Source of the DNA: Gonapodya prolifera JEL478
Lineage: Eukaryota > Monoblepharomycota > Monoblepharidomycetes > Monoblepharidales > Gonapodyaceae
Direction: 5' to 3'
Assembly (NCBI GenBank): GCA_001574975.1
Contig: KQ965834.1
Location: 114,105 to 178,104, forward strand
DNA length: 64,000 nucleotides
Within the stretch, counting starts at the first letter, position 1, and each line of letters opens with the position of its first letter. The translations under genes and the position numbers were made by a program. Shown in pieces: positions 1-64,000 of this stretch. The notes beneath the pieces were generated by a model. The model searched no databases. It was given only the letters and a program-made list of their open reading frames with translations, and was not told where the DNA came from.

Positions 1-2
1 TG

Positions 3-1043
3 GAAAGGAAGTTCAGAAAACTCATGATTGGGTGCGCTATGGACACACTCGCGTACAGCACCAAGTGTCTGATGGACGCATGTGGGTGCTGTTATACTTT
101 TGGTCACTTCAGCACAATTGACGGGTGTTTCAAGTCAATGGATTCACCGTGAAAAAGGAAATCCTCATTGATCTTCTGGCGGGCGGTACATTGTACGACA
201 TCCGAGCCTTGAAAGTGAACTACCTTCGTGTGACGAACAGGTCGCTCGATGCGGATGTGACAAGAAGACTCATGGGCGGACCGTTCTCACAACTTTGCTG
301 CTCACTGATAAATGTGAAAGGCTGTTATTTTTTGGTTTCCTTTTGAGCCTTGTTCTTGACACAAATTGACAGGTCGAGCGTCGTTCCTCTTGCCGTGAAA
401 CAGACACCAAAACGGATGCAACTACAATCTACCGAGTTAACAAGAAAATCTTTGGCACCAATCGTGGGATGCTCATTGATATTCTTGTCAATCGGTAAAT
501 ACTCTTCATGACATGCCTAATTTCACTTTCCAACCACACTTTGTGTGGCTTCTTAGCACCGATGTCCAACTTCGAGAGCTCTTCAGGACCTACAAACTGC
601 ATTACAAGACGAACATTGAACGGGTCATCGTGTCTGAGTTTCATGGGTACACTAGCACGATTCTGGCCCTTCTGGCCCTTGTCAGTGGTGCGAAGGATCG
701 AATTGCCCATGTTGCCGGTGAATCTGCTGCTTGTTCGGTGTGCTACGGGATTCCATCGTTCCAATGCAATTGCATCCTGTGGCACCAGATATGCTCAATG
801 ACGCCCTAGTGGCAAACGACAGTTCAAAGCTGATTAGACTCGTCCTGCTGTACCGCGAGCGAGAGATATGCCGGAAAGTGAAGATGGTGTATCAGAGGAG
901 GTGTGTAGAATTTACCTGATTCTTTCTGACACTCTGAATTCTCCTTTGCCCTCAGATACTTTATAACACTCGCCCAAGCCATTTCCATGAAGACTTCAGG
1001 AACCTTCAAGGACGCCTTGCTGGCGTGCATCGGGGAGGCCTAG
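3..1043 (+). CDS. Annexin, 3' part (5' end outside window)
   Basis: Calcium-dependent phospholipid-binding protein of the annexin family, acting at membrane surfaces. Five exons can be joined in one frame: 3-81, 135-313, 373-494, 557-717, 789-900 and 956-1043 (the first is cut by the window edge), all with GT-AG introns of 53-71 nt. Annexin repeat features are visible: LIDLLAG followed by IRALKVNYLRV, then GTNRGMLIDIL with TDVQLRELFRTY, and a last repeat ending MKTSGTFKDALLACIGEA, which matches the family C-terminus (usually DTSGDY..LL..CG). The GxGTDE calcium loops are poorly kept (for example FGTNR, GFTVKK), so calcium binding may be weak. Family assignment is firm; calcium behaviour is inference. 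Confidence 0.85.
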
Positions 1044-1345
1044 TGAACACCACAGGATGGTACCCTGGCCTGGATCGCCACATCTTGATGATCGAAGTGA
1101 TTCTCCAAACGACTTGCCCTTTAACGATTTTTTGCAAACATTAATTCCAATAATCAAGAAATAATCCTTCTTTTTTTTAGTTGGTTTGAATCAATAATTT
1201 GCCGGGCATTCATCCGGGCGCATACCCCTCTGTTTCAATTTCTTTTGCTTTTTTCGCCAAACACGATGCGACCGCAAATGGTTACTGAGCCCACTGGACA
1301 AAAGTCGAGAAGCGACGGAACGAACCCTGAGACGGTGCGGACGGA

Positions 1346-2545
1346 ATGGGTGTCGCCAGTCCTTGGCCATATTGCGAAACCTCGTCGTGCACGTGGACTT
1401 TTTATTTCATCCACTTCAGACCAAGACTCTCACCGCATCACACACATTTTGAGATTGATATCTCCAGCCGCTCGAGTCGTAGTGCTCGGAGATGTTTCAG
1501 CAAGTCTGTTCCACGCATGTCCGAGGAAGTGTGGCCAATGTTGTCAACACTCGTCTTCCACAACGTCAACCATGTCTGGGAACTCATTTACGGCCTTCCC
1601 CGGCAACAAGAGGAAACCGAGATCAATAAATGGAACCCGAAGCGTATCAATATGCTGATTGGTAACGCCCCTCGTCTGGAGCACCTCTCGTTACCAGCAG
1701 CAACGGATCAGCTCAAATTCCCTCGCTCACATCAACGCACCGTGATTCGCCTCGACGATTCCATCTCAGAAACGCTCTTTCAACATATTTTGGTGCTGCA
1801 GAATCTCACAGTGTTGCATATGCTGGCTTCCGTTATCGGCATAGGCATGAATCTGGAGCCATCACCCGCTGCGGGACAACTTGCTCTATGTCCCACCTTG
1901 AAGGTGCTATCGTTTCGATGTACTGGTATAGGTTCAGCAATTGCTGCTCCTTTGCTTGAACTTGCTCCTCAAACTCTTGTAAGACTTGCGATTTGCTTTT
2001 GAGGGTGTGGAAGGAGATTAGTGGATGTACGACAGAATTGGAAAATTCATCCATTTGAAATCCCTTGCAATCCAAGGAGACGGGTATAGCCATAATGACG
2101 ATGGGAAGCGCTCAGGAATCCGAAGGACCTTGTGGACGAGACCTTTCACCCGAGAACGCCCGATAGCTTTCCGATGGTGCTGAAACTACTCAAGGTTATC
2201 GGTGCTAGCTTCGAGATACTTCAGCTGTTGAATATTTACCTCTAGCAATCAAATCAAGAAGGATCATTTGTCAACTAACTTCAAAAAGCGTGTCCGAACA
2301 TTTTATGCTTGGCAACAGGTACGGTGTCAGTTCCAGATGTCGTCACAGCAGCAAGTGTCTTTCGCGAATCGAAACTTCGGTATTTCTTAGTCGAAGGAAG
2401 CCCCTGGAACTATGACCAGGAGGCGAAACAAGCTTTTGACAACGCCGCGGAACAAAATGTTGAGCAAGGGTCACCGCTCCAACGACTCGTTTTTCATGGG
2501 ACTCGGAGGAAACTCTTGCCGGCTTTCGGCCTTTCAGTGGCGTAG
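1346..2545 (+). pseudogene. Degenerate F-box/LRR-type protein
   Basis: Two open stretches, 1346-2002 and 2309-2545, carry LRR-like text such as LIGNAPRLEHLSLPA, LQNLTVLHML and LCPTLKVLSFRCTG, as in fungal F-box/LRR proteins. Between and before them the frame changes repeatedly (LRR-like residues also appear in another frame near 1355-1450), and no clear start or F-box is seen. It could be a multi-exon gene whose introns I cannot place, but a decayed copy is more likely because similar genes elsewhere in the window are decayed too. Function would be substrate choice for an SCF ubiquitin ligase, by family only. Confidence 0.35.
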
Positions 2546-2916
2546 GTAGTCGCCTTCACTGTCACGTGGCATTCACAATTGCTAATAAATAGCGATCGAG
2601 GTAGGTCCCTCAGTGACAGTTGGAAAGAATTGTGATGGCGTTGCGTTGCAACATTTTCGAAAATCCATTACTGTAAACCTCATGATAACGATCTGAATTC
2701 ACATCTGCAATCGTCTGTATCTTTAAGAAAATTGGCCTTCTCACTTTAATGCAGGCCGTAAGCACCGAGCAACAAGATTGTGCTCAGTGGTCTCACTCTA
2801 CATTGTTCGCCAACGGAAAAGCCTAAGGGAAAGGTCGGCGAAAGGTCGCAGGACAAAGACCGCAGAGTGGTGTCAACTGCGCACTCCAACTCCAATCGCG
2901 ACCCACCGCCCGCACG
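2546..2916. other. Intergenic, upstream of GH9-like gene
   Basis: No supported gene. The part after about 2840 is GC-rich and open in two frames, which I take as 5' leader of the following gene. Confidence 0.4.
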
Positions 2917-5900
2917 ATGGGTCGCGCCATCAAAACCAATCCGGGAAAGACGTCGCGCGCTCTCCCCTTTCTCCTCCTGCCGTGCCTTGCCGTCCTCGGT
3001 TTTTGTGTCTCGGGAGTGTCCCCCGCGCTCTCGCCCGCCCCTACGAGGGCTCAAGCAACAGCAGCTTACCGGAAGCTTCTGGAATACTCGCTGGACTTCT
3101 TTGAGATTCAGAGGCTGGGGACGTTGCCGCCTGACAATCACTTCCCCTGGTAAGTGTTCTGGAGAGTGGAACCACCCAAAAGCGACGACAGCTCCCAGAG
3201 GAGACGTGGGACTGCAATCCTATCGGAAGTGACTCTCACAAGAAATAAAGGGATATGGCAGATGTTGTGAATCATTGATGGCCCTTTGAAGAATCAATTT
3301 TTAATCACCCTTTTCTCCATCATCCAAAAAGGCGCCGTTCGGCAGCAGAACTCGATGGAGCCGACGTGCAGACCAACTTGAGTGGGGGACTTGCGGACGG
3401 TGGCACGTATCTCAAAAATACCTTCTCTGTCGCTCACGCAACAGCTGTGCTTGCGTGGGGCGGAAATGAGTTCTGGGATGGGTACGTGGCTGGAGGTCAA
3501 AACGCAAGACTGGTTCAAACACTACAGTGAGTATGCGTCTATCAGCGCGTCTCGAAGTATCAAGGGCCACCGGGAGGGGGTCATAGGGCTCAGTCTTGCT
3601 TGAGAGCGGGTTCCGGTCGAGAACCGTTGCTCAACGACGAACAATTCCTTCCACAGATGGTCCACCGCATATCTCCTCAAAACCATCGCTCAGCTTCCTC
3701 TCATTTATGTCCAAGTTGGGGACATCGGGACCGAATCATCCTCCTGGGCCAACGACACCGCCATTCCCACACCGCGCCCAACCTTTTCCACCTCCGTATC
3801 CAACGCCACCGATGCTGCTTGCGAGACTGCAGCGGCTTTAGCTGCGTCGGCGGTGTTCTTTGCGACGAATACCAACGGGACCCAACTTGCATATGCGCGG
3901 ACGCTATATGACAGAGCCGTGCTGACGTACGCCCTCGCGTACAACTCAACCACCCGAAGGGTGTACCAGGAAGGAGCGCCAGCCGTGGGTGGAACGTACC
4001 CGTCGTCAGGATTCGACGACGAGCTCCTGTGGGCAACGTCGTGGCTGACATGGGCTGCGCGGGTTATCGCCCCGAACGGGACGAACGCGACCGTACCGAA
4101 CGCAACGGTACCCTTACCAGCAGAGCAACTGAGCTCGACCGTTCTGGCAGCGAGGGCGACCGCTCTGTTCAACGCCGAGTCGTGGTCCTCCACGACATCT
4201 TACTCCCCCCCATCCTGGGACAACAAGATACCCTCCGTCTACGTCCTTCTCGCCAGGCTGAACCTCACGTCTGCTTCTGCCCGTGTCGACGAGTGGATGG
4301 CACCGCTCTACTCCACGGACGTCAAGACTAGGGCGGGATTCTTCAGTCCGGGAGGGTTGCTGTTCTGGCAGGGCGCGAGCAACAATCAGTCGGCTCATGT
4401 TGCGACCGAGGCGGCGTTTCTGAGCTTTGTGTATGCCAAGGTGCTAAGAGAGAGGGCGGTGAACGGAACGAGACCGGGGACTACCGATGGAGTGGAAAGC
4501 GTGGGCGTCTACCAGCTTGGGTATTTGTTGGGGAATAATCCCTCTGGTATAACATATGTGAGTAAATCAATCCCTTGGACGCTTGCAATAACCCAATCCT
4601 CGCTCTGACTCGTCCTATTGTACCCTCAACTAGGTCACCGGTCTCAACCCATCGTCTCCTCTCCGAGCATCCCACCGTCTTTCGTCTGGAATATCAGGGA
4701 ACTTGAGCTGTGCTCTCTCTCCTTCCTCTGGCCCAAACGAAATTCAGCTTCGTGGAGCTCTCGTTGCCGGACCCGACGGACGAGACGGATGGATGGACGA
4801 GAGGGCTGCCTGGTCTGGAGGAAACCAAGTACGTTGAGCAATGTTTTGTTTTCTAATGTGCTCCAGTCGTTCTCACATCCTCCGATTTGATGAATCAACA
4901 AACAGCCAACCTTGGTCACACAGGCCGGGTACACGTCGGCTGTTGCTTACCTCCTGGCTCAGCCCGTCGGATCCCCCAACATTGCGCTCTTACCATCTCT
5001 CATCGATACTCAACTGCTCTCATATCCAGATCCATGCACTCGCATTTCAGCGAACGACACTGACCTGACGCCTCCACCCTCACAAGGAGGCGGACCCAAT
5101 GCCGCTATAGGAGGCGGAATCGCGGCGGGTGTAGTGGTTCTCGTTGGTACAGGAATCGCGGGGTTCATGATTTGGAACAAGCGACGGAAGCAAGCACTGG
5201 AGGACGTCGGGGATGACTCGTCCTCGACTGACGATCCCGAGCCCGTTCCAAGCGCGTTCGCTCCCTGGCCGGATGCCGGCCTTCCTGTAAACGATGCGGC
5301 GAGTGTGCTCAGTGAGCAAAACACGTTGGTGGGAGTGGAGACACCGGGCTCTCCACCGGTTGTTTTTACGGGGACGCCAACGCCCGGTCCCAGTACGCTC
5401 GCCGCAGCTGCAGTCGCACCAGCACTTGACTCTCGGAAGAGTGCTCGTGAAGCTTACCTGGAGTCTCTCCAGACACCCACATGGTCCACCACTCTTGGAT
5501 CGAGCTCGTCATTGAGAGGCCGGGCGAGTACACGAAGGCGGAGCGGACGAGCGCGACTGGACAGAGCCACGTCTGGGAGAGAACGAACGGAGAGGCGCGC
5601 AGAACGGCGGAGAGGCAGTGAACCAGCTGCTGAAGCAAGTGAACCAGCCGCTGAAAACAGTGGAACGTCGCCATCGACTTTGTCCCAGACGTTGGCGAAT
5701 TGGGGGCTCGGTAGACTCGCCGGGATTGGATCACGCAGCCTTGGCGGCACCGCAGAGGGTGGGTCTGCTCAAGGATCGAGGGAGGGATTGACGGGAACGG
5801 CACAAGGCGTGGAGGAAGGAGCTGAAATGACTGTCGTGGCGCCTGGTGGTGGTTCAGCAGGCGAGCTTCCAGCAGAAGGTACTGCGAGTGGTCCTGGCGA

Positions 5901-5985
5901 GACTGCCGTGGAAGATGACGTGCCGACAGTTGTTGTTCAGATACCGGAACACTCGAATGGGATTGGGAATGAGAGTTCGAGGTGA
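2917..5985 (+). CDS. GH9-like endoglucanase relative, membrane-anchored, probably inactive
   Basis: Five exons (2917-3149, 3332-3526, 3657-4557, 4634-4828, 4906-5985) give 867 aa. An N-terminal hydrophobic signal (LPFLLLPCLAVLGFCVSG) leads into a GH9 (alpha/alpha)6 domain: LSGGLADGGTYLKNTFSVAHA, a TAYLLKTIAQLPLIYVQVGD stretch, YLLGNNPSGITYVTG, LRGALVAGPDGRDGWMDERAAW and QAGYTSAVAYLLA. A transmembrane helix (about 574-598, ending IWNKRRK) and a Ser/Pro/Gly-rich cytoplasmic tail of about 270 aa follow. GH9 enzymes cut beta-1,4-glucan. Here the DAGD motif reads ADGGT, so the usual catalytic base Asp is Thr103; the acid Glu before the AGF/AGY motif is Gln508; and HHR reads SHR. Hydrolysis is therefore doubtful, and a glucan-binding or wall-sensing role is inference. 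Many N-glycosylation sites fit secretion. Confidence 0.85.
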
Positions 5986-6200
5986 TTTATGTCCTGTCTC
6001 TTGGCTTGGGTGGTTGAGGTTGTGTTATTGTCGGTGTTTTCTATGGCGTGAGGGATGTATTTTGATCAACTCATTAAGTTGGTCGGTCGCTTTCTCTGGA
6101 CACGGTTTTTTGTTCATATCTCAATGGATTACTGTATCGATGAGTGTTTATACATTTTCTTAATTCTTCGCCACGAGTAATGGTCTATCCACAATTCTTT

Positions 6201-6223
6201 GGGGGGGGGGGGGGGGGGGGGGG
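6201..6223. repeat. G23 homopolymer
   Basis: An uninterrupted run of 23 G lies between two convergent genes, the GH9-like gene ending at 5985 and the phosphatase ending at 6447. Confidence 0.9.
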
Positions 6224-6446
6224 AAACGTCATAATATGCACGTAGCGAATCGGTGTGGCCGAGAATCAGGTCACAGTCAGAGTGGCATGAGATGTACTGG
6301 TCCATATCATACATAAATAATATAAAATACCCGACGTGATGCAGTCCGGGACTGACTTCCTCCCTTACCGGTCCTTCCAAACCCATTTCATTTACACTTC
6401 TCCCACTCCTGGTCGGCCTGCTCCTGCTCACCTCCTCCACCTACTC

Positions 6447-8817
6447 TCACTCCTCACCATTCCCCTCCAAAACCGCCCTCACATCATCCACGCGCACCAG
6501 ATCCTCCAAAAACCCAATCAGGTCCGTCAACTCGGTATCGTTCTGGTCATTGAACCACGACGTGATCGGGATCGCGTTGGTCGGGTGGAACGCGTACGAG
6601 GCGGGCGCGTTGTCGATGATGAGTGTGGCGCGCAGGTCCCGGCCGAGCATGGAGAGGTCCTGCGGCGGTGGAAGGGCGGTAGAGCACAAGGGGAGTGACA
6701 TAATGTGAGCCGAGATAAACAAATTTACACACTCAAAAACGGATCACGGATGCGCACCTTGACGTAGCTCCCCTTATGATGTATGCACGCCTCCCGAAAG
6801 AGGCGGTGTTTGACGACGTGGCTTCGATCCAAGATGTCCATGAGTGGGTCGGCGTACTACGTGATGGGAGGTGAGGAGAAGGGAGAGGGGAGAGGTGGAG
6901 GGAGAAAACGTGGTTGCGTGAGCCGTGGTTTTTTGAAGGAAAGACCTTCATGAGTTTCGATGGATCCTTAACACACTTCGACCCGTCACAGAAACAACTT
7001 GCCCGTTCTTCTTTCCCCATTTCCCATTCCCCAAACCCACTCCTAAAATCCCATTCAACTCCCGGGCCCCCTGCCCCCCCCACCCCCACGCAACCCACCT
7101 TCGCCAAACTAGCCGTAAACACCACGACCTCAAACAGCTCCCCGCACCGTCTGAGGAACGCGTCGACCCCGGGCCGTTTGAGGACGTACACAGTGTGTGA
7201 GACGTTGTCGATCTCGACGGGCACGATGAAGTCGGGGTGTGGGATCGGCTGGGGGGGAGGGATGCGGGGACGGGGAGGGTTGGGTGGTTGGTTGTACGAG
7301 TACGGAACGACGTCAGTGTAAGTGGCTCGGTCGGCTGGTGAACCAGGTGTCTCAAGACACTTCCACGCGTCAATCTCGACTCCGTTCTCCTGACATGAAT
7401 TCTCACACGCGGCGCGGTCTTCTGCTCCTTTTCCTTTCACTGACCTCCCCTTCCCCTCCATCCCCTTCCCCTCCATCCCCTCCCAACCCCACCCCACCCC
7501 CGCTCTCTCCCCCCAGCACCCACCTTAAACGAACTATGCACCAACGTCTCGTCCAAATCCAGCACCAAGCACTTCTTTCCCGCGTCTTCCGGTGCAAGGG
7601 GGGTTAGGAGGGTGGCCTTCATGCCCTTTCGCGCGGTCGTTTGGACCCGAGGGCCTGTTCCTGCACCTGTTCCTGCGGGGGAACTTTTTTGCCCATGCGC
7701 CGCTCCACCGCCACCAGCCAACACGGCGGCCGCCTTGGACGCATTGCGCGGTCGAGGAGGTCCGCCGCCACCTCCACCTGCGCCGGTGGACGCGGGAGGG
7801 CCTCGACCGGGTCCTGTCGGTTGTGGCGCAGAGTCCGACGTGCAGGAGGCAAAAATGGAGATGAGGGATGAGAGTAAGGATGGCGGCACGTGCGATGATT
7901 TTGAGGAAGCCGATGAAGGGGAAGAGGTATGCGGTAAAGGCGCAGAAGGCCGAGAGGGGGATGTCGTTGCGGTGGCGGGGAGGGCTTGAATGAAACGATT
8001 GAAAGAGAGTCATTTCAAATGTCCTCTGGTCAGCCAATGCAACCTTGCCTCCAAGGCCCTCTCGATAATCCTGGCACCGTTACGAGCTCAGTTGGCGCAG
8101 TGGAAACACACCTTTGGCTTGGCCTCCTCCTCCTCCTCCTGGCATACCGCCACCGCCGCCACGCGCTTGGTCCGACCTTCCCTTTCCTCCGACTTGAGAT
8201 CTATCGCCGACGCGTTTCGTGGCGGGACGAGCCGCCTGTGCATCGTCTTGCGACACCTGGGTCATGAGCGCCGCAAGCGGATTGGAGTCGTCCGCGGAGG
8301 CGGAGGAGGAGTCTGACGTGGAACTGGACTGTTGGCGGGGGCGGCGCGATGCTGATGTGCCCGGCGGGGTACTGGAGGGCGGGTTGGAGGAGAGGGGAGA
8401 CTGCTGCTGTTTGCGTTTCGCAGTCGATTGAGAGGGGGCGCCGGCAGGTCTGGCAGAAACTGAAGAGTTGGAAGAGGAGGTGGTGGACGAGGCTGGGCGG
8501 CCAGCTGATGTCGAGGGTGGTCGGGTTGTTGCGAGGGGAACGGGGGACGCAGGAGCGGCATTTGGGTTTGAGAGGAGAATGGGACCAGGTCGTTCCGTCG
8601 GCGGGCGGGACACGGAGTTGAGTCCAAATGGAACGACGATTTGTTTCTGTTGCGGTGCGTTGAACGAGGGTACCTGTGTCGAGAGTAGGGCGGATGCGAG
8701 AATGCGAGGAGGCGGCGCCGAGTTGAGTGTGTTCTGCTTTATTTGAATGGACGATGGGTGGACTGCGCCCTTCGACGGGCTGCGTGCGATCATTGGCGGT
8801 GCGGAGTCCAGCGACAT
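6447..8817 (-). CDS. SCP/Psr-type (NIF domain) protein phosphatase
   Basis: A CTD-like phosphatase of the HAD superfamily; relatives dephosphorylate Ser/Thr on RNA polymerase II or membrane-associated targets (yeast Psr1/Psr2). Exons run 8817-8112, 7984-7524, 7248-7099, 6856-6758 and 6659-6447, all in phase, giving 542 aa. The first 350 or so residues are Ser/Pro/Gly-rich and disordered. The catalytic domain starts at [16 protein letters not shown], with the DxDxT nucleophile motif, and continues [47 protein letters not shown] and [20 protein letters not shown] to the C-terminus. Exon 3 length (50 codons) and exon 4 (33 codons) match the family without gaps. No Psr-style N-terminal Cys pair is seen, so the location in the cell is open. 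The start at 8817 is the first ATG of the long open frame. Confidence 0.88.
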
Positions 8818-9311
8818 GGCGTGCGGGTGAGAGCGGCGACCGATGCTGCACCTGCGCAGTGGACTCGATCAGCGCTGCGGGCCTGCGTGGGATTCTCCGC
8901 CGCTGTCCTGCTCTGCGCTCTCCAGAAGTCCGCCGTCGCACCGTCGATCGCCCTGAACCTTCATTCTCTTCGCAATCATTCGCCACCTTGGCGGAACACA
9001 CTCATCCTTGTCAACGCATCGTTTACCTCTGCCAAAAGCGCAGAGAGCGTGCTCTTCAATTCGGTTTGCGTCCAATGGATGAAAGAGGATGGACTCCAAG
9101 CAACAACACACCGCAGCTTCTCTCTTCCCCGCCAGTTCCTTGACTTGGGAGACTTTGCCCCGAATTAGATGGCAATGCAAAATATACTACGTATATGATA
9201 TGTGCCACCAATTCACAAATAATCATCGCATGATATCTTGTCTCTGAAAGTGCAAACCCCAATCCATCTGCTCTCGAAAACCCCCTGCAGCCCTTTTTGA
9301 CACCGTCCACG

Positions 9312-10256
9312 CTACACACTCAGGTCCACTCCAGAATTTTCAGCCGCCTTCCAGACTTCACGCCGAAAGACCTTCCTGTCATCCAACGTCCAGGCTCTGC
9401 GATCGTGAGTGCTGAGCTCCTCCACTTCAATGGCGCAACTTTGCTGGACGGAACGGAACACCTCGTGTAAAACAGCCAGCATACCAGGCTCTGACGGCTT
9501 CAAGCTTTGAGGGCCTACGGGGCACTTTGTTTCGAAGGAACGTCCAAATCGCAAGTAGAGTTTCAAACGCTGCAGATTTCGGCACGAATGCAGGAGAGTG
9601 TGGACGAGATTCGACATGTTGGTAGTTGGAGGTGGTGATTCTGATAACGAGTGCCGGTTCGGCACACAAAGTTCGAGCTCGAGGCGCTGCAGCTTTTCAA
9701 CTCCAGAGAACGTGCATTCAGAAGTATCACTATCATTTGAGAAGAAGAAGGGGAGATGTCCACTTTCCGCAGTGTCCTCCGTAATCCAAAGGGTTCCAAA
9801 GGACTCAAGATTGGGGAATAAGATCCGCACGTGAAATGTGACAGTCCTTCCAATCTCCTCCCCAGGAGCCCGCGAAGGATGGACGTGTTTGAATCAGATT
9901 TCCCAGCACAAATTCCTCCAGGGAGACTGCGTCCGTATCTGCAAAATACTCGATTGCGAGCGACATACCGGCCTTCACGCTTGCCCACATATTCCCAAGT
10001 TGGAACGTTTCGACAGCCTCGAACGCCTCGGCGAAAACACCGTGGACATCTTTTTCTTCAGCCATGTCCGCCGAAACGACATGCAGAGTGCACGCGATCA
10101 CGATGCGCCTGTCTGCACCCCAGCAGCGAGTTCCGGGAATGGCATCGGCGGATGCCCAGAGAAGGCGTTTGGAGACAAGGGGACAGAGAGACAGAACGTT
10201 TTGGGAGGAAGAAAGCGGAAGATGCGGTGCAGGAGCTCGATGGGGAGGGATTCCAT
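9312..10256 (-). pseudogene. F-box/LRR protein, frameshifted
   Basis: Starts MESLPIELLHRIFRFLPPKT, a clear F-box N-terminus shared with the copies at 47-57 kb. Against the copy at 55883 one base is missing after codon 26, where CCC TTG CTG TCC AAA has become CCC TTG TCT CC AAA. The second frame then runs from about 10175 to 9835 (IACTLHVV, FQLGNMWA), and a third carries RILFPNLESFGTLWITED and LHSCRNLQRLKLYLRFG to a stop at 9312. At least two frame breaks suggest a decayed gene; unseen introns are less likely because the related copies read straight across these points. As a family member it would select substrates for SCF ubiquitin ligase. Confidence 0.7.
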
Positions 10257-11579
10257 GCTTCGAGAATGATGGTTGTGTTGACCCTGAACCTGATCACCGC
10301 CCACCAAAAAAACATGACCCACAATGAAATATGTACCCATTAAAATTCTCCGAATAACAAAATGAAACGAATTTATTTCTGAATCCTTTGCCTTCAAGTG
10401 GCCCTGGCCATGGAATCACCGAGTGGTATAAGGAAGATACGAGAAAGTTCATTTCGTAACTTCATTACCAACAAGTGACGAAGAGCAGTAATTCATCGCA
10501 CAAAAAACTGTGGCACTACTCAGCCCGTTGCCTCAGCGCCTGTGTCCGAAAAAAGGACAGGCCAGCGACCACACCAAGGGCAAACACGGACAGAAACACG
10601 CGGATCCGCGACCTGGCTACACTAGCAAGGCTTAGCGCGCGACAAGATACCCCGCTTTGTTTCAATCCGCGCGCCCGCTTGGCGAAAACGCGTCTCTACC
10701 TCAACACCACCAAGCAACTGGACTCTCTTCTTCTTCTAACTTCTTCTGCCCGCCTTCTTCTGCTTGCCTTCTTCTTGCTCGCCTTCTTCTTTGTCTGTTT
10801 CTCGGACAGACCGCCGTGATTCCCATCCATCCACCAGAAAACACCACTCATGTGTGTTGAACCCTAACAAAGACTATTATGGGCATCACGCTCACCATCT
10901 CGCGTTTTTTTTTTTTTTTTTCTCAAAAAGGCCGACTGGAAACATCATTCATATAATTTTCCAGAAAGCCAAGACCCTGCGCTCCATCGGCGAGATTGAC
11001 AGGGTCTTGGTTGACCTCGACGGGTTTCAAAAGTTGGTGGTGCTCACTAGGGTACGTTAGGCCGAATACAGAGGGGTTTTCGTTTCTCTTTGCCACTCTC
11101 CGGGTGGCGGAAAGACAATCGAAGAGTTTGTCACCGTGTCGCGACTGTTTTGAGGAGTTTCGGGAGTGCATCCGATGCACAAAACAGTGATATCCATGAA
11201 GAAGCCAGGGAGAAACTATCTTCGATGCGTCTACTCAACGTCGAGAGAGTCAATATTGTGCATCGGAATTGCATGAAAAGGACCTGTCGGCCCACTGGGT
11301 GGACTTATCCGTTTGGTTTTGTTTCGCACTCATCTAACCTTATTCTGATCCACCAACGACTTCAATAAACACCTTTCATGCATGCGTTACGAAGGTCTGT
11401 TATCTGGTTTTATGTTCTCGGTATTTACCAGAGGTTAACGTTGTCCTTTCACACCATTCGATGCATCTTTGTGTCACTGCACCCAACTTCTTATCCAATG
11501 CGTCGCCAACTTTTTCTTTGCCTTCCACATCGATCTGTTCTTTTTCCTTTCTTGCTACCTTCGCCCTGCACACCTCCAG
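10257..11579. other. Mostly non-coding; possible upstream exons of RRM gene
   Basis: A T17 run lies at 10905-10921 just before an AAAAAG acceptor-like site. Open stretches at 10930-11058 (ending LVDLDGFQKLVVLTR) and 11190-11370 could be exons but match nothing I recognise. The missing first half of the RRM in the next gene should lie here. Confidence 0.3.
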
Positions 11580-14039
11580 AACGACCGCGTGAACGCCCAG
11601 TTCCAGAGCATCCACCATGCCCGCTCAGCCATCGAGCTCCTCCGCATGGCAGACCCGTCTCTCCTCGTACAGACCTCGTCCAACGAGTCCGTTCGTCCCG
11701 CCACGGGGAACCCCGGCTCGCCCTCACGCATTCTCACGTTCCGGGCAAACGCGGGTGTTCTTGCCGCGGACGACGTCGAGAGCATCGTGCGCAGAAGGCT
11801 CCGACAGGTGCTTGGCGATTCGCGGGACTTGCATGGCGTCAGGAGGATCGAGTATGGTGGGGAAGAGCGGTTCTTCATCGACTTCGTCTCCACGGCCGGG
11901 GCTGTGAGAACCCTCGAGGCGCTCAGGAGGAGCACCAGCTTGGTGGTCGAGTACTCCAAGGAAACAAGCGACGAGGCTCTTGACGCTCAACCCCAGTATT
12001 CCGGGCCGGGCGGTCTTGTTGGCGGTCCTCCGCAACAGCTGGGCCTCGGGACCGCGGTCACAGAGCCGCTCATTAATGTTCTCAACGGCTCCAACGCCCA
12101 TCAATTTGCTCATCCAGGAAGCGCATCCGGACCATGGATGTCGCCCACCACCACCATGTCCACCGGCTCGGGTGGTGGCAATTCACCGACGGACCCTCTT
12201 CCGCAACCACAGACGAGCTCCGGTGGAAGCGGTAACCAAGGTAACAGTTCTGGCGCTGGCGGAACGGGCAACAACTCCCCGCGAGGGTCCCACGGATCCC
12301 GAGCCTCGGACGGCGCCGGTGGCAGCCCACGCGACGCTGAGCATCCCCCTGTCAGGGAACGCACCAAGCGCGACAGACGCGGCGACCGAGACCGTCAGTG
12401 GCGTGACTCCAACAGGTCAAGGTCCCGCAGCCCAAGGGGCGGAGCCAGAGGTGAACGGCGATCGAGGTCCAACTCGCGCGAAGCATCTCGAAGGAGGCCC
12501 CGGATTCCGCCAACGCAAGCTCAGGCGACGCTTGGGTCGGTGCAAGTCTTGGACGCGGGGGTTCTTGTGCCTCCTCCGGCTCCTGGAGGCTATGGAGTGC
12601 AACATACTCACCAGATCCCCAAGCCAGAGCCGGTAGTGGAGACGTATGGGCAGCAACACCCGCTCAACTCGTTCCCGAACGCAGGCATGCATGGCGCGCC
12701 GCCCACCATGAGACCGCCTATGGTGTTCGCCGGGCAACAGGTCAATGTTCCCCAATACGGTCGTTTGCCCTCTTCAGTGAATGCTCCGTCGGCTCGACCC
12801 TCGGCGCCCAATTCCGAGTGGCCGCTCTCCGACATTCCAGAATCGACCTTCTTGGGTCTGCCGGGTGGTCTTCAAGTCCCTGCTCCAGTGGTGACGATCC
12901 AGCAGCAGCAGTACCCGTACCAGCGAAACGACCAGACAGTCCCACCGCAGCGCGCCGTCGTAACCGCCGCAGACGTGCAATCGCAGTTCGCTCAGATCAA
13001 CTTGGGCCAGTCCGGCGGGTCCAACGACCACTCATCCCGCTTTGCACTTGTTCCGGCTCCCTTCTCGCCGACGACAAACACCCGCAGCACTCCCTCGACT
13101 CTCCGCGAGACGTCGCCGCACTGGCTCCCCCCGAGCGTCTTGAGCACGCCCGTGCTGAGCACGCCCGTGCTGAGCGCGCACCAGCCTTCAGGCGGCACCA
13201 CGGCCGTGCGAGACCGCATCTTGGCAGCGCCAACGCCCGAGGACCCTTCCGTCGCGCCGCTGCTGAGCTTGCTGCCCAAGTCGACGTTCTCGCATAAGGT
13301 GTTCTTTGAACGGATGGGTGTGGAGAGCTGGACGTTGGTGGGATATGTGAGCTGGTATTACGAGCAGGTGGGTTTCGTGAGTTTGAGTGACTTTTTTGTG
13401 CAATGAATGATGAGAATTTCGCTCTCTAATTAGGTCGGTTGGGCGTGTCTTGATCGAATGACGGTCGAAGAGCATTGGAAGGCCAGCCTTACCGATTTGG
13501 CGGAACGCGATCTTGACTCGCAGAAGGCGCGCACGGTGCAGACGCTCATGCATTCATACGATGTGGGTTTTATCTGTTGTGTGGTTGAGGTATGTATTCG
13601 CCTGACTGAGACTTGCCTTGCATACTTTTCGTATTCTGTTGCATTGCAAATACTAGTCTGATCGCAAGTCCCATGCACTCGAACGCTTTTGGTCGCACCT
13701 CGAGCTCCAGCAGCAACAAGACAGATCGAACCGCATGTTGCTCATTGCCAAAGCCGAAAAGGAGGCCGAACTGGTACGTTCCTCTTTTCTCACCATTGGC
13801 ATTCGCCTTGCTCACGCTCACCTTTTTATCATCCGTAGGAACGTTCGCTCCTCGAAGCCATCCGCCAAGTGAACCGTCAGGACAGCATCATCCGGGAGCG
13901 CACCACGCAATGGGTCGCTCAGCTTGCCCTATCCGGGGCGTTGCCCGTACACCCGTCGCTCGGAAGGCTTGGGGCTGGTTCCGGAGTGGGAGAATTAGGA
14001 ATCGGCGGGGCTGCCGCGATGGAGGCGGGATCGAAGTGA
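11580..14039 (+). CDS. RRM-like, RS/Pro-rich protein (5' exons not resolved)
   Basis: Four exons (11580-13367, 13434-13562, 13657-13773, 13839-14039) give a 744-aa open product. The first exon follows a pyrimidine-rich acceptor and begins inside what looks like the end of an RRM (VNAQFQSIHHARSAIELLR). A second RRM-like unit follows: SRILTFRANAGVL, then RFFIDFVSTAGAVRTLEALR and LVVEYSKE. Next come a Gly/Ser-rich linker, an RS patch (SNRSRSRSPRGGARG, RRSRSNSREASRRR), a long Pro/Gln-rich stretch, and a C-terminal coiled-coil block (VEEHWKASLTDLAERDLDSQ, HALERFWSHLELQQQQD). RNA binding is inferred from the fold pattern. If translation began inside this exon, the first ATG is 11646, but the conserved text upstream argues for earlier exons. 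Confidence 0.65.
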
Positions 14040-14969
14040 AAATGTGGAAATGGGTGTGTGTTGCCGGACATCGAATCTGGACACAAGGTGGATGTTGGAG
14101 AAACTGTGGAGAAAATGGACGATTTGAATCTCGGCGCAAGGGAGAGCTGGCAGGATCTTTTAGTGAGTCGGACGTGATGGAACGGAGCATGGACTGGACC
14201 GGGAGAGATGGCAGGATTTTTTTTCTTTGCATTTGTCGGGAACTGGGTCGAATATTCTTTTTATCATTCTTTGGGATGCGCTACCTTCCTTTGCATTTGC
14301 CACCCTCATGCAACCCTGCTTATGTTTGTGCCATGTGTGGACTTTCGGATTTCGGATTCCATGACTCATGTTTGACGGGATCATTCCAGTATTCCCACCG
14401 TTATCACCGCGCATACCCTTTGCTATTTCATTTTTTAAATGTGTGCATTTGCTCTGTGACCTTTTCTTTTTCTTTTTCTTTTGGGGAAGCCAAAGAGGGG
14501 CCGTGGCCGTAAGGGTTTTGCGTTTGCTCGTTATCGAGGGAGTAAGGTTTGAAAGCGTCATGGAGATGAAATATTCCCAATAAAATTCCCATATGGTTGA
14601 TAATTCTCTTGCGGTGCCAAGTTCTCCGCCAGTGACTTGGTCGGAGGAGACCGAAAAAGTGGCAAAGACGGTGATTCATGGATCCACCCCACATTTGGAT
14701 GGACCGCACAGGTTTGGCATTCGGTGACAGACAACGGCGGAGTACGCTAGCACTGCATAATATACAGCTATCAATCAGATTACTCATACGTTACCTGTCG
14801 CTAGGTCACAGTGACCCTCCTCTGACGGGTACATCACACAGCGTTGCGCCACAGAAGAATGTTGATCGCCGCGAGCACAGCCCCACATTCAGGAGCACAC
14901 ATTTGCCATCGGACTTCGAACGCAACAGCAGCGACAAAGCATCGACAATCCCCGGTATCGCAATTGGAA
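14040..14969. other. Intergenic
   Basis: 3' flank of the RRM-like gene with T-rich tracts (TTTTCTTTTTCTTTTTC near 14460), then the upstream region of the oxidase. No gene seen. Confidence 0.5.
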
Positions 14970-16693
14970 ATGCTCTCGCTGGCAAAGGCTCTTGTGGGGC
15001 TCGCTGTCCTCGCAGCCAATCTCAACCCGTCGAGTGGAGCCAGCATCGACTCCCTCACGTCATGTCTCAACTCCCTCCCCGGCACAGTCGAGCTCTACAC
15101 CTCTGGAAGCTCCCAGTATGAGGAATACAGAGACGGCGAACGCGTCCGGCTGGAACGGTATCCGGCCGTCATATTCTTCGCTGCAAGCGTCGAGCAGGTC
15201 CAGGGAGCAGTCAAGTGCGCGTCTTCGACTGGATACAATGTCGTGCCGAGGAGTGGGGGCCATTCGTGAGTGCTCGCTGGGGTCGTCCGTCGTCCGCATT
15301 GTCTTGGCGAGATGCACACCTGACTCTTCTTTGTCTTGGCAAAAGATACGAAAACTTGGGCTCGCTGGACGGGCAATTATTACTTGACATTTCCACTCTC
15401 AACAATGTCACCGTTGATGTCGCTTCCAGTACGGCGACGGTGGGTGCCGGAATCCGCTTAGGCAACTTGTACGTCGCCTTAGACAAATTCGGATTCACAT
15501 TCACGGGTGGAGTTTGCCCAAGCGTAGGGCTTGGCGGGCATATGGGCGCAGGTGGATTTGGGTTCTTGGCGCGCAAGTGGGGACTGATTGCGGACAACGT
15601 TTTGTCGGCCACTGTGGTGGACACATCCGGCAATTTACTGTCGGTCGATTCCACAAACCACCCCGACTTGTTCTGGGCTATTCGAGGAGGCGGTGGTGGA
15701 AGCTACGCCATCGTTGTCGAGGTCCGACTCCGTGTCTTCCCCGAACCACCGGTCAACACCATCGTCGTCGCTTCCTGGGACAACTACACGGTCGGGAAGG
15801 ACGCCATCGCGCGATTCCAGGCCTTCGCGCCAAACACCACGGAGAACCTCGCCTCACAAATCCTCCTCGGCTTTGGCTCAATCACATTCCTCGGCCGGTA
15901 CCTTGGCCCTCAATCCGAACTCGAAACCCTCCTCCAGCAATCCGGTCTTCTCAGCGTCGGCAACGCCACCGTCACGTACCAGAACTGCACCTCGCTCGGC
16001 GCCCAGGCCGCGTTGTGGGACTCGCAGGCGAGCTGCCAGAACCTGGACGCTCTCACCACGCCCACACGCCTCGCCGCCACCAACCGCGAAAACGCAAAGG
16101 CCAAGAGCGAGTACGTCACAACGCTCCTCCCCGACGCAGCACTGCAAGCACTCGTCGACCGCGCCACCGCCATTCCAAACAACTTTGGGTTCATCGAGCT
16201 GGCCGCCCACGGAGGGTTCCTCGACACCGTCGCCCCCAACGCCACGGCGTTCCCGCACCGCAAGGGCACGCTGATGCTGATCCAGTACGTCATCTTTTTC
16301 GACCTGGGCACCATCGAACCCATGAACTCGACGCGATACGGTTGGATCAACGACACCGAGAAGGCCCTCGCGCCCTACGTCAGCGGGGCGCACTACCAGG
16401 GCTACGCGGACCTCGACGTGGATCCACAGACCTACTTCGCCGGGAACTGGGAGCGGTTGACGATTGTTAAGGGCAACTACGATCCCGTCGGGTTGTTCAG
16501 TAACCCACAAACACCGGGAGCGGAGGTGGTACCCACCGCGGGACAGGGAGCACCAAAGGGCCCGAACGGAACTACTACAACAACGAAGAGCGGGCAGCCG
16601 TCGGCAGCACAACCTAACGTCTCGACGGGATGGACAGTTTCTTTCGCAGCCACGCTTTTTGCGGCCGTCTTGACTTTTGCGTTTGCTGGGTGA
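14970..16693 (+). CDS. Secreted FAD-linked (BBE/VAO-type) oxidase, likely GPI-anchored
   Basis: A flavoprotein oxidase of the vanillyl-alcohol oxidase/berberine-bridge family, which oxidises sugars, phenols or alkaloids with O2. Two exons (14970-15265, 15346-16693) give 547 aa. A signal peptide (MLSLAKALVGLAVLAANLNP) is followed by the PP-loop PRSGGHSYENLGSLDG, whose His is the usual covalent FAD site, and GGVCPSVGLGGHMGAGGFG, whose Cys is the second covalent site, so bicovalent FAD is expected. The C-terminal part has the usual NWERLTIVKGNYDPVGLFSN. A Thr/Ser/Pro stretch and a hydrophobic tail (FAATLFAAVLTFAFAG) then suggest a GPI signal. An ATG further upstream (14844) is in frame, but 14970 puts the signal peptide first. 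The substrate cannot be told. Confidence 0.9.
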
Positions 16694-17872
16694 TGACGAT
16701 CTGCTCGCGCAAAGCAAATTCATTGGACATAATGATGTTTGGTCTCGTTCTTGGGTTCTGGCGAGTGTTGATTTACGTACATTTTTTTGTCCCGTATCAA
16801 AAAGAGCAGCTAGATTGTCGTTTACCTATTTTATTTTTAGCATGTACTATACAGTCATTGATATCAAACAATGTCGTTGAGATATTAGCCTCGTCATCAC
16901 GTCATCCACAAGTCGATCCGTCAAAGCCCCGCTCCTGCGTCCGCTTCCGACCATTCAATATCTGCCATGTCGTCGCATGTGACGCACAATGGCAAGGCTA
17001 TTCGTGAGCTCGTTGCAGTACGAGTGGGAGTCGAGTGAAGTTCTCCACCTTATCAGACCACTGTGGACGTGCTGCGCCGGGCAAAACATCCACCGACGGT
17101 GCCGATTATGGGCTGCCTCCACACGTCCGTGTCTTCTTTGAAAGCCTCATGGCACAGACAAATGTGGTGCAATGCATCCCTCTGCCCTCCACTGACTTGC
17201 GTTGTTTCCACTCCCACATGTACAGGCAGTCACCGCATCTCGACGAAGGGACGAGGACAGCGGTGGAGCGCCATGGAAAGAGAATCTGGCTTGTCGAAAT
17301 GCGTTGATCCTGAGTATAAAAGAAGAGAAGATGGTCATCTTGAATCACAAACAACTCCAGTGGAAAACTGCCGCGCCGAGCTTTCGCACGTACTATTGAT
17401 GTTGATTTGCTCCGGTCTTTGGCGAGACTGCTCCGGTTTTACGGACAATGCCTCAAATGTGTGCATGTTCGGTGTAAATATTCAACTCCTTTACTATACA
17501 CTTTCTGCTCATTAATCCTATTGCGAACCCTCTCCTTCGATGACAATTCTCACTATGTTCCCGTGACGTGTGAGTAACTTCCATCTAGCATTGTGTGGAA
17601 GCGTCTCCATAGGCAACGCAAAATTGAAGCCAGGACTGCACTATTGACTGTGAGCAATCTGTGACAAGTGAGGGATTCCTTCGCCACACATAGTATTGGT
17701 AATATATCACTTCTATTGTAGTGAAAAGACACTTCTGAGTGACGAATTATATGGTAGAATAAAGATGAACAATTGTGACCACCTCCGCAAAGCACGACCG
17801 TTGATCCCTCCATTACCAACTTTCACTGAAAAACAGGAACTCAACTTTCCCAGCCAACCTCAGGCATCCCCA
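16694..17872. other. Intergenic, no supported gene
   Basis: Only short unmatched frames on both strands (for example 17035-17307 on plus). No start, splice pattern or family motif convinced me. Confidence 0.45.
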
Positions 17873-19114
17873 TCACGCATACTTTCCGATAAACGCCATC
17901 ACGGCAGTTCCCGCGAACAGAAACATATACACCGCGATCTTCTTCCACACGGGCAGAATTCCCGTGTGCGGTGCCGAGGAGAAGCCCGACAAAAGAGGAG
18001 TGCGAGGAGATGCCGGTTTCGAGGAGGTGGAACCTGCGTGGGTTGGTGGTGGGGGTGGGGAGTTGTGGGAAGTGTGGAAGAGAGCATTGGCCGAAACGGA
18101 AAGGGCGCTCACAACATCTGCTTCTTGAACAGCGTCGGCCCCTCACCCGACACCGCTTCGTGCCAGTACGAGTGGTCGTGCGGGTCTTGGCACAAGTAGG
18201 GGTTGGAGTGGTCCCCCGGTGCCGTGTCTGCGGCTGCGATGCAGTTTGGTTTGAGGACGAGGAGACGGTCGCGGTCGAGGTGCCACTGCCTTTCCCGAGC
18301 GTCTTTTTGTCGGTGGCGGTGCCGGTGAGGGAGTATGCGGGTTTGGTCTCGGTGGTGTCGCCGTGGGAGGGAGGAGCGCAGGCGTGTCGTCGGTCGTTGG
18401 TAGTAGTCCGTTCGATGATTTGATGGATTGCATGAACGATAACGCAAGTGTATGCGCGATCTTTGATCCCAAGACGGCAGACGACATGCACACGTCATAT
18501 CAATACACCACACAAAATCGGGGCGGCCGCACGCAGGGTAGACGTCACGTACCTGGGTCAGCAGCATCCCCGCAAGGGCAAAGACGCCCGCGAAGGACAC
18601 GTATTCGGTCGTCCAGAGGCAGGGCAGGCATAGGTTCGTGAGGAAGTCGTATGCGGGGAGAAGGAGGTGGATTATGCCTGTCGGGGTGGGAAGGGAAGTC
18701 AGACCGAGGGTGGGATTGGAGGAAGGATGAAGGAGGGGAACGGGGAAGAGGAAAATGCAAAAGGAGACTCGCACCGGTGGACAAGATGATCCCCGTCCCG
18801 AAGTTACGTGTTCTGTCGAAGGCGAACGCGGACGATCGTCCCGCGAGGTTGAATCTGTGCAGGATGATCGGGATGAGCGTGCCTGAGAGGGATATTGCGA
18901 CCTGATGGGATACCAGAGCAGATTGTGATCGATTGGCGGTTAGCAAGGAAAAGAAAGCAAAAGGAGTACTTACCTGGATGAAAATAGCTGCGATGTGCAG
19001 CTCGGGCTCGCGAGGAAGGGAGAAGTCGCCCGAGCACGAGTTGGGATCGAAGTCTGTCGTTGCGGTGTCGGTGTCCACGGGTTGTGTAAGCGAAGGGGGT
19101 GTCAGATATGACAT
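17873..19114 (-). CDS. ZIP metal-transporter relative lacking the central helices
   Basis: Exons 19114-18974, 18901-18775, 18677-18553 and one starting at 18460 join in phase. They show helices 1-3 of fungal ZIP (Zrt1/2-like) zinc transporters: ELHIAAIFIQVAISLSGTLI, TRNFGTGIILSTGIIHLLLP (with the His of helix 2) and TTEYVSFAGVFALAGMLLTQ. Exon 4 then reads into a Pro/Arg/Thr-rich loop and meets a stop at 18143. A final ZIP-like helix, VWKKIAVYMFLFAGTAVMAF, lies in the same frame just beyond, ending at 17873, and may be joined by a very short intron. Helices 4-7, which hold the metal-binding HNxxD/HQxxEG motifs, are not found in any frame. It is either a pseudogene or a non-transporting relative. 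The start at 19114 is uncertain; an ATG with a signal-like stretch exists at 19262 in another frame. Confidence 0.6.
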
Positions 19115-20564
19115 GCTTCAGCTTTGAGCGTGGACGGACAATTGCCCTGTCTTGCCCTTGAACAGACCCACGTCGCAAGAAGTCGGCCGACGTACCTCGA
19201 CCCCGAACAGCACCAATCAGCGCGCCCATCGCTACAGCCGAGAGAACGTGTGCCGAGTGCATTGGCTTGAAAGACTTCTACCGGACATGCCCCTCCGAAA
19301 ATGCATGTAAGCAAGGTACTCCGACAAGGTGTCGCCAGCTCATGCCTTCGCTGGCGCTCCGCACTAGATGCAATTCAAAATGCGTAGCCTAATCGATCGA
19401 AACTAATGTATTATGAAATGATTGTCGTACCATTGCAGTATTTCTGATGAACCAACAATAAGAAAGTGGCGAGTTTCGGTAGAACAGCAGTACTTGACAC
19501 TCAATTGATTCCAGAAACGAATTCGCATTTGGAGTCCATGGGATTCGGAGTCCAGAAAAAGCAAAACTAGCAAAACTACAGCACCCAGTATTCCCAGCTG
19601 ATCTCTCACGCTAGTACTGACTGGGCTGTCACGGGCTTCGCTGCGCTGATCGGACGGGAAGCGGCACTTTTCCGTGCATATGGCCGTAGCTATTAGTACA
19701 TCGCAATTTATAAAATATAAAGTTTCAGTAACAATAACGAAAACGACAACATCTACATGAACAAGATTTTGAACATTCCGTGAAGTAATAAAGTCACCAT
19801 TTTTAATAAATAAGACGAAAATTTGGACGAGAAAGGATCCCAAGGGTGTTGACTTTTGTCCAACTGAACTTCGGAAGGGCCAATGCACCTGACGTTGGAT
19901 CTGACTGTGTGAGACGTGGAGACGGGGTAGAGATGTGATACGAAAAGGTCGAACAAATGTGTACCCCCCGGAGTGTTAGAAGCTATATGACTGCGACGCT
20001 CAAAACGCCAATTTAATAATTTGTTGCACTTCAATGCGGAATGTGGCGTGTGAGCTGTGTTGTCGTGTTGCGTGACAATCAATTGTCCTCCTTTCACGAG
20101 CAATCGCCAGCAGAGGACTCGTGCGCCAAGTGACAGGCACAGGCACACTCACGCGAAGTGCACATTGTAGCGTCAGATGTCGCGTCCCACTGAGCTTGCG
20201 CGCATGTGCTCTGTGCGTCCATCTTTGCTTGCATTGGCTCCAACGCCCACCCGGACATTGGGCTTCCGTCATTTGAGCATTAGACCTTGTCCAGGGCGGC
20301 CGCCGTCGCGTTCGCGCATTTAGTTTAGTATTTGCGCTTCTTCCTGTTCCTCGCCCTTGACGTAGTCTCTTCGGATTCCATGTGCAGCTCCCTCAATCGC
20401 TTCTGCTCCCTTTGGCTTGTCTCTGCAACTCTTTCAACTCCTTATCTCCTCTGCCGCTGATACTGCCGTCAAGTCAAGACGCTCCGTCGGGTACCAATTA
20501 TTCCATGCTCCAACGTTTTTTATTGAGATATTGCCATGGAGAGCTCCAATATCATTTCTAATAT
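19115..20564. other. AT-richer intergenic stretch
   Basis: Nothing coding recognised. A local hairpin-capable run (GCCAGC near 19335 and GCTGGC near 19350) is the only structure noted. Confidence 0.4.
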
Positions 20565-21093
20565 TTATTTTAGTAAAGGCACGTTGTTCCGCTTGCGCAT
20601 AAACCACTCCACTCTTCCGCTCGACCACCACTCCTGTACTTTGCATTTTACTTTTAAATTTGCAACATAAATCTTCCGTCCGTTGATTGCTAGAGCACAC
20701 AATGCCTCCTTCTGGGCATCGCCAATCTGATTGCCTGCAATATGTGTGTACCGTTGCATTTCAACGTTTCAAACCATCTTCAGCCGCCGACACCTGCCCA
20801 CGCTGATCCACTGAACTCGACTCACCAGCGAGTTCCAACTTCCACAAACTGGCCAGGCCCTCGAGGCCTTCACTGAATACCTGAGCTCCGTTGTTGCCGA
20901 TCTGATTGTCCGTATGTGGTTGCATTTCAATGTCTCAAACCATTGTTGGCCGCTGACGCCTGTCCACGCTACTCTGCTCAACTCGACTAACTTGCAAGAT
21001 CCAACGTCTGCAACCTGGTCAGGCCATTGAGCCCTTTGCCAAGCGCCTTTGCTCCATCGTCGCCGATACAATTGGCTATATGAATTTGTTTCC
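20565..21093 (-). pseudogene. LRR gene remnant (same exon cassettes as 40-41.7 kb)
   Basis: Read on the minus strand, three LRR units are recognisable. The first is IGDDGAKALGKGLNGLTRLQ (about 21070-21000). The second is IGNNGAQVFSEGLEGLASLW (about 20905-20830), followed by a donor GTGAGT. The third comes after an acceptor near 20740 and begins IGDAQKEALCALAINGRK. The unit form N-x-IG-D/N-x-GA is that of RNI/NLR-type LRRs and equals the array at 40.1-41.7 kb, including the exon-intron layout. No start or kinase part is present. The upstream side stops where a Copia fragment begins, so the gene was probably cut there. Confidence 0.65.
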
Positions 21094-21120
21094 AAGGAGT
21101 TTCTTCGAAGTTTCCATCAT

Positions 21121-21551
21121 GGTGTGGAAAGGATGAATACATTTGGGATTCAGGTGTGACACGCCATATGTCCCCCTACTTGGATAACTTTGACGATTTG
21201 GTTCCATTCACGTCAGAGGTCCATCTTTCTGATGGTAAGACAATTATTGCACATGGATGTGGAAGAATTTGGATCAAGACTGCCTTTGGGGAAGTTGTGT
21301 TGGGAAATGTCTTGTATGTCCCAGACCTCAAATTGCAGCTCATTTTGAGTTGCAAGCTCTCTAAGCAAGAGATCTCTTTCCACAGTACTGGTTCAGACGT
21401 TGTTTTTGTTAACAAAGATGGTCAAAGAATATTTGTTGTTAGTGAGGACAAGGAGACTGGATTTTACAAGACGTGTGGAGTAACGGAACGGGTCAATGAT
21501 AGTGAACTCTCCTTGCTAATTCACCGCAGTCAGGAGATTGCTTGCATGTAA
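21121..21551 (+). mobile_element. Ty1/Copia pol fragment (fossil)
   Basis: An open stretch resembles the protease-side part of Ty1/Copia Pol: the WDSG start, HMSPYLDNF, a glycine-rich GEVVLGNVLYVPDLKLQL segment and the following KLSKQEISF block. Only about 430 bp is recognised; integrase, reverse transcriptase and clear LTRs are not seen. It is a broken fragment. The next 900 bp is AT-rich and may hold more of it. Confidence 0.7.
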
Positions 21552-22495
21552 GGAGGTAATGTAGTGAAAGGAACTGACAAAGTGTAAATATTTGATGTAT
21601 ATCTCGAGTAACCTAAATCAAAGTCTATGTAGTCAAATTAAGACTTTGTAATGTTAAATCCGTTTCTGATACATCCGCTGTTATCTTTGAAAAGCTTTGA
21701 AACATTTGACTTTTTCAGTCCAGTAAAAACACACAGTTAAGTGGCGAGAACATCCTTGCACACAGTTACATTGTCATGGATCCTTATGGCTGTATACCGC
21801 ACATTTGTTGCTTGTACAGAAGTTGCAACTTTCTTGCTGCACTTTTCCAAAAAATCGTCATACGATGAACCCGAATTATCTGGAAAGTTGGTCCAAATTT
21901 TGCCGGTCTTCAGAGTATGTGGGGAATAACATGTCGTTTGGATACGTATTTGTCACCACCATCAGAGTCCAGTGGAAGGTCATTGCCATCATTCCAATCA
22001 TTCCTGTTTGATGCTGTTGTATTGTATCTGTTGGACAACCACAATGTCACACTGACATCCACTAACGTGGAGTATATATTGTAGAATGAGTGTTGGGTGT
22101 TAGCTGCTGTGCCACTACTGTGGCCGCGGGTTTAGATGTGCACACCTGCAGTGCCCTTATGTAATACGTTGAGCTTCTGAAAAGGATACATGTTCCGACA
22201 CCGAGACGAAAGCAACGGTTCAACAGTTCAGCCTCAAAGCGCTGCGCCAGATCTCTCACCAACTAGCTACGTGTCATATTCGAAAACGGAAGAGGCAGGG
22301 GTTGGCCGGTCATCTTGGAGTCGATTATGTATCCGGGCACAACCTGGGTGGCTGCCTCAGGCAAAAAACCAAATCAAGCACCAAATTAATTATTGTACAG
22401 AGCATGAGATCTGTTTTGCGCGCCTTCGGGGACGGATTTCTTTGGTGGTTGGGTCCTGTCAGCTGTGGCCACGTCTGCTTTCTCTTGCCACCTAC
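21552..22495. other. AT-rich flank of Copia fragment and RIO1 upstream region
   Basis: No gene recognised. A stretch from about 22020 to 22240 has a TGTTGG-type opening that could be an LTR remnant, but I could not find its partner. Confidence 0.35.
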
Positions 22496-25400
22496 ATGAG
22501 CGAACACCACGCGCGACTCGACGACGACACAGAGACTACAGACGCCGCGCCACTCGCCACGCTGACATCGCCTCTTCCGCCGCCCTTGCCACAGTTTGTG
22601 CTCGACACGCTCGATCCTCGAAACTTCGAATTCGACCACGCGGACGCGGGCTGGGATCCACACGACGGCGAGGGCGAGGGCGATGATGACGAGGGGTACT
22701 CGACGCCCAACGACGACGATGTGGACGAGGAGGTGTACGGGTCGGATGGGATCGAGGACGGATATGCGATGTTGGACTACGACGATGTGGGAGGTGGGAC
22801 GGGTGCGCAGGCCGGGCAGGACTTGACAAAGAGACTGAATAGGGCGAAAAACGAAGGGAGTGCTGCGGGGATGGTGGGTGGGAGGGCCGGTGTAGGTGGG
22901 GCTGGGAGGATTGCGGTAAAGGATAAGGCCGTAGGAGCTCAGGCAGCAGCGCGGCATGACGCAAGGGAGAGAAATTACGAATCGCTGGTCAAGAAGTACG
23001 GCGCGAGACTGCGTATGGGTGGTACGTCTCTTTTGTCTCTCTTCTCGTTTCGTTCTTCTCACATCTCCGACTCTCAACTCCCTACCACCGCCACCACCAC
23101 CACCAAAAGACGACCTCCCCTCCCCATCATCCACATCATCTACCGCCCAATCCGTCCCCGGCTCACTCTCCCTCCATGACCAACGCGCCTCCGCAGCCGC
23201 CTCCAGTCGAAAACGTGACCGTGCGGACCGCGCAACGGTCGAGGGAGTGCTCGACAAGAGGACACGGGCCGTGTTGCTCAAGTTGGTCGGGGCGGGGGTC
23301 GTGGATGTGGTGGAGGGGTGTGTTAGTACGGGGAAGGAGGTGAGCACTCCGCGAGGTCTGGAGTGCGAAGCACGAAAGACCGAGCGGTCCGACCTGAGCG
23401 ACCTGAGCGAGCAGAGCGAGCGGAGCGAGTGTGTCCGCCGAAGGCGAATTGACCCGCGAAGCGGTACATACTCTCGTGGAGCGGTATCAAGGCGTCCGCC
23501 GGAGGCGGTTTTGTTCCATCCCTTCATTTCGTTGTATCTTCATTCTACCCTTCTTTCCTTCTTTGCATCGTCATACCACCATCTTAGGCAAACGTCTACC
23601 ACGCCCTCGCACCTCCCACCACCACCCCTTCCCCCACCCACCTCGCCCTAAAAATCTACCGCACGTCGGTCCTCTCCTTCCGGGACCGCGACCGGTACGT
23701 TACTGGCGAGCACCGATTCCGTAACGGGTACGCCAAGGGCAACGCGCGCAAGATGGTGACGATGTGGGCCGAGAAGGAGGCAAGGAATCTGCAGAGGCTC
23801 GCGAGGGGGGGTGTCAAGTGTCCCGGTGGTGTGAGTGTGAGAGGCAATGTGGTGGTGATGCAGTTGGTGGGCGTGGGTGAGAGGTGGGTTTTGGACGGGG
23901 GTTTGGGGGAGGGTGGCAGAGTGCTGGAATTGCGGACGGGTGAAACGAGAAGTGTCCTCGTGTCGAGAAAGAGCGATGGTACAACATGGCGAGGGAATGG
24001 TACTCTTTTGGAACCCTTTGTCTCGTCTTGCTCCTCCCCCTTGGTACTCATGCTCACCCAACACCCAATATTGATGTACTGAAACAACAGCCCCGCCCCC
24101 CGTCTCAAAGACGCCCCGCTCACACCACGCGAGTACCGCGCGTGCTACACGGACCTGCTCAAGACCGTGTGGAAGATGTATAACCGCTGCGCGCTCGTGC
24201 ATGCGGATTTGAGCGAGTATAATATCTTGTGCGTTGTTCTTCGTCTATGCTTTTTTTCGTTTCCTCTTCTTCGTCGCTAATGCAATTGCGATGCCTTTCC
24301 CAATAATCGTCCAACCCAACCCCCTCTCCCCCCCCTTCCGACCCCACAAAGGTACCACGACGCCCACCCCTACATCATCGACGTATCGCAGTCCGTGGCG
24401 CCGGACCACCCTCACGCACTGGAGTTTCTGAGACGGGATTGTGCCAACGTGGTGGCGTTTTTCGGGCCGAGGTGTGTCGGCGCGGAGGATGAGGCCGAGG
24501 CGGAGGGGGAGGCGGAGGGGGAGGTAGAAGGTGGAGAGGGTGCGGATGCTGGCGAGGCTGGCGAGAGTGGAGAGGGAGAGGATCACGAGGAAAGTGAGCG
24601 GAAGGAATCGGCATGGCGCGTCATGACCCCGCGCGAAATGTTCGAGTTTGTCGTCTCGGGCATCTCGGTCCTGCGGGACGAGCTTGGTGGGACCTACCTC
24701 GCCGATCCTGCTCCTACGACGGGAGCGGGTGGCACTGGTGCGGGTACTGATAAGGATGATGAGGAGGTGGAGGGGAAGGCAAGGTGGGAAGTGGAGGAGC
24801 AGGTGTTGGATGCGTGGTTGGATAAGGTGCGCGACTTTGCGTTCCTTTTGCTCTTTCGTGACACGAAACCCCACACCTCGGACCCACAAAGTTCCACTCC
24901 GCCCCACCCACGGCACCGACGACCGACCAAACCATCGCCGACCAAGTCTTCATGCAATCCTTCATCCCGCGCACGCTGAATGAAGTACGCCACGTGGAGC
25001 GGGACGCCGAGAAGGTGGTCAGGGGTGAGGGTGGGGATGTGAGTGTTTCAAGAGTGTGGGGAAGCGAGGAGTGGGGAGTACGTTGACACTCTCGCCCCAC
25101 CAATAGTTGATTTATAGCAAGATTGCACGTGTGCATCACGAGCCTGGACCACGGGGTCCCACTGCTGCTGCGGTAGCGGCCGGCGGGAAGCAAGATGTGC
25201 GTCCGGCCGCGGAGGCGAATGGGAAGGCGTCGAGAAGCCGTGCGGGTAAAGGCGATCGGGAGGACGAGGAGTCGGACGTGTCGGATTTTGGATCTGAGTC
25301 GGAATCGGAGTCTGGATCTGGGTCGGGTGAGGACGGCGAGGACGGTGCGCCGCGGTCTCGGTTAAAGAAGCACGAAGATAAAGAAAGCAAAAAGGTGAGC

Positions 25401-25582
25401 TCCTCTGAACTGCCAACGCGTCACGACATCGTGCTGATGAAGCTTACGACGCGGAAATGCTGATGTAGGAGCGAAAGCAGGCCTTCAAGGAAGCCAAGCG
25501 CGAGAAGCGGAAGCAGAAAGTACCCAAGGCGGAGAAGAAGAAGAAAGAGAAGGCGAGGACGGAGGGGAGGAAGGGACGGTAA
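22496..25582 (+). CDS. RIO1: RIO1 atypical protein kinase/ATPase
   Basis: Needed for the last cytoplasmic steps of 40S ribosome maturation. Eight exons or so: 22496-23019 (approximate end), from about 23111 to 23339, 23590-23883, 24091-24238, 24352-24826, 24892-25038, 25107-25395 and 25469-25582. Family marks: [31 protein letters not shown] (ATP-binding loop), [45 protein letters not shown]...[20 protein letters not shown] (catalytic Asp and Asn), [20 protein letters not shown] (metal-binding Asp) and FIPRTLNEV. An acidic N-terminus and a Lys-rich coiled C-terminus are usual. Unusual features are a long Glu/Gly-rich insert (24,485-24,605) after the DCANVVAFF helix and a 250-nt second intron holding a hairpin repeat. 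ATG 22496 is the first that gives the acidic N-terminus. Confidence 0.93.
23417..23467 (+). repeat. Hairpin-rich repeat inside RIO1 intron 2
   Basis: Core contains GAGCGAGTGTGTCCGCC and small perfect hairpins with three-base loops (CGCC-GAA-GGCG and CCGC-GAA-GCGG); another hairpin, CCGCC-GGA-GGCGG, lies at 23496-23508. The core is nearly repeated in an intron at 61984-62035. Confidence 0.75.
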
Positions 25583-25987
25583 CGAGTGGGAAGTGGGACG
25601 TGGGGTGTGCCATGTTGGTCGAACAAGTTGGTTAGGTGGAATGGATTTTGTGGATGAGAGCGTTGAAATCCTATTATAGTCCTTGGGAACATTTTAATGG
25701 AGGTTTATGAGCATGTAATAAAATTTAAAAACACATTTCATCCTGCATTGAGAGCACTGATCAAGCACTTGCCATTCCCAGCCATACGAAAAGGAATTCA
25801 GCGGTTGTGTGAAAACTCTACTTAAATTCATGCAGATCCAAAACAATGCATCTATAACCAATTCGCCGCAAACGTTACATCAACCCAAACGTTGATCGCG
25901 CCTTATGACAAGCGACCGACCGACCCTCCGTCCACCTCCAACCAACCCCGCAGCCATGCCAATAGCCATCAGCCCTCTCCACCCCAT
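25583..25987. other. Intergenic between convergent genes
   Basis: Separates the RIO1 end from the P450 end. No feature seen. Confidence 0.5.
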
Positions 25988-27180
25988 CTAGTTGGTCCTA
26001 GGCCTGAGCCTGATCGGAAGCCCATCGGGCCGGGCGATCTGGTACGTCCCGTAATCGAGTCCTGGAATGACCTTGGTGGCGTCGAACGCGGGGACGAGAT
26101 CGAAGCGGCGGAAGAGGAGAGAGATGATGATAAGCATTTCTGGTGGGTGAGCGCGGTTGGTGTGAGAGTGGCCAACTACAGTGGATGCTCAGGTGGACTT
26201 GCCGTTCCACGCAAAGTTTCGGCCGACGCAATCCCTGCAGTTGCGAAGAAAGCAGTGCATGAGAATCGATAAAATTTTGCATCTGCAGACCATACAAGCT
26301 CACCTAGGGCCCAACGAGAAGGGCATAAACGCCTGTCGGTTGCACAGCACGGGATGTCCCCAGTGACCGTCTTCGCCGCAAGAACGCATTGCAATTTCGA
26401 CGGGCTTGTCGGCGTCGTATCCGAAAACTTCCGAGTCCTGGTACGCCTTGCCCGAGCTGTTAGGCCATCGTTCCGGGTAGAGCACGTCTGGGCGAAGCCA
26501 CACAGGGTACGGAGAGAAAGGAAAAGGGGAAGAGGAGTCAGGCACGGTCCCTTTGTTGACTGTTGGTTGCTGTGCACAAAATCACTGCAACTCACGCTTG
26601 GGACTCGCGGGACTCGTATGCACTGTCCCAATCACCCCATAAGTCATTGTTTTCGCCGGCACGGTGATTTTCTTCGGATTGCCTTGGTCATCCCTGATAC
26701 TGAGCACCGTGTCTTGTCGTCTCGTCCAAACTCCCTCAAAATTTGATTCACAATGGGCCTCAACCTGAGGGACTCGTGAAGAACGGCGTCCGAGTAGGGC
26801 AGGTTCTTCAACTTTTTGAGAGGCAGGGGCTGCATAGGGTCTCCGGGAAAGGCCTCGTCCAGCTCCTTGCGAAGATTGCGAGCCAAGTTCGGATGCTTCA
26901 TCATGAGCGCCAAAGCCCACGACATAGTGTTCACCGTCGTCTCCGATCCGGCCAGGAGCATGATCCACACCATGCTGATCTCGTCGTCATCGTCGTAGTT
27001 GCCTTTATCGCCCTGGTTGGCGATCCGCTGAAGGATATCCTCCAACCGAGATCCTGTGCGCTTATTCTCGCTGTGGCGCTAGGTGAGACTCGCTTTGGCG
27101 AAACTCACTTGGTAAATGGTACTCCCGCAGGTGTTTCATGAAGATGTGTTCGTAGAGCGAATTTCCAAAGGGGAGTGACC
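25988..27180 (-). pseudogene. Cytochrome P450, C-terminal half, frameshifted
   Basis: Haem-thiolate monooxygenase remnant. Visible parts in order: I-helix WIMLLAGSETTVNTMSWAL, K-helix HESLRLRP (ExxR), ITVPAKTMTYGVIGTVHTSP, PERWPNSSGKAYQ, the haem loop AFMPFSLGPRDCVGRNFAW with its Cys ligand (split by an intron after GPR), and the C-terminal LLFRRFDLVPAFD to the stop at 25988. The last intron (26140-26202) has a GC-AG form with GCAAGT donor; splicing it gives the canonical FAWNEM. Near 26710, between LRLRPIVNQILRE and RQDTVLSI, the frame shifts by one. The N-terminal 250 or so residues before the I-helix region are not found; only PFGNSLYEHIFMKHL near 27150 hints at more. Together these point to a pseudogene. 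Confidence 0.8.
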
Positions 27181-27548
27181 AATGACTTTTTGGATTGTGG
27201 CGGTTTATCCGTCAAGCGCTCAAGACAGCGCAAAATCTGAAGCCACAGCGGGTGTTAAGATATTGCGTTCAACAATATAGCGATGGTCAGTCTTCTCTGG
27301 AGAGATCATTTGATCCGCGACCTCCCATTGTGATCCGCAAAAAATGGTAACAGTTTTGCAGGTTACTTACTTTGAGACATGAAAACCAGAATATATAGGA
27401 AGCTCAGGAGGCGCAGGACATTTTTCACCTACAAGGAACATATTTACTAAGCAACCGTGCTCGCGATCATTTGATTTGGCACAGGTAAGACCTACGGCGA
27501 AGTGCAAGACAGTCCGAAATCATACATGATTCATATTCTCTATGAATT
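27181..27548. other. Upstream side of P450 remnant, nothing clear
   Basis: Where the P450 N-terminal half would be expected; no P450 motif found in any frame. Confidence 0.4.
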
Positions 27549-28478
27549 CTATCCACTCTTCCCCTCTCGAGTTATTCGCCGCTGCTTGACATCCCAGTTG
27601 TAAACTCGAGCGATGTCTGGAAGTAAAGTAGTCAGAGTAGTGAGCCAACATTTCAAAACGAAAAAGTCGATCATCCGCGGTTCTCTCCATTCTGCTGTCC
27701 CGGAGTGTTACGGGAGCAGGACTGCGGATCATATACTCACTAACTTCCATTGTCGTGATTTGCTCTCGCAAGAACTCCAGGTCCTCGATAGTGACTTTGA
27801 GAGAGTTCTGGGCCGTCGAAAGTTTCTCGTTCAGCAGGGTGTGCGCCTCCGTGACGGGGTACTCCACCATCAGGTTCGCCTGCAGGTGGCATGAAGAGAA
27901 ATGTCCAGGACCGTAACGACGGTGCCTTTGCAAGGGATGGAATCCGCAACTCACGCCGAGCCACAGGTACACAACCTCACTCTTTGAGATTTTTGCGTGG
28001 GCCCATAGCGTGTCGTTCAGCTCGTAGGTCACGTCGAGGGGTTCGTCTGGTGACGGTGCGTCCTCTTCTTCCGGGTCCGCGTTGTGGTTCGGGGAGCTCC
28101 GCGCCTGAAGGAAGTCGACCATTTCCAGAGTTTTCTTCAGTTCGGGGATTTTATCGTCCAGAGACCGCCGCTTGCGGACCAATTGGTCCTCCATGAACTT
28201 AAACTTCCTTTTGGCGATGTCCCGCAATGAAAAGCTTCAGCCATGCCACGAAAACGAAAGGCGGAGCGCTCACTCACTCGATCATTTCGGCAAACTTGCG
28301 CAGAGTGGGTTCCACCTCCTCTTGCGAGTGGACGAACTCCTCAACTTTTGACTGTCAAACGGAAGGGAATTCGTGGCACAGCTGAGCAATCAGGACCGGT
28401 CCACTAACGTAGCAGGAAGAAACTCACGACGAAAGGCGCCTGCGGGATTCCGCGAGGATTCGATTGAAGCTCTGTCAT
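27549..28478 (-). CDS. PAC10: Prefoldin subunit 3 (VBP1/Pac10)
   Basis: Alpha-type subunit of the hexameric prefoldin cochaperone that passes nascent actin and tubulin to CCT in the cytosol. Five exons in phase (28478-28428, 28351-28278, 28207-27955, 27879-27741, 27616-27549) give 194 aa, the usual size. Family marks: NPRGIPQAPF at the N-terminus, VEEFVHSQEEVEPTLRKFAEM, EKFKFMEDQLVRKRRSLDDK, IPELKKTLEMVDFL,  ELNDTLWAHAKISKSEVVYL followed by WLGANLMVEYPVTEAHTLL, EDLEFLREQITTMEVNIARV and YNWDVKQRR. Both coiled-coil arms and the beta hairpins are therefore present. The gene is divergent from uL14m, 612 bp away. Confidence 0.93.
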
Positions 28479-29090
28479 TCGATTCAGTGAATGTTTGCTG
28501 TGGTCATATTCACCCAAACCGCAGGCAAGGCAGCGCTGCCCTGACTTTCGATACTTTTTTTAATGTTGGGAGGACGTATCTATGGTAGTACGCGTTGCCA
28601 TTCCAGCCTAAATCAACAGACAGTGTGTATCTTCCAGAACTACATAATAAAAATACTTGGAGTTTCACGTGGACAGCCCTGTAGTCTTCTTAGTCACGAC
28701 CGCTGGTCCCATTTCTGAGTACTCATACTTGCTAATCCAGCACCTGTCCTGAGGTGGACTGATTTAAACAGCTCGTCCAGTTAGCGCTGCGCCCACGTAG
28801 AAGAGAGCATGTGGTGCCTTCTCGAATAGAGGCATGTATTCAGGGAGGCGGACGTATCTCAGTTCCCGCGGTTGATAGTCTCCAAGTGTCTCGGAGGCAA
28901 GGAATAGGATTTCAGGAGCACGTCCAGACGAGTTCGAAGCCCTTCAATCGCGCAGTGGGGGGTGAAATCAGGAGAGGCCAGCGACATCGAACCTTGCTCT
29001 GTGTGTCTTACCGTCAAATTTGGAAGAGGAATGGGTTGTCGAAGGTAATCTGCCGACCAAACAGTTTATCCGTCACCCACTCGAACCGCC
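28479..29090. other. Divergent intergenic region
   Basis: Shared upstream region of prefoldin 3 (minus) and uL14m (plus). The frame at 28811-29131 has no family match and is taken as chance. Confidence 0.45.
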
Positions 29091-29949
29091 ATGATCATTC
29101 TGAAATCGACGCTCAATGTCATCGACAATAGCGGTGCTCGTCTCGTGGAGTGCGTCAACGTCAGTGTCGGGGTATCGGGCATACGAAACCACTTGGTGTC
29201 GCTCGAAAAACTTTTTGACTCACCCCCGCCACACTCCCCATCGTCAGGTCTTGAAGAACAAGCGATGGGCTTCTGTAGGCGATGAGATTGTAGTCGTGGT
29301 CAAGAAGGCGAGACCCGTGTCCGCTCTCGGTGCCACGCAATCGTCGGCAGCATCCAACATTGGAAAAGTGAAGAAGGGGGACGTGAGGTGAGTCTTGGAC
29401 CCCGAGACACCGGTCTCATCCCAATGCAGAGGAAGTTGGCGTGGCGTCGGACACCAGAATGTGCGCATATCTTGGTACGACGCGGAGTGGGGGTATTTTC
29501 AAATGGAACAAAACGTTTTACGCATGCGATGGACCTGCGGGCACTGTGTGGACTGGGCTTAAACTGCTCTGACGGCCTCTCTATAATTGATTTCTGCGCT
29601 CTTGTCGAAATTCTTCGTCCTCTCCTCGTGCTCAACGAAATATTCTCCCGTCCCCGCTTCCACGTCAATTACCCGATACCACTCAAAGCCGAGCCATTGT
29701 CGTACGAACACGGAAGGAAATTCGTCGTCAGGACGGGACGTATTGCCGATTCGACGACAACGCCGCTGTGAGTGGACGGCTTTGAATGTTGACGCTCTCA
29801 TTCTTGAGCCAACGGAGTTGAAACCATCTAAGGTGCTCATCAACAAACAAGGACAGCCTGTAGGCAACCGCATCCTCGGCGTCATCGCAGCTGAAGTCCG
29901 AGCGAAAGGACATACAAAACTCGCCGCTCTGGCGCCCAAATTGCAATGA
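29091..29949 (+). CDS. MRPL38: Mitochondrial ribosomal protein uL14m
   Basis: Large-subunit protein of the mitochondrial ribosome, binding 23S-type rRNA at the subunit interface. Exons 29091-29159, 29248-29387, 29689-29767 and 29833-29949 give 134 aa. The uL14 pattern is complete: [87 protein letters not shown] and [20 protein letters not shown]. The short N-terminus without extension and an insert ([12 protein letters not shown]) resemble the mitochondrial form rather than cytosolic L23. The second intron is unusually long (301 nt). Confidence 0.92.
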
Positions 29950-30042
29950 ATTTTAAATTTCCGAACAGAAAATGTAAATAAATATTCCGAGAGCGCTCTG
30001 GTCCATTTGACAGAACTGTTGGAAAATCGCCTCAGTTCACGA

Positions 30043-31020
30043 AGCAAAACCCCAAAAGGAAGACTGCACCCGTCTTCCAAATATCTCGATTCTTCAGCTG
30101 CGTGGGTCTCCATCAATCTCAAGCCGGGACTACCTCCCGCTTGATGTAACCACCATCCTGCACATGCTCGACACGTTTGTGTCGCTGCGCGAAGCGAGAT
30201 TTGTCGGATGCCTCCCGTCGGGAAGGTCGTTCGTTGACAATGTGGATCCGGATCGCGTTGCAATGTGGGCGGAACGGGGCCTGCGATTTCTGGACCTTTC
30301 CGACAGCGCGAAGACCACAGAAAGCAACGCGAAGGGACCCGTGAGGGGGGAACAACCGCAGGTCCCTCTTGCATGGAACTGTGTTTTCATCGAACCACCT
30401 TTGAGGCAGTATCGTGACTGGGTGCACCATCTCCCCGATTACTCGCCTATCCACTCTTATGCAATGACTGCGACGAGGCGGCAGTGAGCTCGTGGGCTGT
30501 TCGTTCTCCATGCTATTTCTGCCAGATTGATGAGGTGAGCCTCCATTGTGAGATAGATGATGCGGACAGCGACACAGAAGACAATCACAGGAATGACACT
30601 CATTTAAAGTTCTGCGATTTTTGCAGAGTCACGCGCATTCAATCTTGTCAGCCTTGTCGCCTCGCAGCAGGCTGGATTCGATGCTCTATGTGGGGACATT
30701 GTGAAGGCGATTGCAGCATCTTGTGCATCAAACCATGTGGCGCGTGTGGAGAACCTGCCTTCATATGTCCAGATCACCCCAATTGCGAGTGTGATCTGCG
30801 TTGCTCCAAACGTAACAAGTTAGAGCTTTGTGGCTTGTGTTACGCATCACCCTTCTGTACTTACTGCTTCCCCGAACACCCTGAAATGGAGCCTATCGTG
30901 GTGTGTGTCAGATGTAATCACACCGCATGCGCGAACTGTGTCACCAAGCTTGGAAATGAGGCATGCCGAAAATCGATGTGCTGGGAATGCCACGGTTTAT
31001 GCATCGGGGATGGTACATGA
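30043..31020 (+). pseudogene. LRR protein with Cys-rich zinc-ribbon tail, one frame break
   Basis: The first part, after an acceptor-like CCAAAAG near 30058, reads LRR text: CTRLPNISILQLRGSPSISS, ILHMLDTFVSLREARFVGCL and WAERGLRFLDLSD. Near 30435 the frame must change by one base to enter CNDCDEAAVSSW and a Cys/His-rich domain with many paired cysteines: CYFCQID, FCDFCRV, CQPC, CGACGEPAFICPDHPNC, CGLCYASPFCTYC, CVRCNHTACANC and CWECHGLC, ending at 31020. The spacing suggests several zinc ribbons or RING/B-box-like modules. The break could be an error or a short unrecognised intron. A protein-interaction or ubiquitin-pathway role is only inference. Confidence 0.5.
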
Positions 31021-31218
31021 ATCAAGGATCAGACGTATTTACAGGAGATGCATTGACGTGGATCGAAACGTTCGCATTCGGCATCGTTTCAGGTTTGAGG
31101 TCGACGGATATGTATGTATGTTACTAATCGCATAGACTACGAGAAAAGAACGATGATGTGATCTGAACGACAAGACGTGTTCTGTTTGGTTTGAGAAAAA
31201 GTTTATGGCCGAAAGAAG

Positions 31219-31226
31219 CCACGTCA
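31219..31226 (-). promoter_or_regulatory. Possible UPR element upstream of BiP
   Basis: The minus strand reads TGACGTGG, the XBP1/ATF6-type unfolded-protein-response core, about 250 bp before the BiP start. A CACGTGGC also lies at 31388-31395. Whether this fungus uses such a site is inference. Confidence 0.35.
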
Positions 31227-31476
31227 CGCAGCACCCGCAACCTATAGATGTTGCCAATCAACAAGCATATAAATTGACAGGAGCCATTCATCCATCTGAT
31301 GTTTCAAGTTTGATTCAAAGAAAAGCAGTATATCGAGACATAGGAGGGTTTGGTGCTGGCAAAAGATTGGCGCAGTTTCCGTGCCGCACGTGGCACAGCC
31401 TTTGCCAACAATTTCCTGCCTTTCAAATACCGTCCATCACCTTCCACCGCATCCATTCAGCGACCCCGACCCCATC

Positions 31477-34213
<2,737 letters not shown>

Positions 34214-34299
34214 ACTTTGTACCTGAACTCTAATTCTTTATATGTACATTTGCATCTCCAATATGAATCGTACCACATCGACACCTTGGACTGACCATG

Positions 34300-37200
34300 T
34301 TATTTTCCATTGCCCAAGGTTAACTTATTGATTATTCCTGCTGCAATTGTCACACCATCATGCCGCAGTGTAAACCGTCCGAGCTCCTTCGAGTCCTTGA
34401 ACGACTCCACGCACATTGGTCGATCCACTTTCACTTCCACCGTCGCCATTGCGTTCTTGGGTATACGCCTTGGCTTCTTCTGCCCAGTCTCCCCTGTTGC
34501 TTTGTCCACGACGGCGACGAGCTTTGATATTGTCGCCTGTTCAGATGAACTTTGGTGATGAAGTATGGTGCGGAACCCCGCTGTAATGGGTATGGGCGTA
34601 TCGAACACGACAATCTGTGCCAGAAACTTGGAGACGACAGGAACAGGGTTCACAGCATCACACAGAACGTGTCCGACGCTAATTTCGTCGCATCGAGGAG
34701 TTTAGCAAGTGCGAAGCGTTCGTAACAGACAACATGCAACTCATACCTCAGTTGAGTCAAATCGACGCCCGACAAACTAAGTACGACGTTATCTCCCGCC
34801 GCCGCCCAATCCACAGTTTCTTCCCCGACATTAATCGCTATAGATACAAGCAATTAGCGAGGCGTTTCACATTTATAAAACCATCAAGACCACCCGCATT
34901 TGACCGTCGTGTGTGCATTGTTTGGCATACCCAAAACCGGTTGGCCCACTTGGACATGTCCCGACAGAATCCGGCCCGTCACGAATACGGCGGATCCAAA
35001 CGAGCTCTTGAACACGTCCACAATAGAGAGGCGGAATGGCTTATCCACCGGTCGCGGGGGAATATCAAAGCGGTTCAAAAGCTCCAAGAATGTTGGCCCG
35101 GTGTACCAGGAGGAGAGAACGGGATTGGTTCGGGTTTGAACGTTTTCGCCGGTGTAACCTTTGCATTAAGAATGCTGTTATTGCGAAAACCCTTTTTCCA
35201 GGCGCCAACTAATCCTCTACTCACCGCTACAAGGGACGAAGGAGATCCTTGACTTAGCGAACCCAGCCTGAATCAAGAACGGTTCGAGCACCTTCACAAC
35301 ATGTTCGTACCGATCTTGAGACCACTCTTCCTAACAACAGGAGCAGTCTCAGCATCATGACCGTGTTTCACCTTCTGCATATGTGTACCCACCGCATCGA
35401 GTTTGTTAACGCACACCAGGATCTGCGACACGCCCAAACTTCGCACCAGCAAGACATGCTCCCTCGTCTGCCCGCCCTGCTGGAAACCCGTTTCGAATTC
35501 GCCCCGGATAGCGTCCACGACAAGAACAGCTACATCTGCCTGTAGCAAACTCCATTCAATCTGGGACTGAGCTTGAAACCCAACCCTTCCCACGAACCCA
35601 CCTGAGCCGCCCCAGACAACATTTTAGGGACAAAATCCTTGTGCCCCGGCGCGTCCAACAGGGTAAATCTTCTCCGCTCCGTCTCGAACCCACGCACGGC
35701 AACGTCCGTTGTTACGCCCCGCGCCCGCTCTTCCCCGTCCTCATCAAGCACCCAGGCGTACGCAAACGATGATTTTCCTGCGAGCGAAGAGTCGCGGGTA
35801 TGTTTTTGGAAGGTTTTAGGGTCCACTTCACCGCTGTTTGGTGGGTCAAGTCTGGGGCGGCTCAACTTTAAAGTCAATCACAAGAAATGGGACTCACGTA
35901 AGCACCAACACATGTCCCATCAACGTCGACTTCCCCGCATCCACATGTCCCACAACAACGACCGACAAGTGGTCCTTATGGTTTTTATCGGTGCTCCGTT
36001 TGGCCAGTTCCTTGGGGACGTCCAGGCGGCGAAATGATTTGGCAGGTGGTGGGGCGGGTTGGGGGGAGGGCTGATCTGGAGTAGACTTAACTGCAGACAC
36101 TGCTAAGGAGGGTACCGGGTTGTGTTGCGGGGCAGAGCGGGTTTGAAGACCCATGGCGGCAAGGTCCGAAGCAAGAGGGTCGTCCGAGGAGTTTTGCTGG
36201 TTTTTTGACACCGCAGGCGCTTTGAAGGAAGAGGGTTTGGCATGGGCGGTGTTCCCTTTCACTGGAACAGGCTCCGTTGCAGAAGGAGCGGTTGGTCGAG
36301 GTGGCGCGTGCTGTACCGGTTTAATTGTGGTCGCTATAAGCGAGCAAAAGAAGAGCGTAATGAGTCCCAACTCCTTCTCAAACCCCCGCCACCATCATCT
36401 AACCGACCGCCTCCAATGGCGACCGTTTTCCTCGTTCCCGTCCTGGCGGCCTCCACGACGTTGTCCCTGCTCAGTTCCGTAAATTCAAACACCTTGATGC
36501 CATCTGGAAGCTCTGTGAGTCCCGCGACGGGAGCGACGACCACCGAGTGCAGGAGCGAGTGAGGTAGGGGAGTGGGTGAAGTGGGTTCGGAGAGGAAAAG
36601 GGCGAAGGGGGACGCGGAGGTGAGGAGGGGTGCTGAGTCAAGAAGAGTGGACGTAGAGGCGGTGGGAATGGGGTCCGGGTTGGGAAGGCGTTGTGAGGTG
36701 GGAGGTACCGTTCGTCCAAGGTTTTTAGCAGGGCCAATGGCAGGAAGGGAAACGGCAGGGGACCCAGAACCGCCGAGTGCTCCTTTCGCAGCTGCAATTT
36801 CCTTCAGTGATTGGCCGGTGGCAGCAGCACCCGCGCCGAGCTTCAGGCCACCTGGGCCGATGTTGATGCTCGGTTTGCCACCTCGACCCAGCGACGACCC
36901 AGAGAGGGGTTGTGCAGGAGCGAGAAGCGGTGATTTTCCAATGGGCGCAAGGAGGGATTGCCCAAGAGGTCGAGGAGCGAGGAGGTTCGGTTTCGCGGGT
37001 GGGAGGAGTAAGTGTTTTGTTGGTGCGAGTGATGGAAATGGTGTGGAAGTGGGTGCTTGACGAGTGTCGCGTGTGAAGAAAGAAGGATGAAGGCACTTCG
37101 TTGAAGTCGTCAAAGTCCTATGCGTGGGAGGTCGGTCCCTTCCGCTCTGAAGAAGCGCCATTTTGTGCCAGAGTTGCCACTTCTCCCCCTTCACCGGTAT

Positions 37201-37711
37201 CAACCCCATTGGTCGTGCATTCCACCACTGCCCGCTCACTTTCACCAGCTATGCTCACCTTTCGTAACCGCGGGAAACGGTGTTCGAGCAGGTTGTGGCA
37301 CTTTTTTCTTCTCACTGGAATGTTGGTCGAGAAGATCGTTCACCGCAGCATCGACGTCCCAGTCATGAGTTTCCAGTGCATGTCGAATTGTGTAGTCTGA
37401 TGCGTGAAAGCCAAGGACTGCCTTCACATCCCGGATGGCTGCAGAGTTCAAGAAATAGTAGTTGGTTGAACTCGCCCACACCGACACTGCGAGTAATCCG
37501 AAACGCACCTTGCTGCGCTTCCCGCTCATACTGGTCATCGTCATCGTCTTCTTCGAAGAAGTCGTCGTCGTCGTCGTACGCTGCCCAACGTTCGAGTTGC
37601 GATCGATCGAGTCAAACACGCATGCATGACGCCGGGTCGTCCTCCACTGCTCCACGTAAACTGCTCACCGCCAGACTTGATTTCGCTTTTCAGCAAGCGA
37701 TGCCGAGACAT
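34300..37711 (-). CDS. HBS1: Hbs1 translational GTPase (ribosome rescue)
   Basis: eRF3-like GTPase that with Dom34/Pelota frees stalled ribosomes in no-go and non-stop decay. Multi-exon on minus. The N-terminus [14 protein letters not shown], an acidic [14 protein letters not shown] segment after the first intron, and the Hbs1_N domain ([34 protein letters not shown]; about 37.45-37.30 kb) come first, then a Pro/Ser-rich linker. The GTPase domain has GHVDAGKST (P-loop, near 35.93 kb), [17 protein letters not shown] (switch II, near 35.64 kb) and VCVNKLDAV (about 35.4 kb). Domains II and III follow, including [30 protein letters not shown] and the closing [17 protein letters not shown]. The gene ends 87 bp from the BiP stop (convergent). 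Confidence 0.92.
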
Positions 37712-38022
37712 GGGAAATGGAAACGATTTCTCTCGTCTGGATTCAACGATTTGGATGCAATTCTGGACCAAAGTTTTTTCCGAAAATCGAAAGCCCGTAT
37801 CACCGTGGAAAGAATCGATTCACCTTCCATTGCTACCTGACCGACTGTTCGCGCCTAGCACTGAGAAAAACGCGTACTGTCTACCAATTGGTATGTACAG
37901 GTTCCCCACTTACCGCGGTGTCCTTATGTACCTTGCCTCAAGCCTGCCACACCTTTTCCAGTTCCTTTCGTTTGCGCTCCCTAACTCCTTTCATCATCGG
38001 TTGGAAGTGAACTTGCGGATTA

Positions 38023-41000
38023 ATGTTGACTGTCGCCAAGCCGGTCAAGCCTCTCGAGGATTACCCTTGGTTTCTAAGATCAGAAGTGGTCAAGTGTCCT
38101 GACATCCAGATTGGCAAAGGGGGTTACAGCAAAGTTTATCTGGGAGAACTCCGCGGTATGTCTCGCGCGGCCGTCAAGATCTTAAACCCACAGGAATGTA
38201 GTCCCGGCATCTCTTTAAACAGGGAAACGTTCATCCGTGAAATCGAGACATGGTGGAGGATGAAAAGCCACCCGAACGTTTGTCCAGTCTACTCTGCCGG
38301 AATTATGACCTGGAAATGGGACGGAAGGGAGTCTGAATGCTTCTTTATCGCAGCGAAGTATATGAAGAATGGAAACTGCACAGAATACGCCAAGGGCAAG
38401 CCTCTCGAAGTCAAACTGAAACTTGCAGGTATGCTGTCTGTTTTTGTTGGGAGTTCACGATGACACTCATACTTCCGATCATGCATCCACAGCTCCGCGA
38501 GGTGGCAGTTGGAATAGCACATCTCCACGAGCAGAACTTCGTTCACGCAGATTTGAAGCCCGACAACACGTTAGTTGATGATAGCGGATGTGCACTTGTC
38601 GTTGACTTCGGCGCCGCGAAGACGGATAACTTTGATGAGACGATTGGCAATCGCGCTGGAACGTTGTCATACATAACCCCGGAACGATTTGAGGAGGGCG
38701 CTGTTACAAGGGAAGCTGGAGATATCTTTGCGTTTGCGATATCCATGTACTCGGTGAGATTGAAAATGATTATTGGTTCTCAATGCAAACTCATCTCAGA
38801 CAACTTTTCGAGACAGATATTTTCTGAAGGGCGGTCATATGGTAGCAAGATACCAGTCAGGTACTGGATGCCATTGGCAAGGGGGAACGTCCCGATATAT
38901 CGCGCTTGAGACGTATTCCGGAGGAGGCCTTGAATCTTTGCGTGAGTGGCAAGGACGATGCTATTTGCCTGATCAACTAATGAATCTCGTGCGAAGGGTA
39001 ACCTACAGTGCTAGCGAGAGCAACCAATCGCAGAGTCAGAGTGGGTATAACATGCTTTGATTTTCTTTGGTTTCTCTTCATCTCATTCTCATACCTTGCA
39101 ACGTCATTCTGTTGTCTATGTACCATTTTACAGACGAAAGTACACCAAAGCAGAATTGGTTTTCCGACGAATCCATTGTCGAGGAGTTCCAGAACTCGCC
39201 ACTGGACCACGAGTGCTATGCAAATCTCGTAAGCTGGACACTTCGCGCAATGTAGGGATTAAGTCATTTCTTCAGTGTGAACAAGTGTATGCTGACCTGG
39301 TGTACCACACATTACAATTGTCTTGCACAGTCAAAGTTACACCCCAAGTGATAGGAAGGAGCTCCAACTACACGTGGGTGATGAAGGTGAGTGAACATGG
39401 TTTGCGAATGTTGCAATGTCTTCAGGAATATTCTTGCTTTGCAGTGGTTTTGAAGAATTGGGGCAACAAAGAAGCAAGTTCCTCGGGAGAAATCTCAGAA
39501 CAAACAAGCTTGCCTCGATTCCATCACCTGTTGGAATGCTGGACCTTATCATACCCACTGCGCTTCTCCCTTATTCCCTGAACAAGAGCTTTCACATTTT
39601 CATGGAGAGTTTGTGTACCTTTCACCTTTGACCAACAAGATGACTCCTGTACTAACTTGACATCTGAGCTTAGAGGTTTGCTTAACTGACAGCGACATCG
39701 AAAAAATGGAGGAAATTCTCACCGGACGTTCTGATGTAACGCATCTATGGATGAGAAGTGAGATATTCTTCCCTTTCCATATTGACTCAGACTCAACCAT
39801 CTCGTGATACAAGGTATAGACTTGGCGCCAATGCTCGAACGTTTGGCACCACTGCTAGCTGACTGTACAGATCTGATGACTTTCGACATCTCTAGTGCGA
39901 CCATTTTCAGATGGGTGTGTTTGAAAATGTCGACGCTGATAAGTTCACCCAAGAAGGAAGCAAACCAGGACCTGATGGTGCAAAATTCATTTCGGATCCT
40001 TTAAAATGCACCAATTGTTTGGAAAAACTAAATCTTGCAGGTATTGTGCATTTGCGTTACTCTCACTCACTTCAGTGCTGCGTGTACGTATCATTGAAAG
40101 TGGAGTTGCTAATGGCTTGCGGACGACTATTTAATTCAACAGATAATCCCCTTGGCAAGTCTGGGTTTGTGATTCTGGCCGAATGCCTCATTTCTTTCCA
40201 AAACCTCCAGAAACTCAATTTGAGAGGTCAGTTGGAGTCAGTTCGTACAAGGAGGAGGATTAAATATGAAACGTTTTTTTGTGTTCTTTCTGTTTAGATG
40301 TGGGACTTGTAGATGTGGGACTTGTTGCTTTTGCCGGCCCAATACAAAAGATGAAGAGTTTGATACACTTTGACCTAAGCAGTGGGTGAAAAGGCTTCAA
40401 CAGGCCGTGACGTTGTTGAGTGACCTTCGTTGTCTCATTTCGGAAAATGGTTACTTGAACAGACAACTCGATTGGACCTGACGGAGCAAATGCAATTGGT
40501 GAAGTGATCAAAGGCCTCTGCAACTTCACGAAATTGTATCTCTTTGGTCAGCAAAATTGGCAGTGATGACGTATCGTGACTTGGCGACTCATTTGGCAAC
40601 ACATGTGCGTGAACAGGCAACTCAATTGGAGATGAAGGAGCAAAGCCGTTGGTGAAGGGCTCAAGGCCCTGATTAACTTTAAGACGTTGGATCTCTCGTG
40701 TAAGCGGAGTTGTCGGCGTTGTCATCAAGCGACCTTCCTTGTCTCATTTGGTAATATGGTTGCTTGAACAGTCAACTCAATTGGAGCTGAGGGAGCAAAG
40801 GCAATTGGCAAAGGGCTGAAGGGTCTGACAAACTTATTGACATTAGATATCTCATGGGAGCTGAACTGTGGGTGATGGCGTCAAGTGATCTTCCGTGTCT
40901 TATTTGGGCTTGATTCCATTCGTGATGACGGAGCTGGTGAAGGTCAAGGCCTTGACCAACGTCACGGCGCTGCATCTCTCGGGTGAGTTAAATTGCCAGA

Positions 41001-41727
41001 GATGGTGACATTTGGTGTCTCAATTGGCAATATGGTTGCTCCAACAGGGAATGAAATCGGACCCGATGGAGCACAGGTAATTGGAGAAGGGTTTAAGACC
41101 TTGACCAACTTGACGACGTTAGATCTCGCGTGTGAGCTGAATTGTCGGTGATTTTATTAAGTAACCTTCAGTGTCTCATTTGTGAACATGGGTTACTTGA
41201 ACAGGGAACTCAATCCTACCCGACGGAGCAAAGGCCATCGGTGAAGGACTCAATGACCTCGCCAGCCTCATGACGTTACATCTTTTGGGTGAGCCGAATC
41301 GGTGGTGATGTCGTCGAGTGCTCTCCCTTGTCTCATCTGGGAAGTTGGTGGTTTGAACAGGAAACGCAATTGGAGATGACGAGCAAATTCCGTTGGAGAA
41401 GCGCTCAAGGGCTTGACCAACATGACGCATTTAGATCTTTGTGGTGAGCTGCATTGGTGGTGACGGCGTCAAGTGACTCAGTACTCATTTCGGAACATGG
41501 TTGCTTGAAAGACAACTCAATTGGAGATGACAGAGCAACGGCTATCAGCGAAGGGCTCAAAACAGACACCAAACTTGCGGTGTTAGATCTCTCAGGTGAG
41601 CCAAATTGTTGGTGATAGCATCGAGTCACTCATAATTTGGGGACAATGTCGAATAGACAACCCCATCAGTGACGAGGGAAAGCAGTTGTTTCGCAACACC
41701 TTCAAAATCGAAGGTCTGGATGTGTAG
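38023..41727 (+). CDS. Protein kinase followed by LRR array
   Basis: The N-terminal part is a complete-looking kinase N-lobe and core: IGKGGYSKVYLGEL (Gly loop), AVKILN (Lys), FIREIETWWRMKSHPNVCPV (Glu helix), FVHADLKPDNTLV (HxD loop), VDFGAAK (DFG) and AGTLSYITPERFEEGA (activation and APE region), then DAIGKGERPDISRLRRIPEE after at least one intron. From about 39.3 kb the text becomes LRR-like (LEKLNLAG, FQNLQKLNLR), passing into about nine near-identical LRR exon-intron cassettes and ending NPISDEGKQLF...LDV at 41725-41727. Whether kinase and LRRs are one transcript is inferred from the plus-strand run of compatible exons. At least two LRR exons (40.62 and 41.36 kb) have lost a base, so the tail may be decaying. 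It could be an immune-type or signalling receptor kinase, but no membrane segment was seen. Confidence 0.6.
40140..41727 (+). repeat. Tandem LRR exon-intron cassettes, about 150 bp each
   Basis: Acceptor sites with an almost constant GAACAG or CAACAG ending recur at about 40142, 40461, 40615, 40768, 41047, 41200, 41358, 41510 and 41653. Each is followed by an exon of about 85 nt coding the form NSIGxDGAxAIGEGLKxLTN and a donor GTGAG. The introns are alike too (TGTCTCATTTG...GGTTGCTTGAACAG). A degenerate unit sits near 40920. Confidence 0.85.
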
Positions 41728-42180
41728 GCTCGGTTGAGAAATGAATTTTATTTATGTTATATTCCGCCGGGCTGAGTACATATTTGGTACAAGAAAACTG
41801 GACTGCGTCTCAGCATATTAGATAAACTCTCGGTGCCAATGAGCGTCCAGTCCTGGTTCGCCCACCCGAGTCAAAGCTTGCATTTATCGCCTTCTGCTTT
41901 ACATAACTTTCTCTCACTGCATTCCACTTTTTGTCATCCAGATAAATTCCACTGGCATGCATGACATTCACATTCACGTTGAATCAATAATTTGCCATCC
42001 TCTACAATAAAATAAACAGAATAACAATAATTACATAATAGCGCGAAAGCCAAATGTTGTGCCACGTGTGAACAACGTCACGGTCCTGCCGAAATCGCCA
42101 TTCTTCACGATCCATTTCCACATTACGAATGCCACTGCAGGATGGTAGTCTCCCCGTTGGCGTCCAGCGCCGAAACTATA
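41728..42180. other. Intergenic between convergent genes
   Basis: AT-rich 3' flanks; no feature seen. Confidence 0.5.
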
Positions 42181-43272
42181 CTAACACGACTTCCTCCCGA
42201 CGATCACTGCGCTATTGCTCAAATCGCGCTCTCCAGCGCCTGTTTGACCGATTGCCGGCAGATTGGTTGACGATTCACTCCCACTCCCGCCCGAGCTGTA
42301 CAGACTGCCACATGAAGGCATTGAGCGAGGTGGAAGACCGTTCGCCGATGGAGCGGGGATGCTTGAAGATTTCACGATCCCCCGAAGACCTCCTCCCCCA
42401 TACCGCACGGTGGTTTTTGCAGTCACGGCTACATGCGCAAAGTACTCAGAGTAGTTGACGGCAGGAAGAACGTGGCGAAGGTGCGGGTTAAAGAGCAGGA
42501 CTGGGTGAGGCGTGGTGGGAGAGACATCGTAGGGGACGGAACAGGCGCCAAGGGACGCGACCGAGGGATCCCGGCTTGTTGAAAAGGAAAAAGCCGAGCG
42601 TGAAGTTGGAATGCGGGGTGAAGCAGTTCGGAGAGGTGAAGGGGAAGTGGGAGTGGTTGGTGAACGGGTCAGAATTGGTGATGACGCGTTCGTTATGTGG
42701 ATTGTTTTGGCGCGGTGGAGAGGGGAAACTCTGTCGGTCCAAGAAAATTCCTTCTCCCGAGTCTTTTCACTGAGCGATGTTGCAATTCGATGTGGTTTTG
42801 GTGCAATCGGTCTCCGAACAGGGGAGGGTTCCATTCCGGGCTGTTCTGTACTGCCAGCCAAGGCTTCCTCCATTGCTCGACTGCCTCCCGAGGGACAAAA
42901 ACCGCGTTGTAATGACGCAAGCGACTCGTTGCCACTTAAATCGTCGACACTCGCGTGATCGGAAACGAGCTTCCTAATCAGGTCTAATGTGGACGACACC
43001 CGGCCACCACCGTCCATGCCAAGGAGCACCCGCTGCCAATTCTGGCACGCGCGAGAAACAGCCACCAGGGCTGCAATGGTTGCCAATCCGCACAAAAGTG
43101 CCGCCAGAGCCACGAAGACCGCGACGGGGTGCATCTCCGGTTGAGGCGGGGGTTGAGTCACCGCCACGAGATCGTCGGCAGATCCGTCAGCAGATGCGGA
43201 GGAAATCATGAAGAAGGTGGCCGCCAGTGCGGGAGTGAGAAGGCGTCTGCTGCTCATCTGGTGGGCGCTCAA
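42181..43272 (-). CDS. Single-pass membrane protein, Ser/Pro-rich, unknown
   Basis: One uninterrupted exon of 363 aa, unlike its intron-rich neighbours. A signal peptide is likely (MSSRRLLTPALAATFFMISS from the second Met at 43257, which may be the true start). A short Pro-rich luminal part (VTQPPPQPEMHP), one transmembrane helix (VFVALAALLCGLATIAALVA) and a cytoplasmic tail of about 280 aa rich in Ser, Pro and Thr with several SPxR/TSPSP motifs that could be phosphorylated follow. Near the C-terminus a tidier block (VNYSEYFAHVAVTAKTTVRY) may fold. I do not recognise the family. The layout recalls fungal wall-stress sensors, but no WSC or Cys-rich head is present. Confidence 0.75.
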   Translation of the reverse strand: MSAHQMSSRRLLTPALAATFFMISSASADGSADDLVAVTQPPPQPEMHPVAVFVALAALLCGLATIAALVAVSRACQNWQRVLLGMDGGGRVSSTLDLIRKLVSDHASVDDLSGNESLASLQRGFCPSGGSRAMEEALAGSTEQPGMEPSPVRRPIAPKPHRIATSLSEKTREKEFSWTDRVSPLHRAKTIHITNASSPILTRSPTTPTSPSPLRTASPRIPTSRSAFSFSTSRDPSVASLGACSVPYDVSPTTPHPVLLFNPHLRHVLPAVNYSEYFAHVAVTAKTTVRYGGGGLRGIVKSSSIPAPSANGLPPRSMPSCGSLYSSGGSGSESSTNLPAIGQTGAGERDLSNSAVIVGRKSC

Positions 43273-44845
43273 AGGATGAATTGAGGAGACAAATGGGTCG
43301 TGTCAAAAACGAGGGGTATGGTGAGGCGCCTGTCAACCTAGAATGGCTTTTCCGCAAAGCACTGCCCTGGCAACATAAATCAATTTTACTCTGAATGGAA
43401 GGTAGTCTCGGGGTACTGCTGATATGTGATACTACGTACATACAAGTTGACACTTCATCTCAGTACTGGTGGGGACCTTCACCAAAAGTGATTATAATGC
43501 GTCCCTTCCCAATTCCCGCAATTACTTCGTAGAAACTGCCCAGGCTGTAGAGCGCCTTTCACTTTTACTGCTCGTCTCGCCCCTCTTCCCCAATCTCTCG
43601 AACGTTTCAAGCGTCCTGCTCCCGATCAACGCGTCGGTTTCCGCTCAGACGATATCCACAATGGCTAACGACGCTAAGCAAGGGCAATAATGTAGAAGAA
43701 GGTTTTCAGCTGCGGGCAATTCGAGAGCGTGAAAGCGAGCTTGCGTCCTCCCGGGCCAACGTTGAGTTTTCATTTGGTTTGCGCGCGACAGTGACAATGG
43801 TTGCGTCATTGGCTAGAAGCTCTGATTTCAAGATATATCAAGTACATATGGTCCGAGTGGTTGAGAAGCGACGAGAGTCCGATTCGAAGGTGGGCGAGGG
43901 AAGGTTTCGTTAGCGCTTGCGATGCTGTTCAGAGAGCTTTAAACATGCGTCATGCGTCTGAGGGAAGACCAACGACACGTCATTGACGGTAACAAAGGTC
44001 TCCTCGTTGGAGGACGGTCATTTCTCCTCTGCATAGAGCGCCATGTAAGATTGTACACAAGTGCACGGAAGGTTCAAGATTGCAAGCAGTTCATCGACGT
44101 AGGTGAGGCGTCTCGCGTGGAAGGCAGTCCGCTTTCTGACCCGACTTGTCGTACTAGGCCATTGTTGAGGAAAATGACCATTCCTTCCCATTCTGCTGTA
44201 CCCGGGTCCCTTTTTACCGTTCCCTTCTTTCCCTTTGATCTAGCACGGCCATCTTGTGCCCGGAAATGCACTTGCAACGACTGTGCGGTGTAGTTTGAGC
44301 TGCGGCGTGTCGGATAAGATGCAGTTGCACTTGAACCCAAGATCATTTCTGATGAGCGCCGCACAAACCACGTAAACACATCTAAAATCGAACTTGTATT
44401 ATTTCACCAAAAAGACTTGACTTCAAGAAAACCTGTAGTGCGCCAAAAGGGGGCAAAACTTCAAATTCCTTGGTTGAAACAATTGCTTCTTTTTGCATTA
44501 TTTCAGTGGCCAAAAAGCCACGTTATAGATACCCGAAAAGCTCGGTCGCAGGAAACAGTTTCGTTTATTTTCATTACCCCTAGCGCAGAGGTGAGACGAG
44601 ACGTGAGATTGTGAGTGACCAAAGCTGCTACTGCAATTCTCTCGTTTTTTTATTTTCTGAGTGAATCGCGTTCATCACTGCACCGGCGCCACGTCGCATT
44701 CCTTCAATCCTTTTCGTCCACGTCACCGATCTGGTGAATCCGTGGAGGTGCTGGCAATGGGAGCTCGATCGCCAACAAACCCAAATCAATCCCCAATTCT
44801 TCCAAAGAAAAAAAGCGACGAGCTTCTTGCAGATATTAATCGATT
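43273..44845. other. Long intergenic stretch
   Basis: Scattered short frames only. A tRNA-like phrase near 43852 was considered and rejected. The promoter of the second Hsp70 must lie at its right end. Confidence 0.4.
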
Positions 44846-46946
44846 ATGGGACTTGCACGCTCGCACAGGCGACTGAAACTATCTGGAACGACCTTGTACT
44901 TTGCACGTGGCCTTGGTTTCTTCGTCGCCCTCCTGCTTTTCTCATGCGGAAGTGTGAGCTCTTCATACCATCGTAAACCCGAAGGTTCCATAGTCGGTTC
45001 GTATATCGAGTGGAGGAGTGTAGAACATCTCGGATCGTGGTGTTCTGATCGGACTTGGTTGGTCGATGAACGCAGGCATTGATTTTGGTTCAACACAAAC
45101 CCGCGTCGGTACGGTCTGAATGATCTCAGTAGAGGCGACGTGTACACTAACGTTCGTTCGCATTCAAGGACTCTGCCAGTCGGGGTGCAAGAACATTTCT
45201 ATTCTCAAAGTTGACACAACGGAGGTAGGTAGACGTCGCATTTCCAGTTCTCAATGACGCCTTTGTGATGGTAACTTAACGCAGAACCGTGCTTGGAATG
45301 TGGACAGACTGGGCCGAGCTGATCCTGACACAGAAGAATCCGTTTTCAATCAGACAGTACGCGCCTTTGAAAGGGTGAAAGAAGCTGCGAAATCCAACTG
45401 GCAGCTTAATGTTACTCATGCGGTGAGCGCATTTGACTTGTTGTGATGGAATCAATACAATGCGATATGTCTTTTCGAGATCAGGTGGTTACAGTCCCCG
45501 CATACTTCACGGATAATCAACGACAGAAAATAAAAATTGCTGGCCAATGTGCTGGTGTGCAAGGTACTTTACTTTCACGCTAGAAACTGCAAGTCGTGGG
45601 TGATGTAACATGGAACATCTTCAGTGGAACGGATCATTAATGCCCCTACCGCAACATCTATCGCGTACGAGCTTGATAAGCACTACGGAAACGAGAAGAG
45701 TGAGCATTGATAGTCATATGCGCTCGGTTTTGACCACTCAAAGGTTTGGTAACGCGCACATCAGTTCTGGTGATCGATTTTGGTGTTGGTCTCGATCTGA
45801 CCATCTTGGAAATCGACGACGGAGTATTCGAACTTATTGCGACAGCTAAAAATCACTCTATTGGTGGTGATACGGTCACTCTCTCTCTCGTGGACCTCTT
45901 CCTTCAGGAGGTAATCGCTGCCCCTGCTTGACGAATTCATCACGCGATTTTATAACACACTCCCCCTGCAGCTTACCACACACAAACTTTTCGATTCCGA
46001 CCAAACTGCAGCTGTCGATCCTGAAATACTGTCCCGACTATGGACGGCCGCTGAAGCAGCCAAGCACAATCTCTCACATAAGCCTACCATACTAGTTGAA
46101 ATCCCGTCCTTGTTCGACGGGGAGGACTTTCGTTTGTCTGTGACGCGGGATGTCTTCGAGGACCGTCTCAAACCCCTCTTGGAGCAGTTCGTCACTGAGA
46201 TTGAGGAAATAGTACTACATGAGGCGAACATCACCCGCGCCGAAGTTCATTCGGTGGTACTTACTGGCGGGTCAACGCGGATACCAAAGGTGGTGGAAGT
46301 AGTTCAAGAAGTTTTCGGCAAGGGTAGAAAAATCAAAAACTCGATAGATCCAGATGAAGCCGTCGGTGAGTGCGTACAAGGCGGGAGTACAGTATTGATA
46401 ATCTCACCGTACAAGCATTGGTCTAGTCCGTGGAGCGGCCATTCAAGGCAGCATAGTGTCAGGGACTGACAAAGATTTTATATCATTGTGCGGATGTGGT
46501 CAGAAGAATTTTTTTACGGAAGTTTTTGACGTTGGTAAATGTCACATATGTAATGCTGACGTTCTGATTCGGTCACTTTCGGAAATGAAGATCTCTGAAA
46601 TGAATGAAGAACGAGACAAAGATCTGCTGGAACGGTTCGTGGACTCTCCTCCGCGTCTACCACCTGCAGACCTTCGATCTGTGGCGCACGAGGTCCATTC
46701 ATCGTCTGGGACGTCACCACAAACCTCGGTGGACGTCACCGCGGATCTAAAACATGGTCGCGAAGTCTCCCCTCAGTCACATCGTGCTATGGTTCCCAAA
46801 GGAAAAGTCATAACCCATGATCTGTTGCCGCCAAAGCCAGCAGGGGAGGTGATCGCGCCGAATCGGAGTGAGTGATGAACGGTATTTGCGCTTTGGATGG
46901 CAGTGCCCTCTAACGAATACTGTTCGTACCCATAGACGAGCTGTAA
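44846..46946 (+). CDS. Divergent ER Hsp70 (BiP paralog) with replaced C-terminal domain
   Basis: Ten exons (44846-44996, 45076-45108, 45169-45224, 45285-45422, 45485-45563, 45625-45699, 45765-45910, 45972-46365, 46427-46867, 46936-46946) join without a stop to 507 aa. A signal peptide (LGFFVALLLFSCGSVSS) and the phosphate-1 strand GIDFGSTQTRVGLCQSG are kept. So are [30 protein letters not shown] and [20 protein letters not shown]. Changes from BiP: about 60 residues of lobe I are missing, DLGGGTFD reads DFGVGLDL, and after AIQGSIVSGTDKD the substrate-binding domain is replaced by an unrelated Cys-bearing, then Pro/Ser-rich tail of about 130 aa. Exons 2, 5 and 6 have exactly BiP's lengths (33, 79, 75 nt). 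The final intron splits the Asn codon of a C-terminal RNEL, which fits the [KRHQSA]-[DENQ]-E-L retrieval rule. ATP hydrolysis is doubtful; a regulatory or co-chaperone role in the ER is inference. Confidence 0.8.
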
Positions 46947-47414
46947 TGGGCCACGTGAACTCTACGTTTCGTGTTACGTGGGCCTGGGCAACTCATTTGA
47001 TGACGTGTTTTGCATTTGAGCTGGGCTAGAAAAAAAATCAAGCTCAATATAATATTGTTTTTCTCTCCGTAGCCAAGCATTCTGTTTGGAATTGTCTGGG
47101 CGACGATGATGAGTGCTCACCAATCTTTCACGAAGACATTCCTCTCCTCCACTTGAAAAGTTTAAGAGTGAGACGCAATCACGTTACCTGAGTATTGACC
47201 CCTCGGAATCGAAGGTCTGCAATCTCTGCATCTCAAACGTCGATCGTCGATATCATCGTCGCGGTTGACGATTGATGGCTGGGATGACTCACCGATTCCG
47301 ATTCCTTGAATTTGATGTGTGAGACGGCGTCCCCGGATTGACGCATTTCGATTTGAACTCGTGGAAGATTGTGGAAAGTTCTGCTGGCCACAAATAGGGT
47401 CCAACGTCTGCACC
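46947..47414. other. Intergenic with LRR-like scraps
   Basis: Phrases such as IPLLHLKSLRVRRNHVT near 47135 look like worn LRR text, but no gene can be drawn. Confidence 0.3.
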
Positions 47415-48540
47415 GATGATTGGAGAGCCACGCATCGTGCTTACCTGTGCGCTCCAAGTGGCCTTGCTAGTAAGGGATACAGAGCGTGGAATTGTGCGTG
47501 TCGCGGATGGGTGGCGGACAGTCGAGGGTGGAAAGGGAGAAGTGTTTGGAGTTGAGGCAGATCTTCGCGTAGAGGTGGGCAGCGTCTAAAGAATGGAGGA
47601 ACACGATCTGGGCGGTTTCGTTTGGACAAAGCTAAAGGAGCACGAACCGGCGGTGAACTCGTGGTGGCGGATGGCAGGTGTTGGTGACGGAAATACAATG
47701 TGAACTGTACCAAGACTTTTCACCATATAGTTGGGACGTTACGCATCGTTTGCACCTAAACTTTCGAACCATTCTGCGGATGGTCATGGCGCATGAGTTT
47801 GCCGAGGTGCTGAACGTCGACAATGTAGTTCTGTTCACCAAGCTGTTGATCGACACCCGCCGAAAGAGCGGGTGGCGCGCTCGGTGTCCGAACTCCGAAT
47901 AGACGTGCCGCTCCGACTGAGGGACCGGAACAGCATATGGGTCCTGCAGACGGTTCTTGAGCGGTTACTGAATGTGGTACGGCTCGTGGGATTCGACGTG
48001 CAGACAGCAGCGCTGACTTTGTGGAGGACATTCGGCGAACCGTGTCTTCGCATTGGTGCCAGCTTATGACGGCGTTCTCAGGGGTCAGTGTGCGACTGCA
48101 CGATAGGCCTTTCCAGAGGGACCATGGGGGGTTGCTCTTGATCCCAAAATTGTTCCCAAATCTCAGGGCACTTGGCACTGTATGGCTTTTGGAAGAAATC
48201 CGTGACAGGGACATCCCGCTTCTGTCCAGTAACGACGACTACTTCCCCAGTGTACTTGTGGATTTGTTGGAACTTGGGCTGTATAAATTTGCGATCTCTC
48301 GCTAAACGTCTTCTCCGATGTTACCCTCATCTGGAAACCTTGCAGCTGCTACTCAAAAATGGTCGCAACACGGACACACAGGTCAACTTTCTCCGGCGCG
48401 GGATGTCCTCTCTCGCTCTCCTCTCTGCCTTTGTAACGAAATCGATGGGGTCTTGCAAATCCACGCGCAGTAGTGCTGATGCTAGAGCACATGCAAAGCG
48501 TGCGACCTCACTGTCAAGCATTCAAATAAAGGAACAAAAC
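47415..48540 (+). pseudogene. F-box family copy A, 5'-truncated
   Basis: Begins where the other copies read GAGCCACGCATCGTG, that is after the F-box, which is missing. Later family blocks are recognisable in changing frames: VMAHEFAEVLNVDNVVLFTK, then LFPNLRALGTVWLLEEI and a last LRR-like part (CYPHLETLQLLLKNGR). The shared C-terminal VGxPGGGYY block is not found, so the 3' end is lost as well. Nucleotide likeness to copies B-E shows common descent. Confidence 0.65.
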
Positions 48541-48602
48541 AGAGGAGTGTATGGGGAAATGTGCCTTGGAACAAAATCTAGCTCCTTCCAACTGTCGCCA
48601 TC

Positions 48603-49953
48603 ATGAGCATCGAAACCCTGCCCCTCGAGCTCCTTCACAACATCCCCCGCCTCCTATCTCCGAAATCCGTCTTCTGTACTATCCCGCTCCGGTCGAAAGG
48701 CCTGCACCGAGCTGCACGCAGTTTTATCGCCGGAAATGGTGCTGAGCCACGCATCGTCGTTGTCTGTGCACTCGAGGTGGTCTCGCGCTTTAAGAAGGCT
48801 CATTGGGGGAGCGTGTGTGTTGCGGACGATGGAAGGGTGTAAGTTACGGACGATTGGAGGCCTGTGGCAGGGGGTGGAAAGAGTGGATCAACCGTGTTGT
48901 CAGGAGTTGAGGCAGAGCTTCATGTGGACGTGGGAGGTTTTCAAGGAGTGGAGGTTGCGTTAGAGATATTGAAGATGGTCCCACGGGCGCGTTTGAACTA
49001 ATGGAGGGTTCACGGCGTGTTGTTGTGACTGAGATACGATTTCCGAGAGTTCGTATCGAATGATGAGGCCGCCATGTTTCGCTTGCTTCGAGCATCGCTG
49101 CTTATGGTCACGTGTCGACCAGGTGGATATTCTCCGAAATACTTTTGACCTGCTTTCACAGCAAGAGAGCGCCTCATGCGCGCTGTCAGAACTCAGAATA
49201 GGGGTACCCCTGAAGCCCGCGGACCAGGGCGACCGTGTCCTGCAAATGGCGCTGCAATGGTTGCCGAATCTGAAACGTTTTGTGGGACTCAATGGGATGG
49301 ACACCAGAGGTGTGCAGGCCGTTAGGCAAAGCGTTCTCCCCTTCGGTGTGGACTTGTGACCATGTTCTCGGGGGTGAGATCGCCGTCCTTCGACTACAGA
49401 ATACCTCCTTTTAAGAGCAAGATGTTGAGTATGCAAGCTGTTCCTTATTTGTTTTCCAATCTCCAGACATGGGGAACCGTATGGCTGACGGAAGACGTTG
49501 CGGACAGGGACCTGTTGCTCTTGTCCGAGTGCTATGACTCTTTCCCTCGGGACGTAGTTGCGCACTTGAGGAACTTGGAGCTCGGGCTGTACGTTCGGCA
49601 AAAAGGCCGAATTCCCCTTGGAATAACCTGAAACCCAAAACTTGAGATCTCTTGCTCGGCTTGTTCTCCTCGGCTGCCCTTGCCTGGATACCTAGAAACT
49701 GCGGCTCAGGTTTGGACAAGGTTACGTTCTACTCGCGCATAACGGAGAAGTCTTTCTCACTCCCGCGGAGCGCAGCATGGTCGCAGTCTTGGATGCCTTA
49801 CTCCGCGATGTGGGCACAGAGTGCCGTTTGGACATTGTGGAGATTTATTACATGAATAACAGTCGGGGAAGCAGTGGTTTGGAAGATGAGATTTCAAACG
49901 TCACGCGAGATATTGGAATGCAGGTTGGGGAGCCAGGAGGTGGCTGCTACTAG
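48603..49953 (+). pseudogene. F-box family copy B
   Basis: Has the F-box start (METLPLELLHNIPRLLSPKS after MSI) and GNGAEPRIVVV. It continues in shifting frames through ALSELRIGVPLKPADQGDRV, PYLFSNLQTWGTVWLTEDVA and a final IGMQVGEPGGGCY. It spans the full family length from start to end block but is not open in one frame, so it is decayed unless several introns are hidden. By family the protein would be an F-box/LRR substrate adaptor. Confidence 0.65.
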
Positions 49954-50165
49954 GGCTTAAGAAGGGGCTGCAGGGTAGCTGTTTCGGTGGAAGCTCGTTA
50001 AATGAAGTCCCAAGGTTTTATGTAAATGCATTTGTCTTCCGACACGCACGCTCACCCAAGAACTACAGCGCCATGGAGATTATAATTTTGTCCTTGAACC
50101 ATTTTTCATAAATCGAGGCAAGGGACGAGAGCAGGCAAACGCGGATCTTCACATCACTCAACACA

Positions 50166-53100
50166 ATGAACATTGAATCCCTCCCCCTTGAGATCCTACA
50201 CACCATCATCTGCCTTCTTCCTCCAAAAACCTTCTATGCCACAGTCCCTTTACTGTCCAAAAGCTTCCACCGAACCTCGCACCGCGTTATCTCCGGAAAC
50301 CATGGAGAGCCACGCATCGTGTTGCCTGTGTGCTCCACGTTGTCGTAGCGTTCGCGGGCAACAATCGGGCAAGAGTTCATGTCGCGGACGAGTGGAGAAC
50401 CGTCAAGGGGGAGGGAGTGGGTCGGTCAAATGCAGGGTGGGAGCGCATGGTGAACTTTTGTTGGCGTTGGTAGTCTTAGTGCCGCAGACGGAGAGAGTTG
50501 GGCAGTGTCGCTCGGACGAAACTGAAGGAGCTCAAACCGGTGATGAACTCGCGGACAGGCAGATGGCAAGTCTTGGTGACGGAATGTGCTTTTTGACATG
50601 AACAAGACTCATCATTAGTTAGTGCGGGCGTCATGGAAAGTTTGCACCAGATACTTGGAACAGCTCTGTGCATGGTCCTGGCGCATGAGTTTGTCAAGGT
50701 GCTGGAGGTTCGACAACGTGCTTCTTTTTGCCAAGCTGTTGATCAAAGCGGTTCCTCGTGAAGCGCTTGCAACATCTGCGGTGTCGGAATTCCGAATTGG
50801 CGTGCCGCTCCAGCTGAGCGACCTGCTGAGCACGGGGTTTCTGCAGGCAGTTCTTGAGCGCTTTCCAAATGTGAAGTGGCTTGTGGGATTCAACATGGCA
50901 GGCAGCGGCGCTGACGCCGTGGAGGGCATTCGACAAAACGTGGCATTGAGTCGGCGCTAACACGTGACGGCGTTCTCTGGGGTGAATTTGCCATCGCACT
51001 CACGGCCTTACTTCGATGGAGGGAAGCGATGGATGCTCGACATCCCCCAGCTGTTTCCGAATCTTGAGGAATTTGGAACCGTGTGGCTCACGGAAGATAT
51101 TTCGGAAAGGGACGTCCCATTTTTGTCAAGTAGCAGAGACAGATCCCAGGTGCGCTTGGGGATATGTGGCCATTCACCTCACCGGTTCCGGAGTCCGAAT
51201 TCGAGAATAGAGAGCCTCTCCTCATCTGGCCAGCAGAGAGGGGAGTGGTTAATTGCAACAAGGGGGAAGAGGAGTCCAGGGGAGAGTCGACGGGAGCAGC
51301 GAGATGGCACACGGAGTTGGGGGAAGAGCGCAGCAACGGGGATCACAACGGAAGAGGGAGCAAGTCGATGGAAATCCAGGGGAGTCAACGGAGAAGGGGT
51401 CCCGTGAGAGGTGAGTGTGTGGTGTGGGGAGGGGGTGCGTCGATGGGTGTAGCGGGAGGAGGGCACGCAACGGCAACGTCGAGGGGGGTCCATCCGCCAA
51501 CGATGGAGGGAGGAGACGCCAAGGGAGTGGGGGAGTGAGGGGGAGCCGATGGGGGGGTAGAAGAGCCATGTGGAGGGTTGTCCATAAGAGAGATGTGCGT
51601 GATGGGAAGAGCAACAGGGTGTGAGTGGGTAGAGGAGAGAGACTGTAACGCAGAGTTAGTAGCACGAGAGGAATGAGAAACGCCGGGTAGAGAAGTGTGC
51701 CAAAGTGGGGGAGGGAAGCGACCCGAAGCAGCTAACTCCCCCATCAGTTTCCCTGGTGGGAAACCTGGGCGGGGAGCTGAATAAAGGTGACCGGAACACC
51801 AGCAGTAGTGGCAGGGGGACCGTGAGAGAGTCTTTGAACCAGTTGTTGCACCTCAGCACTGTATGGGCAAGCACGAAACCCGTGTCCCGGTCGACGGCAG
51901 ATGAAGCAACCAGATGCATTGTTGGCTGGGCGCGATGCAGGGATCCGGGGCGATTGGTTTTTCCAAGAGACGCGTCGAGGGGCCTCTGCAGGGGTGGTGA
52001 TGCGGGAGAAGTTGCCAAAGTGTTGGCTGTATTGAGGTCCACCAGAGTAGTAACGGGAGTCGAGGTGGTCCTCAGTGGCGTGCTTTGGATTGCCACACCA
52101 ACCGCAGCCATCGTTGAAAGGAGGGCGGGGGTCCTGGGGAGGTTCCGTGCGAAAAGGTTAGGGGTGGTTGGGCCGGGGGATGTGTTGGACGGTGTTCGGA
52201 GGGGTGGGGGACGTGATGAGCGCCGCCACGGTTGCGACCACGCGATCTAGGGAGCTGTCAACAATTCGAGTAATTGTATCGCGGTCGAGGGGCATGGAAG
52301 AGTCCGAATCGTCGGGTAGGAGCGCGGCGATATGCCTCTGATCGGCGGAGGCAGCAGGGACAATCCTGTGCATAGTCGTCTCGCAACGGGAAATCAAATC
52401 GTCCGTGAGATCCCCAAGGTTGTCGACATGCAAAGTAGAGAGATAGACTTGGAAGTTGGCGAGGTAAAGATTCGAGGAAGAAGTCCCAGAGAGTTGGGTT
52501 GGCCAACTGCTCCTCAAGGAAGGTGGCGTCGTTGAGGTCAATAAGGCCAGCGCGGTGAGCTACGCGCTTAACGTTGACGACCTGGTTGGCAAAGCGCGTG
52601 TGACTGTCCCAACAAAGGGTGCGGAGGGTGGTGTGCCAGAGACCGCGATTGGGGGTGAAGTAGGCATGGTCGAGGGCACGAAGCCAGGCAACCCAGGGGT
52701 ACCGCTGCCGTTGAGAAACAGAGGAAGGCGACTCCGAACAAAAGCGGTAATGTTCTGAGAGATTGCTGCAATCTGCTTGCTGACAGCGCAAATGTTCTTC
52801 AAAGCAAAATGGTTTTCGGCGTCGGCAAGGAAGGAATAGTAGTGGTGGAGAGAGCCAATGGGATCCGCGGGGTCAAATTCCTTGAGAGGCGATTTGAGCT
52901 CCTTGTATTCCCGGGAGTCGCGTGAAGTGGGCGGTGAGGAAGACATTGGTGGGGGTGGTGGTGGGAGTCCCAGGGGTGTGGGTGGGGTGTATCGCAACAA
53001 TTGGCGTTGGACCCTGATGCGACGTGACAAAATGTCGATGACGGTAGCACTGGGGTCAGTCTCGTCGTTGACGGGAACAGGGGGGTCAGCGGGTCCAGCA

Positions 53101-53958
53101 GCAGGAGGAGGACCAGAGATGGGGAGAGGGCCTGTGGGTGGAGGGGTGTCTCAGGCTGTGCTTCAGGGACCAAGGGTTGAGGAGCCGGGGGCTGTTAAGG
53201 ATCCAAAGAGGAACTCGGAAGAGTTTCAGACGCGCTTCGAAGACGAGAGCGAATAGAGTCCAAAGAGGAAGAAGTGGAGGAGAAAGAGGAAGCCAGGGTG
53301 GGAGTGGTGAAGGGTTGAGGGCACCGAAGGTTTTGAGCAGCTGCGGAAAAGTTTTGAATGTGGGGAGCACCAAGTGTGAGGGGCTGGGTCTTGGTCCTAC
53401 AATCGTGGGCGCTGCACAGTGCTGGTGGTGATGGGGAACCAGCCGATCCTCACAGGGGTTGGAGTGTGGGAAGTGAGGTCGATTGACGATGGAGGTGGAG
53501 TCGCGGGAGAGATCCGAGGGCCGCGCGAGAGACTAGAAGCGAGACTTGGTCGCGGAGATGGGGAAATTGAGCAGAGTTTCACCGGGGGAAGTCTGGTCGT
53601 TTTCTCTTGGTCATTACGAGACAAGTCACACTTAAATACACCCAGATCCTAATCCTTATCAACGTCCGGAGCAAGCGGTCCGTTCAGTTCCGCGATACGG
53701 TCCGTTCCGTCATTAGGAGGTTGGGCTGAGTGTGTTGTGAGCCGTGTGGGGAGATATTGAAGTGCGGGGGCCGGGGTCAGGTGACTTAGCGAACTTGTCC
53801 GGGCCGAGACCAAGCCCCTGACACAGTGCCGAGTGGACATTGTGGAGATTCATTATGTCCAAGACTGGTTTTCAACCGGAAAATTGGACACCGAGATTTC
53901 AGTCGTGGCAGAAGCTGCTGGGTTGAAGGTTGGGAAGCCGGGGAGAGGGTACTTTTAG
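50166..53958 (+). pseudogene. F-box family copy C, split by a retroelement fossil
   Basis: The F-box start (MNIESLPLEILHTIICLLPP) opens the copy; SEFRIGVPLQLSDLLSTGFL, VKWLVGFNMAGSGADAVEGI and LFPNLEEFGTVWLTEDISER follow up to about 51180. The family text resumes only at about 53800 with CRVDIVEIHY and closes with KVGKPGRGYF at 53958. The 2.6 kb between carries a Gag-type retroelement in the opposite orientation. Frames also change outside the insertion. Confidence 0.7.
51200..53770 (-). mobile_element. LTR-retrotransposon Gag-type fossil inside F-box copy C
   Basis: Minus-strand text of retrotransposon Gag type: an acidic/Pro-rich start, a helical capsid-like region (about 52.9-52.2 kb) and a C-x2-C-x4-H-x4-C zinc knuckle near 51.88 kb. 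No protease, reverse transcriptase, integrase or clear LTR pair was recognised, so only part of an element remains, or it was a short non-autonomous one. It is broken in several places. The exact edges are judged from where the host F-box gene stops and resumes. Confidence 0.65.
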
Positions 53959-54100
53959 GGAGCTGCAGCGGGAGAGTTGGGGTTGGCAAGTGATGTTGCA
54001 AACCGTGGGAAGGGGGCGTTGGTTTCCAGTTTTTCATAGTGTACACTACAAGGGATAGAGAAAACATTGCTTAGTTGCGCATCTTCTGTCAAAATTAATC

Positions 54101-55767
54101 ATGCGTTCTTGTGTTCAATGGTACTCATCCAATCCCATCTTCATTTCACCCAACGTGTCCATCGAACCTCTACCCCTTGAGATCCTTCACGCCATCCTCC
54201 GTTTCCTTCCCCCCAAAGCCTTCTACAGCATCGTACCCTTTCTGTCGAAGCGCTTCCTGTTAGTTTACAGCTTGGCAACCACGAGGATCAACTGGATTAA
54301 CCAAAGGACACTTTCGGTGGAAAAGTGGAAAGGAAAGGAAGGCGCAAAAACTTGGAACGGAAGCAGATTGCAAAACTGCCCCGGTTGGCTATATAAGCGT
54401 AGAAACATTGTTGTAGTTTGGAGATCGTACAAAGATACGTGTCTGTCCTACGTTAAGGCCACCACGCCGTCCCGGGAAGCTGTAGATCTAACACTTCCAC
54501 CAAGCCGCGCGCACCTCTATTACCGGACCTGGCACCAACCGGCGCATCGTCCATGCCTGTGTGCTCAACGTCGTGGTTGCATCGTTTGAGAACGCAAATC
54601 GGGGGAGTGTTTGCGTCGCGGACGGGTGGAGGATTGTGGAGGGAGGACGGAGCGAGCAACTCAGGGTCGGAGTTGACGCGCAACTGTAGTGAGCGTGGAA
54701 AGTTTTGCAGGAATGAAGGACAAGAGCTAGGGGACTTTGTCTTAGCGAAACTCTCGGATCTCGAACCTGCAGTGAACTCCTGGAGTGCGGATGGCGAGCT
54801 GTTGTTACCAAGGTGCACTTTCAAGCACACGAAACCTTTTGTTCTCATTGGGCGGACGCTTTGCAGTCCTTGCTTTGACTGGCGCTGGGTATGGTCCTGG
54901 CGCATGAGTTTGCCAAGGTGCATGCGGTGGACAGAGTGGCACTTCTTGCCAAGCTGTTGGACACGCTTCCGGCAGCCAAATGGGCGTCGTGTGCAGTGTG
55001 TGAGGTCCGAATCGGTGTGTGGCTCACGCTTGGGGAGCTGAGTGACTGTGTCTTGCGGACAGCAATGGAATGGTTGCCTAAGCTGACCCAACTGAGGGGT
55101 TTCAACATGCCGGACTGCAGTGTTGCGGAGAGAGTGCGCAAACAGTATCGGCAAATTGGCGCGGGCTTATGGCAGTGTTTTTGGGGGTGAACTTGCCCCT
55201 TGAACAAAACACCCGACAGGAGAACGGTTCTGGGGATGCTGTTCGTCCCCCTATTGTTTCCTCATCTGAGTGAGCTCGGCACAGCATGGCTCACGGAAAA
55301 CATTTCGGAAAATCGCGTCCCGTTTTTGTCTAGTACCAGCGACTCTTCCCCCAGTTGACTGAGGGATATGAGACACTTGGAACTCGGACTGTTTGTTCGA
55401 GATGGGCACTACTCCTCGGAACCACCTGAAACGCAAAACATGAGATCCCTTGCTGGATGTATCCTTCGCGGCTGCACTCGCCTGGAGACACTGAAGCTGC
55501 GACTAAGATTTGGTCGCGGACGTTACAACATTGGTGTTTCTGACAACTTTTCTTGACCGCGAGGGCTCCTAACTTCCTCAGAGACGAGCATGATCTCGGT
55601 CCTTGACACTGTACTTGGTACTATGGGCTCGCATTGTCATACAGAAATTGTGGAGATTCATTACATGAAAGGCAGTCAATCAAGTGGGGTGTTTGAATCT
55701 GAGACTTACAGGATTAGAGTAGCGATTGGAATTCAGTTTGGGAAGCCTGATGGTGGTCACTATTAGG
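54101..55767 (+). pseudogene. F-box family copy D, with extra segment after the F-box
   Basis: The F-box (SIEPLPLEILHAILRFLPPK) is present, but the ATG used by the other copies is GTG here; an upstream in-frame ATG at 54101 exists. After LSKRF about 240 bp (54260-54510) without match to the other copies intervenes before family text resumes. Then come VLAHEFAKVHAVDRVALLAK, CEVRIGVWLTLGELSDCVLR, HLTELGTAWLTENISE in shifted frames, CTRLETLKLRLRFGRG and an end block (GKPDGGHY) at 55765-55767. Confidence 0.6.
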
Positions 55768-55882
55768 GCTGAAGAAATGGCGTCACGGGGACTGAAGAAG
55801 TCGAACATTCAAAAAGAGGAACGAAGCAAACAGGTGGCTGTTACATTAATGGGCAAAATTGAGTCAAACGCAAACCACCAAC

Positions 55883-56694
55883 ATGCCCATCGAATCCCTT
55901 CCCTTGGAGATCCTTCTCAGCATCTTGCGTCTCCTTCCTCCCAAAACCGTATACAGCATTGTGCCCTTGCTGTCCAAACGCCTTCAACAATCTGGGCGCC
56001 GCGTTATTGCCGGAAACGATGGAGAGCCGTGCATTGACATCGCCTGCTCGCTCCACGTGTTCTTGTCACCGGGCGACGACAATTATCATGGGAGTGTGCG
56101 TGTCGCAGATGTGTGGAGGACGGTGGAGGGGGAAGGAGTGGAACCATAATTTGGGCTGGAGTTGAGGCAACGCTGTTCATGGACGTTGGAGATTTTGATG
56201 CAATGGAGGGAACTGTGCTGAGCGACTTTGTTTTGGAGAGGATGGAGGCGCTTGAACCGGTGTTGCACTCGTGGAGATGTTCATGGTGTGCTGGCGTGCC
56301 TGAGATACGCTCTTCCAAGGCGTACTGACACTTGAGTCCAACACTTGACGAGGCCACCTTGCGTCCTTTGCTTCGAGCCTCGCTGAGTATGGTGCTGGCA
56401 CATGAGCTCGCAACGATGTTGCACGTAAGCTCCGCGCCATTTCTCCTGAAGCTTTTTGACGTGCGTCCACAGGAAGAGTGGGCGTCAGGCACACTGAGTG
56501 AAGTTAGAATAGGCAGGTCCCTCAGGCCAGCCCACCAGGGCGACCATGTCCTGCGGATGGTGCTGGAACGGTCTCTGTGGAGATTCGATACATCTGTGAT
56601 AAATATGAAAGTGGCGGGTTGGGCACTGAGATCTCAAGGGTGGCAGAGGCTGTCGGGTCGAAGGTTGGAATGCCGGGGTGGTGGCTACTATTAG
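55883..56694 (+). pseudogene. F-box family copy E, shortened
   Basis: Best-kept N-terminus of the cluster: MPIESLPLEILLSILRLLPP, then VPLLSKRLQQSGRRVIAGND and a SLHVFLSPGD block. Later parts (VLAHELATMLHVSSAPFLLK, LSEVRIGRSLRPAHQGDHVL) are in other frames, and the C-terminal GGYY block follows directly at 56692-56694. The copy is about 810 bp against 1.35-1.6 kb for B and D, so the middle LRR part appears deleted. Confidence 0.65.
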
Positions 56695-56894
56695 GGCTGA
56701 AGAGGGAGGAGTATGTGTTACGGAGAAGTATTTGGACGGCTAGGCGCTAAACTAAACGAGGGCGGTGGTGATTTTGTATGTGTCGATATTTAGTCTAAAA
56801 GAAGGAACGGAAGATTTCACTAGAACCTTCAGTTGTGTGATGTTGTGACTTCGATGTGGACCTTGCACCTGTGCTGCGGACAACCTCACCAAAC

Positions 56895-58734
56895 ATGAGC
56901 ACGCCGATGCTGAAGCTTGTTGTGAAGCGCAAGAGTGTGGCGGAGTCGGCGACTGGCGAGGGTGCATCTGGTGTGGCGGAGACTGCGGACGAAGGGGACA
57001 CTGCGGCGGGCGAAGTGGGCAGCAGCGAGACGCAGGGTGCGCACACCACGCGAAAGACACGCGGCGACTTTGTGCGCACGCTGGAGAAGGTGATCTACGT
57101 GCTCAGACGGACCGATGCCAGCGGGGAGTTTGCGCAGGACTGGACCGCGCTGGATGCCACTGTTGCAGAGGGGAAGATCGCGTACTGGAGCCACGTCCAG
57201 GTCTGTTTCCTCGTGCTTACCGTCCCTCCTATCTCCGTGCCATCTCACCGTGCCCCGTTCCCTCTCCCCTCTCCCCTCCCCGGCTCAGACCGCCATCGAC
57301 ACGTTCCTCACTCCCCGCCTCTCATCCCCCGACACCCGCGACGCAGCACTCTCCCTGCGGGCACTCGCCAGCCGTCTCATTGCGGAGCAGTGCGCGCTCT
57401 TTCCGACTCATGTCAACTCGCCGCCCGAGGGTGGTGGCGAGGACGACGACGAGATGGGCAGGAAGAAAAGGAGAAGGTCTACGAGGACCCAGGATGTGAG
57501 CGGTCCCGTAAAAGCTGCTTTTGGTCGGTGTGGTGTGCTGATGGCTTTGGTTGTTTCAGGAGTCTGCGAAGACACTTCCGCCGCCGCCACTCAAAAAGGC
57601 ACTTGTCAAAGTCCTTCCAGATGGTGGCACGCAGTTCTCTTCGCTCGAGCACGCTTCTTCACCTCTGGACATGAACGACGACGATGAAATGCGTGAGTCT
57701 TTGGGGGGTGGGGGCGGGGGGTGGAGTACATCAGAGATCGGAGTGGGCATTGTCCTAGTCAATCGGGAGGGGATGGAGGACTCGTGAGTGTGACAGGAGT
57801 ACTGTGGCATGGGATGGAGGAATGTGAATGGGACATGGTTGGGAGGGAGAGTCTGGAGTACACCCCATAGGACATCACTTGGAGGATGGGAACGTGAATC
57901 TGACTCACCTGTTCCACTCTCCGTTCCCTCCCTTCCTTGGCGCCCCCCCCTCTCCTCCCACACGGCACCCTCCACCTCTCTCCAGCTCCCAACGTCATGC
58001 ACATCCCCGTCTCGGTCCGCCCCTCCGCATCCGCCGGCTCGGGCGCCAAGAACCCGCCCACGCTAGCGCGGCTCGCTGACATCAAGCCCAGACCCACCCC
58101 GCCGCGGAAGGTTCAAGGTACATTGTCCCTCAACGTTCACCTGTACTCGCACTCGCACGTAACCGGCGACCGCCCAATCTCACACACCGCCCCGGCGCAC
58201 CAGCACCTTTCCTCAACCCTGACCCCTTCTCATCGCACCTCCCCACGCTTGGACCCATCTCATCTCTCCCCGCGACGCCTTCCTCACTCATCCAGTCAGT
58301 GCTCCTGCCCCGTCGCGGCCCCTTCCCGCGTCCTGCACCCACCCCCGGCCCGGACGAATCCACACTCCGACGCCTTCTGGACGTCCTCCCCGAAGACGCA
58401 CCCACAGACGCGGTGTTGGAAAGGAATAGAGAGGTTCTGGACGCATTGGAGCAGTGTAGGAAGGTCAGGTCGCAAGAGGATGCGGATAGGCCTGGGGAGG
58501 TTGAGAAAGTCCTTGGTGAGTGGCGCCTCTTCTTCGGTACCACCTCGCACCGTCGTGTGGTCTGACGCCCGCACTGCTTCCCCCTCGGCACAACTCCCAC
58601 AAGCCGCCCAACTCCGCACCAACCTCGCCCGCCTCGCCGCCAACGTCGCCCCGCGCGACCTGTGCGACGTGGCCGGCTTGTCCGCCCAGCCCCTACTCGT
58701 GACGACGGAACCTATGTTCAAGGGCGTGTTGTGA
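56895..58734 (+). CDS. Unrecognised, probably nuclear protein
   Basis: Several exons join in phase from ATG 56895 to the stop at 58732-58734. Among them are 56895 to about 57200 (ending WSHVQ), about 57289-57494 (TAIDTFLTPRLSSPDTRDAA to RRRSTRTQD), 57560-57687, about 57986-58119 and two more to the end. Visible features: an acidic, Ala/Glu-rich N-terminus; a helical block (RGDFVRTLEKVIYVLRRTDA, DWTALDATVAEGKIAYWSHV); a basic patch GRKKRRRSTR that could be a nuclear signal; a Pro-rich middle; and a helical C-terminal half (LRRLLDVLPEDAPTDAVLER, NREVLDALEQC, LRTNLARLAANVAPRDLCDV). It resembles a chromatin- or complex-associated scaffold, but I cannot name a family. Confidence 0.6.
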
Positions 58735-58921
58735 TGGGCCTTTGGGGCGGAGGGGATGCAGTTGCGATGTGTAATTATACCATAGTGAAATCATATACCA
58801 CGTTTTTGTCGAACCCGCGGTGCGGCGTCAGCCCAGACCGAGGTATATTACATCGCAATGACACAAACGACACGCTTGAGTCAAAAATACTGTAGAATCC
58901 ATGCCAAACAGACAGACCGTC

Positions 58922-61255
58922 TCATCGAAGCTCCCGCATAGCTTTCTGCACCGACTCGACCGCATTCTTGAGCGCGAGGAGGAGCTTGGAGTGGTCCTGG
59001 GCGGTGGGCGGTTGGGTGGGTCACCAATTGGAACCCAATACCTTGTGAGACTGGACAAATGAATGGACATCGTCGACGTACCGAAGAGTCCAGGCAGATC
59101 TCCTGCGTGACCGACTTCGCGAGCACAAGGCGAGCGGCTTCTTGGACGGCACTAGGACAGCCGCACCCTGGTGTCAGACCAAAACTCCAAGCGCCTCACG
59201 CCCTGCACGAACACGTTCAACGTTCAACTCACCACTCCGACTCCTCCCAAGGCTTCACCGCCTTCACACCGCCCCGATCAGCGCTCCGCATCACCAGGTC
59301 ACGCGCCATTTGGACCATAGATTCAGCAGAACGGAGCGTGGAAGTGGTGTCGTGCGATGGTCTTTCGGCAGTGGCGGTGATGGAGGAAGGTGATTGGTCT
59401 TGGTGTGGGTCCAACGCGGCAAAGAGTTCTCGAGTGAACGGGTCGGTCTCGTCCATCAGGACGTGGTCGGGGACGATGGAGTCCGACTCGACGAGGAGCG
59501 TCTTCGGAGCCGTGCGATGTGGCAGGTACAGCGCGATGGAACCAGCCAGCAGCAGACCATCAGTCGTACCTGCCGTTTCTGTGCCCCCGCATAATCACTC
59601 TGCATTTCCTGCTGTACGGCCGCGACGGTCCGGTACGCCTCCACGATGCTATCCTTCCGCACAGTTGCCACGTGTGCGGCTAGAGCGTGGACGGCGAGAG
59701 ATCGCGTTACTGCTGTGTCGAGCTGACGAGATGATTCACAGTCAGTCGGATGAATACGGAGGATGACACGACGCCAAAGCGCGCACCTTCTTCAATGCTG
59801 TCATCCGCCTTTCCTGTTTGGCCATCTTGGCCGCGTAGTCGACCGGGTACACGGCCGATTCGATCTCGAGTCGGGCGATTTCGCGCTCCAGAAAGGATAT
59901 GCGGTCGGCGGTTTCGGCGGTGGTGGTGGCGGCGGATTCAGCGCCGGCAGGCTGTGAAGAGATGTGTGAAGAGGACCCCGCAGGGGCGTGCGACAGAGCT
60001 TCGTTCAAGGAATCAAGCTGGCTTTGTGCGGCGATGAGTTCGCATTCGGCTTCGTGGCGGGATTGGGCCGTAAGGGCGAACCTGGAGTTGGAATGCAAGC
60101 TCACGTTGATGTGTCCAGACAGATACGGGTTTCGGAATGTGCCAGGCTTACAGGAAAGACAATCGACGTATCTCGCTTTCCATTTCTGTCGTGGGTCAAT
60201 GTGGGATGTGAGAAGCATATCCACCTCGTGCGTGAACCATGCAAATGCGATACCTTCCACAAACTGGTATCACGGAAGGTCAGCCAAATTATTGATTACA
60301 GAAAAACACACAACATTACCGCAAGCGCTTTGTCGTCACTGTTTACAGGAAGCACGGTGTCGTTGTCACTGTGAACTTTGGAACAACAATCCATTGGCAA
60401 CTCGAAGACATCACGTCACGCGGAACTTCAACGTACTGATGGGGGGAGACGTCCTCCCTAAAACAGTTTGCCACGTATTCGTCGCCTCGTTGAGCCTGTC
60501 GAGCGAAGCCCCGAGCTGGACATGCGAAAGGGCGGTCGAAGGTTCAAAGGCGTCACAACGATTGGAGTGCACGTCGGCTTTGATACGGACCTGATGCAGT
60601 TTCGAAGTTACCGACTTCTCTGCATTCTTCAATCGAGCTTCGGATGATTTCGCCAGCAAGGAAAGTTTCTCCGCACTTTGTCGTTGCATCGATAGTTGCT
60701 GCCTGATCGGCAAATGTAAAAAGGAAGAAGATTGCATGGATAAAACGCGTGAAAACCTCACTGTAGACCCTTTAATTGAAATTCCAATGCTTCTATTTTC
60801 CTTGCCAGCGGGAATCCAGGGGGCAAGGATCCGTGAGGCTCGACATCTGGCGACTTGGTGCCTTCCTGCCGCTTGATGGCGGGGCGGGGATTTTATCAAT
60901 CTTCTTTTTAAAAGTGATTCGAGTTTGCTTGCAGTGATGCTCACGGGCTGATGCTCCGAAATCAATTCCGGGTACTTCGAAAAGATCTCTTGAAATCTGA
61001 AATCCATCCATTTCTTCATTTCCAGCGTCACGAAGAGGCCCGAACATGTACCAACGCATCAAACTCCTCTTGGCTCAAGACGTCGAGTGGTCCATCGATC
61101 CCAAAACGTTGCTCAGAAGATCCTGGAAGAGCAGAAGCGACGTGACGGAGGAACCCGGACACAGATGGAACCGACAATGCCCAATCCAGGGAGGGTGGTG
61201 CTTGAGAAGAGTAGCCCCATTCTCGGAGCGCATCGACGAGCGGAGCCAAAGCCAT
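58922..61255 (-). CDS. HAUS3: Augmin subunit HAUS3-like coiled-coil protein
   Basis: Augmin recruits gamma-tubulin to spindle microtubules for branching nucleation. The N-terminus has the HAUS3 (Dgt3) calponin-like pattern: LVDALREWGYSSQAPPSLDW, FLRHVASALPGS and DVLSQEEFDALV. A long coiled coil follows over several exons: PLARKIEALEFQLKGLQ, LSMQRQSAEKLSLLAKSSEA, KADVHSN..CDAFEPSTALSH, SRHEAECELIAAQSQLDSLN, REIARLEIESAVYPVDYAAK, VATVRKDSIVEAYRTVAAVQ and a final DHSKLLLALKNAVESVQKAM to the stop at 58922-58924. Some internal exon joins are unresolved (around 61.0 and 60.3 kb). HAUS3 is the best fit by motif order; another centrosomal coiled-coil protein is possible. Confidence 0.55.
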
Positions 61256-61311
61256 AGCTTTTCAGTAACGGGGTGGCAGGTTGAATTACTATATCCAAAC
61301 TTTACAAAGCC

Positions 61312-62572
61312 TTAACCTTGCTTGCTACCAAATCTCTCTTCTGCTAGCTTCTTGAATTGTTCCATTATTGCATTTTCTTTCTCTCTGTGTGAACGGAACT
61401 TGTCCGCGTTCACCGCGGCGAGCTGCTGAGTGTCCCGACCTTTCGCTTGTTCTCGACGCTCCTGTCGTCGTTTCTCCATTTCGAGACTACCGAACATAAC
61501 TTGCTTCAGCCAAAAAAAAAAAAAAAAAAAATGCAACGATGACTATGCCACGCGGACGCACCTTCGCTTGAACGAGTCCCCTCCTCCATAAAGCTCATTA
61601 TCACCCAGTTCCAAGTCGTAGTCGACATCTCTTGTCGGCTTCTTTCGAGCGGCCTTCTTCAACAGCATCGCCTCTCGTCCAGTCTCTTTCGGAGCAACCA
61701 TATCCAACATATCTTCCGCGTCTCGTGCCTCTTTCCGCCGCTTCGCCTTTAGAGCTGCCCGATATTCATCATTTGCATCTTCATCTTCCAAGATTGGGTT
61801 CGGTCCAGGGTTAGAGGTCTTTGGGGCGGGAGCATTCGATCTGGTACTGGAAGTGAATATAGGAACATCTTCCGTCGCGCGTTGGACCTCTGATACTGTC
61901 CTTCGAAGTTCTGGTTGGGGTGAGTCGTTGAATCAAAAGGGGAGCGCAACTCAATACTCGCTGCATATCACTCCGCGATGGACGTACTCCGCTTCGCGAA
62001 TCACTCGCCTCTGGCGGACACACTCGCTCCGCTCGAACGGCTCACCTTCGGCTGTTATCCCCTTGAAAGACCACCCTGAGCTTCCGGTGCTTTTCCTGCT
62101 CTCCGCTGGAGTAACCCCTCCGTAGAAAATGGCATCCAGTTTGCCGTCATTCCACTTGTGAACAAACTTCCCAAACAGCTTACGGGCCTCCTTGGTCGAG
62201 TCCGCCTCTTTTCCCTGCAAATAATTCCTGTCTGTTATTTTCGAGGACTCGACTCCCGCAGACCGAGAATACCGTCACCTTTTTCTGCAACCAGAGGCGA
62301 AACTCTGCACTCTTCCTGTCTAAAGAGTGGACAGCGTGTGGAGGACGACATCAAAGTCCGCAGATTAGAACGTACAGTAGTCGTCATCAGTGAGTCGCTC
62401 TACTCGGGATGAGGCAGTGAGCTTGGATCGTTGTGGAGGGGAGTGCGCACCAAAACCCACCAGCAACCTCCACACTTGACACTGCCGCTTTGTCCGCGTC
62501 CCTCCGGTGTCCCGTGCCTCTGTCCTCATGCTTCTTCTCTCTCCGCTTTTCGCGCGTGTCGTCTCGCGGCAT
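61312..62572 (-). CDS. Conserved charged coiled-coil protein, function unknown
   Basis: Starts MPRDDTREKRREKKHEDRGT at 62572, 91 bp head-to-head from bL31m. Small exons then give ERLTDDDYYRKSAEFRLWLQ and KEARKLFGKFVHKWNDGKLD. After an intron that holds a hairpin repeat come PILEDEDANDEYRAALKAKR, TGREAMLLKKAARKKPTRDV and NELYGGGDSFKR, and a last exon MEKRRQERREQAKGRDTQQL to MEQFKKLAEERFGSKQG. The pattern (DDYY..EFR.WL, FV.KWN.GKL, GGGDSF, FK..A..RFG) recurs in fungal proteins often labelled only as conserved hypothetical; I recall it without being able to name it. The last intron's 3' end carries a 20-T tract (minus strand). Confidence 0.65.
61512..61531 (-). repeat. Poly(A)20, read as T20 splice tract
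   Basis: On the coding (minus) strand this is a T20 run just before GGCTGAAG, placing it as the polypyrimidine tract of the last intron of the coiled-coil gene. Confidence 0.7.
61984..62035 (-). repeat. Hairpin-rich repeat inside intron of coiled-coil gene
   Basis: On the minus strand it shares a 23-nt identical block with the RIO1 intron element (including GAGCGAGTGTGTCCGCC) and then GCGAAGCGG. Hairpins CGCC-AGA-GGCG and CGC-GAA-GCG are present. Both copies have the same orientation relative to their host transcript. Confidence 0.75.
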
Positions 62573-62662
62573 TATGAGTCTTGGTAAGTTCTGCCGGTGG
62601 ACCGCAGCCTGAGTGGACGGAAGAATTTTCTGTCGTCCTCCAATCTGGTGCCAACGTCCACA

Positions 62663-63153
62663 ATGCGACCGCTGCATTTGTCCGTCTCTCGGTTACAGAG
62701 CCTTCACGTCCGCCCCCGCGTCGCCTGCGTTGTCGTCATGCGGTCAAAGAGCTCCCAACCTCCGCTCTTCACCCAGCAAATCGTTCTGTCTGATGGATCA
62801 ACAGTGAGGGTCAAAACGACCTCGCCCCGTCCTGTTCTGAAATTGACAAAGGATTTGAGGTGAGGGGGGTTCCGTGTCTTTCCCCAATGAGTCCTCTCCG
62901 ATGAGAACTGCATAAACCCTTTCTCGAAAGGAACTCACCCCTCTGGAATCCAAAACTGTCGGTTCAAGTGGACGAAAGTGCGAATATTTCTGCTTTCAAT
63001 GCTAGATTCGGGGCTGCGGACTCGGACCCATTGGATTTTGCAGCACTTGGTTTGGGATTCAGTTCCTTGTCGCACTCAACCACCAGTAAGAAGGACATTC
63101 CCGAAGACGTTAGCTCCCCGCAGCAAGCTGCTGGAAAGAAGAAGAAGAAATGA
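62663..63153 (+). CDS. MRPL36: Mitochondrial ribosomal protein bL31m
   Basis: Large-subunit protein of the mitochondrial ribosome. Two exons (62663-62859, 62931-63153) give 139 aa. A basic N-terminus (MRPLHLSVSRLQSLHVRPRV) fits a mitochondrial targeting peptide. The bL31m core follows: PPLFTQQIVLSDGSTVRVKT, TSPRPVLKLTKDLRNSPLWN and NISAFNARFG. A Lys-rich end (QQAAGKKKKK) closes it. The start is the ATG that leaves the presequence in front of the core; the gene is divergent from the coiled-coil gene (91 bp). Confidence 0.88.
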
Positions 63154-63345
63154 GAACGTTGATATCAACGACTGCGAACTTTGCATAATATTGGTGCCTT
63201 GTAATTGAGATTAGAATTGTCTGGTTCCTTCTTTATAAACCATTTATCACTTCCGCTTATTTCCTTGCGTTCGCGAGTCGCGGGGATGTGAGGTGAGGTT
63301 CATTGTGAAATGCCACTCCCATACTAAAACCTACAACGGTCCCGG

Positions 63346-64000
63346 ATGTCGTTGAAGCAGCGGCTCGACGTGTCCCTCACACGTTTCACGGATGATGGAG
63401 AGATCAGGAGATCGATATTGAAAATCACGGTGAGCACTCGAATCGCCATCGACGGTTTCAACATACATATTGAAATGACTCTACCGCTCGCCTCACACCC
63501 GTCAAGTCACCTGATGAGGAACCGCTCTCGCGCAAGCATGTGAATCGTGTTCTGGATGCGTTGGTGGGAACCTCGTCGGGCATCCGGTGTCATTGTCGAT
63601 CGCTCAACCTCAACTGGTCGCATTCACAGATATCTGGTCGCTTTCCGATTCACGAGGCTTTCAAGCTCATCGACATGCGAATTGCGGAGGCTCACTGGGC
63701 TGTAGGTGGCTGTATGATAAGAAAACTGTGAAAGGATGGATTTCAATATTGTCGGAATCGGGATCTGTCACGAAGACGGCATTCAAATCAGTCATTCTCA
63801 GTAAGCAAAACTTGCTTGTCGCAGATGTGAAGACGATGAACACGCCGTACGGTCCGTTCTGTGTAGTCCACTTGATAATCCGCGAAGGGCCAACCGACCA
63901 TGCCATCAACTGTGAGCCCCCCCTCCCTCTTTCACGGGACCCCAACCTCTCGTTCTAACCACGACCTCTCCCCGCTGCACATTCGCAGACTTGTCGAAAG
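63346..64000 (+). CDS. Partial gene at window edge, unrecognised
   Basis: Possible start MSLKQRLDVSLTRFTDDGEI with a donor at 63430. Further exons read SPDEEPLSRKHVNRVLDALV and then TVKGWISILSESGSVTKTAF and NTPYGPFCVVHLIIREGP before another donor near 63911. The 3' part is outside the window. No family recognised. Confidence 0.4.

Follow-up and report, generated by a model that had tools for sequence, protein, structure and literature searches.

What becomes of a copy of BiP that still looks addressed to the endoplasmic reticulum (ER) while losing both the machinery that burns ATP and the part that holds a client? This is the question raised by a locus in the window, by which we mean the whole 64,000-nucleotide stretch of DNA analysed here, and all coordinates are positions within it. 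The gene, which we call the paralogue, lies at 44846–46946 on the forward strand. The answer that we favour, as a tentative one that could well be wrong, is that it represents an old BiP duplicate that has turned into a hydrolysis-dead, ER-targeted Hsp70 of the nucleotide-binding domain (NBD) only, competing for the partners of that domain. Since the ATP-burning and client-holding parts are both lost, a regulator or decoy is a likelier role than that of a chaperone.

An earlier note, made from the letters of this DNA, had proposed an open frame of ten exons and 507 amino acids, and we reproduced it exactly, with the same start (44846), the same stop (ending at 46946) and no stop in between. 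All nine introns are GT-AG and are 60–79 nt long, and the 146 open codons of exon 9 have a chance of 0.0007–0.0017 by base composition. The exons read as follows:

Exon 1, 44846–44996, forward strand: start codon, hydrophobic signal-peptide-like core and EGSIVG; intron 1 has the place and phase of BiP's.
Exon 2, 45076–45108, forward strand: 33 nt, the length of BiP exon 2, with the phosphate-1 loop GIDFGSTQTRVG.
Exon 3, 45169–45224, forward strand: remaining first strands of subdomain IA, with C64 and C68; its end phase differs from that of BiP intron 3.
Exon 4, 45285–45422, forward strand: BiP exon 4 minus 176 nt; subdomain IB with the catalytic Lys (Hsc70 K71) is missing.
Exon 5, 45485–45563, forward strand: 79 nt, the length of BiP's; subdomain IA.
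Exon 6, 45625–45699, forward strand: 75 nt, as in BiP; VERIINAPTAT, with the catalytic Glu (E175) changed to Ala159 and R155, N158 and T161 kept.
Exon 7, 45765–45910, forward strand: phosphate-2 loop DFGVG-LDL with the Thr deleted in frame, and the acidic J-domain contacts E193, D196 and E200.
Exon 8, 45972–46365, forward strand: subdomain IIB and the adenosine motif.
Exon 9, 46427–46867, forward strand: end of the NBD (RGAAIQGSIVSG, Q364), then a new tail in place of the substrate-binding domain (SBD), with the Cys pattern CxC-x14-CxxC.
Exon 10, 46936–46946, forward strand: 11 nt that complete RNEL and the stop; counterpart of BiP's 11-nt HDEL exon.

The obvious place to look for an origin is the neighbouring gene, whose exons we assembled by hand and whose best PDB match is a BiP chain (6asy, E 2.7e-270):

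Intact BiP gene, 31477–34213, forward strand: 12 exons, 666 amino acids, HDEL end; parent or sister of the paralogue.

It ends 10.6 kb upstream of the paralogue, in line with the 11 kb given before. Of the paralogue's nine introns, eight are matched in BiP by an intron of the same place and phase (phases 1,1,0,0,1,1,0,1,1 in the paralogue; 1,1,1,0,1,1,0,1,2,1,1 in BiP), the exception being intron 3, which differs in phase, and the paralogue has nothing that corresponds to BiP introns 9 and 10, within the SBD. Length is preserved exactly for exons 2, 5 and 6, whereas relative to BiP exon 3 is down by 1 nt and exon 4 by 176 nt (together 371 nt in BiP and 194 nt here), and because this loss comes to 59 whole codons the frame was kept. 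In both genes the last intron splits the same codon, just before the terminal EL. The common introns and terminal-exon structure point to duplication of BiP at the DNA level more than to a retrocopy or an unrelated Hsp70, so that there is strong evidence for the paralogue being an old, intron-bearing BiP duplicate.

Comparison of the proteins is less decisive. A five-sequence tree puts the window's BiP and the paralogue on one side and a PDB BiP, HSPA2 and HSPA1A on the other (99/93), and since this tree is unrooted, has no true outgroup and gives the paralogue a very long branch (3.06), it is weak alone. We therefore base the origin from the local BiP on introns, location and terminal exon together with the tree and with the columns at which the two BiPs differ, where 24 matches against 12 were counted towards the local gene. 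Across the NBD region 140 of 320 aligned residues are identical to the window's BiP. The 33 columns separating two BiPs from two cytosolic Hsp70s do not discriminate (BiP state in 7, cytosolic in 6, neither in 20), and among the best 60 of 115 PDB matches the top one is a cytosolic Hsc70 chain (1ba1, 199.3 bits), the best BiP chain (6h9u, 186.5 bits) standing some 13 bits lower.

The window is eukaryotic, with short GT-AG introns, and is probably fungal to judge from the HDEL end, a family 9 glycosyl hydrolase and the style of its genes. The rest of it contains a number of other features, which we record here as observations in their own right:

3604–4608, forward strand: glycosyl hydrolase family 9 gene (4.6e-37).
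4894–5985, forward strand, after the family 9 gene: open reading frame with a membrane-spanning-like and a low-complexity part, no Pfam match.
6733–7524, reverse strand: piece of an NIF-type phosphatase.
15122–16693, forward strand: FAD-binding, berberine-bridge-type oxidase (PF01565, 7.2e-17; PF08031, 1.7e-07).
19573–19691, reverse strand: 5S rRNA gene (RF00001, 91.4 bits), the window's only Rfam match at gathering scores.
21084–21551, forward strand: fragment of a Pol polyprotein beta-barrel domain (PF22936, 1.3e-14), probably a Copia-type retrotransposon remnant.
27520–28236, reverse strand: piece of a prefoldin subunit.
30418–31020, forward strand, just upstream of BiP: Cys-rich open reading frame, zinc-finger-like by eye, no Pfam match up to E=0.01.
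38011–38909, forward strand: piece of a protein kinase.
40434–41621, between the two Hsp70 genes: degenerate repeats in two overlapping families of five (58 and 124 nt), which to the eye resemble a decayed leucine-rich-repeat gene, with many stops (frame 1 of each strand) and no stop-free stretch of 150 amino acids.

How much of an Hsp70 engine is left? The paralogue matches PF00012 (HSP70) over residues 108–375 at 248.3 bits against a cut-off of 20.6 (E=1.6e-73), and none of the 12 NCBIfam models among the matches listed reaches its own cut-off. The net loss from exons 3 and 4 agrees with the roughly 60 residues that had been reported missing from lobe I, and 84 BiP residues between the anchors of our alignment are represented by 21. 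These intervening residues were left unaligned between two anchored blocks, so that the number of aligned residues in subdomain IB is zero by construction (MAFFT, for its part, spreads the short stretch across the gap). With the borders of IB in Hsc70 at 40–115, this shrinkage removes the subdomain together with catalytic K71, the catalytic residues here carrying Hsc70 numbers. Identities with BiP over the other subdomains are 54/100 aligned residues in IA, 54/118 in IIA and 24/78 in IIB.

Both nucleotide-site motifs singled out in the earlier note are as described there, the phosphate-2 loop having lost the Thr of GGGTFD and exchanged one Gly for Val, and the adenosine motif GGSTRIPKV being present. 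Among the residues of hydrolysis, the K71 region is absent, E175 is replaced and T204 is deleted, and G202 has become Val; further changes in the domain are T13 to Ser, Y15 to Gln, H227 to Ser, E231 to Asp and R272 to His. Retained are D10, T14, D199, D206, E268, K271, S275, G338, G339, S340, R342 and D366, and with them the adenosine side and the Mg side of the site. As a set, the Hsp70 signature motifs and catalytic residues are thus not intact, the adenosine motif excepted. Mutants of the K71A type bind ATP and do not hydrolyse it, and those of the T229G type lose at least 95% of activity (both as cited in PMC9691929). The paralogue has kept neither of the counterparts, K71 and T204, nor E175, and from these residues we are highly confident that it would not hydrolyse ATP, although it may yet be able to bind a nucleotide. 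Three PDB Hsp70s have 209 invariant columns in common, of which 103 are changed in the paralogue and 21 in the window's BiP, which places most of the amino-acid change on the paralogue's branch and suggests that fold and surface are perhaps altered beyond what single residues would indicate.

Is such a gene still alive? Over 282 aligned codons, with 129 residues identical, paralogue and BiP differ at 117, 77 and 182 of the first, second and third positions, and 55 of 74 fourfold sites differ, which amounts to saturation; dN is 0.48 and dS 2.85 by NG86 (0.55 and 3.42 by maximum likelihood), and the ratio is rough because dS is saturated. When we let the coding sequence decay neutrally in simulation (K80, kappa 2, 1000 runs), 39.8, 10.5, 1.5 and 0.1% of runs were free of stops at 0.02, 0.05, 0.1 and 0.2 changes per site. 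The corresponding values for only the tail were 75.7, 53.4, 29.5 and 10.7%, which makes the tail by itself a weaker case for constraint. Saturated synonymous change with a lower dN in an unbroken frame argues that the paralogue was constrained for most of its history. The selection claimed in the earlier note can be upheld for that period (dN 0.48, dS about 2.9, open frame) and not for the most recent one, in which the gene might have died.

Indeed, a pseudogene that was long selected, and then recently died or ceased to be expressed before its frame could break, is the unlikely alternative that these numbers leave. The stop-free tenth or so of simulated runs at 0.05 changes per site would accommodate it, as would a codon-usage score below BiP's (0.005 for the paralogue's core and –0.253 for its tail, against 0.322 for BiP, which was in the training set), a tail score that exceeds that of base shuffles (mean –0.436, sd 0.094) by just 1.9 sd or so and the decayed-looking repeat array between the two genes. 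It sits uneasily, however, with 507 open codons and nine intact introns, with a net 177-nt loss and a 3-nt phosphate-2 loss that are both in frame, and with a terminal 11-nt exon that still yields a KDEL-type end. The tail, too, shows the base periodicity of coding sequence (G makes up 0.36 of first and 0.16 of second codon positions), and its real frame has the highest codon-usage score (–0.36 to –0.54 in the other five). To judge by its sequence, the paralogue is probably a real functional gene.

Its probable destination is the ER. The hydrophobic N-terminal stretch GLGFFVALLLF scores 2.62 where BiP's scores 2.60 (Kyte-Doolittle only), in keeping with the proposed signal peptide, and the C-terminus, RNEL in a separate exon, is a feature absent from the earlier note that fits the PROSITE ER-retention pattern [KRHQSA][DENQ]EL. 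An Asp at –3 of the retrieval signal forms a salt bridge with R169 of the KDEL receptor (PMC8248988); RNEL is without it, and retrieval is perhaps weak as a result. The presumed mature paralogue (from residue 40) has six N-glycosylation sequons against a shuffle mean of 2.35 (P 0.018), and BiP has none against 2.45. The idea of a non-catalytic ER protein is well supported on the side of catalysis by the residue losses, and its ER address is a likely one given the signal-peptide-like start and the KDEL-type end.

The tail comprises residues 375–507 (133 amino acids), begins where the Pfam match ends, and contains no detected linker or SBD. It had been described as Cys-bearing and Pro/Ser-rich; the four Cys (379, 381, 396 and 399) are there, and the Ser and Pro enrichment is moderate (13 S and 11 P). 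A decayed SBD was considered as its source and finds no support (local p 0.199; global p 0.31–0.56 across three gap settings; 2000 shuffles each), although a short LRxxAH-like stretch does line up with the SBD. Nor does capture from elsewhere in the window, as tblastn returned the tail itself only and the two blastn matches, 17 and 14 nt long, are at chance level (E 0.33). Exon 9 gave 2 pattern matches in viral_contigs and 58 in genome_contigs, and exon 8 gave 16 in viral_contigs, none of them confirmed (by tblastn for exon 9); these collections are viral and prokaryotic, so the absence says little on eukaryotic orthologues.

Should the Cys then be regarded as the business end of the molecule? 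One could imagine that the NBD simply parks the protein on BiP's partners and that the CxC..CxxC tail carries out redox or metal chemistry in the ER, a reading that we think rather doubtful, even though the paralogue has seven Cys past the presumed signal cleavage (around residue 40) and BiP has two, and four of the seven form the motif in the tail. For the protein of exons 9 and 10 Pfam gives nothing up to E=1 and the PDB a single, non-significant match (E=3.6), and no relatives turned up in the viral and prokaryotic collections to show conservation of the Cys. The single-sequence structure prediction for exon 9 is poor (mean pLDDT 40.8) and not interpretable, and we count it as uninformative rather than negative.

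Which known systems does this resemble? Closest in kind is the metazoan microsomal protein HSPA13 (STCH), like the paralogue (to judge by its sequence) an ER-directed Hsp70 NBD without an SBD, and linked to the unfolded protein response, UPR (PMC9691929). HSPA13 has an active ATPase and signature motifs (PMC9691929, PMC12692333), whereas the paralogue is without IB, K71, E175 and T204 and, unlike HSPA13, has a 133-residue Cys-bearing tail ending in RNEL. We do not file it as HSPA13, since it lacks the intact ATPase core by which that protein is described; the shared introns and the tree argue for the local BiP over orthology with metazoan HSPA13, and the paralogue is probably of independent origin. 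BiP/Kar2 (HSPA5) is similar in its signal-like N-terminus, eight of nine introns and KDEL-type terminal exon, and different in its SBD-beta and SBD-alpha behind a VLLLDV-type linker, its IB and its catalytic residues, all lost in the paralogue. Ssz1, which is fungal and ribosome-associated, is not known to have BiP-type introns or a KDEL end. Its NBD is likewise atypical, binding nucleotide but showing no ATPase activity, and it works with a J-protein; it lies outside the ER, however, and retains SBD-beta (PMC10687569), whereas the paralogue is ER-directed without one. HscC and other bacterial Hsp70s also have a deletion in lobe I of the NBD (DnaK 76–101; PMC8215388), but a smaller one, and they retain the SBD. 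We saw no SBD-less or IB-less fungal BiP paralogue among the matches listed from the open-licence literature, and the accessible parts of PMC3879978, which surveys Ascomycota Hsp70s, describe none.

How might a protein of this kind act? The paralogue would enter the ER lumen and occupy BiP's NBD partners, most likely J-domain proteins, for example Sec63-type translocon cofactors. The effect would be to damp BiP or fine-tune it, a role already suggested for HSPA13, and the tail might contribute an element that is stabilised by disulphides or metal or that binds a partner. Competition with BiP for these partners is a serious possibility, even if we would bet slightly against it on present sequence evidence. 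We placed the relevant contacts on the paralogue by way of the DnaK sequence. DnaK has eight contacts with the J-domain, namely E206, D211, E217, R167 and Q378 in the NBD, L391 in the linker, and P419 and D477 in SBD-beta (PMC8215388). All five in the NBD are present (E193, D196, E200, R155 and Q364), BiP itself having Ser at the E193 position, and with the counterparts of L391, P419 and D477 lost along with linker and SBD the tally is five of eight, so that affinity for J-domains is perhaps poor.

HSPA13 offers a precedent here. This SBD-less, UPR-responsive protein associates with the Sec61 translocon and with Sec62/Sec63. When overexpressed, its K100A and T230A ATPase mutants inhibit import and maturation more than the wild type does, for which the explanation proposed in that study is that there is competition at the J-domain face (PMC9691929). 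In the same study the wild-type effect depended on a tagged client and vanished with an untagged one, and knockout did not abolish pre-emptive quality control (PMC9691929). The paralogue lacks both residues corresponding to K100 and T230, and it is because evolution has here produced the same losses as those mutants that a competitor for J-proteins is our first choice. Of the two BiP-regulating roles floated in the earlier note, the decoy fits better, and the nucleotide-exchange partner, with neither SBD nor IB to work with, is the weaker one.

That second role deserves a word all the same, along with a further one at the stress sensors. That the paralogue serves BiP as an exchange factor, like Lhs1/GRP170 or Hsp110, is a very improbable reading: it is indeed an ER-directed Hsp70 relative and probably non-cycling, but Hsp110/Grp170 exchange factors grip Hsp70 with an SBD-alpha arm, Lhs1/GRP170 having an extended SBD-beta loop in addition, and the paralogue has no detected SBD, no SBD-alpha arm and no lobe IB. 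Somewhat less remote, and improbable nonetheless, is a damper of the UPR, in which the paralogue would be a lasting occupant of the Ire1 luminal domain that unfolded protein could not release for want of an SBD. BiP's ATPase domain is enough to bind Ire1 and Perk, independently of nucleotide, and in cells UPR signalling was attenuated by BiP without its SBD (PMC4337721); the paralogue is, in effect, a natural SBD-less BiP. The accessible parts of PMC4337721 do not, however, say where on the NBD the Ire1-binding face is, so that it may lie in the lost IB, and fungal Ire1 may not work that way.

Upstream sequences bear on the same subject. Six motifs were examined before BiP and the paralogue, and TGACGTG was followed up post hoc, giving these sites:

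31054–31061, forward strand: TGACGTGG, upstream of BiP.
31219–31226, reverse strand: TGACGTGG, upstream of BiP.
44718–44725, reverse strand: TGACGTGG, about 120 bp before the paralogue's start codon; it matches the mammalian UPRE consensus.

The window has five such sites where 2.59 are expected (11 of 100 shuffles reach five), three of them within about 430 bp before one gene or the other, and by simple proportion (5 sites in 64 kb) any one chosen gene has a chance of about 0.04 of such a site in the 500 bp ahead of it. There is one TACGTG before the paralogue and none before BiP; CCACG is found six times upstream of each gene, and the remaining three motifs have no match before either. A UPRE-type element shared by the two genes is suggestive only, and what is accessible of a paper on anaerobic fungi leaves the early-fungal UPR element unsettled (PMC10512342).

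A more ambitious proposal, and from sequence quite an improbable one, would be a dedicated UPR silencer: an SBD-less and possibly nucleotide-locked NBD that occupies Ire1, as well as J-proteins of the Sec63 type, that unfolded protein could not dislodge for want of a client-binding domain, and that would thereby fix the level at which ER stress signalling begins. If the sites before both genes are real elements of this type, such a silencer would furnish a built-in negative feedback arm. The locus also bears on a wider question. The surfaces through which the BiP NBD works outside its chaperone cycle (at the J-domain, Ire1 and the translocon) have so far been probed with engineered fragments and ATPase mutants, and this locus resembles an evolved version of that experiment, with hydrolysis, IB and client binding gone and the nucleotide side, the J-domain face and the targeting kept. 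Should the gene be expressed, nature would have supplied a separation-of-function BiP and, possibly, arrived a second time and independently at a regulator like HSPA13.
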